Positions 1 to 64,000 of a DNA stretch of 64,000 nucleotides are shown piece after piece. Every line of letters starts with the position of its first letter. The stretch's first letter is position 1. The stretch is from assembly GCA_022760355.1 (NCBI GenBank), contig JALEGB010000111.1:1-64000 (forward strand). The letters run 5' to 3'. Source of the stretch: Neomegalonema sp. GTDB lineage: Bacteria > Pseudomonadota > Alphaproteobacteria > Rhodobacterales > Rhodobacteraceae. Made by a program: the position numbers and the translations under genes. Below the pieces are notes generated by a model. That model saw only the letters and a list, made by a program, of their open reading frames with translations, was not told the DNA's origin and searched no databases.

Positions 1-106
1 CACCCTAGAGCTTTCGCCGATCAAGTTGGATCGGCTCAAGGCTCTAACTCTTTGTTTTGTCGCGTGCTGTTCCCGCCAACCGGTATCCACTTGGTCCGCA
101 CCCTAG
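1..106. repeat. dispersed two-hairpin intergenic repeat, copy A
   Basis: The left part is a hairpin with outer arms TAGAGC (6-11) and GCTCTA (41-46) and inner arms GCCGATC (16-22) and GATCGGC (29-35). A linker containing TTTGTCGCG follows, then a second region with short complementary arms. Both edges carry CACCCTAG (1-8 and 99-106). The same layout recurs at 27760-27829 and 53871-53977, and the right half at 41176-41232. The CTA of the right-hand CACCCTAG is the TAG stop codon of the hydrolase on the minus strand. The element may continue beyond the window edge. Confidence 0.6.
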
Positions 107-903
107 CGCGGCAGCGTTTCTAGCGTCTCAACCAGCAGCGCCAGCTCGCGCGGCGTGCTCATGCGGTGATCCGCGTCCTTCACCAGCGCCAGGCGCGCGT
201 CGCCACACTCGATATGCGCGAGCAATTGCAGCGCGACGGTCAGCTCAACATCGCGATCGGCGGTGCCCTGTAGCAGCCGCACTGGGAATGGCAGCGCCAG
301 AGGTTCCCGCAACACCAGATTGTCGCGCCCCTCCTCAATCAACCGGCGCGTTACGATGGTCGGGTGCTCGGGCGTATATTCCGACGGCAACGCAACTTTG
401 CCAGAGATCGAAAGCTCCGTCCGCTGCGCTTCCGAAAAGCGCGACCACATCATATCTTCGGTAAAATCCGGCGCGGCTGCGATACCGACAAAACCCGCGA
501 TGCGATCCTGCGCGCCCTCTTGCAAGAGGCGCTTTATGGTGATCAACGAGATCCAACCACCCATCGAGGAGCCAACCAGGATTTGCGGCCCTTCGGTCAA
601 CATTGTAATGGCGTCATAAGCGTCACGCGCCCAGGCGCCGATCGTGCCTTCCTCAAAGTCGCCCGAGGACGCGCCATGGCCGGTGTAATCAAAGCGCAGA
701 AAGCCGCGGCCTGTCGTTTGGGCCCAACTTTGCAGGTGCTGAGCCTTGTCGCCGCTCATATCTGAGCGGTAGCCGCACAGGAAAACGACGCCCGGCGCGT
801 CGGTCTGAACCGGCGGCGTCTTGGCGTAGGCGATTTCCCGGCCGTCCGCCAAGGCTAGTTTTTGAACAGCGCCCGGCTCTACGCCGGCATCAGAGGTGGT
901 CAT
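103..903 (-). CDS. alpha/beta hydrolase
   Basis: This is a 266-residue soluble hydrolase of the alpha/beta fold. The nucleophile elbow GSSMGG (residues 111-116, Ser113) is clear. An acid in GTADRD and a histidine in DADHRMS near the C-terminus complete a plausible triad. HGASSGDF resembles the lid-proximal region of small serine hydrolases. Substrate cannot be told; family members include esterases and carboxylic ester or peptide hydrolases. The ATG at 903 has an AAGGA ribosome binding site seven bases upstream, which lies inside the divergent glycosyltransferase gene. The stop codon falls in repeat copy A. No signal peptide is seen, so it is probably cytoplasmic. Confidence 0.85.
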   Translation of the reverse strand: MTTSDAGVEPGAVQKLALADGREIAYAKTPPVQTDAPGVVFLCGYRSDMSGDKAQHLQSWAQTTGRGFLRFDYTGHGASSGDFEEGTIGAWARDAYDAITMLTEGPQILVGSSMGGWISLITIKRLLQEGAQDRIAGFVGIAAAPDFTEDMMWSRFSEAQRTELSISGKVALPSEYTPEHPTIVTRRLIEEGRDNLVLREPLALPFPVRLLQGTADRDVELTVALQLLAHIECGDARLALVKDADHRMSTPRELALLVETLETLPR

Positions 904-2187
904 ATGACGATCCTTTCGGCGACCGCGCCGGCAGTAGCGCAGTCAAACAATGGCGCGGCTGCATCCGCAGCTGGCGAAGCAAGCCGTTTCGGCGCAAAGA
1001 TCGACCATCCGTTAACAGTGTTGCAAGTCCTACCACGCCTGGAAAGCGGCGGAGTAGAGCGCGGCGCGATCGAGATCGCACAGGCGGTGGCGGCCGCAGG
1101 CGGGCGAGCCCTAATCGCGTCCGCCGGTGGTCGAATGTCACGGCGTGTCGAAGCTGTTGGCGGCGAAGCTATTCAGTTGCCTCTAAGCTCCAAGAACCCA
1201 TTCAATATCTACGCCAACGCGGGCCATTTGGCGCGGCTGATCGAAAAAGAACGTGTGGATGTGGTGCATGCGCGCTCCCGCGCGCCGGCTTGGAGCGCGA
1301 AATGGGCCGCGCAACGAACCGGACGCCCGTTCGTGACCACCTATCACGGCGTATACAACGAAAACTTTCCGCTGAAACGGCGGTACAATTCAGTAATGGC
1401 GTCCGGTGATGCGGTGATCGCAATTTCGGACTTTGTCGCTAAGCTGATTGTTGAGCGTCACCATGTGGCGCCTGAGACCATCACAACCATTCCCCGCGGC
1501 GCCGACCTTTCCGCTTTCTCAGATGATCGGGTCAGCGACGCGCGGGTCATCGCGCTGGCGCGCGCGTGGGGCGTCGTCGATGATCCGCGGCCGGTATTGC
1601 TGCTGCCTGGGCGGCTGACGCGCTGGAAGGGCCAAACGCTGTTTGTCGAAGCGCTCGGCATCCTTCGGTCGCGCCTGGGAACGGACAAGTTCCTCGCCAT
1701 CATCGTCGGCGGCGAGGATAAAAAGGGGCGGTTTCTGGCGGAGTTGAATACGCAGATTGCTCAGCTGGGGCTGCACGACGCCGTTCGGATGGTCGGCCAT
1801 TGTGACGACATGCCTGCGGCCTTCAAGCTCGCCAGCGTGGCGGTGTCAGCGTCGCTGGAGCCGGAAGCGTTCGGCCGTGTTGCGGTCGAGGCGCAAGCGA
1901 TGGGGGCGCCCGTCGTCGCCGCGGCCCATGGCGGCGCGATGGAGACGGTAATCGATCAGCGCACCGGGCGCCATTTCGAACCCGGTTCCGCCAGCTCTTT
2001 GGCGTCGGCGCTTGAGGAGATGCTGCTTCTATCGACGCCGGCGCGGGCGCAGATGCGTGCGGCGGCGATTGAAAATGTGCGTCGCCACTTTTCGATCGAA
2101 TCGATGCAAGCCGCCACATTAGCGATCTATGAGGCGCTTGCGGGCAGATCCTTTGCCGCCTTGGGGCCGGTCTCTTCCACGAGCTGA
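904..2187 (+). CDS. glycosyltransferase family 4
   Basis: A 427-residue GT-B fold glycosyltransferase. The N-terminal domain starts with LTVLQVLPRLESGGVERGAIE, the usual GT4 opening. The C-terminal domain has the sugar-nucleotide segment LLLPGRLTRWKGQ and the acid pair in SLEPEAFGRVAVEAQ (EX7E motif). This family transfers sugars to lipid carriers, lipopolysaccharide or capsule at the cytoplasmic face of the inner membrane. I prefer the ATG at 904 over one at 862 because GAGG sits seven bases before 904 and the earlier start adds residues overlapping the divergent hydrolase. The two start codons are directly adjacent. Donor and acceptor are unknown. Confidence 0.88.
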   Translation: MTILSATAPAVAQSNNGAAASAAGEASRFGAKIDHPLTVLQVLPRLESGGVERGAIEIAQAVAAAGGRALIASAGGRMSRRVEAVGGEAIQLPLSSKNPFNIYANAGHLARLIEKERVDVVHARSRAPAWSAKWAAQRTGRPFVTTYHGVYNENFPLKRRYNSVMASGDAVIAISDFVAKLIVERHHVAPETITTIPRGADLSAFSDDRVSDARVIALARAWGVVDDPRPVLLLPGRLTRWKGQTLFVEALGILRSRLGTDKFLAIIVGGEDKKGRFLAELNTQIAQLGLHDAVRMVGHCDDMPAAFKLASVAVSASLEPEAFGRVAVEAQAMGAPVVAAAHGGAMETVIDQRTGRHFEPGSASSLASALEEMLLLSTPARAQMRAAAIENVRRHFSIESMQAATLAIYEALAGRSFAALGPVSSTS

Positions 2188-2302
2188 CGCGCATTGCCGT
2201 CGGATGGCCTCATCTGGCGGGGCGTAGTTTGCGACCAACAAGAACCGGGTCGATCATCGGGCGCCGCTGCGCGATCTCCCGTTTTTCACATCGGAGGCGC
2301 GC

Positions 2303-3226
2303 ATGTGCGGAGACACGCCAAAGCAGATGGGGGGGCGTGATTGGGCGTCCCTTATGCTCCTATCACTGCTGTGGGGAGGCGGATTTTTCTTCACCGGCGT
2401 CGCGGTGCGCGAGATGCCGCCGCTTACGGTGGTCGCGCTTCGCGTGATATTGGCCGCCCTCGCGCTCCTGCCAATATTCTACGCGTTCGGGCATAGACTG
2501 CCCCGCGGCTGGCGCGGATGGCGTCCGTTCTTTGTCATGGGAGTGCTGAATAACGCGCTTCCCTTCGGCTTCATCTTTGCAGGCCAGACCTTCATCGGCT
2601 CTGGCTTGGCTTCGATCGTGAACGCAACCACGCCGCTGTTCACCCTCATCGTTTTGTACGCGTTTCGAGAGGAGGGGCTGACGACAACCCGTTTGACCGG
2701 CGTCGCGCTGGGGGCCGGGGGCGTTGCGGTGTTAAAGGGAGCTGACGGTCCATTTGGCGGCGACGAAAGCATCGGCGTATTGCTGTGTTTAGCTGGCGCG
2801 CTGAGTTACGGATTCGCCGGCTTGTGGGGGCGCCGGGCGCTTGCTGGAATCGCGCCGCTCAAGTCTGCGACATGCCAGTTGCTTTGCTCAAGCGTCGTGA
2901 TGATCGCCGTTGCGGGCTGTGTCGATCGCCCCTGGACCTTATCAGCGCCAAGCGCCCATGCGGCGATGAGCATCGCGGCGCTTGCGTTGATCGGCACCGC
3001 GGCCGCCTATCTGCTGTTCTTTCATATCCTCGTACGCGCCGGGGCGAGCAACGTCATGCTCGTCACGCTGCTGATCCCCGCCACGTCCCTGCTGTTGGGC
3101 GGGCTGTTTCTGGATGAGATTATCGAGTTTCAGCACCTGCTCGGCGCGGCGATTATCGGCGCAGGGCTGCTGTTTATCGACGGGCGCGCGCCGAACTGGA
3201 TCCGGAAGCAAGTGCTCCGAGGTTGA
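2303..3226 (+). CDS. EamA family (DMT superfamily) transporter
   Basis: A 307-residue inner-membrane protein with about ten hydrophobic segments in two EamA halves. The first helix contains the typical LLWGGGFFFTGVAVREMPPLTVVALR. The second half ends with a helix pair around LLLGGLFLDEIIEFQHLLGAAIIGAGLL, the usual DMT ending. Members export or import amino acids, nucleobases or other small metabolites; the substrate is not predictable. The ATG at 2303 has GGAGG five bases upstream. The gene converges on the minus-strand gene at 3296. Confidence 0.9.
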   Translation: MCGDTPKQMGGRDWASLMLLSLLWGGGFFFTGVAVREMPPLTVVALRVILAALALLPIFYAFGHRLPRGWRGWRPFFVMGVLNNALPFGFIFAGQTFIGSGLASIVNATTPLFTLIVLYAFREEGLTTTRLTGVALGAGGVAVLKGADGPFGGDESIGVLLCLAGALSYGFAGLWGRRALAGIAPLKSATCQLLCSSVVMIAVAGCVDRPWTLSAPSAHAAMSIAALALIGTAAAYLLFFHILVRAGASNVMLVTLLIPATSLLLGGLFLDEIIEFQHLLGAAIIGAGLLFIDGRAPNWIRKQVLRG

Positions 3227-3239
3227 TGCCTGCGCAAAC

Positions 3240-3273
3240 AAAAAAGCCGCCGGCGCTGAGCTGCGCCGACGGC
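3240..3273 (-). terminator. rho-independent terminator of the gene at 3296-5356
   Basis: Read on the minus strand, GCCGTCGGCGC (3273-3263) and GCGCCGGCGGC (3256-3246) form an 11-base stem with one mismatch and a six-base loop. A run of six T (3245-3240) follows directly. The stem starts about 20 bases after the stop codon of the upstream gene. Confidence 0.75.
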
Positions 3274-3295
3274 CATATGTTTCGCCCGGAGGCGC

Positions 3296-5356
3296 TTACT
3301 TCGCTGGCGGCGGGCCGCCGACCGGCTTGCCGTTTACGGTGACCGCCGGGCCCTTAAACTCAACTTTGAGCAGGGTCTCACCCTCAGTAGCGCCGGGAGC
3401 GCCAAAGGATTCGATGAAACCGCGCGCGATCAGCAACGATGAGATGAAGCTCGGGTTTTTGCCCATCGGAGTCGCTTCCAGGCCTTTGAGCAGTTTGCTC
3501 CAGCCGGTCAAGCGAACGTCAACAGCGCCCGCAGGCAATGGCAGAACGTCAAACGCGCCAGTCGCAACGCCTTTGAAGCCCAGCATATCAAGCGTCACGT
3601 CGTTGATCGTTACTTTGCCCGGCTGAACCGGCGGCAGAGGGCCGGCGAAAGCTTCTGGGTTGGTCAACAAGCCAGCCGCGAGGGTCAGATCCATCGCCAG
3701 ATCGATATTAACGCCCGTGATCGTGTGATCGAGCGCGCCCGACGGGTCAATCGTCGCCCATAGCTTGTCGTCGATTACGACCGTGTCGAGTTTGTATTTC
3801 AGGATCGCGGTTTGAGGCGCAGCGTCTTCTTTGATCGGAACGCGCAGCTCCATCGCGGCTTTATCCGCGTCTACCTGGCCGGAGACTGGGCCAGCGAACT
3901 GCAGTGAGAACTTGTCGCCGCTCGACACCAGATCGATACTGTCCGCATCGACGGTCAGCGTTGTGACGCCGGCGCCGGTCGACGAAGCGATCGAGGTGAA
4001 GGGCAAGAACGGGTCCTTCAGGGTCGCGGTGCTCGAATACGCGCCGCTTTTGAAGTTCAGCGCCGCTTCGCCGCCTTCATTAATCGATTTCCGCAGCACA
4101 TCGAACAGGGTTTTGCCGAACGCCCGGCCAGGGACTGCTGCCAGAGGCGAGAAGTCAAAGTCCGTCGCGCCTGGCTTCGCGCCCAGCGACATGTCGAGGT
4201 CTTTGATGTCGTAGAACAGCGTCTCCCGCCCTTTGAGGTCAAAGGTCAGAGCGGTGGATGCGAGGCGAACCCCAACGACCTTTGGCGAAATATCGAAGCC
4301 GTAGGCGAAATCAGTCGCGTCGACCGACAGCGACGTAACCGAAGGATCAGGCAGATCCGAAGCGCGGACTTTCAGCGCGCCGATGGTTAGGTCCTGATCA
4401 AAAACGCCGCCATTCGCGATCGACTGCGCGGCGACGGCGACGAAGCGCTGTGCGAACTGCTCGCCGTCTTTGACCACTTCGATCAGAGGCTTCAGGTCGA
4501 ACTTGTCTTTCGGGGTGACCGAAAGCGAGGTCGCCAAGCGCTCAAGCGAGATTTCAGCCTTTGGCGCGCCAAGAACTTTCGCCGAACCGGCCGTCAGCTC
4601 GTAAGCCGCTTTGCCAGTATTCAGCTCCGCCTTGCCTTTGATGTCGAACGCTTCGAGAGCCGGTTTCGCAGGCGCGCCGGGCGCTCCTGGCCGAGGTGTA
4701 ACTTTCGCGCTGCCGGCGCTGAGGCTGGCGGTCGCGTCAATCGTTCCCGCTTCCCGGTCGATTTTCACATAGGCTTTAGCGTCAAGCTCGGTGAAATCAA
4801 CGAAGCCGCCATTTGGCTTGCCGTCGGTCTCCATCTCAAGGCGGGTCGACGCTGAGGTGACGTTGAATTCGAGAACGTCGTCTTCATCCGGGTTCAGCGC
4901 CGCTTCGGCGTCTTTACCTGAAACCTTGATCACCGCTCCGGTAGGAACGCCGTTTTTATCGGTCAGCTCAATCGTGATCACGTCCGGCAGATCAAACTCG
5001 ATCTTATCGCCGATCATTTTGCGCGGATCGAACGTGACCTCAGGCAGGGTCGTCTTCATGCCCAGCGCAGGAACGTAGATCTCAACGTCGCGCGCGACGC
5101 CTTCGATTGGGCGGATAAACCCGTTAACTTCAATCGCGCCATATTTGGTCTTTGCGCCGCCACGCTTCGCACGCTCAAACGCGTCGACAATGCGCGACTT
5201 CACATAGTGCTGACCGTAAACATGCGCGCCGCCCATTACGCCGCCAACGCCCAGCGCGAAGGTCAGCATGGTGAGCACGACGCGATTAGCGCGACCGCGC
5301 TTCGCTTTCTTCGGCGCGCTTGAGCGCGCCTCGTTGTCCGACGCTGAACGAGTCAT
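3296..5356 (-). CDS. large membrane-anchored protein of unknown function, DUF2125-like at the C-terminus
   Basis: A 686-residue protein with a basic N-terminus and one transmembrane segment (about residues 26-46, VVLTMLTFALGVGGVMGGAHV), then a long region of beta-rich character with few cysteines. This predicts a single N-terminal anchor and a large periplasmic domain. The last 120 residues (around LGFKGVATGAFDVLP and the closing VNGKPVGGPP) resemble the ends of DUF2125 and AsmA-like proteins, but I am not certain of the family. The ATG has AAGGGG about nine bases upstream. A terminator lies just downstream and the gene appears to be transcribed alone. Confidence 0.8.
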   Translation of the reverse strand: MTRSASDNEARSSAPKKAKRGRANRVVLTMLTFALGVGGVMGGAHVYGQHYVKSRIVDAFERAKRGGAKTKYGAIEVNGFIRPIEGVARDVEIYVPALGMKTTLPEVTFDPRKMIGDKIEFDLPDVITIELTDKNGVPTGAVIKVSGKDAEAALNPDEDDVLEFNVTSASTRLEMETDGKPNGGFVDFTELDAKAYVKIDREAGTIDATASLSAGSAKVTPRPGAPGAPAKPALEAFDIKGKAELNTGKAAYELTAGSAKVLGAPKAEISLERLATSLSVTPKDKFDLKPLIEVVKDGEQFAQRFVAVAAQSIANGGVFDQDLTIGALKVRASDLPDPSVTSLSVDATDFAYGFDISPKVVGVRLASTALTFDLKGRETLFYDIKDLDMSLGAKPGATDFDFSPLAAVPGRAFGKTLFDVLRKSINEGGEAALNFKSGAYSSTATLKDPFLPFTSIASSTGAGVTTLTVDADSIDLVSSGDKFSLQFAGPVSGQVDADKAAMELRVPIKEDAAPQTAILKYKLDTVVIDDKLWATIDPSGALDHTITGVNIDLAMDLTLAAGLLTNPEAFAGPLPPVQPGKVTINDVTLDMLGFKGVATGAFDVLPLPAGAVDVRLTGWSKLLKGLEATPMGKNPSFISSLLIARGFIESFGAPGATEGETLLKVEFKGPAVTVNGKPVGGPPPAK

Positions 5357-5547
5357 AAAGTCAGCCCCTTAAATTCAATGCGCCGCCCCTCCGGGCCGCC
5401 TCATGCGGCGCCGGCCTTCGGCGCGAGTTAGTTTCAACTGCGGTCGCGCACGCGCCGGCGGCCTCCGCCGGTCGATGCCCCACCCCGTTGCACGAGCCGT
5501 CTAACCGAAAATCGCGGCTGGCGCGAGATTTTCTCGCACCTGTCACA

Positions 5548-6258
5548 TTATCGTTCCGCATTCCCGCACTTCTGAAGAATACGGACCCGCCGCTGCGCGA
5601 CGCCTTCGAGCTCCTGGTTAGTTGGTGTCTCGAACACGGCGATCTGATGGCAGCTTTCGGCGAATGCTGCGGCTTCCGCGCCGCCTCGACCGGCGTCGCC
5701 AATAAGAACCTCAACCCCCTGCGTATTTGCGCGCTCAAGCGCGGCGATCAAGCGCGTGCTAAGGGCGCGCTCATAAAATGCGTCGCCAACAAGGACGAGA
5801 TCGAACTCAGCGAGCATTCGCTCCGAGCGGTCGGAGCCGTCCAACCGGTCAATTGCGTCGGTCTCAAGCTGAACTGAATTCAACCGTGCGTTGAGTTCGG
5901 CCGCGACGCACGCGACATGGTCCACATCGTTGGCGACCACACGGGCCGCGCCAGCGCGCGCCGCCGCGACCGCCTCCAGCGCTCCGCCAGCCGCAAGCGC
6001 CAGGACGTTTCGGCCCCGGGCGCGGTCTGGCGTATCGAGCAAAAACCGGGCGAGACCTTGCCCTCCTGGCCATGCGAAGGCCCAGAAGGGCGGCGGCAAC
6101 TGCGCCTGCTCCAATGTCGCCTCGGTGGCGGCCCACAACGGCGTTTCCTCATCGACGCCCCAGTAGCGCAGTTCAGGCACAATTGAAGGGATAAATACAC
6201 GGGTCTCGCAAATAATCAGTTCGCGGACGGCGTCCGGATTGGCGACTTTGGAGTGCAT
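5548..6258 (-). CDS. class I SAM-dependent methyltransferase (COG3897, ETFB-lysine methyltransferase-like)
   Basis: A 236-residue methyltransferase. PPPFWAFAWPGGQGLARFLLD is the hallmark of the group that includes electron-transfer-flavoprotein lysine methyltransferase and predicted nicotinamide N-methylases. The SAM-binding strand-loop follows in NVLALAAGGALEAVAAARAGA, and VVANDVD gives the acidic residue that binds the ribose. The usual GxGxG is reduced here to AAGGALE, as in much of this group. The target, protein lysine or small molecule, is not settled by sequence. Its leader holds a 12-base direct repeat (6270-6302). The Shine-Dalgarno sequence before the ATG at 6258 is weak. Confidence 0.82.
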   Translation of the reverse strand: MHSKVANPDAVRELIICETRVFIPSIVPELRYWGVDEETPLWAATEATLEQAQLPPPFWAFAWPGGQGLARFLLDTPDRARGRNVLALAAGGALEAVAAARAGAARVVANDVDHVACVAAELNARLNSVQLETDAIDRLDGSDRSERMLAEFDLVLVGDAFYERALSTRLIAALERANTQGVEVLIGDAGRGGAEAAAFAESCHQIAVFETPTNQELEGVAQRRVRILQKCGNAER

Positions 6259-6269
6259 AAAAGAGGTCC

Positions 6270-6302
6270 CGCTCCACCATAAAGCGATTTCGCTCTACCA
6301 TA
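6270..6302. repeat. 12-base direct repeat, 21-base period, upstream of the methyltransferase gene
   Basis: CGCTCCACCATA (6270-6281) and CGCTCTACCATA (6291-6302) differ by one base. Their starts are 21 bases apart, two helical turns, and they lie 12-44 bases upstream of the minus-strand start at 6258. This spacing suits a protein-binding site, but a chance local duplication is also possible. Confidence 0.4.
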
Positions 6303-6537
6303 GCGGGTGCGTATCCGAGCCGCGTTAGGTTTTTACGGGAATAAGGGCGTCCGACGTCGGCTTGGGGGGTGGGGGCGATAGGGAGCCGACGCCGGACCTG
6401 CGCGAGGGATGCGCACGATTCAGATTGTTGCATTTATCGCGGCTTGCAAGAGTTAATTCGAAATTGATTGTGATCTCGCAGTCGCACAAAAGCATATCAG
6501 GACTTGAAATCCCGGGCGGCGGCGCGATGATCAACCT

Positions 6538-6918
6538 ATGAGCACGCCGATCATACCATTCGAAATTGGCCCTGGCGGGCGGGATGAGCGGCCTCGACCG
6601 CCCACCACGCCTACAATTGTCACATTTCATCGCACCGAGCTGTCGCCAATTCTCGCCGTCTATGGGCGGATGGTCGCAGCAGGCGAATGGCGGGACTATG
6701 CGATCGACCATTTGCGCGAAGTCGCGCTTTTTTCGGTCTTCCGCCACACCGCCGAGTCGCCGCTATACCGAATCGAGAAGCGTCCGAAGCTGGCGCAACG
6801 TCAGGGCGCCTATGCGGTGATCGGGCATGACGGCCGCGTCCTCAAACGCGGGCGCGAACTTGCTGTGGTTCTGAAATTCTTTGACCGCAAGCTGATGAAG
6901 CTGATCGATCGGGACTGA
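6538..6918 (+). CDS. DUF2794 family protein
   Basis: A 126-residue protein that matches the alphaproteobacterial DUF2794 family along its core: TIVTFHRTELSPILAVYGRM, then AAGEWRDYAIDHL and the stretch PLYRIEKRPKLAQRQGAYAV. No catalytic motif or membrane segment is visible and the function of the family is unknown. The start ATG at 6538 has only a weak ribosome binding site. It converges on rnr, whose stop lies 60 bases away. Confidence 0.9.
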   Translation: MSTPIIPFEIGPGGRDERPRPPTTPTIVTFHRTELSPILAVYGRMVAAGEWRDYAIDHLREVALFSVFRHTAESPLYRIEKRPKLAQRQGAYAVIGHDGRVLKRGRELAVVLKFFDRKLMKLIDRD

Positions 6919-6977
6919 AGCTGGCGGGAATATATCCGGCCAGGAGGCGTAAGGGCGGCGCGTTTCCGCCGCTCGAG

Positions 6978-9344
6978 CTACCTTTTCTTCTGCGTCGACC
7001 GTTTGCGCTTGTCCTTGCGCGCAGCCTTTGCCTTGAGAATCTTGGAGCGTTTCGCGCGTCGCGCCGTTGCCGTCGGATTCGTTGCGCCGCCACGTCGTGC
7101 GCCTCGTCGCTCGCTCGGATGGTTCGCGCCGCTGACCGAAGCGCCTTCGACCGACAGAATCTCAAACAACAACCCACCGCTCATCGGCGCCGCTTCGACC
7201 AGCCGGACCCGAACACGATCCGCCAGCTGGAAGACCGCGCCGCTACGGTCCCCCACCATGCGTTGACCAGGTTCGTCATAGCGGAAATATTCCGTTCCCA
7301 GCGAGCGCACCGGAACGAAACCATCTGCGCCGCTTTCATCCAACTTCACGAACAAACCGAATTGGCGGACGCCCGAAATCCGGCCTTCGAATTCCGCGCC
7401 GGCGCGGTCAGACAGATAGGCGGCCAGATACCGGTCAATCGTATCACGCTCGGCGGTCATCGCCCGCCGCTCCGTCATCGAAATATGCTCCGCGGTCGCC
7501 TGTAAACCGCCGGCTTCTTCGGCGGTTTGCCCGTCGCTCGCGCGCCGCGCGCCGAGCTTAAGTCCGCTGATCAGCGCCCGGTGAACGATCAAATCGGCAT
7601 ACCGCCGAATCGGCGAGGTGAAATGCGCATAGGAGCGCAGGGTGAGGCCAAAATGGCCAAAATTTTCGGCCGAATAATAGGCCTGCGTCTGCGCGCGCAG
7701 GACGGACATATTGACCAGCTCCGCATGCTCGGTCTGGGCGGCCGCCTCCAGCGCCCGGTTCAGCAGTTTCGTCGACAGCACCTGACCTTTGGCCAGCGGG
7801 ATCCCAACGCTTTCAAGCGTCTCGCGCAGCGACTCGATCTTCTCCGGGTTGGGCTCCTCATGCACGCGATAGAGAAACGCCATCCGTTTTGACTCAAGCA
7901 CCTGCGCCGCAGCGACATTGGCGAGAATCATGAATTCTTCGATTAATTTATGAGCGTCAAACCGTTCCCGCATCCGGATCGCGGCGACGTTGCCTTCGGG
8001 CGTCAGCTCGACTTTGCGCTCTGGCAGATCAAGCGCCAATGGCGAACGCGCCTCGCGGGCTTTGCATAAGCAATCATACGCGCCGAACAGCGGCTTGATC
8101 ACCTTTTCCAGCAGCGGCTGAGTCGCGTCGTCCGGCCGCCCTTCAATTGCGCTTTGGGCTTGCTCATAGGTCAAGCTCGCCGCCGACCGCATCAATGCGC
8201 GGTGAAACTCGGCCGATTTCAGCCCGCCGCGCGGGCCGATGCGCATCTTGGCGACCATGCAGGGGCGATCCACCCCCTCATGCAAGCTGCACAAATCGCC
8301 CGAAAGCCGGTCAGGCAACATCGGCACGACCCGATCAGGGAAGTAGGCGGAGTTTCCGCGCAAGCGCGCCGCCCGATCGAGCTGGGAGCCCGGCCGCACA
8401 TAATGCGCAACATCGGCGATCGCCACCCACAGGATCCAGCCGCCATCGGTCTCCGGATCCGGCTCCGCGAACACAGCATCATCGTGATCGCGCGCATCCG
8501 CTGGATCGATGGTGACCAGGGGCGTTTGGCGCAGATCCAGCCGCTCCCCGAGTTCGGTCAAAGGTTCAGCCGCCTCAGCTTCCGCCAGCGCCTCCTCTGG
8601 AAACTCGACCGGCAGCCCCTGCTCGCGGATCGCGATCAGCGAGATTGCGCGCGGCGCGTCCGCGTCGCCGATTCGCTCAACAATACGGGCTTTGCGCAAG
8701 CCGAAACGTTTACCTGGCTCAATAATCGCTTCGACCAGCTCGCCGTCCCGCGCGCCGCCGCTATCCTGCGCGTCGACGACACATTCCTCAGCGCTGCCTT
8801 TATCGACAGGCTCAAGCCGACCGCCCCGCCCCTGTTCGCGGTACACGCCAAGAAGGCGCTGCGCGGTTCGGCCAATCTTTTTGATCAGCCGCGCCTCATA
8901 CGCCGAATTGGCCGTCCCATCCGGACCACGATCGGCGCCCCGAGCGCTCAAGCGGCCGAGGAAGCGATCGCCGACGCCAAGCGCCGGCTCGCCGCGCTTC
9001 TGCGGCGCCACAAAAATACGGGGCGGCGGGCCTTTGCTCCATGAGGTTGGGCGCGCCAGCAGGTCTCCGTCTTCATCGATCTCAACAATTTCCAACAGAG
9101 TAACCGGCGGCAACTCAGGAACAGTCGGCCCAGGTTTCTGAAACCGGCCGCGACCTTTCTCAAGATCGCCTTCTTCCTGCATCTCGCGAAGCATCCGCTT
9201 CAGCTCGATCCGTTCGGCGCTGGAAAGCTGAAAGGCGCGCGCGATTTCACGCTTTCCGACGCCCTCTGGCTGACTGCGAATATACTCCAGCAGCTCTTCT
9301 TTGCTCGGCAGATGTGCGCCAAGCGCATTTGATTTGGCGGGCAT
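6978..9344 (-). CDS. rnr: ribonuclease R
   Basis: A processive 3'-5' exoribonuclease of the RNB (RNase II) family that degrades structured RNA, acting in mRNA and rRNA turnover. The N-terminal winged helix (KEELLEYIRSQPEGVGKREIARAF) is followed by cold-shock-type RNA-binding folds. The RNB domain holds the metal-binding acidic motif TIDPADARDHDDA and the segment FGLTLRSYAHFTSPIRRYADLIVHR. A C-terminal S1 domain (EFEGRISGVRQFGLFVKLDESGADGFV) and a lysine/arginine-rich tail complete the usual architecture. I choose the ATG at 9344, with GGGAG six bases upstream, over a GTG at 9389 that has no good ribosome binding site. The gene follows topA, about 200 bases downstream, as in many alphaproteobacteria. 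Confidence 0.95.
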   Translation of the reverse strand: MPAKSNALGAHLPSKEELLEYIRSQPEGVGKREIARAFQLSSAERIELKRMLREMQEEGDLEKGRGRFQKPGPTVPELPPVTLLEIVEIDEDGDLLARPTSWSKGPPPRIFVAPQKRGEPALGVGDRFLGRLSARGADRGPDGTANSAYEARLIKKIGRTAQRLLGVYREQGRGGRLEPVDKGSAEECVVDAQDSGGARDGELVEAIIEPGKRFGLRKARIVERIGDADAPRAISLIAIREQGLPVEFPEEALAEAEAAEPLTELGERLDLRQTPLVTIDPADARDHDDAVFAEPDPETDGGWILWVAIADVAHYVRPGSQLDRAARLRGNSAYFPDRVVPMLPDRLSGDLCSLHEGVDRPCMVAKMRIGPRGGLKSAEFHRALMRSAASLTYEQAQSAIEGRPDDATQPLLEKVIKPLFGAYDCLCKAREARSPLALDLPERKVELTPEGNVAAIRMRERFDAHKLIEEFMILANVAAAQVLESKRMAFLYRVHEEPNPEKIESLRETLESVGIPLAKGQVLSTKLLNRALEAAAQTEHAELVNMSVLRAQTQAYYSAENFGHFGLTLRSYAHFTSPIRRYADLIVHRALISGLKLGARRASDGQTAEEAGGLQATAEHISMTERRAMTAERDTIDRYLAAYLSDRAGAEFEGRISGVRQFGLFVKLDESGADGFVPVRSLGTEYFRYDEPGQRMVGDRSGAVFQLADRVRVRLVEAAPMSGGLLFEILSVEGASVSGANHPSERRGARRGGATNPTATARRAKRSKILKAKAARKDKRKRSTQKKR

Positions 9345-9545
9345 TTGGTGCTCCCAATCCTTTGGGGGGCGGCGTCGCCGGTCGCTCACACATTATCTTG
9401 GGGCGCAGCCATGCGCCACCGCTAAATGCGTGGGGGCGCGCCCGGTGAGGCCCCGGCGTAGGCTACAAGAGCGCACGCCGCCGCGTCGTTTCATAAAAAG
9501 TCGCTCCGGCGCGCTTGTCCGCGCCTTTAGCAACAGGCCGCGCTC

Positions 9546-12209
9546 CTAATCTTCGGACGCGGCGGCTTTCTTCTTGGTCGATTTTTTCTTTGGCTTCTCA
9601 GCTTCCGCGCTGTCAGCTTTCTCGGCTTTGGCCTTCGCCTTTTTCGCTGGCGCTTTTTTCGCGGGAGCTTTCTTGGCTTTGCCGCTCTTTTCAGCTTTCG
9701 CCGTAATCAGCGCCAACGCCTCCTCAAGCGTTACCTTCTCAGGATCCGCATCCTTCGGCAGCGTCGCATTGATTTTGCCGTGCTTAACGTAGGGACCATA
9801 GCGGCCTGAGAAAAGCGCCACCTGCTCGCCATCCTCCGGATGAGCGCCAAGTTCGCGCAATGGCTTCACCGCGGCGCCACGGCGACCGCCGCCCTTCTCG
9901 CGCTTTTCGGCGATCAGGGTTACCGCGCGGTTAACGCCAACCTCAAGCGCGTCCCGCCATTCCGGCAGATTCGCGTAGGTGCTTCCATGCTTCACAAACG
10001 GGCCGAACCGGCCGAGGCCGGCGGTGATCATTTCGCCATCCTCGGGATGGGGGCCGACATTGCGCGGCAGGGACAGCAGCTGGACCGCCAAATCGAGGTC
10101 GACATCGTCCGCCGCGATCCCCTTGGGCAGCGAACTGCGCTGCGGCTTCTCCTTACTGCCCTCAGGCGGCTCGCCATGCTGCACATATGGACCGAAGCGG
10201 CCGGTGCGAAGGGTGACGTTCTGGCCGGATTCAGGGTGCTGGCCAAGCAGCTTGCCATCCGGCGAGCCCGCCTCCGCCGGCCCCTCCTCGCCGCCAAGCT
10301 GACGCGTATATTTGCATTCCGGGTAGTTGGAGCAGCCAATAAACGCGCCAAACTTGCCCGGCTTCAACGAAAGCTGCCCCATATTGCAGAGCGGGCATTG
10401 CCGTGGCGGGGCCCCATCCTCGCGCTCGGGGAAGATATGGTCCGCCAGCGCGTCATTGACCTTGTCAATCACCTCGGCGTTACGCAGCTTCAGCGTCTGC
10501 TCCGCCGTAGCGTGGAAGTCTTCCCAGAACCGGCGCAGAATCTCTTTCCATTCCTCGCGCCCGCCCGAAACATCGTCCAGGCTCTCCTCAAGATTGGCGG
10601 TGAAGCTGTACTCGACATAGCGCTCAAAGAAGTTTTCCAGGAACGCCGTCACCAGCCTCCCCTTATCCTCGGGGACCAGCCGGCTCTTTTCCTTGCGGAC
10701 ATATTCGCGGTCCTGGATCACCGAGATAATCGACGCATAAGTCGACGGCCGCCCGATCCCAAGCTCCTCCATCCGTTTCACCAGCGCAGCTTCGGAGAAA
10801 CGCGGCGGCGGCTGGGTGAAATGCTGAGCAGGCGTCACCTTTTCACGCCCCAGCGCGTCGCCCTTCGCCATCGCGGGCAGGCGGCCGTCGCTCTCCTCCT
10901 CATCCGCATCCTGCGCGGCGCTTTCATCCCGGTCTTCTTGGTAGAGCTTCAGAAATCCATCGAACTTAACAACCTGCCCCGTCGCCCGCAGTCCGACGGC
11001 GCCGTCCGGGCTTTTGACATCCACGGCCGTACGCTCAAGCCGCGCGCTCTCCATCTGGCTGGCGATCGCCCGTTTCCAGATCAGATCGTATAGCCGCAGC
11101 ATGTCGGCTTCGAGCTTCGCCAATTTCTGGGGCGCCGCTGTCATATCCGTCGGCCGGATACATTCGTGCGCTTCCTGCGCGTTCTTCTGCTTCGATTTGT
11201 AGACGCGCGCCTTGGCGGGCAGATAAGCGGCGCCGAAATCGGACTTGATCGCTTGCCGCGCGGCCTCGATCGCCTCTGGCGCCATGTCGACGCCGTCGGT
11301 CCGCATATAGGTGATATGGCCGGCTTCGTAGAGCTTCTGCGCTGTCGCCATGGTCTGCTTTGGCGACATATGCAGCTTGCGGCTCGCCTCCTGTTGCAAG
11401 GTCGACGTCGTAAAGGGGGGGAAGGGGTTCCGCGTCGCCGGTTTCGCTTCAACCGACGCGACGGCGAAATCGCGCGCCTCGACCGCCGCCACCGCCCTGA
11501 GCGCCGCGCTCTCCTCGCCAAGAGCGAATTTGTCCAGCTTTTCGCCATTCAGCTCCGCCAGGCGGGCCGTGAATTTCGCGCCGGACGGCGTCGTCATTTC
11601 AACGGTGATCGACCAATATTCGCGCGCCTTAAACTTCTCGATCTCCATCTCGCGCTCAACAACCAGCCGCAGCGCGACGGATTGAACGCGGCCAGCGGAG
11701 CGCGAGCCCGGCAGCTTGCGCCACAGCACCGGCGACAGGGTGAACCCCACCAGATAGTCGAGCGCCCGCCGCGCCAGATAGGCGTCGACCAGGGGCTGGT
11801 CGATTTCACGCGGGTTCTTCATCGCGTCCGTCACCGCGGTTTTGGTGATCGCATTGAACACGACCCGCTCGACCGAAGTGGTCTTACGCACCGCCCGGCG
11901 CTTACGCAGCGCCTCCAGCAAATGCCATGAGATCGCCTCCCCCTCGCGATCCGGGTCAGTCGCGAGGATCAGCTTGTCGTCGCCCTCATCGGCGGACTCT
12001 TTGATCGCCTTGGCGATCGCCGTCACCCGCTTGGAGCCGTCGCTATCCAGCTCCCACTCCATCGCGAAATCTTCGTCCGGTTTAACCGAACCGTCCTTCT
12101 TCGGAAGGTCGCGCACATGCCCGTAGGATGCGAGCACGGTATAGTTGGAGCCGAGATACTTATTGATCGTCTTGGCCTTAGCCGGGCTTTCCACGACAAC
12201 TACGGCCAT
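9546..12209 (-). CDS. topA: DNA topoisomerase I
   Basis: An 887-residue type IA topoisomerase that relaxes negative supercoils. The TOPRIM domain begins at VVVESPAKAKTINKYLG and contains the metal-binding DPDREGE. The catalytic tyrosine lies in ITYMRTDGV. A zinc-finger-like repeat with four cysteines (CPLCNMGQLSL to GCSNYPEC) follows the core. Three further degenerate repeats with GPYVQHG, GPFVKHG and GPYVKHG come next, then a lysine/alanine-rich tail that likely binds DNA. Upstream of the ATG is GGAGG at ideal spacing. It sits between dprA and rnr on the same strand. Confidence 0.96.
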   Translation of the reverse strand: MAVVVVESPAKAKTINKYLGSNYTVLASYGHVRDLPKKDGSVKPDEDFAMEWELDSDGSKRVTAIAKAIKESADEGDDKLILATDPDREGEAISWHLLEALRKRRAVRKTTSVERVVFNAITKTAVTDAMKNPREIDQPLVDAYLARRALDYLVGFTLSPVLWRKLPGSRSAGRVQSVALRLVVEREMEIEKFKAREYWSITVEMTTPSGAKFTARLAELNGEKLDKFALGEESAALRAVAAVEARDFAVASVEAKPATRNPFPPFTTSTLQQEASRKLHMSPKQTMATAQKLYEAGHITYMRTDGVDMAPEAIEAARQAIKSDFGAAYLPAKARVYKSKQKNAQEAHECIRPTDMTAAPQKLAKLEADMLRLYDLIWKRAIASQMESARLERTAVDVKSPDGAVGLRATGQVVKFDGFLKLYQEDRDESAAQDADEEESDGRLPAMAKGDALGREKVTPAQHFTQPPPRFSEAALVKRMEELGIGRPSTYASIISVIQDREYVRKEKSRLVPEDKGRLVTAFLENFFERYVEYSFTANLEESLDDVSGGREEWKEILRRFWEDFHATAEQTLKLRNAEVIDKVNDALADHIFPEREDGAPPRQCPLCNMGQLSLKPGKFGAFIGCSNYPECKYTRQLGGEEGPAEAGSPDGKLLGQHPESGQNVTLRTGRFGPYVQHGEPPEGSKEKPQRSSLPKGIAADDVDLDLAVQLLSLPRNVGPHPEDGEMITAGLGRFGPFVKHGSTYANLPEWRDALEVGVNRAVTLIAEKREKGGGRRGAAVKPLRELGAHPEDGEQVALFSGRYGPYVKHGKINATLPKDADPEKVTLEEALALITAKAEKSGKAKKAPAKKAPAKKAKAKAEKADSAEAEKPKKKSTKKKAAASED

Positions 12210-12241
12210 GACGCTCCTCCGTTAAGCACACACGGCGGCGG

Positions 12242-12270
12242 AACATGTGGGCGCGTCGCCCGCCTGTCAA
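12242..12270 (-). promoter_or_regulatory. possible promoter of topA
   Basis: On the minus strand a perfect TTGACA (12270-12265) is followed after 17 bases by CATGTT (12247-12242), a weak match to a -10 box. It lies 33 bases before the topA start codon. Given the 180-base gap after dprA, a separate topA promoter is plausible. Confidence 0.35.
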
Positions 12271-12389
12271 CTCGCCAGCGAGTCGGTTTTTGCCGACATC
12301 TTTGGAAAAGGCGCAGTGCTCGCGGCATTGCGTCGCGGATCCGCCCGACGCCTTCGACGCCTATCAAGCAGCTGAAGATTGACGAGATC

Positions 12390-13517
12390 TTAACCGCCAA
12401 CAACCCGCGACACGCCGCCGCCAGGATGGCTTTGCGCCCTCTCCGCAATTTCGAGCTCCATGACCGCAGCGGCGACATGCCCCGCCGGCGCCGCCAGCTG
12501 TCGCACCAAAATATCGAACGGCGCAGCCTCGGCGCCTAACAGCGCGAACAAACGCTCCGCCAGATCCTCTGGCGCATCGTCAAGCGTCGAACCGCTGTCG
12601 AACAACGCGCCCTGGGCGGGCGCATGGGCGCCGATCCGATAGCTGGCCGATAGCGCTGCGATGACATCCTCAGCGTTGCGAATCAGCACCGCGCCTTCGC
12701 GAATAAGCGCGTTGCCGCCGGCTGATCGCGCATCGAGCGGATGACCAGGCGCCGCCATCACTTCACGATTCTGCTCCAGCGCGCAACGGGCGGTGATCAG
12801 CGAGCCCGATTTCTCGGCGGCCTCAATGACCGCAACGCCCTGGCTGAGACCGGATACGATCCGGTTCCGACGCGGGAAATGTTTGGGCAGCGGCGCCAGG
12901 CCCATCGGCATTTCCAACAAGACGAGCCCGCGTTCGATAATCTGTTCCCGCAGCGCCGCGTTCTCGGGCGGATAGATATGATCGACGCCGCCCGCCACGA
13001 CAGCAATGGCGCGCGATCCCGCTGCGGCGAGCGATCCGCGATGGGCCGCCGCATCGATCCCGCGCGCAAGGCCGGAGACAATCGTCCACCCCGCCTCGGC
13101 AAGGTCGCGCGCGATCCACTCCGCGAACCGGGCGCCGTTCGCCGTCGCTGTGCGGGACCCGACGATGGCGACCATTTTGTCGGGCTGAAAAGTCGTGTCG
13201 CCGAGCGCCCACAACGCCGGCGGCGGATCATAGATTTCCGCCAGACCCCGCGCATAGCCCGGCTCATCCAGCCGCAACAAACGCGCGCCCTGAGCCGTCG
13301 CCGCCTTCAGCTCCGCCTCGATCCGATCCAGGGCCGCAGGCGCCAGCCGGCGCGCGGAGCCGCCGCGGCGCGCCAGCTCCGGCAGCGCTTCCAACGCCTT
13401 TCCTGCCGAGCCAAAACGCCGGATCAGACGACGGAAGGTGGTTGGCCCGACCTGTGGGCTGCGCGCCAGGCGCACCCAATCGAACTCATCCTGGGAAAAC
13501 GGGGGCGGCGCGTTCAT
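12390..13517 (-). CDS. dprA: DNA-processing protein DprA
   Basis: A 375-residue protein that in other bacteria loads RecA on single-stranded DNA during natural transformation. The central Rossmann-like domain is complete: DKMVAIVGSRTAT, then GWTIVSGLARGIDAAAHRG, then PPENAALREQI and the phosphate-binding FPRRNRIVSGLSQGVAVIEA, with KSGSLITARCALEQNREVMA after it. The N-terminal helical region and a C-terminal winged helix (about the last 70 residues) are present. Its start overlaps the plsY stop by four bases (ATGA), indicating co-translation. Presence of dprA alone does not prove competence. Confidence 0.95.
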   Translation of the reverse strand: MNAPPPFSQDEFDWVRLARSPQVGPTTFRRLIRRFGSAGKALEALPELARRGGSARRLAPAALDRIEAELKAATAQGARLLRLDEPGYARGLAEIYDPPPALWALGDTTFQPDKMVAIVGSRTATANGARFAEWIARDLAEAGWTIVSGLARGIDAAAHRGSLAAAGSRAIAVVAGGVDHIYPPENAALREQIIERGLVLLEMPMGLAPLPKHFPRRNRIVSGLSQGVAVIEAAEKSGSLITARCALEQNREVMAAPGHPLDARSAGGNALIREGAVLIRNAEDVIAALSASYRIGAHAPAQGALFDSGSTLDDAPEDLAERLFALLGAEAAPFDILVRQLAAPAGHVAAAVMELEIAERAQSHPGGGVSRVVGG

Positions 13518-14131
13518 GGTCGCGCGCCGATCTTGGGCTCATCGCCGCGCAGGAGCCGCTCGACATTGCCGCGATGACGCCAGAGCGTGATCAACCCCAT
13601 CGCGAACACGGCCCAAGCCGCGTCCCAAAGCTCGAAATAGGGGAACAGCGCCGCTCCGGCGGCGGCTGTAGCCAGCGACGCGACGGAGGCCCGACGGCTT
13701 AGCGCCGCGGCGACGATCCAAACCGCAACGCACATCAGCGCGATCGGCGCGCTCCACACCACAAAGACGCCAAAGGCGGTCGCAATCCCTTTCCCGCCCC
13801 AGAAGCCGAGATAGGGGGAAAAGCAATGGCCGAGGAACGCGCCAAATCCGGCGAGCACCATCGTGTTCAACCCCCATTCTGATGCAATCAGAGCCGGCGC
13901 GGCGCCTTTGCAGGCGTCGAGCAGAAGCGTCAGCAACCCGACGCGCCAACCGCCGGAGCGCAGCAGATTGGCCGCGCCGATATTGCCAGACCCCTGCGCC
14001 CGCACATCCCCCAATCCAAATGCGCGCCCGAGCCACAAACCAAACGGCAGGCCGCCGATCAGATAGCCCCCGACAAACGCCGCGACGAAATAGGGAAATG
14101 CGCCGCCCCAGTTTAGGATGTCAGGGACCAT
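13514..14131 (-). CDS. plsY: glycerol-3-phosphate acyltransferase PlsY
   Basis: A 205-residue inner-membrane enzyme that acylates glycerol 3-phosphate from acyl-phosphate, the first step of phospholipid synthesis. Five or so transmembrane segments are seen. The catalytic and glycine-rich loops are typical: GYLIGGLPFGLWLGR, then DVRAQGSGNIGAANLLRS, then LGHCFSPYLGFWGGKGIATAFG. The gene starts five bases after the stop of the fused pyrB-pyrC frame and overlaps dprA by four bases. Confidence 0.95.
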   Translation of the reverse strand: MVPDILNWGGAFPYFVAAFVGGYLIGGLPFGLWLGRAFGLGDVRAQGSGNIGAANLLRSGGWRVGLLTLLLDACKGAAPALIASEWGLNTMVLAGFGAFLGHCFSPYLGFWGGKGIATAFGVFVVWSAPIALMCVAVWIVAAALSRRASVASLATAAAGAALFPYFELWDAAWAVFAMGLITLWRHRGNVERLLRGDEPKIGARP

Positions 14132-14136
14132 CGCCG

Positions 14137-16479
14137 CTAATCCTCCTGCTCCGCGCCCTCATATACTTTGCGCCCCTCAACGAAGGTCATCAAAACACGA
14201 CCGCTGAGCTTGCGACGATCATAGGGCGAGTTTTTCGATTTGGAGCGCAGCCGATAGCGATCAATCCGTCGCGAGGCGTACGGCGCGAAGACAACAAGGT
14301 CAGCGGGCGACCCGACGCTCAACCGGCCGCAAGGCAGCCCCAACCGTTGCGCCGGCGTCAGGCTGATCCGTTTGAACAGCTGCGGTAAATCGAATGCGCC
14401 GGCCATCACCAACTCCAGCGATGCGGAGAGCAATGTTTCCAGCCCGACCGCGCCGCTCGCCGCCTCCGCAAACGGGCGCCGCTTCGCTTCCTCAGTCTGC
14501 GCGCGGTGCGCGGAGACGATACAGTCAATCGACCCATCGGCGAGGGCGTCGACAATCGCCTCCCGATCTTCGGCCGAACGCAGCGGCGGCGTGAGTTTCA
14601 TAAAGGTTCGATAGTCGCCGATATCTTCTTCGCAGAGTGTTGCGTGCGGGGCCGACACCGCCGCGGTCACATCGAGCCCGGCGGCCTTCGCTCGCCGCAA
14701 CGCCTCGACCGCCGCGCGGGTCGAGATCTGCGCCGCGTGGTATTTCGCTCCGGTAATCGCCACCAGCGCCAGATCACGCTCAAGCGCCATCGCTTCGGCC
14801 GCAGCAGGAACGGAGGGAAGGCCGGTTCGAGTCGCGAACGCCCCCTCCGTTGCGCATGCGTCGGCGCTCAGGGCGGGGTCCTGCGTCGCGCAGGCGACCA
14901 ACGCGCCATGGCCTGCGGCGGCTTGCAGGCAGCGGCGCATCACCGCGGAACTCTCAATCACATTCGCGCCGTCCGAAAGCGCAATTGCGCCCGCCTCAAG
15001 CAGGAACGCATATTCAGAAAGCTGCTCGCCTTTCAGCCCCTTCGTCAGCGCCGCCATCGTTTTGACGTGGGGCATGGCATGGTCCTGCCCCTCCTCATAA
15101 ACGCGCTGATGGATGAAATCGAGCAGGGCCGGATCGTCCACCGCTGGCGCGGTGTCCGGCTGCGTTACAATGGTGGTGACGCCGCCCGCGACCGCCGCTT
15201 CGCCGCCGGAGCCGAAGCTTTCCTTATGGCGCTCGCCCGGCTCGCCGATGAAGACCCGCATATCCACGATGCCGGGCGCAAGCGCTGCGCCTTGCAGGTC
15301 GACCTGCTCAATCTCCGCTGAGGCGGAGTCCGCCAGCGCCTCCGCGCCACGATCGACGATTTTGCCGCCCTGCAGCAGCAGCGCGCCGGGCGAGACTATT
15401 CCAGCTTCTGGATCAACAAGTTGCGCGTTCCTCAGCAGGATCGGGCGCGGCTCCGCCGCCGTGGCGGCGTGCAAAAAACGGCCCTCAGGCTTGGCGCTCG
15501 GGTCGCGCTCCGATGGGCGCGCCAAGTGCGGCAAACGCTGCGAAGCGCGCTCCATCACAGCCATGCGCACGGCGACGCCCAGCTGAACCTGAGTGGCGAT
15601 GAAGGAACGGCTTGGATCATCGGCGAGCTCGCTATCGATCTCAACGCCGCGATTCATTGGCCCAGGGTGCATCACCACCGCATCGGGCGCCGCGGCGTCC
15701 ATCTCCTCCGCGTCGAGCCCATAAGCGTGATAATATTCCCGCGCCGAGGCGATCAGCGGCCCATGCATGCGCTCCGTCTGCAGCCGCAGCGCCATCACCA
15801 CATCCGCCCCCTCGAGCGCCGGCGCGATTTCGTGAAACGTCTCCACCCCCAACGTGTCGGCCCCGGCCGGCGTCAGGCTTGGCGGCGCGACAATGCGGAT
15901 GCGCGCGCCAAATTTTGACAGCAGGAAGATATTCGAGCGCGCAACGCGGCTATGGGCGACATCGCCGACGATGATGACGGTTAAGCCCTCCAGGCGCGCG
16001 GCGGGGGCGTCGGCGCCGCGTCGGGCGGCGAAGGCGCGCCGAATCGTCAGCGCATCCAACAGCGCCTGCGTGGGGTGCTCATGCCGGCCGTCGCCCGCAT
16101 TAATCACGCCGGCGTTCACCTTTTCCGCCAACAGCCGGACTGCGCCTGAATGATGATGGCGCACAACAAGGATGTCGGGCAGCATTGCGTTCAGCGTCGT
16201 CGCGGTATCCAGCAGCGTTTCGCCTTTGGACATGGACGATCGCTTGATCGACATATTCATAACAGTGGCGCCAAGCCGCTTGGCCGCCAGTTCGAAGCTC
16301 GCCTGAGTACGGGTCGAATCTTCGAAAAACAGGTTAATAACAGTGCGTTCGGCGAGAGTTCGCTCGATCGGCGTTCGGGCGGCGTTCATCGTGGCCAACG
16401 CGTCGGCGCGATCGAGGATCGATTCAATCTCCGCGCGGTTCAGCCCGGCGACGCCTAAGAGATGGGGCTCACTCGGCAT
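14137..16479 (-). CDS. fused aspartate carbamoyltransferase and inactive dihydroorotase-like protein (PyrB-PyrC')
   Basis: One uninterrupted 780-residue frame carries two pyrimidine proteins. Residues 1-316 are an aspartate carbamoyltransferase: the carbamoyl-phosphate motif STRTQ (55-59), then [11 protein letters not shown] and HPGPMNRG (271-278). Residues 317-345 form a Pro/Ala/Arg-rich linker. Residues 346-780 are dihydroorotase-like, but the metal ligands are gone: DMRVF (406-410) replaces the usual DxHxH, AQIST (583-587) stands for HIST, APHAT for PHH, and VSAHRAQ (655-661) for DHAPH. The second half therefore is probably structural, holding the transcarbamoylase assembly, as in non-catalytic partners described for other bacteria. 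An active dihydroorotase must lie elsewhere. In most relatives pyrB and pyrC' are separate adjacent genes. Confidence 0.92.
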
Positions 16480-16542
16480 GGCGTTCTCCCTGTGCTGGGA
16501 GGCTGCTTACGCTGATCAGCGCGCGACGTCGAGAGTGGTCCG

Positions 16543-17100
16543 TCAGCTGGAGAGCAGCAGCTTGAACATCGCGCCCCAGCCCCCGAGTTTCTGCGCCAAA
16601 CCATACGATTGATAGATCGCCACCGCCGCCGCGCATATATAGATCGCAGCGAAGATATAAGGCGGCGACGCGAGGCTGAAGCGCGGCCGGCGACGCGTGC
16701 GCTCAGCCAGCCCGCGCAGATCCCATTCGCGCGAATAGAGCCGCCACAGTTCCGCATCCTGCTCATCCTCCAGGGCGCGAATCACCTGATATTTCGCCTC
16801 CTGCCATCGATCGTCGCGTGCGATCGTCGATCGCCAGATCCAACAGAAGATCAGGCCGATGACACAGGCGAACAGAAGCGCGGCGCAAATCTGGAGCGCG
16901 AGTCGGTCATGGAGCGCGCGCTCGGCTGAAACGAAGTTCGACAGGGCGAAGCCGGCGCCGCCGATCAGGGCGGTATTGAGGCCGGTATAGTAGCGGGTCA
17001 GCACCGATTTTCGGTCGGTCACGGCTTCCGCCATCCGAACGTAGGTTTCGTACTGGCGGGCCCGCGCCTCGATCCGCGCGGCTTCGATCGTCTCTTGCAT
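16543..17100 (-). CDS. RipA-like small integral membrane protein
   Basis: A protein of about 185 residues. The N-terminal segment YETYVRMAEAVTDRKSVLTRYYTGLNTALIGGAGFALS resembles the opening of the RipA family of octameric membrane proteins, an assignment I hold with moderate confidence. Three to four hydrophobic segments are seen: one near residue 45, one near 80-100 (LALQICAALLFACVIGLIFCWIW) and one near 145-165. A cytoplasmic region rich in charged residues lies between. Two ATG codons stand in tandem (17103 and 17100). The second has GGAGG at five bases and is preferred. The ribosome binding site is inside a perfect hairpin. Function is unknown. Confidence 0.75.
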   Translation of the reverse strand: MQETIEAARIEARARQYETYVRMAEAVTDRKSVLTRYYTGLNTALIGGAGFALSNFVSAERALHDRLALQICAALLFACVIGLIFCWIWRSTIARDDRWQEAKYQVIRALEDEQDAELWRLYSREWDLRGLAERTRRRPRFSLASPPYIFAAIYICAAAVAIYQSYGLAQKLGGWGAMFKLLLSS

Positions 17101-17128
17101 CATCGCCTCCCTGCAGCAGGAGGCGATG
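17101..17128 (-). promoter_or_regulatory. perfect hairpin covering the ribosome binding site of the RipA-like gene
   Basis: On the minus strand CATCGCCTCC pairs with GGAGGCGATG over ten bases with an eight-base loop TGCTGCAG. The right arm contains the Shine-Dalgarno sequence GGAGG and the first of two ATG codons. In RNA the stem would hide the ribosome binding site, so translation could depend on temperature, a protein or a ribosome opening it. Confidence 0.55.
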
Positions 17129-17176
17129 AGCTATGCCGATGATTACGTCGATTCTGCGGGCGCCAGCCAGACAGCT

Positions 17177-17971
17177 TTAGGCGGCGAACCGCTCCGCGCC
17201 ATCCTCGGCGTCTCCGCCAATACGGAATTGCGTCAGCAGATCCGAAAGCCGGGCGCCCTGTTCCGCCAGTTGCGCGGCCGTGGCGGCGTTGGAGTTGGCC
17301 ATTGACGCGTTATGGTGCGTCGTTTCGCCGATATGGGTCATCGTCGAATTCACTTCTTCAATGTCCGAAGCCAGCCCGCTGGTCGTCGCCGAGATCTTGC
17401 CGACATTGTCGGCGACTTCGCCAATTGCTTGCACAATCGCCGCCAGCGCCTCGCCGGTGCGGTTCACCAGATCAACGCCGATCGCCACCTGGCTGGAGCT
17501 TTCCGAGATCAACTCGCGGATATCCTTCGCCGCATCCGCCGAGCGCTGCGCCAGAGCCCGAACTTCGGACGCCACAACGGCGAATCCCTTGCCGGCGTCC
17601 CCCGCGCGCGCCGCATCCATAGCCGCATTCTGGCTCGTTTCCGCAGTCTCCGCATTCGTCCGGGTGACGTCGGTCATCTTAGAGGTTGTCGTGGCGGCCT
17701 GCTCCAACAGTTCCGCTTGCCCCTGCGCGCGATCGGAAATCTGGCCCGCGGTCTGGTTGATGTCCCCAGTCGCGTGCTCCAGCTGGGTGGAAACGCCCTT
17801 GATTTCGATAATCAACTTCTCGAGCGAGCCGGATGGCGCGTTCACTGCGCTTTGAAGCTCGCCGAATGTCCCATCGAAGGCGCCGTTCATCCGGGTCCGG
17901 AAGTCGCCCTCAGCGATATGGCGCAGGCTGGCCATCGCGGCCGATACGCAAGGAGAAGACCGAACCAGCAC
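17177..17971 (-). pseudogene. decayed methyl-accepting chemotaxis protein
   Basis: The frame keeps part of a HAMP-like region (residues 14-50, [17 protein letters not shown]) and the C-terminal half of the signalling coiled coil, [29 protein letters not shown]. The sensor domain and transmembrane segments are missing at the N-terminus. Inside, [10 protein letters not shown] is followed directly by [16 protein letters not shown], so about 40-50 residues are lost, including the first half of the conserved tip (normally AFQTNLLALNA). The two arms of the hairpin would no longer match in length. No start with a good ribosome binding site is evident. I read it as a gene remnant, though a truncated soluble form cannot be fully excluded. 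Confidence 0.75.
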
Positions 17972-18299
17972 CTGCCGAATCCACAGCCGCCTAAGCTCCG
18001 CTCGGAGCGGCGACTGTCAGGTGATTACCCTCTCTGTACATCCCATAAGTTCGAGACGACCAGCGCCGCTCTCAGCGCAACGCGCCTCACCGCCGCTCGG
18101 TGCGTTGCCGCTCCATCGCGCTAAACACACCAGCCTCGCGGCCTCGGCGATCGGGGTCGCATATTCTTGACTATTTTAGTATGAAAAGATAATCAGCTTC
18201 CCCATCGCGAAAAGCTAGCAAACGCCCCTAAGCGCCGCCCGCCACTCGCCCGATTGCTGCATCGATACGCAGCCTGGCAAAACGAGTGGAGTTGGATCG
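17972..18299. other. intergenic region between the receptor remnant and hmuT
   Basis: This 328-base stretch has no convincing gene. Its left part may hold unrecognisable remains of the chemoreceptor. Its right part, from about 18160, is AT-rich and holds the candidate hmuT promoter and operator. GGAG nine bases before 18300 is the hmuT ribosome binding site. Confidence 0.5.
18167..18195 (+). promoter_or_regulatory. candidate promoter and heme/iron operator of the hmuTUV-exb-tonB operon
   Basis: TTGACT (18167-18172) is a good -35 box, followed by TAATCA (18190-18195) at 17 bases or GATAAT (18188-18193) at 15 bases. The segment ACTATTTTAGTATG (18170-18183) overlaps the -35 box and contains the dyad ACTA-N3-TAGT. 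The same pattern stands at the same place before the receptor gene (23584-23597) and upstream of hemP (26178-26191), which suggests one shared regulator. Confidence 0.45.
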
Positions 18300-19178
18300 A
18301 TGCCATGGTTTTCGCGCGCGGCGGCCGCCGCATGGAGCGTTTTTCTGTCGATATTCCTGATCGCCAATGCGCCTCAGGCCGAGGAAGCGCCAGAACGTAT
18401 TGTTGTTCTTGGCGGCTCCCTGACAGAAATCGTGTTCGCGCTCGGCGAAGAAAAACGGCTGATCGGCGCCGACTCGACCAGCTTCTATCCGCCCGCGGCT
18501 CTGAAACTGGCCAAGGTCGGCTACTATCGAAGGCTCTCGGCCGAGGGTGTTTTGTCCGTCACGCCGGATCTCATCCTTGCTGACGCAGGCGCCGGTCCGC
18601 AGACAGCCCTCGATCAGCTCAAGTCAGCAGGTGTCCGCATCGAAATCGGCCCGGCCGGTGATCGTTTTGAGCTGGTTCTGCAGAAGGTTCGATTTGTAGG
18701 TCGTGTTCTGGAGGCGCGCGCAAAGGCGACGAAGCTGGAGGCGAAGCTGCGCGCCGACATGAGCGCGGCAAAAGCTAAAATTGCCGCTGTGAAGTCCAAG
18801 GCCGGCGCCCCCATGCGTGTTGTCGTCTTGCTATCCGCCCGAGGCGGCGGCCTGACGGCGGCGGGCGAGGACACCGCGGCGGCGTCAATGATCGCACTCG
18901 CCGGCGCATCAAACGCCGTCGCCGGATATCGTGGGTACAAGCCCTTTTCCGCCGAGGCCGCAATCGCCGCAGCCCCGGATGCGATCATCGCTCCGACGCA
19001 CGTCTTGAAAGCGATGGGCGGCGCAAAGGCGCTGCTCGCGCGCCCGGAAATTGCGGCGACGCCCGCCGGCAAGGCCGGGCGCGTGATCGAGATGGACGGG
19101 CTGCTGTTGTTGGGCATGGGCCCACGAACGCCAGCGGCGGCGCTGCAGCTCGCCGAAGCCCTCTATATCGGCAAGTGA
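18300..19178 (+). CDS. hmuT: heme ABC transporter substrate-binding protein
   Basis: A 292-residue periplasmic protein with a signal peptide ending near ANAPQAEEA. The BtuF/HmuT fold is visible: RIVVLGGSLTEIVFALGEEKRLIGADSTS, then KVGYYRRLSAEGVLSVTPDLILA, the region where the family places the heme-ligand tyrosine. The C-terminal lobe includes APDAIIAPTHVL. It would pass heme from the receptor to HmuU. It is the first gene of the operon hmuTUV-exbB-exbD-exbD-tonB, with ten bases or fewer between most genes or short overlaps. Confidence 0.92.
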   Translation: MPWFSRAAAAAWSVFLSIFLIANAPQAEEAPERIVVLGGSLTEIVFALGEEKRLIGADSTSFYPPAALKLAKVGYYRRLSAEGVLSVTPDLILADAGAGPQTALDQLKSAGVRIEIGPAGDRFELVLQKVRFVGRVLEARAKATKLEAKLRADMSAAKAKIAAVKSKAGAPMRVVVLLSARGGGLTAAGEDTAAASMIALAGASNAVAGYRGYKPFSAEAAIAAAPDAIIAPTHVLKAMGGAKALLARPEIAATPAGKAGRVIEMDGLLLLGMGPRTPAAALQLAEALYIGK

Positions 19179-19187
19179 GCGGCGCCA

Positions 19188-20276
19188 ATGACCACCAATG
19201 ACATTGCGGGGGCGCCGCCGCGCGCACAACGGCTCAAACGGCTTGATGGCGGCGTCGCCATTGCCGCCGCCGCGTTGTGCGCGACGTTATTTGCGTTCGC
19301 GGGCATTCTTTTGGGCCCCTCAGGGCTCAGTCTCGAACGTATGGCGGTCGCCCTGGGCGACGCCTTGCGCGGCGCGCCGGCGAGCGACGCGGCCGCCAGC
19401 GCCATTCTTCTGCACATTCGGCTGCCGCGGATCTTTCTCGCCGCAATGGTCGGCGCGGGATTGGCGATGTCAGGCGCGGGGCTTCAGGGGCTGTTTCGCA
19501 ATCCGCTGGCCGACCCCGGCCTGATCGGCGTCACCGCAGGAGCGGCCGTCGGCGCCATTTCCATTATTGTGCTGGGCGACGCATTGCTTGATGACGCGCC
19601 GCGCTGGTTGCGCCCCTACCTTATGCCATTGTTCGCTTTCTGCGGCGCTTTGCTGATGACGGCGATCATCTTCCGCGTGGCGCGGGTCCGTGGCGAACTT
19701 TCAGTCGCAACGCTTCTTTTGGCGGGCGTGGCGCTTGGCGCCATCGCGGCGGCCATCATCGGCGTGATGGTTTATCTCAGCGATGATCAGCAGCTGCGCG
19801 ACCTGACCTTCTGGACCATGGGCGGGTTCGCCGGCGGCGGATGGCTCGCCGCGATGATCCTGACCCCCGTTATGATCGCGGGCGGCATATGGATGGCGCG
19901 ATTCGGCCGCGCCCTTGATCTTCTGCAGCTGGGGGAGCGCGCAGCCTACCATAGCGGCGTCGATGTGGAGCGGGTGAAATGGCGCGTCGGCGCGGTTTCG
20001 GCGTTGATGGTCGGCGCAGCGACCGCCTTTGCCGGACCGGTCGGGTTTATCGGGCTGGTCGCGCCGCATCTCGCGCGGCTTATCGCGCCGCCGCATGGGC
20101 GGATTCTGATTCCGCTTTCCGCGCTGATCGGGGCGGCGCTCGCGCTCGGCGCCGACCTCGCCGTTCGCCTGGTTGCGCCGCCTGCCGAGCCCCCGGTTGG
20201 CTTGGCGACCAGCCTCATTGGCGGCCCCTTCTTTCTCTGGCTTCTGATCAATCGAGCGCGGCAAGGGGGCGTCTGA
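19188..20276 (+). CDS. hmuU: heme ABC transporter permease
   Basis: A 362-residue inner-membrane permease of the FecCD/BtuC family. It has about nine or ten transmembrane segments and the family motifs LRLPRIFLAAMVGAGLAMSG, then GLFRNPLADPGLIGVTAGAAVGA, then the coupling region FAGPVGFIGLVAPHLARLIAPPHGRI. It follows hmuT by nine bases and its stop codon shares one base with the hmuV start. Confidence 0.95.
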   Translation: MTTNDIAGAPPRAQRLKRLDGGVAIAAAALCATLFAFAGILLGPSGLSLERMAVALGDALRGAPASDAAASAILLHIRLPRIFLAAMVGAGLAMSGAGLQGLFRNPLADPGLIGVTAGAAVGAISIIVLGDALLDDAPRWLRPYLMPLFAFCGALLMTAIIFRVARVRGELSVATLLLAGVALGAIAAAIIGVMVYLSDDQQLRDLTFWTMGGFAGGGWLAAMILTPVMIAGGIWMARFGRALDLLQLGERAAYHSGVDVERVKWRVGAVSALMVGAATAFAGPVGFIGLVAPHLARLIAPPHGRILIPLSALIGAALALGADLAVRLVAPPAEPPVGLATSLIGGPFFLWLLINRARQGGV

Positions 20277-21079
20277 TGCTGAGCGTCGACAGTGCGAGCG
20301 TTCGGTTGAGCGGCCGGCCGATCCTCTCCCACATTTCGCTTTCGGCTCGCCCCGGAGAAGTGCTGGCGATCTGCGGTCCGAATGGCGCCGGCAAATCGAC
20401 GCTGCTCTCCATACTGGCGGGCGACCGCCGTCCCCACTCTGGGGCCGCCTTGCTCGGCGACCGCGCGCTCAGCGCCTATTGTCCCGCGGCGCTGGCGCGG
20501 TTTCGGGCTGTAATGGAGCAGGCGCCGCGCGCGCCGTCCGGCTTTACCGCCCGAGACATTGTACGGCTCGGCGCGGAAGCGGCCCCGCTGACGGCGGCGC
20601 CCTCAATCGAGCCATTTGTGTCGGCGGCGCTTAACGACGCGGGCGTCGCGCATCTTGCAGACGCCTTGATCGCCTCGCTGTCTGGCGGCGAACGCGCCCG
20701 CGTCCATTTTGCGCGCGTGCTGGCGCAACATCGCGCCGGGCGTCTCGATCCTGCGGCCGGGCCTGGCGCACTCCTTCTGGATGAGCCGACCGCAAGTTTG
20801 GACTTAGCGCATCAAGCGCTGCTTCTCGCCATGACGCGGCGCTGCGCCCGAGAAGGCGCGGCCGCTGTCATCGTGCTCCATGACCTGAATCTGGCTGCGG
20901 CTTTTGCTGACCGCGTCGCCCTTCTGCATGACGGCCGCCTGACGGCCGTCGATCGGCCAGAGGCGGTGCTGAGCGAGGAGCGGCTCTCATCCGTTTACGG
21001 CGTGCGCGTGACGATTGATCGGTCGGCGAGCGGCGCGCTCCGCGTCGCGCCGGACTATTCGGTCTACGCAAACTCATAG
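20276..21079 (+). CDS. hmuV: heme ABC transporter ATP-binding protein
   Basis: A 267-residue ATPase that energises HmuU. Walker A is GPNGAGKST, the signature is LSGGERARV, Walker B is ALLLDEPTASLD and the switch histidine is in VLHDLNLA. I start it at the ATG at 20276, which overlaps the hmuU stop (TGATG), and not at an earlier in-frame codon inside hmuU. The family normally has about 260 residues. Confidence 0.95.
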   Translation: MLSVDSASVRLSGRPILSHISLSARPGEVLAICGPNGAGKSTLLSILAGDRRPHSGAALLGDRALSAYCPAALARFRAVMEQAPRAPSGFTARDIVRLGAEAAPLTAAPSIEPFVSAALNDAGVAHLADALIASLSGGERARVHFARVLAQHRAGRLDPAAGPGALLLDEPTASLDLAHQALLLAMTRRCAREGAAAVIVLHDLNLAAAFADRVALLHDGRLTAVDRPEAVLSEERLSSVYGVRVTIDRSASGALRVAPDYSVYANS

Positions 21080-21094
21080 TGTGGAAAAGCGCAA

Positions 21095-21778
21095 ATGATT
21101 GACGTCCCAACCGTTTCCGTCATTGAGGCGGCTTTCACGGAAGTCGCGGGCTTTTTGAATAAGGGCGGGCCGGTGGGCTGGGCGCTGGGCGCGCTTTCGG
21201 TCGCAGCCTTGGCTATTATCCTGTGGAAAACATGGCGTTTTTTGATGCTGGGCGTCTGGCGCAGCAGGCGCGCGCGACGCGCTTTGGCGCTCTGGCGATC
21301 AGGCGGCCGGCAAGAAGCGGCGCTCGCGGCGGCCCAGGGCGACGGGGTGATCGACCGGGTTGTGGCGACCGCGATGCGCGAGAGCTTGCGGGGGCCGATG
21401 GCGACCGCCCGCGAAGAAGTCGAAAGGGTCGGCCGCGCCAGCCTCGCCGAATTGCGGGTGGGGCTGCGTGGCCTGGAAACGATAGCGACCATCGCGCCGC
21501 TGCTTGGGCTGCTCGGCACAGTCTTGGGCATGATCGCGGCGTTTCAAGCGCTGCAGGCCGCTGGCGGGCGCGCTGATCCAAGCACTCTGGCGGGCGGCAT
21601 TTGGGAAGCGATGCTGACCACCGCCGCGGGAATGGCCGTCGCCATCCCAACAGGGCTGGCGCTCAACTGGTGTGAAAGCGTCGTCGAGCGCGCGCGGCTG
21701 CGCATCGAAGACGCCGCCACCCAAGTGTTCACCGCGACGGAGCAACCAGAGCAGCCAGAGCAGCGGAGGGCGGCGTGA
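21095..21778 (+). CDS. exbB: ExbB/TolQ family proton channel protein
   Basis: A 227-residue inner-membrane protein of the MotA/TolQ/ExbB family that forms the pentameric ring around ExbD and powers TonB. The first transmembrane segment is near residues 28-50. The second and third are in APLLGLLGTVLGMIAAFQAL and MLTTAAGMAVAIPTGLALNW, which keep the conserved threonines of the channel lining. Its position between hmuV and two exbD genes suggests a dedicated system for heme. It overlaps the first exbD by four bases. Confidence 0.93.
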   Translation: MIDVPTVSVIEAAFTEVAGFLNKGGPVGWALGALSVAALAIILWKTWRFLMLGVWRSRRARRALALWRSGGRQEAALAAAQGDGVIDRVVATAMRESLRGPMATAREEVERVGRASLAELRVGLRGLETIATIAPLLGLLGTVLGMIAAFQALQAAGGRADPSTLAGGIWEAMLTTAAGMAVAIPTGLALNWCESVVERARLRIEDAATQVFTATEQPEQPEQRRAA

Positions 21779-22167
21779 GCAGTTTTCAGCTTGAACGGCC
21801 CCGCCAGCGACGCAGGCTTGTCAGTCTCACCCCGATGATCGACGTCGTGTTCCTGCTGCTGGTCTTCTTCATGCTCGTCTCACGCTTCGCGATTGAGAAC
21901 GCGACCAGCGTCTCGTCGGCGCAAAGCGGCCTGGGCGCGCCATTGGACGGTCCGCCGCGATTGGTTCAGGTGACGCCGAAGGACATCCTGCTGAACGATG
22001 CGCCCATCGCGCGGGAGGCGTTAGCGCCGGCGCTGGCGAAGCTGTCCCCGTCTCCCAACGCGGCGGTCGTTGTGAAAGCGACCAAGGATGTGCGCATCCA
22101 GCGGCTGATCGATGTGGTGGACATGCTGAAAGCCGCGAAGCTTGGACCCGTGCTGTTGATGGAGTAG
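21775..22167 (+). CDS. exbD: ExbD, first copy with the conserved aspartate
   Basis: A 130-residue protein with one transmembrane segment and a periplasmic domain. The motif LTPMIDVVFLLLVFFML keeps the essential proton-carrying aspartate (Asp23). The periplasmic part contains ATKDVRIQRLIDVVDMLKAAKL, typical of ExbD/TolR. The start overlaps exbB (ATGA) and the next gene begins three bases after the stop. Confidence 0.93.
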   Translation: MSSFQLERPRQRRRLVSLTPMIDVVFLLLVFFMLVSRFAIENATSVSSAQSGLGAPLDGPPRLVQVTPKDILLNDAPIAREALAPALAKLSPSPNAAVVVKATKDVRIQRLIDVVDMLKAAKLGPVLLME

Positions 22168-22170
22168 CCG

Positions 22171-22566
22171 ATGCGTCTGGATGTCGAGCCGCCTAAGGAG
22201 AGGGGCGAGGCGATCGCGCCGATGATCAACATCGTTTTTCTGTTGCTCATCTTTTTTCTGATGTCAGCCACCATTACGCAGCGCTTGCCGCTGGAGGCGA
22301 CCCCGCCGGCGTCGGATGCGACGGAGGCGGTTGAGCTCCACAGCGGCGTGCTGGTGATCGCGGCCACCGGCGAAATCGCCTACGAAACGGCGCGGGACGA
22401 CGCCGCGATCCGCGCTGCGGCGGGGGCGGCGCTCGCCGCCAAAAAGCCGGTGCGGCTTCGCGCTGATGCGCGGGCGCCGGCCGCTCAATTGGTGCGCGCA
22501 ATTGCGGCGCTCCGGCGCGCCGGAGCCGAAGATGTTCGGCTGACAACCCAGGAGCGCCCGCAATGA
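22171..22566 (+). CDS. ExbD paralogue lacking the proton-carrying aspartate
   Basis: A 131-residue ExbD-like protein in which IAPMINIVFLLLIFFLM aligns with PMIDVVFLLLVFF of the first copy. Asparagine (Asn20) replaces the aspartate that carries protons in ExbD and TolR. The periplasmic domain has the usual pattern, ending VRAIAALRRAGAEDVRLTTQER. ExbD works as a dimer inside the ExbB ring, so the two gene products could form a heterodimer with a single acidic residue. It overlaps tonB by four bases. Confidence 0.88.
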   Translation: MRLDVEPPKERGEAIAPMINIVFLLLIFFLMSATITQRLPLEATPPASDATEAVELHSGVLVIAATGEIAYETARDDAAIRAAAGAALAAKKPVRLRADARAPAAQLVRAIAALRRAGAEDVRLTTQERPQ

Positions 22567-23507
22567 TGGCTCGGTTTGATTTTTGGGCGTCGCTCGGGGC
22601 GGCGGTGGCGCTTTTGGCCGCGGCTTTCGCCTCAACGCCCCCAGCGGAAGGATCGCTTGGAAGCGAGGGAACCGGCCTCGCGGGCGAGCGCCGCGTTGCT
22701 TCCGTCGACGCCGCGGCAGTGGCGGCGGCCTGGAGCGGCGGCGCCAAATCCGCGCAATCGGCCGACAAGCCCGCCCCGCAGCCGAAACGGGCGGAGCCAA
22801 CCCCAAAGCCGATAAAGAGCGCCCCGACCAAGAGCTCGGCGGAAAAAGCAGCGGCGCCACGACCGGCGCCAGCGCGGCCTGCGGAAATTGCAGCGCGGCA
22901 AAGCGCGACGCCTAAAAAGACCGCGCTTTCGCGACCGCCCCCTCCCCCCGCCACGAAACGTCTGACGAAACCTACACCGCCCAGGGCGACAAAGTCGGCT
23001 CCAACAGCGAAGCGCAAGGTCGCGCCGAAGCGGCAAAAAACCCGTCGGAAGGCGGCGAAGCAGCGCAAAGCCCGACGGCCGCGAAAGAACGCGAAACGGG
23101 CGAAAAAGCGCCAGCCCAGCCGGCCCGCCCCTTCAGCGGCCGCCGCGGCTGCGTCTGTCGCAAAGAAGGCGGACGCAGGCGCAAGCGACGGCGTAACGCG
23201 AACTAAAGGCGCTCAAAAAGCGGCGGCGGAGGCGCGATGGCGGGCCCGCCTCGCCCGACGCATCGACCGGCGTAAGCAATATCCTTCAGCGTCCCGCCGT
23301 CGCGGCGAGAGGGGCGTCGTCATAATTATGCTGACTGTATCAAAAGGCGGCGCATTGATCGGCTCAAACGTTCGGCGCTCATCCGGCTATGGCCGGCTCG
23401 ATAGCGCCGCGCTCGCCGCAGTTCGACGCGCCGCGCCTTTTCCCCCTGCCCCGAAATCCATGACCGCAGCGCGAAAGAGTTTTTCCGTCAAAATTGTTTT
23501 TCAGTGA
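22563..23507 (+). CDS. tonB: TonB family energy transducer with a highly basic linker
   Basis: A 314-residue protein with an N-terminal transmembrane segment (residues 8-24), a long low-complexity linker and a C-terminal TonB domain (about 240-314, with GVVIIMLTVSKGGALIGSNV). The linker is unusual. Residues 150-183 contain 21 Lys/Arg in 34, and there is no acidic residue between Glu108 and Asp204, whereas typical TonB linkers alternate Glu-Pro and Lys-Pro. The transmembrane segment has no histidine, so the SxxxH motif used by many TonB proteins is absent. It closes the hmu operon, and the receptor gene lies 256 bases downstream. Confidence 0.88.
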   Translation: MMARFDFWASLGAAVALLAAAFASTPPAEGSLGSEGTGLAGERRVASVDAAAVAAAWSGGAKSAQSADKPAPQPKRAEPTPKPIKSAPTKSSAEKAAAPRPAPARPAEIAARQSATPKKTALSRPPPPPATKRLTKPTPPRATKSAPTAKRKVAPKRQKTRRKAAKQRKARRPRKNAKRAKKRQPSRPAPSAAAAAASVAKKADAGASDGVTRTKGAQKAAAEARWRARLARRIDRRKQYPSASRRRGERGVVIIMLTVSKGGALIGSNVRRSSGYGRLDSAALAAVRRAAPFPPAPKSMTAARKSFSVKIVFQ

Positions 23508-23515
23508 TGTCTCAG

Positions 23516-23551
23516 GTGACAAACTGCGCAATCTCGCAGCCAATTTGTCAC
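23516..23551 (+). terminator. inverted repeat after tonB, possible terminator or mRNA end
   Basis: GTGACAAA (23516-23523) pairs with TTTGTCAC (23544-23551), and directly inside CTGCG (23524-23528) pairs with CGCAG (23535-23539), with a four-base bulge on the right arm. It begins eight bases after the tonB stop. There is no T run, so it may be a processing or stabilising hairpin, or a protein-binding dyad, and not a classical terminator. Confidence 0.4.
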
Positions 23552-23580
23552 AGAGCGCGGTTGGCTTGTTACACCGATTC

Positions 23581-23609
23581 TTGACAAAAATAGTCGGTTT
23601 TACCTACCA
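23581..23609 (+). promoter_or_regulatory. candidate promoter and heme/iron operator of the receptor gene
   Basis: A perfect TTGACA (23581-23586) starts this site, with a poorly conserved -10 region near TACCTA or CTACCA. ACAAAAATAGTCGG (23584-23597) overlaps the -35 box exactly as ACTATTTTAGTATG does before hmuT, and matches ACTAAATTAGTCGG before hemP at 12 of 14 positions. The remaining leader to the ATG at 23764 is about 150 bases. Confidence 0.5.
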
Positions 23610-23763
23610 AGGTTAGGCAACTAGCCGCCTAGCCGCCCGCGTCCAACCGGACGGCGCTAGCGAAGCCAACGCTTAATTTCACCAAACATCGCGGTCCGAT
23701 CGATCGGACGACGCCGCGCGATCGCGTGTGCGCTGACTTCGCTCGACCGGCCGAGGAGCAAAG

Positions 23764-25881
23764 ATGAACACAAAGCTATTCGCATTCGCGGTTGGCCTGG
23801 CGACGCTTGCAACCCCCGCGTTGGCGCAGGAAGCCGCAACCGAAGCGACGCCCGAAACAGGCGCCAAAGCAGCGGAAAAAGACGCGGAAATTCCATCGCT
23901 TGGCCGTATCGTCGTCTCCGCAGGACGGGACAAGGTGGCCATCGACACGCCGCAGGCTGTCACGGTCATCGATACGGAAGATCTCGAGCGGAAGCAGCCG
24001 GACACGATCGGCGATGCGATTGACGATATTCCCGGCGTCAAGCGTATCGGATCCCAGCGGCCGCTCGGCGAAAGCTTCAATATCCGCGGGATCGGCGGCG
24101 TCGCTTCCGCAGATGAGCCTCGGATCGTCGTCACGGTCGATGGCGCGCCGAAATTCTATGAGCAGTACCGGCTCGGGTCCTTTTTCTCCGACCCTGATCT
24201 TTATAAAAGCGTCGAAGTGCTGCGCGGCCCCGCCTCGTCGACTCTCTATGGCTCCGGCGCGATCGGCGGCGTGATCAGCCTGAAGACGAAAGACCCGTCG
24301 GACTTCTTGACCGAGGAAAAAGACTGGGCGCTGCGGCAAAAACTCGGCTTCAGCGCAGTCGGCGGCAAAACAGGATTTCTGAGCAGCACCTATGCTGCTG
24401 TTCGCCTGTCAAAAAAGGCGGAATTCCTGGTCAGCGCCAGCATTCGCAAAACGTCCGAATATAAGGACGGCGACGGCAATCTGATCGAAGGGTCGGACAC
24501 GTCGACCCAGTCCGGTCTGGCCAAAGGCGTGTTCAAGCTGGGCGACGCTGGCGAGCACGAGCTCAAGCTCGCCTACAGCTGGTTTAGAACCTCATTGAAC
24601 GACGAGCCCTATTCTCAAACGGGCCTTGGCGGCGGCGTTTTCCTCGGCTTTGGCACGGTTGACCGGAAGGTCTATGACCGCACGGCGACCGCAACCTACC
24701 ACTTCAAGCCGAAAAGCGCGCCGATCGTCGATCTAACCATCCTCGGCTCTTACACCATCTCTCGCAATGATCAGTCCGATGTCGCGCCAAGCTTGGTCTT
24801 CGCGTTCGGCGAGGAGTGGACGATCACCTACGAGACCTATCAGCTCAAGGTCGAAAACACGGCCACGGTCAGCGGCGATGGATGGGAGAGTTTTCTGACG
24901 CTCGGCAGCCAGTTCGCGCATCAGATCCGCAGCTCCGAGGCGTTCTTGTTCGGCTCGCCCTATGCCATTGGTTCGCACCCGGCGGGCAAGCAGACCACTA
25001 TCGGCCTCTATGCGCAGAATGAGTTTGTCTATGGTGGTTGGCTTACGGTGATCCCAGGCGCTCGGGTCGATCTTATCGGCACAAAAGCCGATGATTCGGT
25101 CAGCTCAAGCGTTACGATCCGCAGCCACGACTTCACGCTTTTCTCTCCGAAACTCGCCTTCCACGCCAAAGTCAGCGACGCGTTCGCGGTGTTCGGCTCC
25201 GTCGCGCGCACCGAACGGGCGCCGGTAATCGATGAGCTGTACGACACGGACAACTTCTCCACCGCAACGATTGGCGACCCAAAGAAGGAGATCGCGACGA
25301 ATATCGAGCTTGGCCTCGCATTCTCGTTCAACGATGTGCTGTGGGACGAAGATAAGCTGAAGCTGAAAGCGACCGCGTTCAGAACCCGGATTGACGATCT
25401 GATCTATCGGACCGGCGACGGCCTTCCCTATGGCAACGCCGAACGCGCGCTGTATCGCGGCTTTGAGCTGGAAGCAGGCTATGATGCAGGCTTCGCTTTC
25501 GGCTCCGCCGCATACACCATGATCCGCGGCAAGCTGAGCACGGGCGCCTATATCGACACCATCCCGGCCGATGAGCTGAAGCTGACGATCGGCGGGCGCT
25601 GGCGGCCATGGAGCCTCGAGTTCGGCTGGACCGGAACCTTCGCAGCCGGCCAAGATCGCGTGTCCGATCCCACCTCCACCGTTCCGGGCGGCGGCGCGCC
25701 GACCGACGGATATGTGGTGCACGGTCTGTTCGTAGGCTGGAAGCCTGACAGCGGCGCCTTGGCTGGAACCGAGTTCCGCTTCACGGCCGAAAATATTACC
25801 GACCGGGCGTACCGGGAGCACCTCTCGGGCGACGCGGCGCCGGGGCGGACTCTGCGCCTCTCAATCGGAAAAACGTTCTAG
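23764..25881 (+). CDS. TonB-dependent heme/hemoglobin-type outer-membrane receptor
   Basis: A 705-residue outer-membrane receptor. The signal peptide is cleaved after ATPALAQ. A TonB box-like RIVVSAG follows near residue 55, then a complete plug domain (ITVIDTEDLE-type strand, GDAIDDIPGVKRIGSQRPLGESFNIRG, VLRGPASSTLYGSGAIGGVI) and a 22-strand type barrel ending in phenylalanine (SIGKTF). The segment RTERAPVIDELYDTDNF corresponds to the FRAP-box region of hemoglobin receptors. I do not see the histidine usually found between FRAP and NPNL boxes, so the heme ligand may differ. The neighbouring hmu, hemP and heme oxygenase genes support heme as substrate. Confidence 0.9.
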   Translation: MNTKLFAFAVGLATLATPALAQEAATEATPETGAKAAEKDAEIPSLGRIVVSAGRDKVAIDTPQAVTVIDTEDLERKQPDTIGDAIDDIPGVKRIGSQRPLGESFNIRGIGGVASADEPRIVVTVDGAPKFYEQYRLGSFFSDPDLYKSVEVLRGPASSTLYGSGAIGGVISLKTKDPSDFLTEEKDWALRQKLGFSAVGGKTGFLSSTYAAVRLSKKAEFLVSASIRKTSEYKDGDGNLIEGSDTSTQSGLAKGVFKLGDAGEHELKLAYSWFRTSLNDEPYSQTGLGGGVFLGFGTVDRKVYDRTATATYHFKPKSAPIVDLTILGSYTISRNDQSDVAPSLVFAFGEEWTITYETYQLKVENTATVSGDGWESFLTLGSQFAHQIRSSEAFLFGSPYAIGSHPAGKQTTIGLYAQNEFVYGGWLTVIPGARVDLIGTKADDSVSSSVTIRSHDFTLFSPKLAFHAKVSDAFAVFGSVARTERAPVIDELYDTDNFSTATIGDPKKEIATNIELGLAFSFNDVLWDEDKLKLKATAFRTRIDDLIYRTGDGLPYGNAERALYRGFELEAGYDAGFAFGSAAYTMIRGKLSTGAYIDTIPADELKLTIGGRWRPWSLEFGWTGTFAAGQDRVSDPTSTVPGGGAPTDGYVVHGLFVGWKPDSGALAGTEFRFTAENITDRAYREHLSGDAAPGRTLRLSIGKTF

Positions 25882-25975
25882 GCGCTTCTGAACACGGCCT
25901 GTCCGGGCGCCCCTTGGACAGGCCAATTCGGTGAGAACATCGTCAATCTTTCGCAAAGACATCATCGAGGCTGAG

Positions 25976-26182
25976 ATGTTTGGACTATGGCCGCTGCGGG
26001 AGCGGAGGGAGCCGCGCGACGAACGCTGCTGCATTGACGGCGCGTTGGAGCTCTGTCGCGAGCAGCAGACAGACTGCGACTGCCTGGATGACGGGCGCTG
26101 CTGGCGCATTGATGAGATCTGGCGCGTCGCCGCCCCGCCTGATCTGGGAAGCGAGGCGCAGCGCCTCAAAAAAACATACTAA
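25976..26182 (+). CDS. possible small cysteine-rich protein
   Basis: A 68-residue frame starting at ATG 25976 with GAGG five bases upstream. It contains six cysteines in 25 residues (18, 19, 27, 34, 36, 42; CC-x7-C-x6-CDC-x5-C) and is acidic in that part, then a basic end. About three quarters of its codons end in G or C, like neighbouring genes. I do not recognise a family. It lies between the receptor and hemP, and its stop codon overlaps the hemP-side operator. It could bind a metal or heme, but that is inference, and the frame may not be real. Confidence 0.45.
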   Translation: MFGLWPLRERREPRDERCCIDGALELCREQQTDCDCLDDGRCWRIDEIWRVAAPPDLGSEAQRLKKTY

Positions 26183-26191
26183 ATTAGTCGG
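26178..26191 (+). promoter_or_regulatory. candidate operator upstream of hemP
   Basis: ACTAAATTAGTCGG contains the perfect dyad ACTAA-A-TTAGT and matches the sites in front of hmuT and the receptor gene. The TAA stop of the preceding small frame lies inside it. Confidence 0.45.
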
Positions 26192-26198
26192 AAATTTG

Positions 26199-26226
26199 TT
26201 TTCAGATCGAGACCGCAAGCTATAAT
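26199..26226 (+). promoter_or_regulatory. candidate promoter of hemP
   Basis: A perfect TATAAT (26221-26226) is preceded at 16 bases by TTTTCA (26199-26204). The surroundings (26160-26400) are markedly richer in A and T than the rest of the window. A transcript from here would have a leader of about 155 bases before hemP, including a small frame at 26321-26392. Confidence 0.45.
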
Positions 26227-26320
26227 GGCGATTAGCAACGCTTCCTCGCCAGCTCTTGACAGCCAGCCGCTCGTTGCACGCTCCGCTTTCAATACTACCG
26301 AGCATTGGCGCAAGATCAAA

Positions 26321-26392
26321 ATGTCGTTTGAAAAATCAGCAATCGTAGCCGGCGTTTATTATCGCCATCCTATGAACAGCGACGCATCATGA
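26321..26392 (+). CDS. possible 23-residue leader peptide overlapping the hemP start
   Basis: An ATG at 26321 opens a frame of 23 codons, containing VYYRHP, whose TGA stop overlaps the first hemP ATG (TCATGATG). hemP itself has no good Shine-Dalgarno sequence, so its translation might depend on ribosomes finishing this frame. The leader also lacks a strong ribosome binding site, which weakens the case. Confidence 0.3.
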   Translation: MSFEKSAIVAGVYYRHPMNSDAS

Positions 26393-26601
26393 TGACTGTA
26401 GATCAATCAAAACCAAATGAAAGCTTGTCAAAAGCTCCGGGCGCCGGCGAAGGGCCCAAAAAAATTGATGTTAAAGATCTTTTGGGAGAGAGCGGCATGA
26501 TCATGATTGATCATAATGACCGTCGATATTTACTTAGAATTACAAAAAATAATAAGCTCATTCTGACAATCGATGAAACAACACGCCGCGAAGGCAGTTG
26601 A
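26389..26601 (+). CDS. hemP: hemin uptake protein HemP/HmuP
   Basis: A 70-residue protein. The C-terminal half matches the HemP family: VDVKDLLGESG-type opening (here IDVKDLLGESG), then IDHNDRRYLLRITKNNKLILT, close to the family pattern Y-x-LR-x-T-x-x-x-KLILT. Relatives are needed for heme use, and in Bradyrhizobium the HmuP protein acts with Irr to activate heme uptake genes, so a regulatory role is likely. The gene is unusually AT-rich compared with its neighbours. Two ATG codons stand in tandem at 26389 and 26392. Confidence 0.88.
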   Translation: MMTVDQSKPNESLSKAPGAGEGPKKIDVKDLLGESGMIMIDHNDRRYLLRITKNNKLILTIDETTRREGS

Positions 26602-26651
26602 TTCTGCAGCAACCCCCCCGTGAGATTGCGTTATTTTGAGAGGAGATCAAC

Positions 26652-26960
26652 ATGTACATCGCCATGAACCGCTTTAAGGTCGCCCTTGGCTCCGAGGCGG
26701 CGTTCGAGGAAGTCTGGAGCAGCCGCCAGTCGCGATTGGCGGACGTTCCCGGTTTTCAGAATTTCAAGCTGCTGAAAGGTCCGGAGGCCGAAGATCACCG
26801 CCTTTATGCGTCGCACACAATCTGGGAAAGTCGAAGCGCCTTCGAAGCTTGGACAAAGTCGCAACATTTCCGCGATGCGCATGCGAATGCCGGGAACAAC
26901 AAGGCAAAGTATCTCGGCCATCCGCAGTTCGAAGGTTTCGAGGTCGTTCTGCAGGAGTAA
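26652..26960 (+). CDS. hmuQ: HmuQ-like heme-degrading monooxygenase (IsdG/ABM fold)
   Basis: A 102-residue protein of the antibiotic biosynthesis monooxygenase fold, closely resembling rhizobial HmuQ/HmuD: MYIAMNRFKV at the start, then RLADVPGFQNFKLLKGPEAE, then LYASHTIWES and a His in SQHF. Asn6, a Trp in TIWES and that His agree with the Asn-Trp-His set of IsdG enzymes. It would open heme in the cytoplasm and free the iron, the last step of the uptake route. GAGGAGA five bases upstream is a strong ribosome binding site. Confidence 0.9.
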   Translation: MYIAMNRFKVALGSEAAFEEVWSSRQSRLADVPGFQNFKLLKGPEAEDHRLYASHTIWESRSAFEAWTKSQHFRDAHANAGNNKAKYLGHPQFEGFEVVLQE

Positions 26961-26969
26961 CAGCGGGCC

Positions 26970-26992
26970 GCACCCTAGGAGTTCGCACCCTA
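26970..26992. repeat. tandem partial copy of the dispersed repeat edge
   Basis: GCACCCTA occurs twice here (26970-26977 and 26985-26992), separated by GGAGTTC. It is the same edge motif as in repeat copies A and B. The second copy supplies the TAG stop codon of the LysE gene on the minus strand, in the same register as the hydrolase and CCA genes. Confidence 0.5.
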
Positions 26993-27664
26993 ATCCAAGA
27001 ATAGGAACCCAACGCTGGCGATCACCAGCCCGCCCATCGTCAGATTAAAAACTCTTAGCCGGGCCCCGTGCTGCAACGCTCGGCTAAGAGCAGCGCCAAA
27101 CGCCGCCCAGCTGTGCGCCGACGTCAGTCCTGAGATCAGGAATATCCCCGCGCCGACGAGCGCCTTAGTTAACGGCGACGCGCCGCTCAAATAGAGATTG
27201 GCGGCTCCAATCGCCATCGCCCAGGCTTTTGGGTTAACCCACTGAAACGCCGCCGCCTCCCAGAATGTGAACGGGCGACGCGGCGCGGCGAGACTGAGCT
27301 CATCCTCACCCTTCTCCGCCTTGGCGACCGATTTGCGGCCCGACAGCGCGATCCGGACGCCAAACCAAACCATGACCGCCGCCGCCAGATACAGCAGGGC
27401 CGTGCGCAAATGGCCGAACAGCGGATGGACGCGCACAAGCGTTGTTTCAGCGTAGGTCAGCGCAGTCTCGAACCCTAAGGCGACCGCAAAAAACATCAGC
27501 GGAAAGCCGCAGGCGACCCCCAACGCATGGGGAATGCTGCTCCGAAAGCCGTAAGTCGCCCCAGAGCTCGCCAACATCATGTTATTGGGGCCTGGCGTCC
27601 AAGTCGCGCCAAACGCAAACACCGCCATCGCGCCGACCGCGCTCAGCGTTAGCCCGTCACTCAT
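26990..27664 (-). CDS. LysE family amino acid exporter
   Basis: A 224-residue inner-membrane protein with about six hydrophobic segments. The LysE/RhtB opening is plain: FGATWTPGPNNMMLASSGATYGFRSSIPHALGV, and the second half has AFQWVNPKAWAMAIGA. Family members export amino acids or related metabolites; the substrate is unknown. I start at 27664, where AAGGGA stands eight bases upstream, and not at 27745, which adds a charged tail without a family match. Confidence 0.88.
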   Translation of the reverse strand: MSDGLTLSAVGAMAVFAFGATWTPGPNNMMLASSGATYGFRSSIPHALGVACGFPLMFFAVALGFETALTYAETTLVRVHPLFGHLRTALLYLAAAVMVWFGVRIALSGRKSVAKAEKGEDELSLAAPRRPFTFWEAAAFQWVNPKAWAMAIGAANLYLSGASPLTKALVGAGIFLISGLTSAHSWAAFGAALSRALQHGARLRVFNLTMGGLVIASVGFLFLD

Positions 27665-27759
27665 TTCGCCGTCCCTTGGCTCGTCGCCGCCCCTTGGCGC
27701 GCCCGATAAGGTCAGCAAAATTGCCCTTTTCCGCGGCGGACGCAAATATCTTCTGCGCC

Positions 27760-27829
27760 GTTAGAGCTTGTTGATGTTTGGTCGCGATTTGCGAGCCGTT
27801 AGATGGGTCCATCTAACTTCCCACCCTAG
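27760..27829. repeat. dispersed intergenic repeat, copy B
   Basis: It starts with GTTAGAGCTTGTTGATG, shares TTTGGTCGCGATTTGCGAGC with the other copies, and has a perfect hairpin GTTAGATG (27798-27805) and CATCTAAC (27810-27817) with a four-base loop. It ends CACCCTAG, whose CTA is the TAG stop of the CCA gene. The large left hairpin of copies A and C is missing here. Confidence 0.65.
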
Positions 27830-29046
27830 TCGCCCGTTCGGGCGATGGCCGAGACCAGAGTGTCCCGATCCAGGGCGAACCCGCTTTCCAACCAGCGCTC
27901 TTCCGCCGCTCGCAACGCGGCGCCGAGCGCTGGGCCAGGCTTGACGCCCGCGGCGATCAAGTCTTGCGCCGAAACGGGCAGCTGCAGCGCCGCGGCGCGC
28001 GTCAGTTGATCGGGCAAGCCGCAGGCCAGCGCGGATTGATTAAGGGCCGCTGCGACAAGCGCCGCATCCAGCGCCGCGTCCGCGCCGAAGCGATAGGCCG
28101 CAACTTCCGGCGTCAGCTCCAGCGCCGTGGCGCGATGATCAAAAGCGGCGGTCTCGGCCTTGGATAGACGCAGCAGGCCGGTCAGATCCGCACGGCGGTT
28201 GTGAAACACGAACAGCGCCCGTCGGATCCAGCTCGACGGCAGCGCCAAAGCGTGTTCCGCCGCCAGCAAGCTGCGCCACGCCGCGCTCGTCTGCGTCAAG
28301 GGCGCGCCATAGACGCACTCGTCAACGCCGGTTGCGCGCATCAGCTCAAACGCCGCCGTTGGATCGGGCGCCGCGAGCAGCTTGCGCGTCTCGTGGCCAA
28401 TCCGCTCCCGCGCCAGCCGGGAGACGCCGCCTTTCAGCTGCTCGATCGCGGCGACGTCTTCACGCTCCGGCGCCGCGCGGCCATACCACGCGAAAAAACG
28501 GAAATATCTTAAAATGCGGAGGTAATCTTCGCGGATGCGCTCCTCCGGCTGGCCGATGAACCGCACATGGCGAGACATCAAATCCTGCACGCCGCCGCCC
28601 AACGGATCGATGACGCGACCATCGGCCTCGGCGTACAGGGCGTTCATTGTGAAGTCCCGCCGCGCCGCGTCGGCGGCCCAATCATCGGTGAATGCGACGA
28701 CGGCGCGCCGCCCGTCGGTCTCAACATCTTCGCGCAGGGTCGTAATCTCGATCGGCTCGCCTTTCGCGTCGCCCTGCTCCAACTCCGCAACTGTGGTGAC
28801 GGTGCCGTGCTCCACTCCCGTGGGGATCGCCTTCAATCCCGCCGCTTCGAGCCGCGCCATGGTTTGCTCGGGCCGACAGACAACCGCAATGTCCAGATCA
28901 GTCGCGCCGCCGCCGATCAATGCGTTACGCACGCAGCCGCCGACGAAACGCGGCTGGTCCATCGGGGCGAACGCGTTGAGGACGCGCGCCACCGCGGGGT
29001 CAGCCAGCCAAGGCGCGTTTCGAAGGTCTAGACGAAGATCTGTCAT
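27826..29046 (-). CDS. cca: CCA tRNA nucleotidyltransferase
   Basis: A 406-residue class II nucleotidyltransferase that adds or repairs the CCA end of tRNA. The catalytic head has FVGGCVRNALIGGGATDLDIAV with the two aspartates, then GTVTTV and RRDFTMNALYAEADGRVIDPLGG. The neck carries RIREDYLRILRYFRF. A poly(A) polymerase of the same family is a less likely alternative. It is the third gene of DUF1285-NUDIX-cca, with a 126-base gap after the NUDIX gene. Its stop codon lies in the repeat. Confidence 0.92.
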   Translation of the reverse strand: MTDLRLDLRNAPWLADPAVARVLNAFAPMDQPRFVGGCVRNALIGGGATDLDIAVVCRPEQTMARLEAAGLKAIPTGVEHGTVTTVAELEQGDAKGEPIEITTLREDVETDGRRAVVAFTDDWAADAARRDFTMNALYAEADGRVIDPLGGGVQDLMSRHVRFIGQPEERIREDYLRILRYFRFFAWYGRAAPEREDVAAIEQLKGGVSRLARERIGHETRKLLAAPDPTAAFELMRATGVDECVYGAPLTQTSAAWRSLLAAEHALALPSSWIRRALFVFHNRRADLTGLLRLSKAETAAFDHRATALELTPEVAAYRFGADAALDAALVAAALNQSALACGLPDQLTRAAALQLPVSAQDLIAAGVKPGPALGAALRAAEERWLESGFALDRDTLVSAIARTGD

Positions 29047-29172
29047 TCCAACTCGCTCGGGTTCGATCGGCGCGGGCTAGCCGCGCACGCAGTCTCCCCA
29101 ACGCGCGCCAGTTTGCGAATAGGGCGGTTTTCGGCGAACGATGGAGCACACATGGCCCATGCGCTTCAGATG

Positions 29173-29856
29173 CTATTCGGCGACGACCCGCAAGATGCGA
29201 TCTGACAATGACTTCAGCATACCCGCCGTCGCGCCCCAAATATCGCGCCCCTCGAACGGGATCGCCCAGTAGGCGCGCTCCGCCCCTTTATAGCGCCGCG
29301 TGCGTCGTTGCCGTCGCGCCGGATCCACCAGATGCGAAAGCGGCGCCTCAAACACTTCGGCGACTTCGCCTGGATCCGGCAGAGGTCGGAAGCTCGATGC
29401 GGCCAAACCAACGAACGGCGTAATCCAAAATCCGGTGCCCGTCTCATAGGGTTCGATCGGCCCGAGCACCTCCACCTGATCGCGGAGCAAGCCGATTTCC
29501 TCCTCCGCCTCCCGCAGCGCCGCTGCAAGCGGCGATGCGTCGGTTGGATCCACTTTGCCGCCAGGAAACGCAACCTGCCCGGCATGGCGCTTCAGATGGT
29601 CGGCGCGTCGGGTGAGGATCACCATGAGCCCCTGCGGCCGAGCGGCGATCGGGCAGAGGACCGCCGCCCGCCGCAAGGCGCGATCCGCCGGCCGCGCCCG
29701 CCTCGCGCCCGGATTGAGATCAAAGTCGCTCGCAGGTCCTGCGGCGGTGCTCCGCCAAACCGCGGCGTGCAGATCGCCGCGATCGAGCCGCGCCAGCCGT
29801 TCTGACAAGGCGCTCGCCCCTTTCGCCTCCCGACTTAGCCCGTTTCCCAGCGGCAT
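29173..29856 (-). CDS. NUDIX hydrolase, CoA pyrophosphatase type
   Basis: A 227-residue NUDIX protein. The NUDIX box reads GGKVDPTDASPLAAALREAEEEIGL, with the metal-binding REAEEE, and the segment RRADHLKRHAGQVAFPGGK is typical of the CoA-diphosphatase group (NudL-like). It would cleave CoA or related dinucleotides into phosphopantetheine and nucleoside phosphate. Substrate is inferred from the subfamily. It begins 18 bases after the DUF1285 gene. Confidence 0.88.
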   Translation of the reverse strand: MPLGNGLSREAKGASALSERLARLDRGDLHAAVWRSTAAGPASDFDLNPGARRARPADRALRRAAVLCPIAARPQGLMVILTRRADHLKRHAGQVAFPGGKVDPTDASPLAAALREAEEEIGLLRDQVEVLGPIEPYETGTGFWITPFVGLAASSFRPLPDPGEVAEVFEAPLSHLVDPARRQRRTRRYKGAERAYWAIPFEGRDIWGATAGMLKSLSDRILRVVAE

Positions 29857-29874
29857 CGACGCCCCTTGCCTGTC

Positions 29875-30489
29875 CTAAAAATCCAAACCTTCAGCGCGCA
29901 GGGTCTCGGCGCGCTCCAGCGCAAAAAACACGCCGCCGGACCATACGCCAATCTCCGCGCCGTCGCTGCTGGGCTCCGCCAGCTCGGCGAGCCGAAACAA
30001 CGATTTCCGATCGAGCCTCGCCTCCAGCCCCGCGCGCATATCGACATATGGGATCAATTCGCCGCCCCGTCGATGGATGCGGAGCAAATGCTCCGGCCCG
30101 ATAATGACGCGATCGCCCAATTGGGTCTCGACCAGAATATTTCGCGCCCGTCCCTCGCCGTCCGCCTCAAGGTCGACGCCGATGAAGGGCGCGTCCTCCA
30201 CTGTGATGCCGACTTTCTCCACCGGAGTGACGAGAAAAAAGCGATCTCCCTCTCGTTTCAGGATAGACGCAAACAGTTTCACAAGCGGCTGACGGCCAAT
30301 CGGCGTCCCTTCATAGAACCAAACGCCGTCACGCTGGATTCGCATGTCGAGTTCGCCGCAATAGTCCGGGTTCCAAAGATGCACCGGCGCCGCGCCGCCT
30401 GAGGCCGCTTTTATCAGCGCATCCAGCCGGCCTGCTCCACCCTCGCCGCTTTTCTGCGCCCCCGCCGCAATCCCGCCAGAGTTCGACAT
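29875..30489 (-). CDS. DUF1285 family protein
   Basis: A 204-residue protein matching DUF1285: PVHLWNPDYCGELDMRIQRDGVWFYEGTPIGRQPLVKLFASIL, then FFLVTPVEKVGITVEDAPFIGVD. The function is unknown. It has a strong GGGAGG ribosome binding site and starts the DUF1285-NUDIX-cca group, divergent from the MoxR operon, an order common in alphaproteobacteria. Confidence 0.9.
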   Translation of the reverse strand: MSNSGGIAAGAQKSGEGGAGRLDALIKAASGGAAPVHLWNPDYCGELDMRIQRDGVWFYEGTPIGRQPLVKLFASILKREGDRFFLVTPVEKVGITVEDAPFIGVDLEADGEGRARNILVETQLGDRVIIGPEHLLRIHRRGGELIPYVDMRAGLEARLDRKSLFRLAELAEPSSDGAEIGVWSGGVFFALERAETLRAEGLDF

Positions 30490-30695
30490 TCTCTCGCCTC
30501 CCTAACAAGTTCGCCTCGCCATAACGGGGTTTTTAGCCCCCAGATGGCGCAAAGGTTATCAATGAATTGGCGGGATCGCGCCTGTGCGGCTGGAAAGCCC
30601 GGCGGACGCCGCTTTAATATGACATAGGTAAAGTTTAGGCCTTTGCGCGTTATCGGGAAGCGGCACAAGAGCTGTAGGGCGGAGTCAGGAACAAG

Positions 30696-31753
<1,058 letters not shown>

Positions 31754-31757
<4 letters not shown>

Positions 31758-32683
31758 GCATGAGCGCGGCGGATCAACCGGCGAAAACGGGGCGCGGCGT
31801 CGCAGAATTGCGACGCGACGCGGAGCGGCGCGCTTCTGGCTTGCCCCGCCTGCTCGCACAGGCGGAGCGATTGGCCGCGACGGTCCAAATGGGCGCCCAC
31901 GGCCGACGCCGCGCCGGGCCCGGCGAAACCTTTTGGCAGTACCGCCGCGCGATGCCGGGCGACCCCTATTCGTCGATCGATTGGCGCCGCTCCGCGCGTT
32001 CGGACATGCTGTTCGTGCGTGAAACTGAATGGGAGGCGGCGCAGACCATCTGGCTCTGGTGTGATCGCTCTCAATCGATGAGCTATCGCTCGTCCAACGA
32101 TCTGCCGACCAAACTCTGGCGCGCGTCTGAGATCGCCCTGGCCCTGGCGATCCTGCTGCTGCGCGGTGGTGAGCGGGTCGCGCTGATCGGCACGGATGCG
32201 GGCCGCCCCAATATTGGCGAGACCCAGATCGGGCGCATTGCGCAGGCGCTGATGGAGCCTGAGCAGGCGGATTACGGCGCGCCGCCGGCATTTGACGCCG
32301 CGCGCGGCGGACGGGTCGTGTTTATCGGCGACTTTTTCGCGGAGGAAAGCGCGTTGCTCGGGGCCGTAAAGGGCGCGGCCGGGCTCGGGCTGAGCGGGCT
32401 CATGTTGCAAACTGTTGATCCGGCGGAGGAAAGCTTTCCGTTTGACGGGCGCGTGGTGTTCGAAAGCATGGCGGGCGCGCTGCGCTATGAAACGGAGCGC
32501 GCCGGGGCGTTGAAGAATGACTATATCGCCGCAATGCAGCGGCGGCGGCGCTTGTTGGACGATACATGCCGCCGCGCCGCCTGGCGCTTCCAAATCCACC
32601 GCACCGGCGATAGCCCCGCCCCCGCGCTGATGTGGCTCGCCCAAGGGCTGGCGCAATCAACCTTCAGCGGAGGCCTGCGCTAA
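31754..32683 (+). CDS. DUF58 domain protein
   Basis: A 309-residue protein with the DUF58 core: GRRRAGPGETFWQYRRAMPGDPYSSIDWRRSARSDMLFVRETEWEAAQTIWLWCDRSQSM, a degenerate von Willebrand A-like domain whose DRSQSM stands at the metal site. Unlike many members it has no N-terminal membrane helices. It overlaps the MoxR gene by four bases and shares one base with the next start (TAATG). Confidence 0.9.
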
Positions 32684-35600
32684 TGTTCTCGCTTGGAACC
32701 ATCGGCTTCTTGCAGCCGCTTTTTCTCGTCGGGCTCGCCGCGTTGCCGCTGATCTGGCTGCTGATGCGCGCCACCCCGCCAAGGCCGCGAGTTGAGCGCT
32801 TTCCCGGCGTGCGCGTGCTGCTCGGGCTTGAAGATCGGGAACGGACGCCGGAGCGGACGCCTTGGTGGCTGCTCCTGCTGCGCACATTGATGGCGGCCTT
32901 CCTGCTTTTCGCCTTTGCGGAGCCGATCGTGAACCCCAAAGCGCGCTTGGCCGGCGAAGCGCCTATTCTTGTGATCTTTGACGGCGGCTGGAGCTCCGCC
33001 GCGGACTGGGGGGACCGGCGAGACGAGGCGCTCGACCTTCTGGCGCAGGCGGAAAAAGCTGGGCGCACCGCGGCGGTCCTGTCGTTGGCGGAGGCTGGCG
33101 CGGCGCCGGAGCGGATTACGTTTGAAACCGCCGCCGCCGCGTCGGAGCGTCTGGCCGCCATGAAACCCGCCGGTTGGCGGCCTGATCCCAAACGGATCCT
33201 GGCGGCGGTGCGGGCGCTGGCTCAGCCGGTGGACATTTACTGGCTGCATGCCGGCCAAGCCGTCGGGCCGGAGAGCGCCGCCAAAGACGTCGCCGCGCTA
33301 GCTGACGCGCTGGCGACGAAAGGCGCTTTGACGCTGATCGGCCCGAAAGCGCCCGCGCTCGTGCTGGCGCCGGTAAAGCCAAGCAAAAAAGGTCTCAGCC
33401 TAAAAGTTCTTCGCGCGGCCGCCGGCGAAGCGAAAGCCGTGCGCATTGTCGCCTATGGCCGACCGCCAACCGCCGTCGACAGCAAAAGCGCCGCGCCAGT
33501 CGCGGGCGTCGGCATTCGCAGGCTGGCGGAGACGGAGCTGCTGCTCGCCGAAGGCGCAACCGAGGCGACGGGGGAGCTTGAGCTGCCCGTCGCGCTGGCG
33601 AATGCTGTCGATCGGGTGGAGATCAGCGGCGTCGATCACGCCGGCGCCGTCGCGCTGATCGACGATCGCAGCCGGCGCCGCGTTGTCGCCCTGGTCGCCA
33701 GCGACGCGGCGCGGTCGGAGCAGCCGGCGCTTTCCGGCATCACCTATCTGCGCTCCGCGCTCGCGCCGTTCGCGGCCTTGCGCGAAACAAGCCTGCCGGC
33801 AGCGCTCGGGCTGCCGGAGGCGACCGCCGCCGATGCGGCCGCCAACGCGGCGAAGCCAAGCGACGCCGCTCCGGCGAGCCTGGAGGCGGAGCGTCCTGCG
33901 GAGGACGCCAGGACCGAAACCGCGCCAATCGCCACAACGCCGGCGAGCACGTCGATTGCGGATGTCATCATCTTGGTCGACGTGGCGCGGATGGATGCGG
34001 CGACCGAGGCCGCTCTCCGCGATTGGGTGAATAAAGGCGGGCTGCTGGTGCGCTTCGCCGGCCCGCGCCTGGCGGCGCTGGCGGCTGAGCGGCGGGGCGC
34101 GCTGGATGGCGCCGCTGATGATCTGTTGCCCGTGGCGCTGCGCGGCGGCGGACGCGCCCTCGGCGGCGCGCTGTCGTGGGAGAAACCGCAGAAAATGCGC
34201 CCGTTCGAGGCGTCGTCGCCCTTCGCCGGATTGAAGGTTCCGAGCGAAGTCACAATCTCCCGGCAAGTGTTGGCGGAGCCAAGCCCGGCCCTGTCGGGCA
34301 AAGTGTGGGCGATGCTGGAAGACGGCACGCCGCTCGTCACCTCCAACCGCGTCGGCTCAGGCCGCGTCGTTCTTTTCCATGTCGCCGCGGCCCCTGGATG
34401 GTCGTCGCTGCCGCTATCAGGGTTGTATGTCGAGATGATGGACCGATTGGTGGCCACCGCGCCGGCTCTTTCCCGCGGCGTCGCTCAACTTGAGGAAGAT
34501 GGGCGCTCCTGGCGCCCGACGCGGCTGCTGGACGGTTTTGGCGCGTTGACCGCGCCCGAAAGCGGCAAAGACGCGCCAACAACCGGCTCAGCGCTCAAAT
34601 CAGCGCTCCGCTTCGGCGCCACCGCATCTGCGGCGCCTGGATATTACGCCGCGGATGATGGCGAGGGTGGAGAGCTGACGCTGGCCGTCTCCGCAGTTGG
34701 GGCGGAAACGATCGTCGCGCCGCGTCCACCCGCCCCGTCGGGCGCCGCTGAGCGCATCCTCGCCGCCACGAGCGAAACCGAGCTCAAGGCGCCGCTGCTC
34801 GCCGCTGGTTTTGCGCTGCTGTTGATCGACGCTCTGGCGGCGCTCTTTCTGGCTGGCGGCTTGCGGAAAGGCCGCCAAGCTGGGGCGGCGCTCATCGGCG
34901 CTGTGCTGCTTGGCGGGGCCCTGACGATCGGGGCGCCGGCTTCGGCCCAAACCGCGCCGCCGACCCTCAAAGAAGCGCCTGCGAAGCCGCCGGCTGCGAA
35001 GCCGACCAAGAAAGATGAGGAATTCATCGATCCCGCGGCGCGCCGCGCTGCTTTGGACACCGTCCTCGCCTATGTCGTTACAGGAGACGCAAAGGTGGAC
35101 CGGGCGAGCGCGGCGGGGGTGTTCGGTCTCTCCAGGACTCTGTATGACCGCACCGCGATCGAGCCCGGCGAGCCGGCGGGCGTCAATCTGGAAACGGACG
35201 ACCTCGCGGTCTATGCGCTGATTTACTGGCCGATCACCGCCGCTCAACCCGATCTCTCGGACACGGCGGTGCGCAAACTGAATAAGTACCTGCGGACCGG
35301 CGGCATGATTGTCGTTGATACGCAGGACGCCCATCGGCGCCTCGGCGCTGCGGCCGGTCCGAACGCGCCGCATCTTAAGCGCCTGATTGGCCGTCTGGAT
35401 TTGCCTGCGCTGGAGCCGCTTCCGAAGGATCATGTCATGACGCGATCCTTCTATCTCATCAACGAAGCGCCCGGCCGCTGGGGCGCCTCCGCCGTATGGG
35501 TCGCCGTCGGCGGCGGCGGCCAACTTGACGATGCGCGCGCCAAAGGGGGCAAAGCCGCCCGGCTGCGCAATGACGGCGTGTCCCCCATTGTGCTCGGCTC

Positions 35601-35808
35601 CGTCGACTGGGCCGCCGCATGGGCCACTGACAAAAGCGGCCGGCCGCTGTTCCCCATCGGCGGCGAAGAATCGCGCATTCGGGAAACCGCCCGGCGCTTC
35701 GGCGTGAATTTGGTGATGTACGCCTACACCGGCAACTACAAAACCGACCAGGTGCATATCCGCGAAGTGCTGGAGCGCGTCAGCGGCAGCCGCGGCTATG
35801 ACCGGTAA
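32683..35808 (+). CDS. BatA-like/DUF4159 membrane protein
   Basis: A 1041-residue protein. Residues 1-85 hold the BatA N-terminal region with two transmembrane segments (PLFLVGLAALPLIWLLMRATPPRPRVERFPG and the helix before FAEPIVNP). A long periplasmic or cytoplasmic central part includes a DIIILVDVARMD-like strand (ADVIILVDVARMDAATEAAL). A further transmembrane pair lies near residues 700-755. The last 210 residues are a DUF4159 domain with YALIYWPITAAQPDLSDTAV and the ending EVLERVSGSRGYDR. I use the ATG at 32683, overlapping the DUF58 stop, because an upstream codon lies inside that gene. Role: likely client or partner of the MoxR ATPase in envelope integrity, by analogy with Bat proteins. 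Confidence 0.88.
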   Translation: MFSLGTIGFLQPLFLVGLAALPLIWLLMRATPPRPRVERFPGVRVLLGLEDRERTPERTPWWLLLLRTLMAAFLLFAFAEPIVNPKARLAGEAPILVIFDGGWSSAADWGDRRDEALDLLAQAEKAGRTAAVLSLAEAGAAPERITFETAAAASERLAAMKPAGWRPDPKRILAAVRALAQPVDIYWLHAGQAVGPESAAKDVAALADALATKGALTLIGPKAPALVLAPVKPSKKGLSLKVLRAAAGEAKAVRIVAYGRPPTAVDSKSAAPVAGVGIRRLAETELLLAEGATEATGELELPVALANAVDRVEISGVDHAGAVALIDDRSRRRVVALVASDAARSEQPALSGITYLRSALAPFAALRETSLPAALGLPEATAADAAANAAKPSDAAPASLEAERPAEDARTETAPIATTPASTSIADVIILVDVARMDAATEAALRDWVNKGGLLVRFAGPRLAALAAERRGALDGAADDLLPVALRGGGRALGGALSWEKPQKMRPFEASSPFAGLKVPSEVTISRQVLAEPSPALSGKVWAMLEDGTPLVTSNRVGSGRVVLFHVAAAPGWSSLPLSGLYVEMMDRLVATAPALSRGVAQLEEDGRSWRPTRLLDGFGALTAPESGKDAPTTGSALKSALRFGATASAAPGYYAADDGEGGELTLAVSAVGAETIVAPRPPAPSGAAERILAATSETELKAPLLAAGFALLLIDALAALFLAGGLRKGRQAGAALIGAVLLGGALTIGAPASAQTAPPTLKEAPAKPPAAKPTKKDEEFIDPAARRAALDTVLAYVVTGDAKVDRASAAGVFGLSRTLYDRTAIEPGEPAGVNLETDDLAVYALIYWPITAAQPDLSDTAVRKLNKYLRTGGMIVVDTQDAHRRLGAAAGPNAPHLKRLIGRLDLPALEPLPKDHVMTRSFYLINEAPGRWGASAVWVAVGGGGQLDDARAKGGKAARLRNDGVSPIVLGSVDWAAAWATDKSGRPLFPIGGEESRIRETARRFGVNLVMYAYTGNYKTDQVHIREVLERVSGSRGYDR

Positions 35809-35859
35809 AAGCGGCGGGTTTCGCAAACGCCGCGCGCTGCGAGAAGGGATGATCCAACA

Positions 35860-38004
35860 ATGAACGCTGTGACTGACATCGTCGCACGCCCCATTTTGCC
35901 GATCGAAGCGATCTGGGTGCTGGGGATCGCAGCGCTTCTTGTAGCACTGTTGGGCCTGCGGCGCGGCCTTCGCGGCGCTTGGTTGCGGGTGGGCGCAGCT
36001 GTGACGCTGATGGCGGCGCTGATTGACCCTGCGCTCATCAACGAGGATCGCGCGCCCTTGAGCGACATCGCCGTGATCGTTGTGGATGAAAGCGCAAGCC
36101 AAACGATCGATCGGCGGTCAGAGACGACCAAGCGCGCAGTGGATGATCTGACCAAGAAGATCGCTGAAAGCCGCACGGCCGATACGCCGCTTGAGCTGCG
36201 CGTGGTCAAAGCTCCGGGCCATGCGAAGGACGGCACCAAGCTGCTGACGGCGCTGGCCGCGGCGACCGAAGATATTCCGCGCGAACGCTTTGCCGGCGCG
36301 ATCCTGGTGACTGACGGCGCGATTTCCGACGCGGAGCTGCGCGCGCCGGCAATCGCGCTAACGCCTGAAGGCAAACCAACCGCGCCAATCCATGCGCTGA
36401 TCACCGGGCGGCCAAATGAGTATGACCGGCGTATCGAGGTCGTCGCGGCGCCGGCTTTCGGCATCGTCGACGAAAAAACGACAATCCGCTTCAAGGTCAT
36501 TGAAGACGGAACGCCGCCCGCCGGCGCCTCAACGCCGGTTGTGGAGGTGTATATTGACGGTAAACGAAAGCTGCAGGGCTTCTCGCCGGTTGGCCGCGTC
36601 ACGGACTTGACGTTTAAGCTCGAGCGCGGCGGCGCCACGGCGGTGGAGATACGCACCGCCTCGGTGAAGGGCGAGATTACCGACCGCAACAACATCGCTG
36701 TGTTCTCCATCAACGGCGTGCGCGAGGCGCTGAAGGTGTTGCTCGTTTCTGGGGAGCCGCATCCGGGTGAGCGGGCGTGGCGGAACCTGCTTAAATCCGA
36801 TCCGTCGGTGGAGCTGGTCCACTTCACCATTTTGAAGCCGCCGGAAAAGGATGACCGGGCCGAAGACCATGAGCTGGCGCTGATCCCCTTCCCGACCGAA
36901 CAGCTGTTTCAGGAGAAGCTGGACAGTTTTGACTTGATCATTTTCGACCGGTTCCGCCATCGCCCGCGGGTGCTGTATGACCGGTATCTGCGCAATATCG
37001 CCAATTTTGCCCGCCGCGCCGGCAAAGCTGTCTTGGTGTCAACCGGCCCAGCCTTTGCGGGCGCCGAAAGCCTGTCTCTGACGCCATTGTCGTCGATCTT
37101 GCCCGCCGCGCCGACGGGACGCGTTGTTGAAGGCGCCTTTCGACCTGAATTGACGATGCTGGGCCGCAAACATCCCGTTACACGCGGCCTCAAGGGCGCA
37201 AATACGGATAAGAAACCTGCGGAATGGGGGCGCTGGTTCCGGCGATTGGAAGTTGAGGCCCTGGCGGGAGATCTGTTGATGCAGGCCCAAGGCGGCGGGC
37301 CGCTGCTGTTTCTGAACCGCGTCGGCGAAGGGCGCGTGGGCTTGATCGCCTCGGACCACACCTGGCTTTGGGCGCGCGGCTTTGACGGCGGCGGGCCGCA
37401 GGCGGAGCTGCTCCGCCGCGTCGTGCATTGGTTGCTGCATGAGCCGGAGCTGGAGGAAGACGCGCTGACCGCAAAACCTGCGCCTGGCGGATATGAAGTG
37501 ACGCGGCGCTCGCTGATCGACGGCGACAAGAAGATCCGCGCGGTTGCGCCGGATGGCGTTGAAAGCGAGATCCTGCTCACTGAAGAGCAACCCGGCGTAT
37601 GGCGCGCGTTGGTGAAGACGGAGACCTTGGGCGCGCACCGGCTCACCGACGCGAAGAGCAGCGTGATTTCCGCCGCCAGCGCGCCGCGCAAGCCGTTGTC
37701 TGCGGTCGCGGTGGTTGGCCCCCCCTCCCCACGCGAGTTTGCGGAGCCGATCTCGACCACCAAATTGCTGGCGCCAACAGCGACAGCAACCGCCGGCGCC
37801 GTGCTGCGCCTCTCGGCCGGCGCGCCCGAACTGCGCCGTCCTCGCGCCGGACGACCCGCCGCGGGCGATGGATGGATCGGACTTGTCCGGCGAGAGGCCT
37901 ATGAGGTCCGCGGCGTGACCCTGGCCGGCGTCGCGCCGAGCTGGCTGCTATTTGGACTTGCCGCCCTCATGGTCGTCGCCGCTTGGCGCGTTGAAGGGCG
38001 GTGA
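35860..38004 (+). CDS. large membrane protein of the MoxR/BatA cluster, glutamine amidotransferase-like central domain
   Basis: A 714-residue protein with two N-terminal transmembrane segments (LPIEAIWVLGIAALLVALLGL and a second one near residue 50) and one at the C-terminus (SWLLFGLAALMVVAAW). A VWA-like strand IAVIVVDESASQTID is near residue 70. The middle (LKVLLVSGEPHPGERAWRNLLKSDPSVELVHF, then FDLIIFDRFRHRP) resembles the class I amidotransferase-like domain found in such proteins, without an obvious catalytic Cys. It follows the DUF4159 gene by 51 bases. Function is inferred only from the cluster. Confidence 0.82.
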   Translation: MNAVTDIVARPILPIEAIWVLGIAALLVALLGLRRGLRGAWLRVGAAVTLMAALIDPALINEDRAPLSDIAVIVVDESASQTIDRRSETTKRAVDDLTKKIAESRTADTPLELRVVKAPGHAKDGTKLLTALAAATEDIPRERFAGAILVTDGAISDAELRAPAIALTPEGKPTAPIHALITGRPNEYDRRIEVVAAPAFGIVDEKTTIRFKVIEDGTPPAGASTPVVEVYIDGKRKLQGFSPVGRVTDLTFKLERGGATAVEIRTASVKGEITDRNNIAVFSINGVREALKVLLVSGEPHPGERAWRNLLKSDPSVELVHFTILKPPEKDDRAEDHELALIPFPTEQLFQEKLDSFDLIIFDRFRHRPRVLYDRYLRNIANFARRAGKAVLVSTGPAFAGAESLSLTPLSSILPAAPTGRVVEGAFRPELTMLGRKHPVTRGLKGANTDKKPAEWGRWFRRLEVEALAGDLLMQAQGGGPLLFLNRVGEGRVGLIASDHTWLWARGFDGGGPQAELLRRVVHWLLHEPELEEDALTAKPAPGGYEVTRRSLIDGDKKIRAVAPDGVESEILLTEEQPGVWRALVKTETLGAHRLTDAKSSVISAASAPRKPLSAVAVVGPPSPREFAEPISTTKLLAPTATATAGAVLRLSAGAPELRRPRAGRPAAGDGWIGLVRREAYEVRGVTLAGVAPSWLLFGLAALMVVAAWRVEGR

Positions 38005-38032
38005 GATCGCCAGATGAACCGCGGACCGGGCG

Positions 38033-38040
38033 CTAGGGTG
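38033..38040. repeat. solitary CTAGGGTG edge motif of the dispersed repeat
   Basis: CTAGGGTG lies between two converging genes, 28 bases after the plus-strand stop and 5 bases beyond the minus-strand stop. It is the edge sequence of copies A and B, here without a hairpin, and may be a remnant of the repeat. Confidence 0.3.
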
Positions 38041-38045
38041 GGAAC

Positions 38046-39158
38046 TCATAAATCTGGCCGAGCCAGCGTCCGGATCTTAATCAGCTCGAACGACCAGCTC
38101 ACGAGCTTGCGCCCAAAAGGACCAAGCAGCAGCTTCCCGCCAGGCGCATCGCGTTTGTCCGGCCATCGCGCCAGCTCCGAAAAGTCGTGAGCGCTCAGCA
38201 CCGTCAGGGTGCGGCCCAGATAGGTCGCCAAGCGGCCGCCATCGCGGCTGATCGCAACGCCATGATCGCCCACATCCAGCGCTTTCAGCACTTTCCCGGT
38301 TGCCGCATCGCGTAAACGCAGCCGACCATCGCTCCGTGATATGATCAGGCGCCGCCCGTCCGCGCTATAAGCAAGGCCGGTGATCATCGCCTTCTGATCG
38401 TCCAGCGCCAACAGCCGGGCGCCTGTGGCCGCATCCCAGACCCGCACCTCGCCATTGCGGCCGCCGGTCGCGAACTGGCGCCCATCCGGACGCATGCTGA
38501 GCGTCCAAGCCATTAGCGGCGTGTCCTCCACGGTGAACAGAAGCTTCTGCGCGCTCCAATCCCACATGCGGATCACTGTATCATCGGTCGTCAAAAGACG
38601 GCCGCCATCGGCGCTGAAATGCATTTTGGTGACCCGGAGCCGATGGCTCTCGGGCTCAAATATCACTTTGTTCGCCTTCAGATCCCACAGCTGCAGGCGC
38701 CCCTCCTCGTCACCGACGACAAGATGCGCGCCGTCGGGGCTGAACATGACCTCGCGCAGCGGGCCGCCGGGCCCCTTCAGGCTGTATTTCAGCTCGCCGC
38801 TCGCGACGTCCCAAACCCGCGCGACGCCAAGGTAGCCGACTGTCGCCAGCAGCGCGGCGTCGGGGCTGAAGGCGAGGGCGCTCACGATATCCTCATCCGC
38901 CGACGCTCGCGTCCCAAAAGCGCGAACTGCCGCGCCTGTCGCCGTGTCCCACAAACGCGTAAGCGCGTCGCCTCCCCCGGTGGCGATCAGTTTGCCGTGG
39001 GGGCTGAAGCGCACCAGGAAATAGGCGCGCCCCTCCGCATGAGGGGATTTGATTGTAATGGGCGCCGCCTTCGTTTCAGCGACAGCAAACTGCGCCGCCC
39101 AGAGCTGCGCCAGGAACAACGCGGCGCCACACAGCGCGCTGATCGATAGCGGCTTCAT
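38046..39158 (-). CDS. secreted WD40 repeat protein
   Basis: A 370-residue protein with a signal peptide (about residues 1-27, ending AVAETKA) and seven or so WD40 repeats, for example FSPHGKLIATGGGDALTRLWDTATG, FSPDAALLATVGYLGVARVWDVASG and FSPDGAHLVVGDEEGRLQLWDLKAN. It should form a beta propeller in the periplasm. I start it at the ATG at 39158, with GGAGGGG upstream and a four-base overlap (ATGA) with the preceding WD40 gene. The partner is unknown. Confidence 0.88.
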   Translation of the reverse strand: MKPLSISALCGAALFLAQLWAAQFAVAETKAAPITIKSPHAEGRAYFLVRFSPHGKLIATGGGDALTRLWDTATGAAVRAFGTRASADEDIVSALAFSPDAALLATVGYLGVARVWDVASGELKYSLKGPGGPLREVMFSPDGAHLVVGDEEGRLQLWDLKANKVIFEPESHRLRVTKMHFSADGGRLLTTDDTVIRMWDWSAQKLLFTVEDTPLMAWTLSMRPDGRQFATGGRNGEVRVWDAATGARLLALDDQKAMITGLAYSADGRRLIISRSDGRLRLRDAATGKVLKALDVGDHGVAISRDGGRLATYLGRTLTVLSAHDFSELARWPDKRDAPGGKLLLGPFGRKLVSWSFELIKIRTLARPDL

Positions 39159-40375
39159 TGCCCCCCTCCGGTGCTGAGTTCGATCAATATCAAGCTCTGC
39201 GTCGGCCCCGTCGCCCCAGAGGCCGATGCTTTGGCGCGCAGTAAAACCACCCCCCGCCGCCCCGCGCAGCGCAAGGCGGCGACGTCGCCGGAAGGCAGCG
39301 AGATCGGCGCCACGGCGTCCGCCCCCGTATCCACATTGAGTATTCGCAGCCGCCCCCGCGCCGCTACGAGTAAGTTCCGTCGCCCGCACAATGCGAGACC
39401 GGAAACCGACGGGCTCAACGCCGCATAGGCGCGCAGCCTCTTGCCGCTAACGCCGTCCCACACCCCTGCCTGTCCCGACGCCGACACAATCAGCACCGCC
39501 TCGCCAATATAGCCTGCGAAACGCGCCGCCTCGCCATGTTGAGAAATCTGCAGCAGCTGCGCGCCGCTGGCGGCGTCCCAAATGCGCGCGCTGGGATCCG
39601 AGGCGCCGGCGCTTACGGAAAGGATGCGCGCGCCGTCCATGCTAAACTCTGCCGATCGGACGCCGCCGATATGGCCCGTCATCGTTGCGATCGGCGCGCC
39701 GCTCAGCACGTCCCAAAGCGTCAGCGCGCCGCCCAGATCCGCCGTAAGAAGCCGACCGCCGCCAGGGCTGAACCGCATCAGCGCAATCCTCCGCTCACGC
39801 CCCGCGAGGACCACACGCAGCGCGCCGGTTTTCACATCCCAAATGCGAACTGCGCCGTCGCTGCTGGCGATTGCGAAGAGCTTGCCGTCGCGGCTAAAGC
39901 GCATTGCGTTGACATGCGCCGCGACCCCGAGATCCCTCAGACTAAATTTGCGAATCGCCCATCCCACGGAAGTCGAAGTGAGTTGAACTGTCGCCGGCCC
40001 GGCTAAGGTCGCGAGCAGCGCGCCATCGGCGGTCAAGGTCGGCGCGGCGGAATGATCAGACGGGAGGTGCGGCGCCGCGCCAGTTGCGGCGGCGGATCGC
40101 AAACGCCAAAGACGCGCGCGCCCATCCGCGCCGTAGCTGGCGGCCAGGCGGCCATCTGCGCTGAGCACGAAGCCACGCAGCCCGTGGCGTCCGTGAGGAT
40201 CGTCGATGCGCTGGGTTGTGGCGACGGCGCGCTCCCTTGGCGGCGGCGACGCCGTCGTTTCGGCCAGCGCGGGCGCTATGATCAGCGCAGCCCATGCGGC
40301 GCCGAGCAACCCGCGCACCAAAGGTCGGCGCGCAATCCAAGAAGCCGGAAGGTCGTTGTCCATCATCGTCCCCAA
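39155..40375 (-). CDS. secreted WD40 repeat protein, upstream partner
   Basis: A 406-residue protein with a hydrophobic N-terminal segment ending at APALAET, a likely signal peptide, then WD40 repeats such as FSRDGKLFAIASSDGAVRIWDVKTG, FSPGGGRLLTADLGGALTLWDVLSG and FSMDGARILSVSAGASDPSARIWDAASG. The later repeats are more degenerate. It is translationally coupled to the next WD40 gene. Three closely spaced ATG codons (40375, 40366, 40363) leave the exact start open. Confidence 0.87.
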   Translation of the reverse strand: MGTMMDNDLPASWIARRPLVRGLLGAAWAALIIAPALAETTASPPPRERAVATTQRIDDPHGRHGLRGFVLSADGRLAASYGADGRARLWRLRSAAATGAAPHLPSDHSAAPTLTADGALLATLAGPATVQLTSTSVGWAIRKFSLRDLGVAAHVNAMRFSRDGKLFAIASSDGAVRIWDVKTGALRVVLAGRERRIALMRFSPGGGRLLTADLGGALTLWDVLSGAPIATMTGHIGGVRSAEFSMDGARILSVSAGASDPSARIWDAASGAQLLQISQHGEAARFAGYIGEAVLIVSASGQAGVWDGVSGKRLRAYAALSPSVSGLALCGRRNLLVAARGRLRILNVDTGADAVAPISLPSGDVAALRCAGRRGVVLLRAKASASGATGPTQSLILIELSTGGGQ

Positions 40376-40419
40376 AACGGTTCCGCCAACATTTTCGGCA
40401 CCAGGGTGCGAAGGCGAGA

Positions 40420-40941
40420 TTACGGCCGATCGGCCCTTTCCTTCAGATTAGCCGGCGGCAGAGCTTTGCCGGCCACGCCCTCCATCGCGCCTTTTACCAG
40501 AGCCTTCGCCAAAACCCGCTCAGGATTGGTTGGCCGGGGCAGCTGTATCGGCGCGCGTGTAAAGCCGAAGCGGCGATAATAGGGCGCATCGCCCACCAAC
40601 ACGACCCGCGCCCATCCCCGCGCGCGCGCAATGGCCAAACTTTCCAGGATCAACTCGGCGGCAATTCCTTCGCCCTGCCGCGTTGGGTGCACGGCGACCG
40701 GCCCAAGCAACAGCGCGTCGACGTCCCCGTGATCGGTCGCAATGCGGATCGGCCAATATCGAATGGCGCCGACGATGACGTCGAAATCATCGCGCAGACA
40801 CATGCAAAGCTCGGCGATAGGCGGCGAATCGCCCCGCAACTGGTAGCTGGAAAGCGCAGTGCGGCCAGGCGCGAAAGTAAGGTCGAACAGCTGTTCGATT
40901 TCCCAAAGATCTTCCGGCCGCTCCTGCGCGATCCGCCTCAT
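40420..40941 (-). CDS. GNAT family N-acetyltransferase, YhbS-like
   Basis: A 173-residue acetyltransferase. The acetyl-CoA-binding motif is in LLLGPVAVHPTRQGEGIAAELILESLAIARARGWARVVLVG, followed by APYYRRFGFTRA. This pattern is close to YhbS-type proteins; the acceptor is unknown. AAGG eight bases before the ATG supports the start. It lies 44 bases upstream of the WD40 pair on the same strand and may be transcribed with it. Confidence 0.87.
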   Translation of the reverse strand: MRRIAQERPEDLWEIEQLFDLTFAPGRTALSSYQLRGDSPPIAELCMCLRDDFDVIVGAIRYWPIRIATDHGDVDALLLGPVAVHPTRQGEGIAAELILESLAIARARGWARVVLVGDAPYYRRFGFTRAPIQLPRPTNPERVLAKALVKGAMEGVAGKALPPANLKERADRP

Positions 40942-41243
40942 ACGCTCCGCCTTCCGCTATTTGCACGCTCAGATCCGCCTTCATAGAGCGGTTGCGGCGA
41001 AGCCCGGCAAGGGCTACGTGCTTGATCCAATTGTTGACGCGTCAATTCCGCCTGGGCGAAACAGCGCCGCTTGGCGAAAATTCGACCGTCAGCGATAGAT
41101 GGAGCATCCGTCCAGAGAACGCGGGATTGGAGCGTGTCGACCCGTCACGGAACCATCGACAGGTCCCAAGTCTATTTTTAGTCGCGATTTGCAGTCGTTG
41201 GAGAAGGCCATCTGACTTTAAATCGCTCGAGGAAGAGGTCACC
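40942..41243. other. intergenic region between divergent GNAT and flavin reductase-like genes
   Basis: The 302 bases hold no convincing gene. The left 200 bases must contain the GNAT promoter, but no clear box is seen. The right part is occupied by repeat copy D, which ends 11 bases before the start codon of the flavin reductase-like gene. Confidence 0.5.
41176..41232. repeat. dispersed intergenic repeat, copy D (right half)
   Basis: This 57-base segment aligns without gaps to 53921-53977. The last 16 bases differ at one position (ACTTTAAATCGCTCGAGG against ACTTCAAATCGCTCGAGG). TAGTCGCGATTTGC matches copy B. The hairpin arms GTTGG and CTGAC are degenerate. The repeat forms most of the leader of the gene starting at 41244, and its last bases run into the ribosome binding site. 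Confidence 0.6.
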
Positions 41244-41879
41244 ATGTTTTACGAACCGGGCGACGACGCGTCGGACAAATCAGTACACGGCCTGCCGCAC
41301 AATCCGTTCAAAGCTTTGGTCGCGCCGCGTCCGATCGGATGGATCTCAACGGTTGACGCGAACGGTGTCGCCAACCTCGCGCCTTACAGCTTTTTCAATG
41401 CGTTGGCGGACGCGCCGCCGATTGTCATGTTTTCGAATACCGGCGTGAAACCGGATCAACCGAAAGCAAAAGACAGCGTGGCGAATATTGTGGCGACCGA
41501 AGAGTTTGTTGCGAACATTGCGACCTACCCGTTGCGCGACGCGATGAACGCCAGCTCAGCGCCGCTGCCGGCCGATGTCGATGAGTTCGAAGCTGCCGGG
41601 TTGGAAAAAGCGCCGTGCCGGATTGTGAAAGCGCCGCGCGTCGCCGCCAGCCCTGCGTCGCTTGAATGCAAACTGCTGCAGATCGTCGATCTGCCCGCGG
41701 GTCCGAACGGATGTAATGTGATGGTGATCGGTCAGGTCGTCGGCATTCATATCGACGATGCGGCGCTGACGGATGGAAAGTTCGATTCAGGCCGGGTGCA
41801 AATGCTCGCACGGCTCGGCTATCGCGACTATGACTACGTGTCGAACGTTTTTGAGCTGGATCGGCCTAGTCAGCGTTAG
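41244..41879 (+). CDS. flavin reductase family protein (FMN-binding split barrel)
   Basis: A 211-residue protein of the flavin reductase-like split-barrel family. The FMN-binding segment LVAPRPIGWISTVDANGVANLAPYSFFNALADAPPIVMFS is clear, and VMVIGQVVGIHIDD follows. Members reduce or bind FMN and often partner with monooxygenases. The partner and substrate are unknown here. I start at the ATG at 41244, with GGAAGAGG upstream, and not at 40992, since the extra residues have no family match and lie in repeat DNA. Confidence 0.88.
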   Translation: MFYEPGDDASDKSVHGLPHNPFKALVAPRPIGWISTVDANGVANLAPYSFFNALADAPPIVMFSNTGVKPDQPKAKDSVANIVATEEFVANIATYPLRDAMNASSAPLPADVDEFEAAGLEKAPCRIVKAPRVAASPASLECKLLQIVDLPAGPNGCNVMVIGQVVGIHIDDAALTDGKFDSGRVQMLARLGYRDYDYVSNVFELDRPSQR

Positions 41880-42020
41880 ACGCCAGCATCTGGCGTCAGC
41901 GCCGCGCCCCCTCGCAGTTGCGCCCTCGCGGCGTCGGAGCGGGGCTGCGGCGATCACATTCGCCCGATCCGCTTCTGGTTTCTTAATGAATCATCAACGT
42001 CTCGTTCTTAACTATGAGGC

Positions 42021-43373
42021 ATGACTACGAAACCAGTCGCGGCTCCGACAGCGCTGACGCCAGCGCCGATCGGGCCCTTGCCCAAAGGTTTGAGCGGCTG
42101 GCTGGCGCGGGTGGCGGATCGAGCCTCCAACGCCGCCGACCGCACCCGCATCGCTTTTCCAAGCGCGCTTGAAGCCGCGTTTGCTGAGATCGGCGTGAGC
42201 ATCGTTGATCTGCATGCCGACACGCTGCTTTGGGGCGTGGATCCATGGCGGACGCGCGAAAGCGGGCATGTGGATATTCCGCGCCTGATTGATGCGCGGC
42301 TTGGCCTGCAGGTTTTCGGGGGGCCTACCTGGACGCCGCTGCCCATGAAGAACGCAGAGCAAGCGCTGTGCGTCTCCTGCGAAAGCATCGATCAGAGCGA
42401 TGCGCTCTTTCCATCTCAATGGCTTGACCGTCTGCGTCGGGGCAAAGGCGCATTGCGGCGCCGGCGAGCTTATCGCTTGGCGGAACGATTTCAAAAAATG
42501 CTGGCCGATGATCGCGATAAGCGACTTCGGCCCATCTATCGCCCGCAGGATCTGGATGGTTTGAAGCAGGCGGTGCGCCCAAGCCAGGGCGCCGTTTCCG
42601 ACGGACCTTTGGGCGTTATGCTCAGCCTGGAAGGGCTGCATTGGGTCGAGCCTGACGCCTCCCCGGAGCATGTGCGCGATGAGGTGGCGATGCTGCGGGC
42701 GGCCGGCTATCGGATGATCGCCCCGACCCACCGTTTCTCAAATGGGCTCGGCGGCGCCAGCGAAGATTGCAGCGGCCGCAAGGGTCTGAGCTCCGCCGGC
42801 CGGCATTTTCTGCACGCGTGCTGGTCTCTCGGCATCGCAGTCGACATGGCGCATGCGGCGCCAGCCATGATCCGCGAAGCAGCTGGCCTGGCGCTGTCGC
42901 ATCAAAATGGCGTGCGCCCTCTTATTGTCAGCCACGCCGGCGTGCGCGGTTCGCACCGCGTGGAGCGCAACCTGCGCGATGCGGACATCCGCGCTGTCGC
43001 GAGCACCGGCGGCTTGATCGGCGTCGGTGTATGGTGGGAAGCGATCGGTTTCGAGCCGAGCGACAGCTACGAGGCCAAAATCGAACGGATCGTGGATGCG
43101 TTCGCCGCGGCGCTCTCAGCCCTTCGTCATCCGGACTTTGTCGAAGAAATGCTCGATCGCTACGGCCGATACGATCCCTATGAGCATCTGGCGATCGGCT
43201 CCGATTTTGACGGCGCAGTTATGGCGCCTTTCGATGTCACGGGACTGCCCGATCTCCTCCTCGCGCTCGCCAACCGACGCGAAGAAGGCTCGGATAAGCC
43301 TATGTTTCCGGTCGACAAGCTGAAAATGATCGCGGGAGACAACGCGCTGCAGGTCCTGCGACGAGCGCTGTGA
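42021..43373 (+). CDS. membrane dipeptidase (peptidase family M19)
   Basis: A 450-residue zinc dipeptidase of the renal dipeptidase family. Metal and active-site positions fit the family: VDLHADTLLWGV, the bridging glutamate in VMLSLEGLHWVEPD, histidines in the SHAGVRGSHRVERNL region and the aspartate in AIGSDFDGAV. It hydrolyses dipeptides, including D-residue ones in some members. No signal peptide is obvious. The ribosome binding site is poor (GAGG only one base before the ATG), so the start may be elsewhere. Confidence 0.9.
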   Translation: MTTKPVAAPTALTPAPIGPLPKGLSGWLARVADRASNAADRTRIAFPSALEAAFAEIGVSIVDLHADTLLWGVDPWRTRESGHVDIPRLIDARLGLQVFGGPTWTPLPMKNAEQALCVSCESIDQSDALFPSQWLDRLRRGKGALRRRRAYRLAERFQKMLADDRDKRLRPIYRPQDLDGLKQAVRPSQGAVSDGPLGVMLSLEGLHWVEPDASPEHVRDEVAMLRAAGYRMIAPTHRFSNGLGGASEDCSGRKGLSSAGRHFLHACWSLGIAVDMAHAAPAMIREAAGLALSHQNGVRPLIVSHAGVRGSHRVERNLRDADIRAVASTGGLIGVGVWWEAIGFEPSDSYEAKIERIVDAFAAALSALRHPDFVEEMLDRYGRYDPYEHLAIGSDFDGAVMAPFDVTGLPDLLLALANRREEGSDKPMFPVDKLKMIAGDNALQVLRRAL

Positions 43374-43375
43374 CA

Positions 43376-43409
43376 GGCGTTCGCCGATCGCGCAGGACCG
43401 CCGAACGCC
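43376..43409. terminator. possible shared terminator hairpin between convergent genes
   Basis: GGCGTTCG (43376-43383) pairs perfectly with CGAACGCC (43402-43409) across an 18-base loop, two bases after the dipeptidase stop and 11 bases beyond the hslU stop. There is no T run on either side, so termination is inferred from position only. Confidence 0.3.
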
Positions 43410-43419
43410 GCTGAACGGG

Positions 43420-44730
43420 TCAGAGGATGGCGCGCCCCAGATCGAGATCATTGACCAGCTCGCCAAGTTGCTCCGAGACATAGGCGCTGTCGATCACGAT
43501 CTTCCGCGCATCTTCTGCGAGGCTCGGCGCTTCGAACGACAGGTTCGAAAGCACCCGCTCCATCAGCGTGTGCAGCCGGCGCGCGCCGATATTTTCAATC
43601 GTATCATTCATCTGCGCCGCCGCCGCGGCAATCGCGGCGACCCCGTCATCTGTGAACGTCACATCGACTTTCTCGGTCGCCAGCAGCGCGGTCGTTTGAG
43701 CCGTTAGGCTATGGTCAGGCTCGGTCAAAATCCGAACGAAATCCCCCTCGGTCAGGGCCCGCAGCTTGACGCGAATTGGCAGCCGCCCTTGCAGCTCCGG
43801 CAGCAGATCTGACGGTCTGGCGACATGAAAAGCGCCCGAGGCGATAAACAAAATGTGGTCGGTCTTCACCGGCCCATGTTTCGTCGCGATTGTCGCGCCT
43901 TCGATTAGCGGCAGCAGATCGCGCTGCACCCCCTCGCGCGATACATCGGCCCCACGGCCCTCGGAGCGGGCTGCGACCTTGTCGATCTCATCGATGAAAA
44001 CGATGCCGTCCTGCTCAACCGCTTCGATCGCATCCCGCACGATCGCGTCCCGATCGAGCAGCTTGTCCGCCTCCTCAGCGACCAGGAGCGTATGCGACTG
44101 CGCCACCGTCATGCGCCGGCGTTTCTTCCGACCGCCAAAGGCGCGGCTCAGCAAATCATTGAGCTCGCCAATGCCAACCGCGCCGCCGGGCTGCCCCGGC
44201 ATTTCCATCATCGGCGACGGCGCCGTATCGGCGACTTCAATGTCGATTTCTTTGTCATCCAATTCATTTGCGCGCAGCTTCCGGCGGAAGGCGTCCCGCG
44301 TCGCCGGGGCGGCGCCATCGCCGACCAGCGCGTCAATCACCCGCTCTTCAGCGTTGGTGTGCGCCATCGCCTGAACCTCAAGCCGCTTCGCGTCGCGGAT
44401 CATCACAATCGCCGCTTCGACCAGATCACGCACAATGGCGTCCACGTCGCGACCAACATAGCCGACTTCGGTGAACTTCGTCGCTTCTACTTTGAGAAAC
44501 GGCGCTTTCGCTAATTTAGCCAACCGCCGCGCGATCTCGGTTTTGCCAACGCCTGTCGGCCCGATCATCAGAATATTTTTCGGGTATACCTCGTCGCGCA
44601 CGTCGTCTGTCAGCTGTCGGCGGCGCCAACGCTCCCGCAATGCGACCGCTACCGCACGTTTTGCCTCGCCCTGCCCAATGACAAACCGATTTAGTTCTTC
44701 AACAATTTTAGCTGGCGTCAGGTCAGTCAT
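43420..44730 (-). CDS. hslU: ATP-dependent protease ATPase subunit HslU
   Basis: A 436-residue AAA+ unfoldase that feeds substrates to HslV. Walker A is GPTGVGKT (57-64), Walker B is [14 protein letters not shown], the I domain lies between, and [27 protein letters not shown] is the usual sensor region. The C-terminal tail [15 protein letters not shown] would insert into HslV. It follows hslV by six bases on the same strand. Confidence 0.96.
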
Positions 44731-44736
44731 TTTAAA

Positions 44737-45324
44737 TTATCCGTCTGAATCAGAGGCGACGCCAACACGCTCAACCGTCAGGTTGTCATTCGTGTAAACG
44801 CAAATTTCCGCCGCAACTTTCATTGCACGTCGGGCGACATCTTCGGGCTCAAGCTCAAACGGCGCGAGCGCGCGGGCCGCGGCCAGCGCATAGGCGCCGC
44901 CGGATCCAATCGCCGCGAGCCCATCTTCGGGCTCAAGCACGTCTCCCGCACCAGACAACGTCAAAAGCGTCGAGGCGTCGGCGACAATCAACATCGCCTC
45001 CAGGCGGCGAAGATAGCGATCGGTGCGCCAGTCTTTCGCCAACTCAACCGCCGAGCGGGTCAACTGCCCCGGATAGGTTTCGAGCTTTGTTTCCAGCCGC
45101 TCAAACAAGGTGAACGCGTCCGCTGTTGCTCCGGCGAAACCGGCGACGACGCGATGGCCGCCAGGCGTCATAACCCGAACTTTGCGCGCGGTGCTTTTAA
45201 CGACCGTTGGACCGAGGCTCACCTGACCGTCGCCGGCAATGATGGTGGCGCCGCTTCGTTTAACGGCTAGAATTGTCGTACCTCGCCAACCTGGCGTTGG
45301 CGTTGTTTCGCCTGTGTTGTTCAT
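44737..45324 (-). CDS. hslV: ATP-dependent protease peptidase subunit HslV
   Basis: A 195-residue threonine protease of the proteasome-like family. The active N-terminal threonine is expected after removal of a 15-residue propeptide ([26 protein letters not shown]). The first of the two threonines, Thr16, would be the nucleophile. I start at 45324 because GGAG stands five bases upstream; an earlier ATG at 45345 and the codon at 45414 lack one. Confidence 0.95.
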
Positions 45325-45606
45325 TTCGTCTCCAACAGGACACATCTTCTTCGTCCCGCATATTCGAGGCGCGCTTTCCCTCGGCCCGCATAAGCGCCTA
45401 TAACGTCTTCTCAATATGGAAACCCGGATGCGTTGCGCAAAGATCTATATGAGAGCCGTCACGACGGGAAGGGCGCTCAAACGAGATTTGAACGCGGCGC
45501 GTCTCGGCGCGGTTAAGACAAGTCGAGATGTATCAAAATATACGGTCGATATGAGCCAGGATTGCGGGTTTAATAGGGCGGACACTGCCGGCCAAAGCGG
45601 GGGCGC

Positions 45607-46248
45607 ATGACCGACAAAACAGTAATTGTTGACTATGATTCGGGCAACCTGCACTCGGCGGAAAAAGCATTCGCGCGCGCAGCAGCCGACATTGGCGAGG
45701 AAATACTCGTAAGCGCTGAGCCCGAGGATGTATTGCGCGCGGAGCGTGTGGTTCTTCCAGGGGTCGGCGCTTTTGGCGACTGCGCCGCAGGCCTGCATGC
45801 CGCTCGCGGACTTTGGGAGGCAATCGAACAACGCGTCGTGAAAGACGGGCGACCGTTTTTCGGTATTTGCGTCGGCATGCAGCTGATGGCGGAGCGGGGG
45901 CTGGAGCGGGGCGCGCATCGGGGATTCGGCTGGATCCCCGGCGACGTTGTTGAAATTGAGCGGGCCGGGCCCGAGTTCAAAATCCCCCATATGGGATGGA
46001 ACAAACTCGACGTCGCGACAGACCACCCGGTGCTCGCGACAATCCCGGACAATGCTCACGCCTATTTCGTGCACAGCTTTCATCTGCGCGCCGACAATCC
46101 GGATCATATCCTCGCGCGCACAACCCATGGCGTTTCCTTCGCCGCCGCGGTTGGGCGCGACAATCTCATCGGAACCCAGTTCCACCCCGAAAAAAGCCAA
46201 GAGGTCGGCCAAGCGCTGATCCGAGCGTTTCTGAAGTGGCGACCATGA
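45607..46248 (+). CDS. hisH: imidazole glycerol phosphate synthase glutamine amidotransferase subunit
   Basis: A 213-residue class I glutamine amidotransferase that supplies ammonia to HisF in histidine synthesis. The oxyanion and nucleophile region is GVGAFGDC and [15 protein letters not shown], with the Cys in GICVG, and the His-Glu pair is in [10 protein letters not shown]. It is the first gene of hisH-hisA-hisF-hisE and overlaps hisA by four bases. hisB, often located directly before hisH in alphaproteobacteria, is absent here. Confidence 0.96.
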
Positions 46249-46985
46249 TCCTCTATCCAGCAATTGACCTGAAAGACGGGGCCTGCGTGCGGCTGCTGCG
46301 CGGCGAGATGGCCGACGCGACGGTGTTTCACAAAGATCCGGCGGAACCGGCGCGGGGCTTTATCGACGCGGGCGCGGAATGGCTCCATATCGTTGATCTG
46401 AACGGCGCTTTCGCGGGTGAGCCCGTGAATGGCGGCGCGGTGGAGGCGATTCTTGCGGTTGCGGCTGGAAAGCCGGTGCAGCTGGGCGGCGGCGTCCGCA
46501 ATATGAGCGTGCTGGAAAACTGGCTCGAGCGCGGCGTTGCGCGCGTGATCCTGGGCACCGCCGCCGTGCGCGATCCGGAATTTGTGCGCGCAGCATGCCG
46601 CGCGCATCCGGGGCGCGTTGCGGTTGGGGTGGATGCGCGCGCCGGCCGGGTCGCTATTGAGGGATGGGCGGAGACGACCGAACTGACCGCCGCGGAGCTC
46701 GCCAAACGGTTTGAGGATGCGGGCGTCGCCGCGATTATCTACACCGATATTGACCGGGACGGCGCGATGGGCGGCCCGAACATTGACGAGACGGCGGCGC
46801 TGGCGCGCGCAACGGACATTCCTGTGATCGCTTCGGGCGGCGTGTCCTCGCTCGACGATCTGCGCCGATTGCGGGCGTGCGACGCGGCGCTGAATGGCGC
46901 GATTTCCGGCCGTGCGCTGTATGACGGCCGGATTGATGTCGCCGCGGCGATCGCATTGCTGAAAGGGGAGGCCGACGCATGTTGA
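46245..46985 (+). CDS. hisA: phosphoribosylformimino-5-aminoimidazole carboxamide ribotide isomerase
   Basis: A 246-residue TIM barrel that performs the Amadori-type isomerisation of ProFAR. The N-terminal catalytic aspartate is in [19 protein letters not shown], and the second aspartate lies in [14 protein letters not shown]. Phosphate-binding loops LGGGVRN and ASGGVSS are intact. It starts at an ATG overlapping hisH and overlaps hisF by seven bases. Confidence 0.96.
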
Positions 46986-47752
46986 CAGTTCGCGTCATCC
47001 CCTGCCTCGACGTTAAGGACGGGCGGGTCGTAAAAGGCGTAAATTTCGTCGGTCTGCGTGATGCGGGCGATCCGGTCGAAGCGGCGCGGGCCTATGATGC
47101 GGCGGGCGCTGATGAGCTGTGTCTGCTGGACATCGCCGCAAGCCACGAAGGCCGGGGGCCCTTTTATGACATCGTCTCCCAGACCGCCGAGCAGTGCTTT
47201 ATGCCCCTCACCGTCGGCGGCGGCGTTCGCGCGGTTGAAGATGTGCGCGCCTTGCTCCGCGCCGGCGCGGATAAGGTGTCGATCAACACCGCAGCCGTGA
47301 AAAACCCGGATTTGGTCGCAGCGGGGGCGGATAAATTCGGCGCCCAGTGCATTGTTGTCGCCGTCGACGCCAAACGCGTCAGCGGGCCGGATGAGGCGCC
47401 GCGCTGGGAGATTTTCACCCATGGCGGCCGGACCCCAGCGGGGATTGACGCAATTGAGTACGCCCAGCTGGTCGTCGCCAAGGGCGCCGGAGAGATCTTG
47501 CTGACCTCAATGGACCGGGACGGCACTCGGATCGGCTATGATCTGGAGTTGACCCGGGCGATCTCACGCGCGGTTTCCGTTCCTGTCGTCGCCTCGGGCG
47601 GCGTCGGCAATCTTGACCACCTCGCCGAAGGGGTGACGGAGGGGGAGGCGAGCGCCGTTCTGGCCGCCTCCATTTTCCACTTTGGCGAAGCAACGATTTT
47701 AGACGCGAAGAAGCGCCTGGCGGCGGCCGGCGCGCCGGTCCGCATGGTGTAG
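46979..47752 (+). CDS. hisF: imidazole glycerol phosphate synthase cyclase subunit
   Basis: A 257-residue TIM barrel that with HisH makes imidazole glycerol phosphate and AICAR. The catalytic aspartates are in [17 protein letters not shown] and [52 protein letters not shown] and [15 protein letters not shown] complete the family pattern. It is 12 bases from hisE. Confidence 0.97.
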
Positions 47753-47764
47753 GGGAGCGAAGCG

Positions 47765-48085
47765 ATGAGCGATATCTTAACGCGGCTGGAGGCGACAATC
47801 GCTGAGCGCAAAGCGGCTGGCGACGCGGCGGGCTCGCACACGGCCCGTCTCCTGGCGCGCGGTCCGGCCAAATGCGCGCAGAAATTCGGCGAAGAGGCGG
47901 TTGAAACCGTCATCGCCTTGGTCAGCGGCGATCGTGACGAGGTCGCCTCCGAGGCGGCGGACGCATTGTACCATCTGCTGGTCGCCCTCGCCGCGCGGGA
48001 TATGACGCTCGCGGACGCGCTTGCTGTGCTCGAGAGCCGCGAGGGCGTGTCAGGCGTCGCGGAGAAAGCGGCGCGCGCCGAATAG
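47765..48085 (+). CDS. hisE: phosphoribosyl-ATP pyrophosphatase
   Basis: A 106-residue MazG-like all-alpha enzyme that hydrolyses phosphoribosyl-ATP, the second step of histidine synthesis. The metal-binding pattern is KFGEEAVETVIALVSGDRDEVASEAADALYHLLVAL. It is separate from HisI, which is not in the window. Confidence 0.95.
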   Translation: MSDILTRLEATIAERKAAGDAAGSHTARLLARGPAKCAQKFGEEAVETVIALVSGDRDEVASEAADALYHLLVALAARDMTLADALAVLESREGVSGVAEKAARAE

Positions 48086-48107
48086 CGTCGAGAGCCGTCC
48101 GGAAACG

Positions 48108-48557
48108 ATGCCGCAAAGGTCCGCGCGCCCAGAGATTGCAGAAGTCGACTGGTCGACTCACGCCGAAATCTGCTGCGCCATCCGGCGCTCGGTGTTTGTC
48201 GACGAACAGCAGATCGAAGAGGAAATCGAGTTTGACGGGCTGGACCCCGAATGCCGCCATTTCCTGGCGCTTCTCGATCGCCGGGCGGTCGGCGTCGCGC
48301 GCATGCTGCGGACATCCGCAGCGACGAAAATCCAACGGGTCGCCGTGCTGGCGCCCTGTCGCGGCGCTGGCGTCGGCGCGCGCTTGATGCGCGCAATGAT
48401 TGGCGCAGCAACGGCCGGCCCGATCCTGTTGGACGCGCAAACCGCCGCCATCGCATTCTATTCGAAGCTTGGCTTTGTGGCCGAAGGCGGCGTTTTCTTA
48501 GATGCGGGAATACCGCATCGGCGTATGAGGATGACCAAAGAAGGGACGGGTGGATGA
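48108..48557 (+). CDS. GNAT family N-acetyltransferase
   Basis: A 149-residue acetyltransferase with AIRRSVFVDEQQIEEEIEFDGLDPECRHFLAL at the N-terminus and the CoA-binding segment VAVLAPCRGAGVGARLMRAMI, then DAQTAAIAFYSKLGFVAEGGVFLDAGIPHRRM. This resembles the ElaA/YjcF-type group of unknown acceptor. The ATG at 48108 is preferred to 48021, which would overlap hisE. It overlaps the HIT gene by four bases. Confidence 0.88.
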   Translation: MPQRSARPEIAEVDWSTHAEICCAIRRSVFVDEQQIEEEIEFDGLDPECRHFLALLDRRAVGVARMLRTSAATKIQRVAVLAPCRGAGVGARLMRAMIGAATAGPILLDAQTAAIAFYSKLGFVAEGGVFLDAGIPHRRMRMTKEGTGG

Positions 48558-48937
48558 GCTACGAGTATGATGCCGAGAATATTTTCGCCAAAATTCTGCG
48601 CGGAGAAATTCCGAATAAGACCGTAATGGAAACCGAGCACACATTGGCCTTCGAGGATATCAATCCCCAGGCTCCAACTCATGTGCTGGTGATCCCCAAG
48701 GGGCCATATGTGAACTTCGATCATTTCGTTAGTTCGGCGTCCGATCTTGAGATCGCGGACTTCTTTCGCACGGCCGGGAAGGTCGCCGAACAAACGGGCG
48801 TGGCGCAGAGCGCGGAAGGCGCCGGTTTCCGCACGATTTCAAACGCTGGGCCGGATGGCGTGCAGGAAGTGCCGCACTTCCACCTGCATGTGCTCGGCGG
48901 CCGCATGCTGGGTCGGATGTTGCCCGCGCCGCGATAA
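48554..48937 (+). CDS. HIT (histidine triad) family nucleotide-binding protein
   Basis: A 127-residue HinT-like protein. The start region AENIFAKILRGEIPNKTVMET and DINPQAPTHVLVIPK are typical, and the catalytic triad stands in VPHFHLHVLGGRMLGRMLP. Members hydrolyse adenosine phosphoramidates and similar nucleotides. Its start overlaps the GNAT stop (ATGA). Confidence 0.93.
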   Translation: MSYEYDAENIFAKILRGEIPNKTVMETEHTLAFEDINPQAPTHVLVIPKGPYVNFDHFVSSASDLEIADFFRTAGKVAEQTGVAQSAEGAGFRTISNAGPDGVQEVPHFHLHVLGGRMLGRMLPAPR

Positions 48938-49111
48938 GAGGCGCTTCGCCAGGGCCGACACTCGCGACAATCGGCGGCGCCGACGGTCGCGACGTCATAT
49001 CGGTGTTCACGCGCCGGCTTCGATGCTCTAAGGCGTAGCTCAGGGCGCAAGTATGTAATGACGGCAGCTGACGCCGCGAAGCGCCAATGGCGCGAGAAAG
49101 GACCAGTTTTC

Positions 49112-50350
49112 ATGGTGGAGACGCCGCAGGGCGCGCAGCCAAACTCCTATTGCAGCGGACCTGATGAGCAGGGCCGTTTCGGCAAATTTGGCGGTCGTTT
49201 CGTCGCCGAAACGCTGATGCCGCTTATTCTGGATCTGGAGCGCGAGTATGAACGCGCGAAGCACGAGCCTGAATTCGCTGCTGAAATGCAGGATCTTTGG
49301 ACCCATTATGTCGGGCGGCCTTCGCCGCTGTACTTTGCGCCGCGGCTGACTGAGCATCTGGGCGGCGCCAAGATCTATCTGAAACGCGATGAGCTGAACC
49401 ACACCGGCGCGCACAAAATCAATAATGTGCTCGGGCAGATTCTGCTGGCGCGCCGCATGGGCAAAACGCGCATCATTGCGGAGACCGGCGCCGGCCAGCA
49501 CGGGGTGGCGACGGCGACGGTGTGCGCCCGCTTCGGCCTCAAATGCATCGTCTATATGGGCGCGACTGACGTTGAGCGGCAAAAGCCCAACGTGTTCCGC
49601 ATGCAGCTGCTCGGCGCTGAAGTGGTGCCGGTTCGCGCGGGCCGGGCGACGCTAAAAGATGCGATGAACGAAGCGCTTCGTGATTGGGTCGCCAATGTGC
49701 GCGATACTTTCTATTGCATCGGCACGGTCGCCGGACCGCACCCTTACCCGGCGATGGTGCGCGATTTTCAGTCGATCATCGGCCGCGAGACCAAGGAACA
49801 GATGCAAGCTGCGGAAGGCCGCTTGCCGGATAGCTTGGTCGCTTGCATCGGCGGCGGCTCCAATGCGATGGGGCTGTTCTACCCATTCCTGGATGATCGC
49901 ACTGTCCGCATCATCGGCGTGGAGGCTGGCGGCCATGGGGTCGATGATCGCATGGAGCATGCGGCCAGCCTGAATGGCGGGCGTCCCGGCGTGCTTCACG
50001 GCAACCGAACCTATCTGTTGCAGGACGCGGACGGCCAGATCCTGGAAGGCCACTCCATCTCGGCGGGGCTGGATTATCCTGGCATCGGCCCGGAGCATTC
50101 ATGGCTGCATGACATCGGCCGGGTCGAATATGTGTCGGCGACCGACAAAGAAGCGCTGGACGCGTTCCAAATGTGCAGCCGCCTTGAGGGCATCATCCCT
50201 GCGCTCGAGCCAAGCCACGCGCTGGCTTACGTCGCTAAACTGGCGCCGACGCTTCCGAACGACCATCTCCTGGTAATGAATATGTGTGGCCGCGGCGACA
50301 AAGACATCTTCACCGTCGCTGAGGCGCTGGGAGAGGAGATTGTTGCATGA
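49112..50350 (+). CDS. trpB: tryptophan synthase beta chain
   Basis: A 412-residue PLP enzyme that joins indole and serine. The PLP lysine is in [14 protein letters not shown] (Lys102), the phosphate loop is GGGSNAMG, and [13 protein letters not shown] and [31 protein letters not shown] are family motifs. I start at 49112, with AAAGGA nine bases upstream, which gives a length and N-terminus closer to relatives than the ATG at 49058. trpF, often directly upstream in alphaproteobacteria, is not present. Its stop overlaps a DUF2158 gene by four bases. Confidence 0.95.
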
Positions 50351-50658
50351 GCGAGCAGACACAATTCGGCGGCGATGCGCCGAAAGACCGTGGCGCAGCG
50401 GACGACGCTATCGCGGTCGGGGACGTCGTGATGCTTAAATCGGGCGGCCCATCCATGACTGTCCGTGAGCTGGACGGCGATATGGCGGACTGTGAATGGT
50501 TCGAAGGCGTCGAGCACCGGGATCGGCGCTTCAAAGCGGCGACGCTGCGTCATGTCGGCGTCACCGACGACCCAACCCAGATTTTTGACCGGATGTCGGA
50601 AGCCGCTCGCGGCGTGTTCGACGATCTGAAAGAGCGCGCCAAAGGGTTTAGCCGATGA
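50347..50658 (+). CDS. DUF2158 (YodC-like) protein inside the trp operon
   Basis: A 103-residue protein with the DUF2158 core [33 protein letters not shown], then [12 protein letters not shown]. The domain is normally a free-standing small protein of unknown function. Here it overlaps trpB by four bases and trpA by four bases (ATGA at each end), so it is translated together with both tryptophan synthase chains. The C-terminal 40 residues, charged and helical, extend beyond the usual domain. Confidence 0.88.
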
Positions 50659-51458
50659 GTTCTCGCCTAAGCGCGACGTTTGACCGACTGAAAAGCGAAG
50701 GCCGAAAGGCCTTCATCGCCTACATCATGGCGTCAGATCCATCGCCGGAAGCCTCCTTCGAGGCGCTTCGCGGCCTGCCGCAGGCTGGTGTCGACGTTAT
50801 CGAGTTGGGGCTGCCCTTTACCGACCCAATGGCCGATGGTCCGGCCATTCAGGCGGCCGGCCAGCGGGCGCTGGCGGCCGGGGCGACGACGGCGTCAACC
50901 CTTGAAATGGCGCGTCGCTTTCGCGCCGAGAATGACGCGACGCCAATTGTATTGATGGGGTATTTCAACCCGATCTATTCCTACGGCGTGGATAAGTTCG
51001 TCGCGGACGCGGCTGAGGCGGGTATTGACGGTTTGATCATCGTCGATATCCCGCCCGAGGAAGATCCGGAGCTTGGCCCCGCCGCCCGCGCCGCCGGGCT
51101 TGATCTGATTCGCTTGGCGACGCCGACTTCAGACGCAAAGCGTCTGCCCAAGATCCTCGAAGGCGCCAGCGGATTCCTTTACTATGTATCGATCACCGGC
51201 ATCACCGGCTCCGCCGAAGCGGACGCAGCCCAGGTTGGCCCAGCGGTGGCGCGGATTAAGGCGGCGACAGATCTGCCCGTTTGCGTGGGATTTGGAGTAA
51301 AAACGCCAGAGTCCGCAGCTGAAATTAGTAAAATTGCAGACGGGGTAGTGGTGGGATCGGCAATTGTCGCTATGCTGGGCGAGGGAAGGCCGGTTGATGA
51401 TGTGCTTGACTTCGTCAAACGCCTGGCTGACGGCGCACACGGAACGTCGCCTGCGTAA
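50655..51458 (+). CDS. trpA: tryptophan synthase alpha chain
   Basis: A 267-residue TIM barrel that cleaves indole-3-glycerol phosphate. The catalytic glutamate is in [26 protein letters not shown], the catalytic aspartate in [10 protein letters not shown], and the phosphate site in GFGVKTPE and VGSAIV. It is coupled to the DUF2158 gene upstream and followed after 89 bases by accD. Confidence 0.96.
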
Positions 51459-51547
51459 TCGGCTAAGAGCCTCGCTGTCGCAGTGGCGAGGCAGTGAAGG
51501 GACCGCTGGATCCGCGGGGGCGGGGCCGGCAATGGAGAAAACGTTCG

Positions 51548-52516
51548 ATGAACTGGATCAACAACGTCGCGCTGCCGAAGTTTAACTCATTCTTCCAGCG
51601 CCGCGAAATGCCCGACAATCTTTGGCGCAAATGCGGCAATTGCGAGCAGATGATCTTTCATCGCGAACTGAAAGAGCAGCTGTATGTGTGCGGCCATTGC
51701 GGCCACCATATGCGCATCAGCCCGCGGGAGCGGCTGGAATCGCTGTTCGATCATGGCGGTTATGAGCAGATCGAAACGCCGGAGCCAATTGCCGACCCGC
51801 TCAATTTCCGCGACGAGAAACGTTATACTGACCGCCTCCGCGAAGCGCGCAAATCAACGCAAGAAAAAGAGGCGATGATCGCCGCCTACGGGCCGATTGG
51901 CGAAGCGCCGTGCGTTGTCGCCGTTCAGGACTTTTCCTTTATGGGCGGCTCTATGGGGATGGGCGTCGGCGATGCGCTGCTGGCCGCGGCGGAGGCCGCT
52001 GTTGAGAAGAAAGCGCCGCTGATCGTGTTCACGGCCGCCGGCGGGGCTCGGATGCAGGAAGGCATTCTGTCGCTGATGCAGATGCCGCGCAGCACCATCG
52101 CTGTTCAGATGGTCCAAGAGGCCGGCCTGCCCTATATTTCCATCATCACCCACCCGACCAGCGGCGGCGTCACCGCGTCCTTTGCGATGCTCGGCGATGT
52201 CCAGATCGCGGAACCCAACGCTTTGATTTGCTTTGCCGGGCCGCGGGTTATCGAACAAACCATCCGCGAGAAGCTGCCGGAAGGCTTCCAACGCTCCGAG
52301 TATCTGCTTGAGCACGGCATGCTGGATATGGTCGCCGACCGTCGCGAGCTGCGGGGCGAGCTTGTCAAAGCAATCCGCATGCTGCTGAAATTGCCGCAGC
52401 TTCCGGCCGGCGCGCTGCCTGAGCCGGGGTCGCTGGTCCGCGATGAGGACGAAGAGATCGCGACCAATGCGCTGCCGGCCCCAGAAGCCGAAATTCAGGC
52501 GAAGGCGGCCGAGTGA
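51548..52516 (+). CDS. accD: acetyl-CoA carboxylase carboxyltransferase beta subunit
   Basis: A 322-residue subunit that with AccA moves the carboxyl group from biotin to acetyl-CoA. The four-cysteine zinc ribbon is in CGNCEQMIF and CGHCGHHM. The crotonase-like core has FSFMGGSMGMGVGDALLAAAE, FTAAGGARMQEGILSLMQM and HPTSGGVTASFAMLGD. I start at the ATG at 51548, preceded by GGAG, which gives the usual MNWI-type N-terminus. It overlaps folC by four bases. Confidence 0.96.
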   Translation: MNWINNVALPKFNSFFQRREMPDNLWRKCGNCEQMIFHRELKEQLYVCGHCGHHMRISPRERLESLFDHGGYEQIETPEPIADPLNFRDEKRYTDRLREARKSTQEKEAMIAAYGPIGEAPCVVAVQDFSFMGGSMGMGVGDALLAAAEAAVEKKAPLIVFTAAGGARMQEGILSLMQMPRSTIAVQMVQEAGLPYISIITHPTSGGVTASFAMLGDVQIAEPNALICFAGPRVIEQTIREKLPEGFQRSEYLLEHGMLDMVADRRELRGELVKAIRMLLKLPQLPAGALPEPGSLVRDEDEEIATNALPAPEAEIQAKAAE

Positions 52517-53874
52517 GCGAAGATGCGACCGGCAGCGCAGCTAATGGGGCCGACGAGGGCGCCGCGCTGGCGCGGGCCGCTCATAGCGACGCAATTTTAG
52601 AGCGGCTGCTGGCGCTTCATCCGAAGCGAATAGACCTTTCGCTTGAACGGCTGGACCGGCTTCTCGCCCGCTTGGGCCGTCCCGAACGCGCGCTGCCGCC
52701 GGTAATTCATGTCGCCGGCACGAACGGCAAGGGCTCCGTTTGCGCCTATCTGCGCGCCGGCCTTGAGGCGAGCGGCGCTACGGTTCATGTGTACAGCTCG
52801 CCGCATCTGGTCCGCTTTCATGAGCGGATTCGGCTGGCGGGGCGGCTGATCGACGAACCGCTCCTCGCCGCGCTGCTCGAAGAATGCGAGCAGGCGAATG
52901 ACGGCGCGCCGATTACGTTCTTCGAGATTACGACTGCGGCGGCGCTGCTGGCCTTCGCGCGGACGCCTGCAGACTGGCTGGTGCTCGAGGTCGGCCTCGG
53001 CGGCCGGTTGGATGCGACAAACGTCGTCTCCTCGCCGCGCCTGACCGCCATTACGCCAATTTCCCGCGATCATGAGCAGTTTCTGGGGCCGGATATCGCC
53101 AGCATTGCCGCCGAGAAGGCCGGAATTATCAAGCCGGGCGCCCCCTGCGTCGTCGGACCGCAATCTGAGGATGCGCTGCGAGAGATTGAGCGGCGGGCCT
53201 CCTTGAGCGCGGCGCCGCTGCTGCGGGCGGATGTCGAGTGGTCGGCGCGGGCGGAAAATGGGCGGCTGCTGTTCGAAAATGAAAGCGGATTGCTCGATCT
53301 CCCAACGCCGCGTCTGCCTGGCCGCCATCAAATTGATAATGCAGGCGTCGCCGTCGCCGCGATGAACGAGCTGGGGCTGTCCGAGACGGCGATCGCCGCA
53401 GGCTTGGCGAAAGCGGAATGGCCAGCACGGCTGCAACGCCTCACGACCGGCCCCTTGCTTGAGATCGGCATTGAGACTGCGGAATTCTGGGTCGATGGCG
53501 GTCATAATGCGGCGGCGGGCGACGCGATTTCAGCCTTTATGGGCGAATTGGAGGAGCGGGAACCGGCGACGCTCTATCTGATCTGCGGGATGATGGAGGG
53601 GAAAGACGCCGAAGCGTTTCTGCGCCCCTTCGCTGGGCTCGCGCGGCAGGTGCTGACCGTGCGCATTCCAGATCAACCCGGCGCAGTCTCGGCTGAGGAT
53701 CTGGCCGCGTCCGCCGTGCGCGTCGGCTTGTCTGCTCAGGCGGCAGGATCACTTGAGAGCGCGGTCCGGCGCGTCGCCAGCGATACTGAGCTTTCCTGGA
53801 TGGACCGACCGCCGCGCGTTCTGATTTGCGGCTCGCTCTATCTCGCCGGCATGGTCCTGCGCGCAGCGAGTTAG
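52513..53874 (+). CDS. folC: bifunctional folylpolyglutamate synthase/dihydrofolate synthase
   Basis: A 453-residue Mur-ligase-like enzyme that makes dihydrofolate and adds glutamates to folates. The P-loop is VAGTNGKGSVCAYL, the substrate loop SSPHLVRFHERIR, and WLVLEVGLGGRLDATNVV and ITPISRDHEQFLG with the following EKAGIIKPG are typical. It starts with GTG overlapping the accD stop (GTGA). The TAG stop codon belongs to the left arm of repeat copy C. Confidence 0.95.
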   Translation: MSEDATGSAANGADEGAALARAAHSDAILERLLALHPKRIDLSLERLDRLLARLGRPERALPPVIHVAGTNGKGSVCAYLRAGLEASGATVHVYSSPHLVRFHERIRLAGRLIDEPLLAALLEECEQANDGAPITFFEITTAAALLAFARTPADWLVLEVGLGGRLDATNVVSSPRLTAITPISRDHEQFLGPDIASIAAEKAGIIKPGAPCVVGPQSEDALREIERRASLSAAPLLRADVEWSARAENGRLLFENESGLLDLPTPRLPGRHQIDNAGVAVAAMNELGLSETAIAAGLAKAEWPARLQRLTTGPLLEIGIETAEFWVDGGHNAAAGDAISAFMGELEEREPATLYLICGMMEGKDAEAFLRPFAGLARQVLTVRIPDQPGAVSAEDLAASAVRVGLSAQAAGSLESAVRRVASDTELSWMDRPPRVLICGSLYLAGMVLRAAS

Positions 53875-53977
53875 AGCTCGTTGATGGCTCCGTGAATCGG
53901 CAGTAAGCTCTAAGCCTCTGTTTGGTCGTAATTTTCGAGCCGTTGGATGGGGCTAGCCAACTTCAAATCGCTCGAGG
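53871..53977. repeat. dispersed two-hairpin intergenic repeat, copy C
   Basis: The left hairpin has perfect arms TTAGAGCT (53871-53878) and AGCTCTAA (53906-53913). The linker TTTGGTCGTAATTTTCGAGC follows, then degenerate arms GTTGG and CCAAC, and the end CTTCAAATCGCTCGAGG shared with copy D. The folC stop codon lies within the first arm. Confidence 0.65.
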
Positions 53978-54035
53978 CCGCCATCTCTCAAGACGGCTGT
54001 TGTCGGTCCGTTTTCGGGGGCTGTCCAAGCGGGAA

Positions 54036-54061
54036 GCCGCCGCGATTGATCTCGCGGCGGC
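54036..54061. terminator. perfect GC-rich hairpin between folC and the transglycosylase gene
   Basis: GCCGCCGCGA (54036-54045) pairs with TCGCGGCGGC (54052-54061) with a six-base loop. It stands between two converging genes. A T run is absent on both strands, so it may end transcripts only weakly or protect their 3' ends. Confidence 0.45.
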
Positions 54062-54091
54062 GACGCGGATGGCGATAGAGCGGTAAGCGGG

Positions 54092-55570
54092 TTACTCGCC
54101 CCGCGCCGCTTTGCGCAGCTCTTCAAGCACCGCCTTGCTCGGCTCCGGCTTCAGATCCAAGCCGCGCTTTTTGATTACCGAGGAAAGCGCCGCCGTGGTG
54201 AGGCGCCCAGCTTTGCCGTCGATGGTGCCGATGCGATAGCCAAGCCCCTTCAGCAAGGTCTGCATTTCGCGAATATCCGCTTCGCTCGGCGGCTCAGGCG
54301 GGCGGCCAAACACCTTGCCCTCCCGCGCGGCGACGGCGCGGCGCACATAGTCAAGCAGCTTTTCCGAAGCATAGCCGTCGGCAATCAGGCCATTGGCCGT
54401 CTGAAAGCGCCGAATCGCAGCGCGCGTGTTGGCGCCGACAATTCCATCGATGCCGCCCGTGTCAAAACCGAGGCCCGTCAGCTTCTCCTGCAGCTCTTTA
54501 CCCGTGGTGCGGGTGAGCGGACGGTCATCGACAGGCCATGCAAAGGTGTGCTTCGGCTTTCCGCCAATCCGCTCCGACAGCAACAATACGGCGAGCGCGT
54601 AGGCGGTGGCCGGATTATAGCTCAAGATTACGCGGTAATTGTTGAACACGAGAAAGGCGGGGCCGTTTGCGCCCGCAGGCAGCAAGATTTCAGCCGCCTC
54701 AAGCCCTGCCGGCAGCGCTTCGCCAGATTTAAGCTTTAGCCCGCGCTCCGTCCAAAAGCTGGTTGAACGGGGGCCGCCATCGAGCAGGCGAAAGTCAAAC
54801 CCCTTTGGCAGCGCAATCTCAACGCCCCACGGCTCGCCGGTTTTCCAGCCGCGGACAGATAGGTAGCGCGCGGTTGATGCGAGCGCGTCCACCGGATTAT
54901 CGGACCAGATATTCCGCTTGCCGTCGCCATCAAAATCGACCGCGAGCTCGAGGTAGCTCGACGGCATGAATTGGGTATGGCCCATTGCGCCCGCCCAGGA
55001 GCCCAGCATCTTCCGCGGTTCAATATCGCCGGCGGCCAGAATCCGCAGCGCGGCCAGCAGCTCGGCCTCAAACCGCGCCTTACGCCGGCCTTCGAATGCG
55101 AGCGTCGCCATGGAGCGCACGACGTCAAACCCGCCTCGATTGCGGCCAAAAGCGCTTTCAACGCCCCAGATGGCGACGACAACCTCTTTCGGAACGCCGT
55201 ATTTAATTTCGATCGCCGCCAACGTATCGGCGTTCGCAAGCGCCGCGGCGCGGCCGTTCGAAACGCGCCGGTCGGAAACAGCGGCGGCGAGATACTCCCA
55301 GATCGCCCGGTTAAACTCGGCTTGGTTGCGATCGAATTCGATCACTTTTTTATCGGCCGAGATCCCCTTGAACGCCGCTTCGAACACCGCGGCTGGGATG
55401 CCCGATGTCAGCGCGCGCGTGCGAAACTCCTTCTTCCATCCATCAAATTTGCTGAAATCCACCGCTTCCTGCGCCGATACTGCTGGCGCTACGGCGCATA
55501 AGAACGCTGTCGCCGCCAGCGCCCGCATCGACGCGCCGAGCATCCGACGCAGACCTACAAATAGCGTCAT
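54092..55570 (-). CDS. lytic murein transglycosylase (MltB type) with two peptidoglycan-binding domains
   Basis: A 492-residue secreted enzyme that cleaves peptidoglycan glycan strands. The signal peptide ends near APAVSAQ. The SLT_2 domain has the catalytic glutamate in VAIWGVESAFGRNRGGFDV and the segment GAMGHTQFMPSSYLELAVDFDGDGKRNIW. Two PG_binding_1 units follow: LQEKLTGLGFDTGGIDGIVGANTRAAIRRFQ and MQTLLKGLGYRIGTIDGKAG. I start at the ATG at 55570, with GGAG eight bases upstream, since residues before it overlap the NlpC gene and lack a signal peptide. Confidence 0.93.
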   Translation of the reverse strand: MTLFVGLRRMLGASMRALAATAFLCAVAPAVSAQEAVDFSKFDGWKKEFRTRALTSGIPAAVFEAAFKGISADKKVIEFDRNQAEFNRAIWEYLAAAVSDRRVSNGRAAALANADTLAAIEIKYGVPKEVVVAIWGVESAFGRNRGGFDVVRSMATLAFEGRRKARFEAELLAALRILAAGDIEPRKMLGSWAGAMGHTQFMPSSYLELAVDFDGDGKRNIWSDNPVDALASTARYLSVRGWKTGEPWGVEIALPKGFDFRLLDGGPRSTSFWTERGLKLKSGEALPAGLEAAEILLPAGANGPAFLVFNNYRVILSYNPATAYALAVLLLSERIGGKPKHTFAWPVDDRPLTRTTGKELQEKLTGLGFDTGGIDGIVGANTRAAIRRFQTANGLIADGYASEKLLDYVRRAVAAREGKVFGRPPEPPSEADIREMQTLLKGLGYRIGTIDGKAGRLTTAALSSVIKKRGLDLKPEPSKAVLEELRKAARGE

Positions 55571-55611
55571 CGACCGCACTCCCCTGTTGCCTATTCCTAT
55601 TCGACCGACGC

Positions 55612-56493
55612 TCACATCGTGCGCCGCCGAGCTGTTGGCTCTCCATACTCCGACGCGGCGATGCGCGCCAATGCGCCGGCAAGAGGCTCTGACGAGACCG
55701 CCATCGCATAAGCATTCGCATGCAGCAATGTTTCGCCGTCTCGCATCACGCCGACATGACCCCGCCAAAAGATCAGATCTCCGCGCTTGAGCGCAGCGTC
55801 AGACGCCAGCGGCGCGCCGACCGTCGCCGCTTGCATGTCCGAATCTCGCAAGGTCGGCAGCCCCGCGCCCCGCCGCGCCAATGCGATCAGGCCGGAACAG
55901 TCCAGCCCATCCGCCGTCTCGCCGCCCCAGACATAAGGCGCGCCAAGAAATCGCTCGGCGACCGAAACCCAGTCTGACGGAAACGGCGCGTCCTGCTGCG
56001 CGATGTGGCGCGCCGCCGCCCAGCCGTCGCGGCCCAGGCCACGCACCCGGTGAAAGCCGCTCTCGGCCTCCGCCGATGCGATCAGGCGCGCCTCAAACGG
56101 CATCGCGCCGATAATTGCGGCGGTCGCGTTCGGCTTTAAATAAACGGGCGCTCGGAGCGCTGTGACGCGGAATGCGCGGTCGTCGGCGCCGACAGCGGGT
56201 GCGCCGAAGGATACTGCGTCCGCTTTAGCGTAGCCGACATAGCCGTCTCGCGCCGACTGGGCCCACACCCATTCGCCCTGGGTCTCGAACACGTTGAGAG
56301 GTTCGCCCATCAGCTTTGTCGCCGCGAACCCGATAGATTCGTCCGGCCGCGGCCAGAAGGGCGCGAAGGGGGCGGACACATAAGCCGGGACGCCATCGAC
56401 ATACCGCTCAGCCGCGACCACGCCGCGCAGGCGACTGTCTGCGAGGTCGGACCTAATCGCGTTCAGGCGAGGATCGTGCTCTTTTTCGGTCAT
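55612..56493 (-). CDS. NlpC/P60 family peptidase with SH3 domains
   Basis: A 293-residue C40 peptidase. The N-terminal half holds SH3-like segments (GEWVWAQSARDGYVGYAKADAV and a second near GRDGWAAARHI). The catalytic domain has the cysteine in GLDCSGLIALARR and the histidine in RGHVGVMRDGETLLHAN. It would cut the peptide stems of cell wall fragments or cell wall itself. No signal peptide is obvious, so a cytoplasmic recycling role is possible. It overlaps the M17 gene by 41 bases, and the transglycosylase gene follows on the same strand. Confidence 0.9.
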   Translation of the reverse strand: MTEKEHDPRLNAIRSDLADSRLRGVVAAERYVDGVPAYVSAPFAPFWPRPDESIGFAATKLMGEPLNVFETQGEWVWAQSARDGYVGYAKADAVSFGAPAVGADDRAFRVTALRAPVYLKPNATAAIIGAMPFEARLIASAEAESGFHRVRGLGRDGWAAARHIAQQDAPFPSDWVSVAERFLGAPYVWGGETADGLDCSGLIALARRGAGLPTLRDSDMQAATVGAPLASDAALKRGDLIFWRGHVGVMRDGETLLHANAYAMAVSSEPLAGALARIAASEYGEPTARRRTM

Positions 56494-57979
56494 AGCGTGC
56501 TCGTTGCTTGGTTGCGCCGTACCGCTGGGCGATTACCGCGGCGACTGCGCGCGCACCGTGCGCTTCGCCGCCCTCGGGCCGCCCAGGCCGCGATTTCAGG
56601 TTCCAAGCAAAAATATCGAGATGCGCCCAAAGTGAGGCTTGGCCGATAAACCGCTGCAGAAACAGCGCCGCCGTGATGCTGCCGCCAAACCCAGTTTTCG
56701 CGCTGTTCACGACATCTGCGATCGATGAGGTCAGCTCGGCTGCATAGGGCTGATATAATGGCATACGCCAGAGCGGATCGCCGCAATCGCGTCCAGCTTC
56801 CAGCAGCTCTTCAGCCAGCGCGTCGTCATCGCAGTAAAGCGGCGGCAATTCCGCGCCCAGCGCGATCCGGGCGGCGCCGGTCAGAGTGGCGAAGTCGATC
56901 ATCAGATCCGGATCTTCTTCCGCTCCGTATGTCAGCGCATCGGCCAGAACCAGCCGCCCCTCGGCGTCCGTATTGTCAATCTCGACAGTGAGGTTCGCGC
57001 GACTATTGAGAACATCGCCCGGCCGAAAAGCATCCGGACCAATCGCGTTCTCCACCGCGGGGATCAGAACGCGCAACCGAACTTTTGCATTGCGGCGCAT
57101 CAGGATGCTTGCGGCGCCCAGGGCCGCGGCCGAGCCGCCCATGTCTTTCTTCATATTGCGCATCGCCGCCGCGGGCTTGAGGTCCAACCCGCCAGTGTCG
57201 AAACATACGCCTTTGCCCACCAGCACGATCAAGGGCGCGTCCTCGGGCGCCCGTTGCCCCTTCCAGCGGATGTCGATCAGGCGCGGCTTCTGAACCGCAG
57301 CCCGGCCAACCGCATGGATCATTGGGAACCGTTCTTCGAGCAACGCCTCGCCGGCGATAACGCTGCACTCGGCCTTGTGCGCCGCCGCCAATGCGCGGGC
57401 GGCTTGCTCCAGCGCATCCGGCCCCAAATCCGCGGTCGGTGTATTGACCAGATCTCGCGCCAAATAGGAGCCGGCGACCTCCGAGCGGATCCGGAGCGAC
57501 GGCTCCGCAGCGAGCTTCGCCGGCTTGTTTGATGATTTCTTATAGCGGTCATACCGGTACGCGCCGAGCAGCCATTCCCGCATTCCAGCCTCCGCCGTCG
57601 GGGCGGCGGGCCCATCGACGAAGCGCCACCCCGCCGCGATTGCCGGCAACAGGTTGGGCGCGGCGCCGACCTGATCAATCGGGGCGCCGGCGCCGCAGCC
57701 GATGACCGCGAGCACGGGCGCGCCGTCTGCGCCGGGCAGGATGAACCGCTCTCCCGCCCCGGCCTTGAACTCAATGGCGGCGGCGAACTTGGCGGCGGCC
57801 TCGGCCAGATCGGGATCTTCAAGCGACGCCAGCCCCGCCTCCAGCTCCCCCTTGGCGACGAAGAGCAATGGGGCCGGCGCGCCATCGCCGCTGGCCAGAG
57901 CCGCGTCGATCCGCCCATCGAGCGCGGCGATCGCCGCATTCCAATCCTGTTGCTCCCCCTGCGCCGCCACGTCCGCCAT
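56453..57979 (-). CDS. leucyl aminopeptidase family protein (M17)
   Basis: A 508-residue zinc aminopeptidase. The metal-binding core is complete: GKGVCFDTGGLDLKPAAAMRNMKKDMGGSA, and the family signature NTDAEGRLVLADAL. The N-terminal 170 residues form the less conserved domain of the family. I use the ATG at 57979, with AGGAG five bases before it. It starts a three-gene group M17-NlpC/P60-transglycosylase that could act in peptide and cell wall turnover. Confidence 0.93.
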   Translation of the reverse strand: MADVAAQGEQQDWNAAIAALDGRIDAALASGDGAPAPLLFVAKGELEAGLASLEDPDLAEAAAKFAAAIEFKAGAGERFILPGADGAPVLAVIGCGAGAPIDQVGAAPNLLPAIAAGWRFVDGPAAPTAEAGMREWLLGAYRYDRYKKSSNKPAKLAAEPSLRIRSEVAGSYLARDLVNTPTADLGPDALEQAARALAAAHKAECSVIAGEALLEERFPMIHAVGRAAVQKPRLIDIRWKGQRAPEDAPLIVLVGKGVCFDTGGLDLKPAAAMRNMKKDMGGSAAALGAASILMRRNAKVRLRVLIPAVENAIGPDAFRPGDVLNSRANLTVEIDNTDAEGRLVLADALTYGAEEDPDLMIDFATLTGAARIALGAELPPLYCDDDALAEELLEAGRDCGDPLWRMPLYQPYAAELTSSIADVVNSAKTGFGGSITAALFLQRFIGQASLWAHLDIFAWNLKSRPGRPEGGEAHGARAVAAVIAQRYGATKQRARYDRKRARSSPERD

Positions 57980-58144
57980 ATCTCTCCTCATCATTGCAAA
58001 ACCTAAAAAACTCTCGCCAAGCGCTCGAGCGATTAACCATTCGGAGACACTCTCGACGGCATGGTCGACCCGATTTGGACCGTTGCGCGGGGCTGCTTCC
58101 CCACCTTTGCGCAGGCGTCGCCATTATGGACAGAGGATCTTTCG

Positions 58145-59035
58145 GTGTCACAGCTTGTGCTGATCAACAAGCGCTTCGCGCGCATCGCGCTGTTCGGCCT
58201 TTCGCTCGTCGCGCTGCTGGGCGGCTGCGCGCATGATCGGACGGACGCCGCCAGCATCAAAACTGCGTCAACGCCGGGCGGCGCGACGATCGATCCCTCT
58301 TACGCGGCCAGCACCGCCAGCGCCGCGCGCAAGGATCCGTTGGCCGACTATTCCCGAGCGGCTTCGGACATCGCCATCAAAGAAGGCAAACACTATGGCG
58401 CGGTCGCGCATCTGACGCGGGTGTTCCGCGCCAATCCGCGCGACAAGCGCGTCGCCTATGATCTTGCGCGACATCTTCGCTATCTCGGCGCGACAACTGA
58501 GGCGGAACAGATACTGGCCGAGGCCCAGGTCCATCACCCGCGCGATCCGCTGCTTCGGCTGGAGCGGGCGAAAGCCCGGATCGCCGGCGGGCGCGCCCGC
58601 GCGGCGCTCGAGATCCTGGAGCCGCTGCGAAAAGAAAAGCCGCACGACCCGGCCGTGCTGCAGGTTGTTGGCGTCGCATATGATCGTATCGGCCAACATA
58701 AAGACGCGCGAAAGGCCTATAAGACGGCGATTGATCGCGGCGCCAGGTCGCCGAAACTCCTGAACAATTACGCGCTTTCCCATTTGCTCAGCGGAGATCT
58801 GAAGCAGGCGATCGAAATTTTGCGCCGCGCCGCCGCCGCGCCAGGCGCGACCCCGCAAATCCGTCACAACCTGGCGATGGCGCTTGCGTTGGATGGGCAG
58901 GGCGAGGAAGCGCGCACAATTGCCGCCGGCGTCAGCTCTCGGGAAGATGCTGAGAAAATGGTGTCCTACTTCGAGCGTATGGCCGCCGCCGGCGCAACGC
59001 CTGCAGATGCTTGGGCGGCCGCCGCCAAGCGGTAA
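58145..59035 (+). CDS. TPR repeat lipoprotein, TadD-like
   Basis: A protein of about 296 residues. The signal peptide ends with a lipobox in ALLGGCAHD, so it is likely an outer-membrane lipoprotein. Four or more TPR-like helical repeats follow, for example AVAHLTRVFRANPRDKRVAYDLARHLRYLG and PAVLQVVGVAYDRIGQHKDARKAYKTAID. It resembles TadD, which helps assemble Flp/Tad pili, but no tad genes are near, so the role is open. I start at the GTG at 58145 with GAGGA upstream; the ATG at 58061 would add a poor N-terminus. Confidence 0.83.
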   Translation: MSQLVLINKRFARIALFGLSLVALLGGCAHDRTDAASIKTASTPGGATIDPSYAASTASAARKDPLADYSRAASDIAIKEGKHYGAVAHLTRVFRANPRDKRVAYDLARHLRYLGATTEAEQILAEAQVHHPRDPLLRLERAKARIAGGRARAALEILEPLRKEKPHDPAVLQVVGVAYDRIGQHKDARKAYKTAIDRGARSPKLLNNYALSHLLSGDLKQAIEILRRAAAAPGATPQIRHNLAMALALDGQGEEARTIAAGVSSREDAEKMVSYFERMAAAGATPADAWAAAAKR

Positions 59036-59072
59036 CGGGCGCCTCCTTCTCAGGTTTGCGCCCGCTGTCGCT

Positions 59073-59783
59073 TCAGGGCAGCTTCGCCGCCCGCTCCAGC
59101 AGCAGCTTCGCCTCGGCCGAATCCCACTCCGCTTCGCCGGTGAACACGCCGATCTCTCGCCCTTGCCGGTCGAGCATGATCGTTGTCGGCATGCCCTTCA
59201 GTTTGAGCTTGGTTGGAACCGAGAAAGTCGGCTCATGCAGGAACACGATCGATTCGAGTTTGTTTTTGCTCATGAAGGCGAGCGGCCGCCCGATGTCGCC
59301 GCGATCTAAATTTACGCCGACGACGACAACATCATCACCGAGCGTTTCCTTGGCGTACTTAGCGAGCCGATCGAGGGACGGCAGCTCCCGCAAACAGGGC
59401 GCACACCACAGCGCCCAGAAGTTCACGAGCACGATTTTACCCTTGTACGCGTCCAGATCTCGCAATTCGCCCTTTGGCCCAAAGAACGAAAAATCCGGCA
59501 AAGTCAAAGGCTTTTGGTGAAACTGGAAGCCGCGCATTTGCCCAATCAGAACCGGCGCCAGCCGATCCGCCGGGTTATACGCCGCCTCCGCCGGAGGCGT
59601 CGCAGGCTTCGCGCTCTCTTTCGCCGCAGCCGGCGCGGAAGCGGGCGTTTCCTGCGCAACCACCAGCGCGCCGAAGCTCAAAAGCACCAACGCGCCGAAC
59701 GCCAGCAGCGATTTCTGTATTGACCCAGAGCGCCGCCTTTGTTGTCGCTGCGCAAAGGCCCATGGCCTGCCCAATCTTTTCAT
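59073..59783 (-). CDS. TlpA-like thioredoxin family protein
   Basis: A 236-residue membrane-anchored thioredoxin. One transmembrane segment (near residues 27-44, [19 protein letters not shown]) is followed by a Pro/Ala-rich stretch and a thioredoxin domain with [23 protein letters not shown] (WCAPC active site) and the cis-proline region [16 protein letters not shown]. TlpA proteins reduce periplasmic disulfides, often for cytochrome oxidase assembly. I prefer the ATG at 59783 with GGAG six bases upstream. It is divergent from argH with about 21 bases between start codons, an arrangement common in alphaproteobacteria. Confidence 0.92.
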
Positions 59784-59804
59784 TTTCTGCTCCATCCGAG
59801 AACC

Positions 59805-61208
59805 ATGCCGACAGATAAAGAGAATTCCGACGCAAACCAGATGTGGGGCGGCCGATTCAGCTCACGGCCAGATCACATCATGGAGGAGATCAACGCCTCG
59901 ATCGGCTTCGACCAGCGCCTCGCGGCGCAGGACGTCGCCGGCTCCAAGGCGCATGCGCGCATGCTCGCCGCGGTTGACGTGATCTCGGATGCGGACGCTG
60001 ACGCGATTTGCCAAGGGCTCGACCAGGTTCTGGGCGAAATCCAACGCGGCGAGTTTGAGTTCAGCCGTGCGCTGGAAGACATTCATATGAATGTTGAGGC
60101 GCGGCTGAAGGCGCTGATCGGCGAACCCGCCGGTCGGCTGCATACGGCGCGGTCGCGCAATGACCAGGTCGCCACGGATTTTCGGCTCTGGCTGCGCCAA
60201 CGGCTCGATGAGCAGCTGGCGCAAACGGACGCTCTGATCGGCGCGCTGTTGGATCAGGCGGAGGCGGGCGCCGACATCGTGATGCCGGGCTTTACCCATC
60301 TTCAGTCGGCGCAGCCGGTGGTTTGGGGCCATCATATGCTCGCCTATGTCGAGATGTTTGGGCGAGATCGCGGGCGACTGGAGGATGCGCGGAAGCGGCT
60401 GAATGAGTGCCCGCTGGGCGCCGCCGCGCTCGCGGGGACGTCATTCCCGATCGACCGCGACGCCACCGCCGCCGCGCTTGGCTTTGATCGACCAACGGCG
60501 AACTCGATCGATAGCGTCTCCGCCCGTGATTTCGCGCTGGAGTACCTCTCCGCCGCAACGATCATGGCGACGCATCTTTCGCGCCTGGCGGAGGAGATTG
60601 TGATCTGGTGTTCAGCGCAGTTCCGCTTCGTCACGATCAGCGACGCGTTCTCCACCGGCTCCTCGATCATGCCGCAGAAGCGCAACCCGGACGCGGCGGA
60701 GCTGATGCGAGCGAAGGTCGGCCGCATTATGGGCGCGCTGGTAGGCCTGGCGACGGTTATGAAGGGCCTGCCGCTGGCCTATTCGAAAGACATGCAGGAA
60801 GACAAAGAGCGGGTGTTCGACGCGGCCGATGCGCTGTCATTGTGCCTGGCTGCGGCGGCGGGCGTTGTCGCTGATTTGTCCCCGAACGCCGAGCGCTTAG
60901 CCGAAAGCGCCGGAGCCGGCTTCTCCACAGCGACGGATCTGGCGGATTGGCTGGTGCGGGAGCTTGGCCTGCCGTTCCGCGACGCCCACCATGTTACTGG
61001 CTCGCTGGTCCGCGCTGCGGAGGAAAAAGGCGTGGGGCTCGAGGGACTGTCGCTACCGGAAATGCAAGCGGTTCACGACAAAATCGATGAGCGAGTCTTT
61101 AGCGTGCTGGGCGTCGAAAACTCGGTAAAAAGCCGCATCAGCTATGGCGGGACGGCGCCAGACCAGGTGCGGGCGCAGATCAAACGCTGGCGCGCAGCAA
61201 GGAGTTAG
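59805..61208 (+). CDS. argH: argininosuccinate lyase
   Basis: A 467-residue enzyme of the fumarase/aspartase superfamily that makes arginine and fumarate. The signature [12 protein letters not shown] is present, and [60 protein letters not shown] and [13 protein letters not shown] are family motifs. I start at the ATG at 59805, not at 59739, which would overlap tlpA. The next gene starts three bases after the stop. Confidence 0.97.
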
Positions 61209-61211
61209 CCC

Positions 61212-61781
61212 ATGCGGATCGGCCTAGCCCTCCCGCTCGCCGCTGCGCTGTTCTGCGCGACGGCGTCGCATGCGCAGGAACATGGGCCGACGACGCCAGG
61301 CAAATCGCTCGATAGCAAAAGCTGTGTGACCAAGCAGGGATGCGGCGCGCTCCGCATACCGCCGCACCTTTCCGGATCCGCGCCCGGATCAGCGCCCGGC
61401 AAAACGACGGCGGATAAGAAGTCCGCGCCCGCGACGCACGCGCCAGCGCCGCCGGCGGACGAGACGCCGCCGCCGCGCAAAAAGCCGGCGGCGCTGAAAT
61501 GCGATCCAGCTGAAATCCAGCGAAAACTGTCGCAGCTCCGGCAAGGGGCGGTCGTTCATCTATGCGGCGGCGCGTATGAGTTTCGCCTGGCGGTATGCAA
61601 CACGCTGTGGGGCTTCTGCACTTTCGATGTGCGCAGTCCAAAGGGCTCGGGCAGCGTGCGGATTGAGCGAGACTCGCCGCAGGAATTCGCAATCGGAAAC
61701 GTCAAGCTGCGCTACACGCTGCGCCGAATTCCGTTCAAACTCGTGCCGACCGCGTATTTTGACGTCGAGATCCTGGACTAA
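61212..61781 (+). CDS. secreted protein of unknown function between argH and lptM
   Basis: A 189-residue protein with a clear signal peptide (residues 1-21, ending ASHAQ). A Pro/Ala/Lys/Ser-rich linker extends to about residue 92. The C-terminal 95 residues are more ordered, with four cysteines (LKCDPAE, VHLCGGAYEF, AVCNTLWGFC) and strands such as VRIERDSPQEFAIGNVKLRYTLRR. I do not recognise a family. The gene lies three bases after argH, where lptM usually follows directly, so it is an insertion in a conserved order. It is likely periplasmic or exported. Confidence 0.75.
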   Translation: MRIGLALPLAAALFCATASHAQEHGPTTPGKSLDSKSCVTKQGCGALRIPPHLSGSAPGSAPGKTTADKKSAPATHAPAPPADETPPPRKKPAALKCDPAEIQRKLSQLRQGAVVHLCGGAYEFRLAVCNTLWGFCTFDVRSPKGSGSVRIERDSPQEFAIGNVKLRYTLRRIPFKLVPTAYFDVEILD

Positions 61782-61912
61782 CCGACGCAGCCGCGCGTCG
61801 ACCTCCAGCGATTAACAACGCTTTCGCGCCCGAACGCTTGACCGGCGAAGGTGAGACGGCGATCACCAACGCCAACCTTTCTCTTCGGAGAAAAACGCTT
61901 AAGGGGTTTGTC

Positions 61913-62071
61913 ATGAGCTTGTGCTGGAACAACCGCGCCAAAGGTCTGAAATTTGTGCTGATGGCGGCGCTCGCAGTATCGCTGGCCGCATCGGTGTCGG
62001 CATGCGGCCGCAAAGGACCGCTGGAGCTGGAAACCGAAGAGCCGGCGAAAGCTGAGCCGGCTAAAAAATAA
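61913..62071 (+). CDS. lptM: LptM-like small lipoprotein (LPS translocon maturation chaperone)
   Basis: A 52-residue lipoprotein. After a hydrophobic signal segment (FVLMAALAVSLAASVSAC) comes the family hallmark CGRKGPLELE directly at the lipidated cysteine, then a Lys/Glu/Pro/Ala tail. LptM assists disulfide formation in the LptD-LptE complex in E. coli. I start at the ATG at 61913, with AAGGGG about seven bases upstream, since an earlier frame start at 61838 adds a non-hydrophobic stretch. It lies between argH and lysA as in relatives. Confidence 0.88.
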   Translation: MSLCWNNRAKGLKFVLMAALAVSLAASVSACGRKGPLELETEEPAKAEPAKK

Positions 62072-62129
62072 TTTGCCGCGGCGCTTCTGACGAAACCATC
62101 GGCGCGCCGCTGAAGAAGGGGCCGCGCCC

Positions 62130-63410
62130 ATGGATCATTTTAACTATGTCGACGGCGCGCTCTGCGCTGAGGACGTGCCGCTTGAGCGTATTGCTGAAGC
62201 GGTCGGCACGCCGTTCTACGTGTACTCCACCGCAACGCTCGAGCGGCATTTCCAGGTGCTGGACGAGGCGTTGTCTTCCCATATGCCTCAGCGCCGCCGC
62301 CTGATCGCGTTCGCCGTCAAAGCCTGTCCGAACATCGCCGTCATCGCAACGCTTGCGCGTCTGGGCGCTGGGGCGGATGTGGTGTCTGAGGGCGAGATGC
62401 GCCGTGCGCTCGCGGCGGGCGTGCCCGGCGACAAGATTGTCTTCTCAGGCGTTGGCAAGACGGATGCCGAGATCAAATTCGCGCTTGAGCACAATGTCGG
62501 CCAGCTGAATGTCGAATCGGAGCCGGAGCTGGCGGCGATCAGCCGGGTCGCGACATCGATGGGAGTCGCCGCGCCGATCGCGCTGCGGGTCAACCCGGAT
62601 GTTGACGCGCGGACCCATGCGAAAATCTCCACCGGCGGCGCCGAAACGAAGTTCGGCATCCCCATCGATCGGGCTGCGGCCCTGGCGCAGGAAGCGGCGG
62701 CGGCGCCTGGGATCGAGCTTGTCGGCCTCGCCACCCACATTGGGTCGCAGCTGACGGAGCTTGAGCCGTTCGCAGCGGCTTTCGCGAAACTCGTCGAAGC
62801 GGCGCGCGCGCTATCCGCGCAGGGGGTGCGCCTCAGGCGGCTGGATCTCGGCGGCGGGCTCGGCGTGCCTTATCAGCGCTCCAACACCGCGCCGCCCTTG
62901 CCGTTCGATTACGGCGCGGTCGTCGCGAAGGCGCTGGATGGCTTTGAGTGCGACGTGGTCATCGAGCCGGGCCGTCTGGTCGCCGCGAATGCGGGCGTGC
63001 TGGTCAGCAAGATCATCTATGTCAAAGAAGGCGCGGCGCGGTCATTCTTGGTTTGCGACGCTGCGATGAATGATCTGGCTCGCCCGGCGATCTACGAATC
63101 ATGGCACGATATCGAGCCGGTCAAAGCGCCTTCCTCCTCCGAGCCGGTCGCGCCGATCGATGTTGTTGGCCCGATTTGCGAGACAGGGGACCGTTTCGCC
63201 CAGCAAAGGCCGCTTCCGCCGATCGCTCCCGGAGAGTTGATCGCATTTCGGTCCGCAGGCGCTTACGGCGCATCGATGTCTTCTGAATATAATTCACGCC
63301 TGTTGGCGCCGGAGGTGTTGGTGAAGGGCGATCGGTTTGAGATTATTCGATCACGCCCCACTTATGCCGAGATGCTAAAGAGAGATCGGGTGCCGGACTG
63401 GCTTGAGTGA
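62130..63410 (+). CDS. lysA: diaminopimelate decarboxylase
   Basis: A 426-residue PLP enzyme that makes lysine from meso-diaminopimelate. The PLP lysine is in IAFAVKACPN (Lys64). GAGADVVSEGEMRRAL, IVFSGVGKTDAEI, the glycine loop DLGGGLGVPY and EPGRLVAANAGVLVSKI are typical. The C-terminal CETGDRFAQ carries the active-site cysteine and AYGASMSSEYNSR binds substrate. It follows lptM by 58 bases. Confidence 0.97.
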   Translation: MDHFNYVDGALCAEDVPLERIAEAVGTPFYVYSTATLERHFQVLDEALSSHMPQRRRLIAFAVKACPNIAVIATLARLGAGADVVSEGEMRRALAAGVPGDKIVFSGVGKTDAEIKFALEHNVGQLNVESEPELAAISRVATSMGVAAPIALRVNPDVDARTHAKISTGGAETKFGIPIDRAAALAQEAAAAPGIELVGLATHIGSQLTELEPFAAAFAKLVEAARALSAQGVRLRRLDLGGGLGVPYQRSNTAPPLPFDYGAVVAKALDGFECDVVIEPGRLVAANAGVLVSKIIYVKEGAARSFLVCDAAMNDLARPAIYESWHDIEPVKAPSSSEPVAPIDVVGPICETGDRFAQQRPLPPIAPGELIAFRSAGAYGASMSSEYNSRLLAPEVLVKGDRFEIIRSRPTYAEMLKRDRVPDWLE

Positions 63411-63521
63411 CATCGTCGCCGAGCCAGCCGGCCGCGCAGGCTGCGAGCGGCGAGTTCGCCGGACAGCAAGGTAAACGGCCCCCATGCGCTCAGTTGGAGC
63501 GTTCGGCCGAAAGGCGATGAG

Positions 63522-64000
63522 ATGAATTCCGATACGCAGAACGCCAAAGCTGAAACTCGCCAATCCCCTCGGCAGGAACGCCGGCAGGACCGACGTCGAC
63601 GGCAAGTTGAGCGGCGGCTGCTCTGGCGGACGGATATGGCGCAGCTCTATATGGCCGCGGATAACGCCATTCTCGCGCTTTGGCCGCTGCTGATCGTCTT
63701 TGTCGTGTTTCTCGCAATGTCCTCGGCAGGCGTTTGGACTCGCGTCGGCAGCGAAGTACGCCTGGGGCTGTTGATCCTTCTCGGCGGGGCGATGCTCGCC
63801 GCGCTGATCCGGGCGGGACGAAAACTGCGCTGGCCCCGCAAGATCGAGGCGCGCGCGCATCTGGATGAGGGGCGTCCGAGCCGTCCTGTCGCCAGCTTTG
63901 ACGAAGAGCTGGCGCTGGGTCATGGCGATAAAAGCGCCGACGCGCTGTGGCGCGCGCACCAGCTGCGGATCACAGAAGAAGCGGATAAGGTTCGCGCGCC
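63522..64000 (+). CDS. TIGR02302 family membrane protein, N-terminal part cut by the window end
   Basis: The frame opens at ATG 63522 and runs off the end; 159 codons are visible. After a basic, charged start come two transmembrane segments (ILALWPLLIVFVVFLAMSSAGVW and LGLLILLGGAMLAALI). The segment IEARAHLDEGRPSRPVASFDEELALG and then ALWRAHQLR match the start of TIGR02302 proteins (DUF4175-like), large membrane proteins of unknown function usually found next to lysA in alphaproteobacteria. The full protein would have about 800 residues. Confidence 0.85.
   Translation, partial: MNSDTQNAKAETRQSPRQERRQDRRRRQVERRLLWRTDMAQLYMAADNAILALWPLLIVFVVFLAMSSAGVWTRVGSEVRLGLLILLGGAMLAALIRAGRKLRWPRKIEARAHLDEGRPSRPVASFDEELALGHGDKSADALWRAHQLRITEEADKVRA

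Follow-up and report, generated by a model that had tools for sequence, protein, structure and literature searches.

Downstream of a heme ABC importer in Neomegalonema sp. we found two unlike exbD genes in tandem between exbB and tonB, the first encoding a protein that keeps the membrane aspartate of the Ton motor and the second a protein with asparagine at the same position. Comparison with hundreds of relatives shows that this Asp/Asn arrangement is conserved and that the two copies, here called ExbD1 and ExbD2, have reciprocally lost other sites. Judged from the sequences, ExbD1 and ExbD2 probably pair as an obligate heterodimer that sits in a single ExbB ring and has just one carboxylate; we infer the heterodimer, its stroke and its proton count.

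The window, that is the whole stretch of DNA analysed, comprises positions 1 to 64,000 of contig JALEGB010000111.1 (64,000 nucleotides, assembly GCA_022760355.1). The cassette and its neighbouring genes are as follows.
18300..19178, plus strand: HmuT-like periplasmic heme-binding protein of an ABC importer (Pfam Peripla_BP_2, E 1.1e-29)
19188..20276, plus strand: HmuU-like ABC permease (Pfam FecCD, E 1.4e-85)
20276..21079, plus strand: HmuV, heme ABC transporter ATPase (NCBIfam NF010068, 261.4 against a cut-off of 261 bits)
21095..21778, plus strand: ExbB, the pentamer subunit (Pfam MotA_ExbB, 100.3 bits), keeping both threonines of the pore (Thr148 and Thr181 in E. coli)
21775..22167, plus strand: ExbD1 (Pfam ExbD, 66.1 bits), with Asp23 and Thr19 and without the loop Asp (Thr103 instead)
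22171..22566, plus strand: ExbD2 (Pfam ExbD, 70.0 bits), with Asn20, Ala16 replacing Thr, Glu13 at -7 and loop Asp99
22563..23507, plus strand: TonB (Pfam TonB_C, E 1.6e-15), the sole TonB_C match in the genome
23764..25881, plus strand: TonB-dependent heme receptor (NCBIfam TIGR01785, 381 bits, above cut-off), the sole PF00593 match in the genome
26652..26960, plus strand: HmuQ, heme-degrading (NCBIfam NF053649, 165.8 against 130 bits)

From exbB to tonB the genes are separated by overlaps or a 3-base gap: exbD1 has a GTG start overlapping the exbB stop, exbD2 an ATG start, and the start of tonB overlaps the exbD2 stop. The preliminary description of this DNA, which reported adjacent exbD genes with Asp23 (GAC, PMIDVVF) and Asn20 (AAC, PMINIVF), was exact in every detail. 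The ExbD1 motif reads TPMIDVVF with the Asp23 codon at 21841-21843, the ExbD2 motif reads APMINIVF with the Asn20 codon at 22228-22230, and the loop Asp99 of ExbD2 is encoded by GAT at 22465-22467. The membrane helix of the window TonB (FDFWASLGAAVALLAAAFAS, 22563-22660) is without histidine; a His like E. coli His20 is found in this helix in 135 of 145 TonB proteins of Asp/Asn cassettes, and those of L053 and L056 also go without. Elsewhere in the window, on the minus strand (14137-16479), a single open frame of 780 aa fuses PyrB (aspartate carbamoyltransferase; residues 6-311, 294.8 bits to TIGR00670) to PyrC (dihydroorotase; residues 386-774, 283.5 bits to TIGR00857), and each part scores above its cut-off.

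Both ExbD copies belong to the ExbD/TolR family, scoring 66.1 and 70.0 bits against Pfam PF02472 (curated cut-off 25.4). Neither reached the cut-offs of the NCBIfam ExbD equivalogs TIGR02803, TIGR02804 and NF008429 (ExbD1 34-35 bits against 123-216, ExbD2 21.4 against 123.45) or that of TolR, TIGR02801 (28.7 and 31.6 bits against 127.3). A tolQ/tolR pair sits separately in the same genome, on contig C105. When a profile of the Asn-type proteins was compared with E. coli ExbD (6tyi), the Asn aligned to Asp25 (E 9.5e-17), the membrane residue that is the hallmark of the canonical protein and that is present in ExbD1 as Asp23 and absent from ExbD2, where Asn20 takes its place. Because the membrane Asp is missing here and in 255 pairs, ExbD2 is classed on its sequence as an ExbD-fold partner and not as a proton-carrying ExbD. 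A structural model of the joined pair has membrane helices at 19-39 and 153-165 and two periplasmic domains (pLDDT 88-96) whose best structural matches are E. coli ExbD structures 8vgc and 8p9r. The gene content would fit a 5:2 motor (ExbB5-ExbD2).

The genome to which the window belongs (3.86 Mb, 97% complete) has one TonB and one TonB-dependent receptor, the heme receptor. Its ExbD family consists of three proteins, the window pair and TolR, and its MotA/ExbB family likewise of three: the window ExbB, TolQ beside TolR on C105, and one on contig C91 that by its size is probably MotA. With a single TonB, a single TonB-dependent receptor and, apart from TolR, only this pair as ExbD proteins, the gene inventory indicates that ExbD1 and ExbD2 very probably drive heme uptake in this organism, unless TolQR substitutes.

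To gather further pairs we used the ExbD2 protein to search 60 relatives, ran the Asn-type profile against the order and the phylum and the Asp-type profile against the whole class, added a motif scan and fetched further places. After removal of duplicates there were 277 distinct adjacent ExbD pairs, of which 255 were Asp/Asn, 20 Asp/Asp and 2 incomplete. The Asp copy always came first in the Asp/Asn pairs and none of the 277 had the order Asn/Asp. With 255 of 277 adjacent pairs Asp/Asn and none Asn/Asp, the pairing in the window is not a matter of chance. The motif scan, which covered 84,980 species genomes and selected for Asn, gave at least 594 stretches, at least 525 of them confirmed. The class-wide query with the Asp-type (ExbD1) profile had no bias toward Asn, and the best loci of that sample were 22 Asp/Asn against 1 Asp/Asp; a batch of 100 places fetched from Rhodobacterales held 89 Asp/Asn against 5 Asp/Asp. 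Asp/Asn pairs span 27 family codes, mostly in the Alphaproteobacteria and also in the Gammaproteobacteria, where the carriers include a one-contig genome (G698). Spread on plasmids was rejected after a search of 72,556 plasmids gave no match. A typical Rhodobacteraceae Asp/Asn cassette also appeared on a contig filed under the actinobacterium Nocardioides marinus (L099), an assembly that is probably mislabelled or mixed.

The number of ExbD-family matches per genome was odd in 220 of 244 Rhodobacterales genomes (one match in 80, three in 88, five in 40 and seven in 11), as expected from one TolR and otherwise paired ExbD. Solo ExbD1 or solo Asn-type genes were not found except at contig ends or beside a broken neighbour. 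ExbB lies directly upstream of the pair in 251 of the 252 cases with room to see, and in 115 of 118 the pair is followed directly by TonB. The preliminary description had proposed a comparison of ExbD pairs in hmu-exb-tonB operons; the Asp/Asn pairing is indeed conserved but is not confined to hmu operons, and on gene order the unit that travels together is exbB-exbD1-exbD2-tonB. All 249 readable ExbB proteins beside Asp/Asn pairs have the equivalents of Thr148 and Thr181, so the ring-side proton path appears intact. At the position of E. coli Glu176, which is said to be essential, 254 ExbB proteins beside Asp/Asn pairs carry Val in 69 cases and Glu in 157.

A lack of conservation of the Asn among relatives had been named at the outset as a possible refutation; instead the Asn showed about the same degree of conservation as the partner's Asp. 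A tree of 267 second copies, for which the tested column was left out, had a total length of 142.7 changes per column; the Asn/Asp column changed 4 times on it, which is fourth-lowest of 112 columns (median 78.5), and the Asp column of the first copies changed 0 times. Asn is encoded by AAC in 176 second copies and by AAT in 80; with both codons in use, the codon turns over and the residue stays. The Asn, the loop Asp and a pore-facing Phe and Leu are among the least-changing columns of ExbD2.

Asp occurs at this position in 13 of the 267 second copies on the tree, which indicates that the Asn is not indispensable everywhere. These are chiefly members of one Rhodobacterales subtype (LVPxIDVL / IIALIDVVFF; L028, L146, L150 and others), and L017, L190 and L201 also have Asp. 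They look like a few returns or remnants, and the number of origins is unsure because the tree rests on few columns and leaves many forks unresolved. The Asp/Asp Rhodobacterales subtype of the pair (L028, L146, L147, L150, L155, L322, L334, L339, L347 and L359) has lost the Thr at -4 from both copies and nearly always the loop Asp as well, with His at the loop-Asp site in 8 of 9 second copies. It provides a natural contrast to the Asp/Asn type.

The two copies of the Asp/Asn type have kept opposite parts of what single proteins keep together. In the single ExbD/TolR proteins of our sample, Thr at -4 and the loop Asp are each present in 97-100% and the membrane Asp is nearly universal. Thr at -4 is found in 97% of ExbD1 and in no ExbD2 (Val, Ile or Leu in 99%), and the membrane Asp in 100% of ExbD1, with Asn in ExbD2 of the Asp/Asn type. 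Conversely the loop Asp, which belongs to the (R)AD loop (RAD in E. coli ExbD) between the fourth strand and helix 2 of the model, is present in 98% of ExbD2 and in 11% of ExbD1 (28/255), and its column changed 106 times on the ExbD1 tree versus 4 times on the ExbD2 tree. Each copy also has a mark of its own: in ExbD1 a nearly invariant Gln (93%) where helix 2 begins, and in ExbD2 an acid, either Glu or Asp (91%), at -7, a position that is hydrophobic or Pro in ExbD1 and in single ExbD/TolR. The model places the ExbD2 loop Asp directly after the strand preceding helix 2. In the E. coli ExbD dimer the protomers touch at the loop leading into helix 2, and one TonB strand lies between them, running parallel with one protomer and antiparallel with the second (PMC10907165). 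That the two copies hold complementary halves of the ancestral sites, a pore half and a protomer-contact half, is best explained by one complex requiring both.

On this reading ExbD1 and ExbD2 would be an obligate heterodimer within one ExbB pentamer. ExbD1 would give the motor its only proton-carrying carboxylate, with the neighbouring Thr, and ExbD2 a neutral, permanently "protonated-like" Asn helix that would fill the second place in the pore. The conserved loop Asp of ExbD2 would lie in the loop by which the protomers connect and which forms the groove gripping TonB. Current models of rotation in the Ton, Tol and flagellar stators assume that two equivalent Asp exchange protons, each proton giving 36 degrees and ten making a full turn (PMC12215075, PMC9389320). 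With one Asp only, alternating hand-over of protons between two Asp would be impossible, and the asymmetric motor might use one proton for each ExbB subunit that it passes, in steps of 72 degrees and with no more than five protons a turn, or alternatively work by a single stroke and a reset. It would energise TonB and the heme receptor encoded alongside.

The claim of the preliminary description that a heterodimer would have a single protonatable site thus stands as the best-supported reading through the opposite losses of sites, and the covariation that might have added to it was lost once kinship was corrected for. Its other proposal, that ExbD2 has a regulatory or assembly role, is the less likely of the two. 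Direct coupling over 255 paired sequences (effective number 221) gave an inter-protein maximum of 2.37 against 1.0-1.4 for random re-pairing, but the pairs follow clades and tests of ExbD1-ExbD2 covariation on independent branches were not significant, so these scores were dropped as evidence for the heterodimer. As exbD1 and exbD2 share one frame, we also folded them by reading through the exbD1 stop (53 paired rows), which gave a mean pLDDT of 81 and a pTM of 0.71 for chains covalently joined against their topology. For two equal domains in an artificially joined chain, this pTM suggests a defined arrangement.

Other readings of the pair were weighed against the heterodimer. All known membrane residues are kept in ExbD1, and its homodimers could be the working motor in ExbB as in E. 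coli, with ExbD2 a separate inactive tuner acting through idle heterodimers, assembly or signalling. An accessory role for a second ExbD is known from Xanthomonas campestris, where exbD2 is dispensable for iron uptake and needed for pectate-lyase induction (PMC3551730). We nevertheless consider this unlikely: ExbD1 has lost the loop Asp that 97-100% of single ExbD/TolR keep, with 106 changes, and so does not resemble a complete homodimer former; the near absence of solo genes described above also speaks against it, as does the exbD1-exbD2 pair of Sphingobium SYK-6, which is reported to have Asp in both copies and resisted disruption (PMC8599685). Still less credit goes to separate ExbB rings for ExbD1 and ExbD2 homodimers, or to ExbD2 with another partner such as TolQ. 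Each cassette has a single ExbB, an ExbD2 homodimer would have no membrane carboxylate, and the complementary halves of the ancestral sites kept by the two copies argue against such a separation, which seems to us very improbable.

It is somewhat less improbable, though still doubtful, that the acid at -7 (Glu13 here), which lies two turns closer to the cytoplasm, lets ExbD2 still carry protons, the carboxylate having been moved and not lost. The acid is common in ExbD2 and absent from ExbD1 and single ExbD/TolR, as this would predict, but the -7 Glu also occurs in second copies that have the membrane Asp (9/9 in the main Asp/Asp subtype), and E. coli structures suggest that the residue sits at the cytoplasmic edge and does not face the pore threonines. 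We rejected the -7 acid as a replacement for the Asp for the first of these reasons. We give hardly any credence to ExbD2 as a decaying duplicate with the Asn as a neutral relic. Some second copies do evolve fast overall, as the median of 78.5 changes per column indicates, and in one relative (L157, G009:C3:2655000-2658500) exbD2 is apparently split in two next to an Asp-type exbD1 that is whole, which may reflect a frameshift or a pseudogene. Yet the Asn and the loop Asp, like the Phe and Leu that face the pore, hardly change across hundreds of genomes, the reading frames are intact and the start-stop overlap is tight; as a general statement, decay is refuted by the column-change counts on the second-copy tree.

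The obligate heterodimer also has to be set against work in E. coli, where engineered ExbD(D25N) is inactive and the Asp has been called absolutely required (PMC11658791, PMC12905483). Those tests alter both copies of a homodimer, whereas the natural Asn partner has matched changes, the Thr lost and the -7 acid gained. With the ExbB5-ExbD2-TonB system of E. coli and Serratia the cassette shares the ExbB pore threonines, a one-helix ExbD with a periplasmic fold, TonB and a TonB-dependent receptor; it differs in having two unlike exbD genes, of which ExbD2 has Asn for Asp25 and no equivalent of Thr21 and ExbD1 has mostly lost the Asp from the loop preceding helix 2. Ton operons with tandem exbD genes are described in Sphingobium SYK-6 (tonB1-exbB1-exbD1-exbD2) and Xanthomonas campestris (tonB-exbB-exbD1-exbD2) (PMC8599685, PMC3551730). 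By these published descriptions tonB comes first there, unlike in the window, and SYK-6 has Asp25 in both ExbD copies, unlike the Asp/Asn pair (PMC8599685). Neither of the two clades on the tree includes the Asp/Asp tandem pairs of TPMLD type in our sample.

Other parallels are the AglR-AglQ-AglS gliding motor of Myxococcus, which likewise combines one MotA/ExbB-like with two ExbD-like subunits but with a conserved aspartate described in both AglQ and AglS (PMC9389320), and paired TPH-vWA proteins with TolQ-like rings, which are likewise unlike partners predicted in one ring (PMC12204202) but have an aspartate in each partner and no ExbD domain. A further known relative of the cassette is the syntenic heme cluster of Ruegeria TM1040, with exbB, exbD1, a "duplicate" exbD1a and tonB; in the part of that report available to us, all genes of the cluster are up 41- to 201-fold without iron, its receptor is required for heme use, and exbD1a figures merely as a duplicate, with the Asp/Asn difference and its conservation unmentioned (PMC5225302). 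The TM1040 relatives Tritonibacter (L097) and Ruegeria (L062) are Asp/Asn in our sample. In the open-access literature we found no description of a conserved Asp/Asn ExbD pair, no dominance data for MotB D32N and no natural test case for the sufficiency of one Asp. Tandem exbD genes were already known, and what appears to be new from the sequences is an Asp/Asn pair conserved over two classes, together with the reciprocal loss, which we regard as the principal finding.

We regard it as evenly balanced whether this is a widespread natural Ton motor powered through just one membrane carboxylate, the two genes of an obligate Asp/Asn heterodimer having divided proton carriage and the periplasmic dimer site between them, so that two-Asp alternation (36 degrees per proton, ten per turn) would not be required for energising TonB. 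Hundreds of genomes with one Asp fixed as Asn, and Asp/Asp sister pairs in the same order, open the one-Asp question to test on natural examples. Each of the two central motor subunits has its own gene and can thereby be distinguished, which would remove the symmetry by which cryo-EM and cross-linking of ExbD with its single TonB strand are blurred. If the heterodimer is real, the textbook requirement for two motor aspartates could be tested on natural systems, and the ExbD partners would split the work of a nutrient-uptake motor in many marine and related bacteria.
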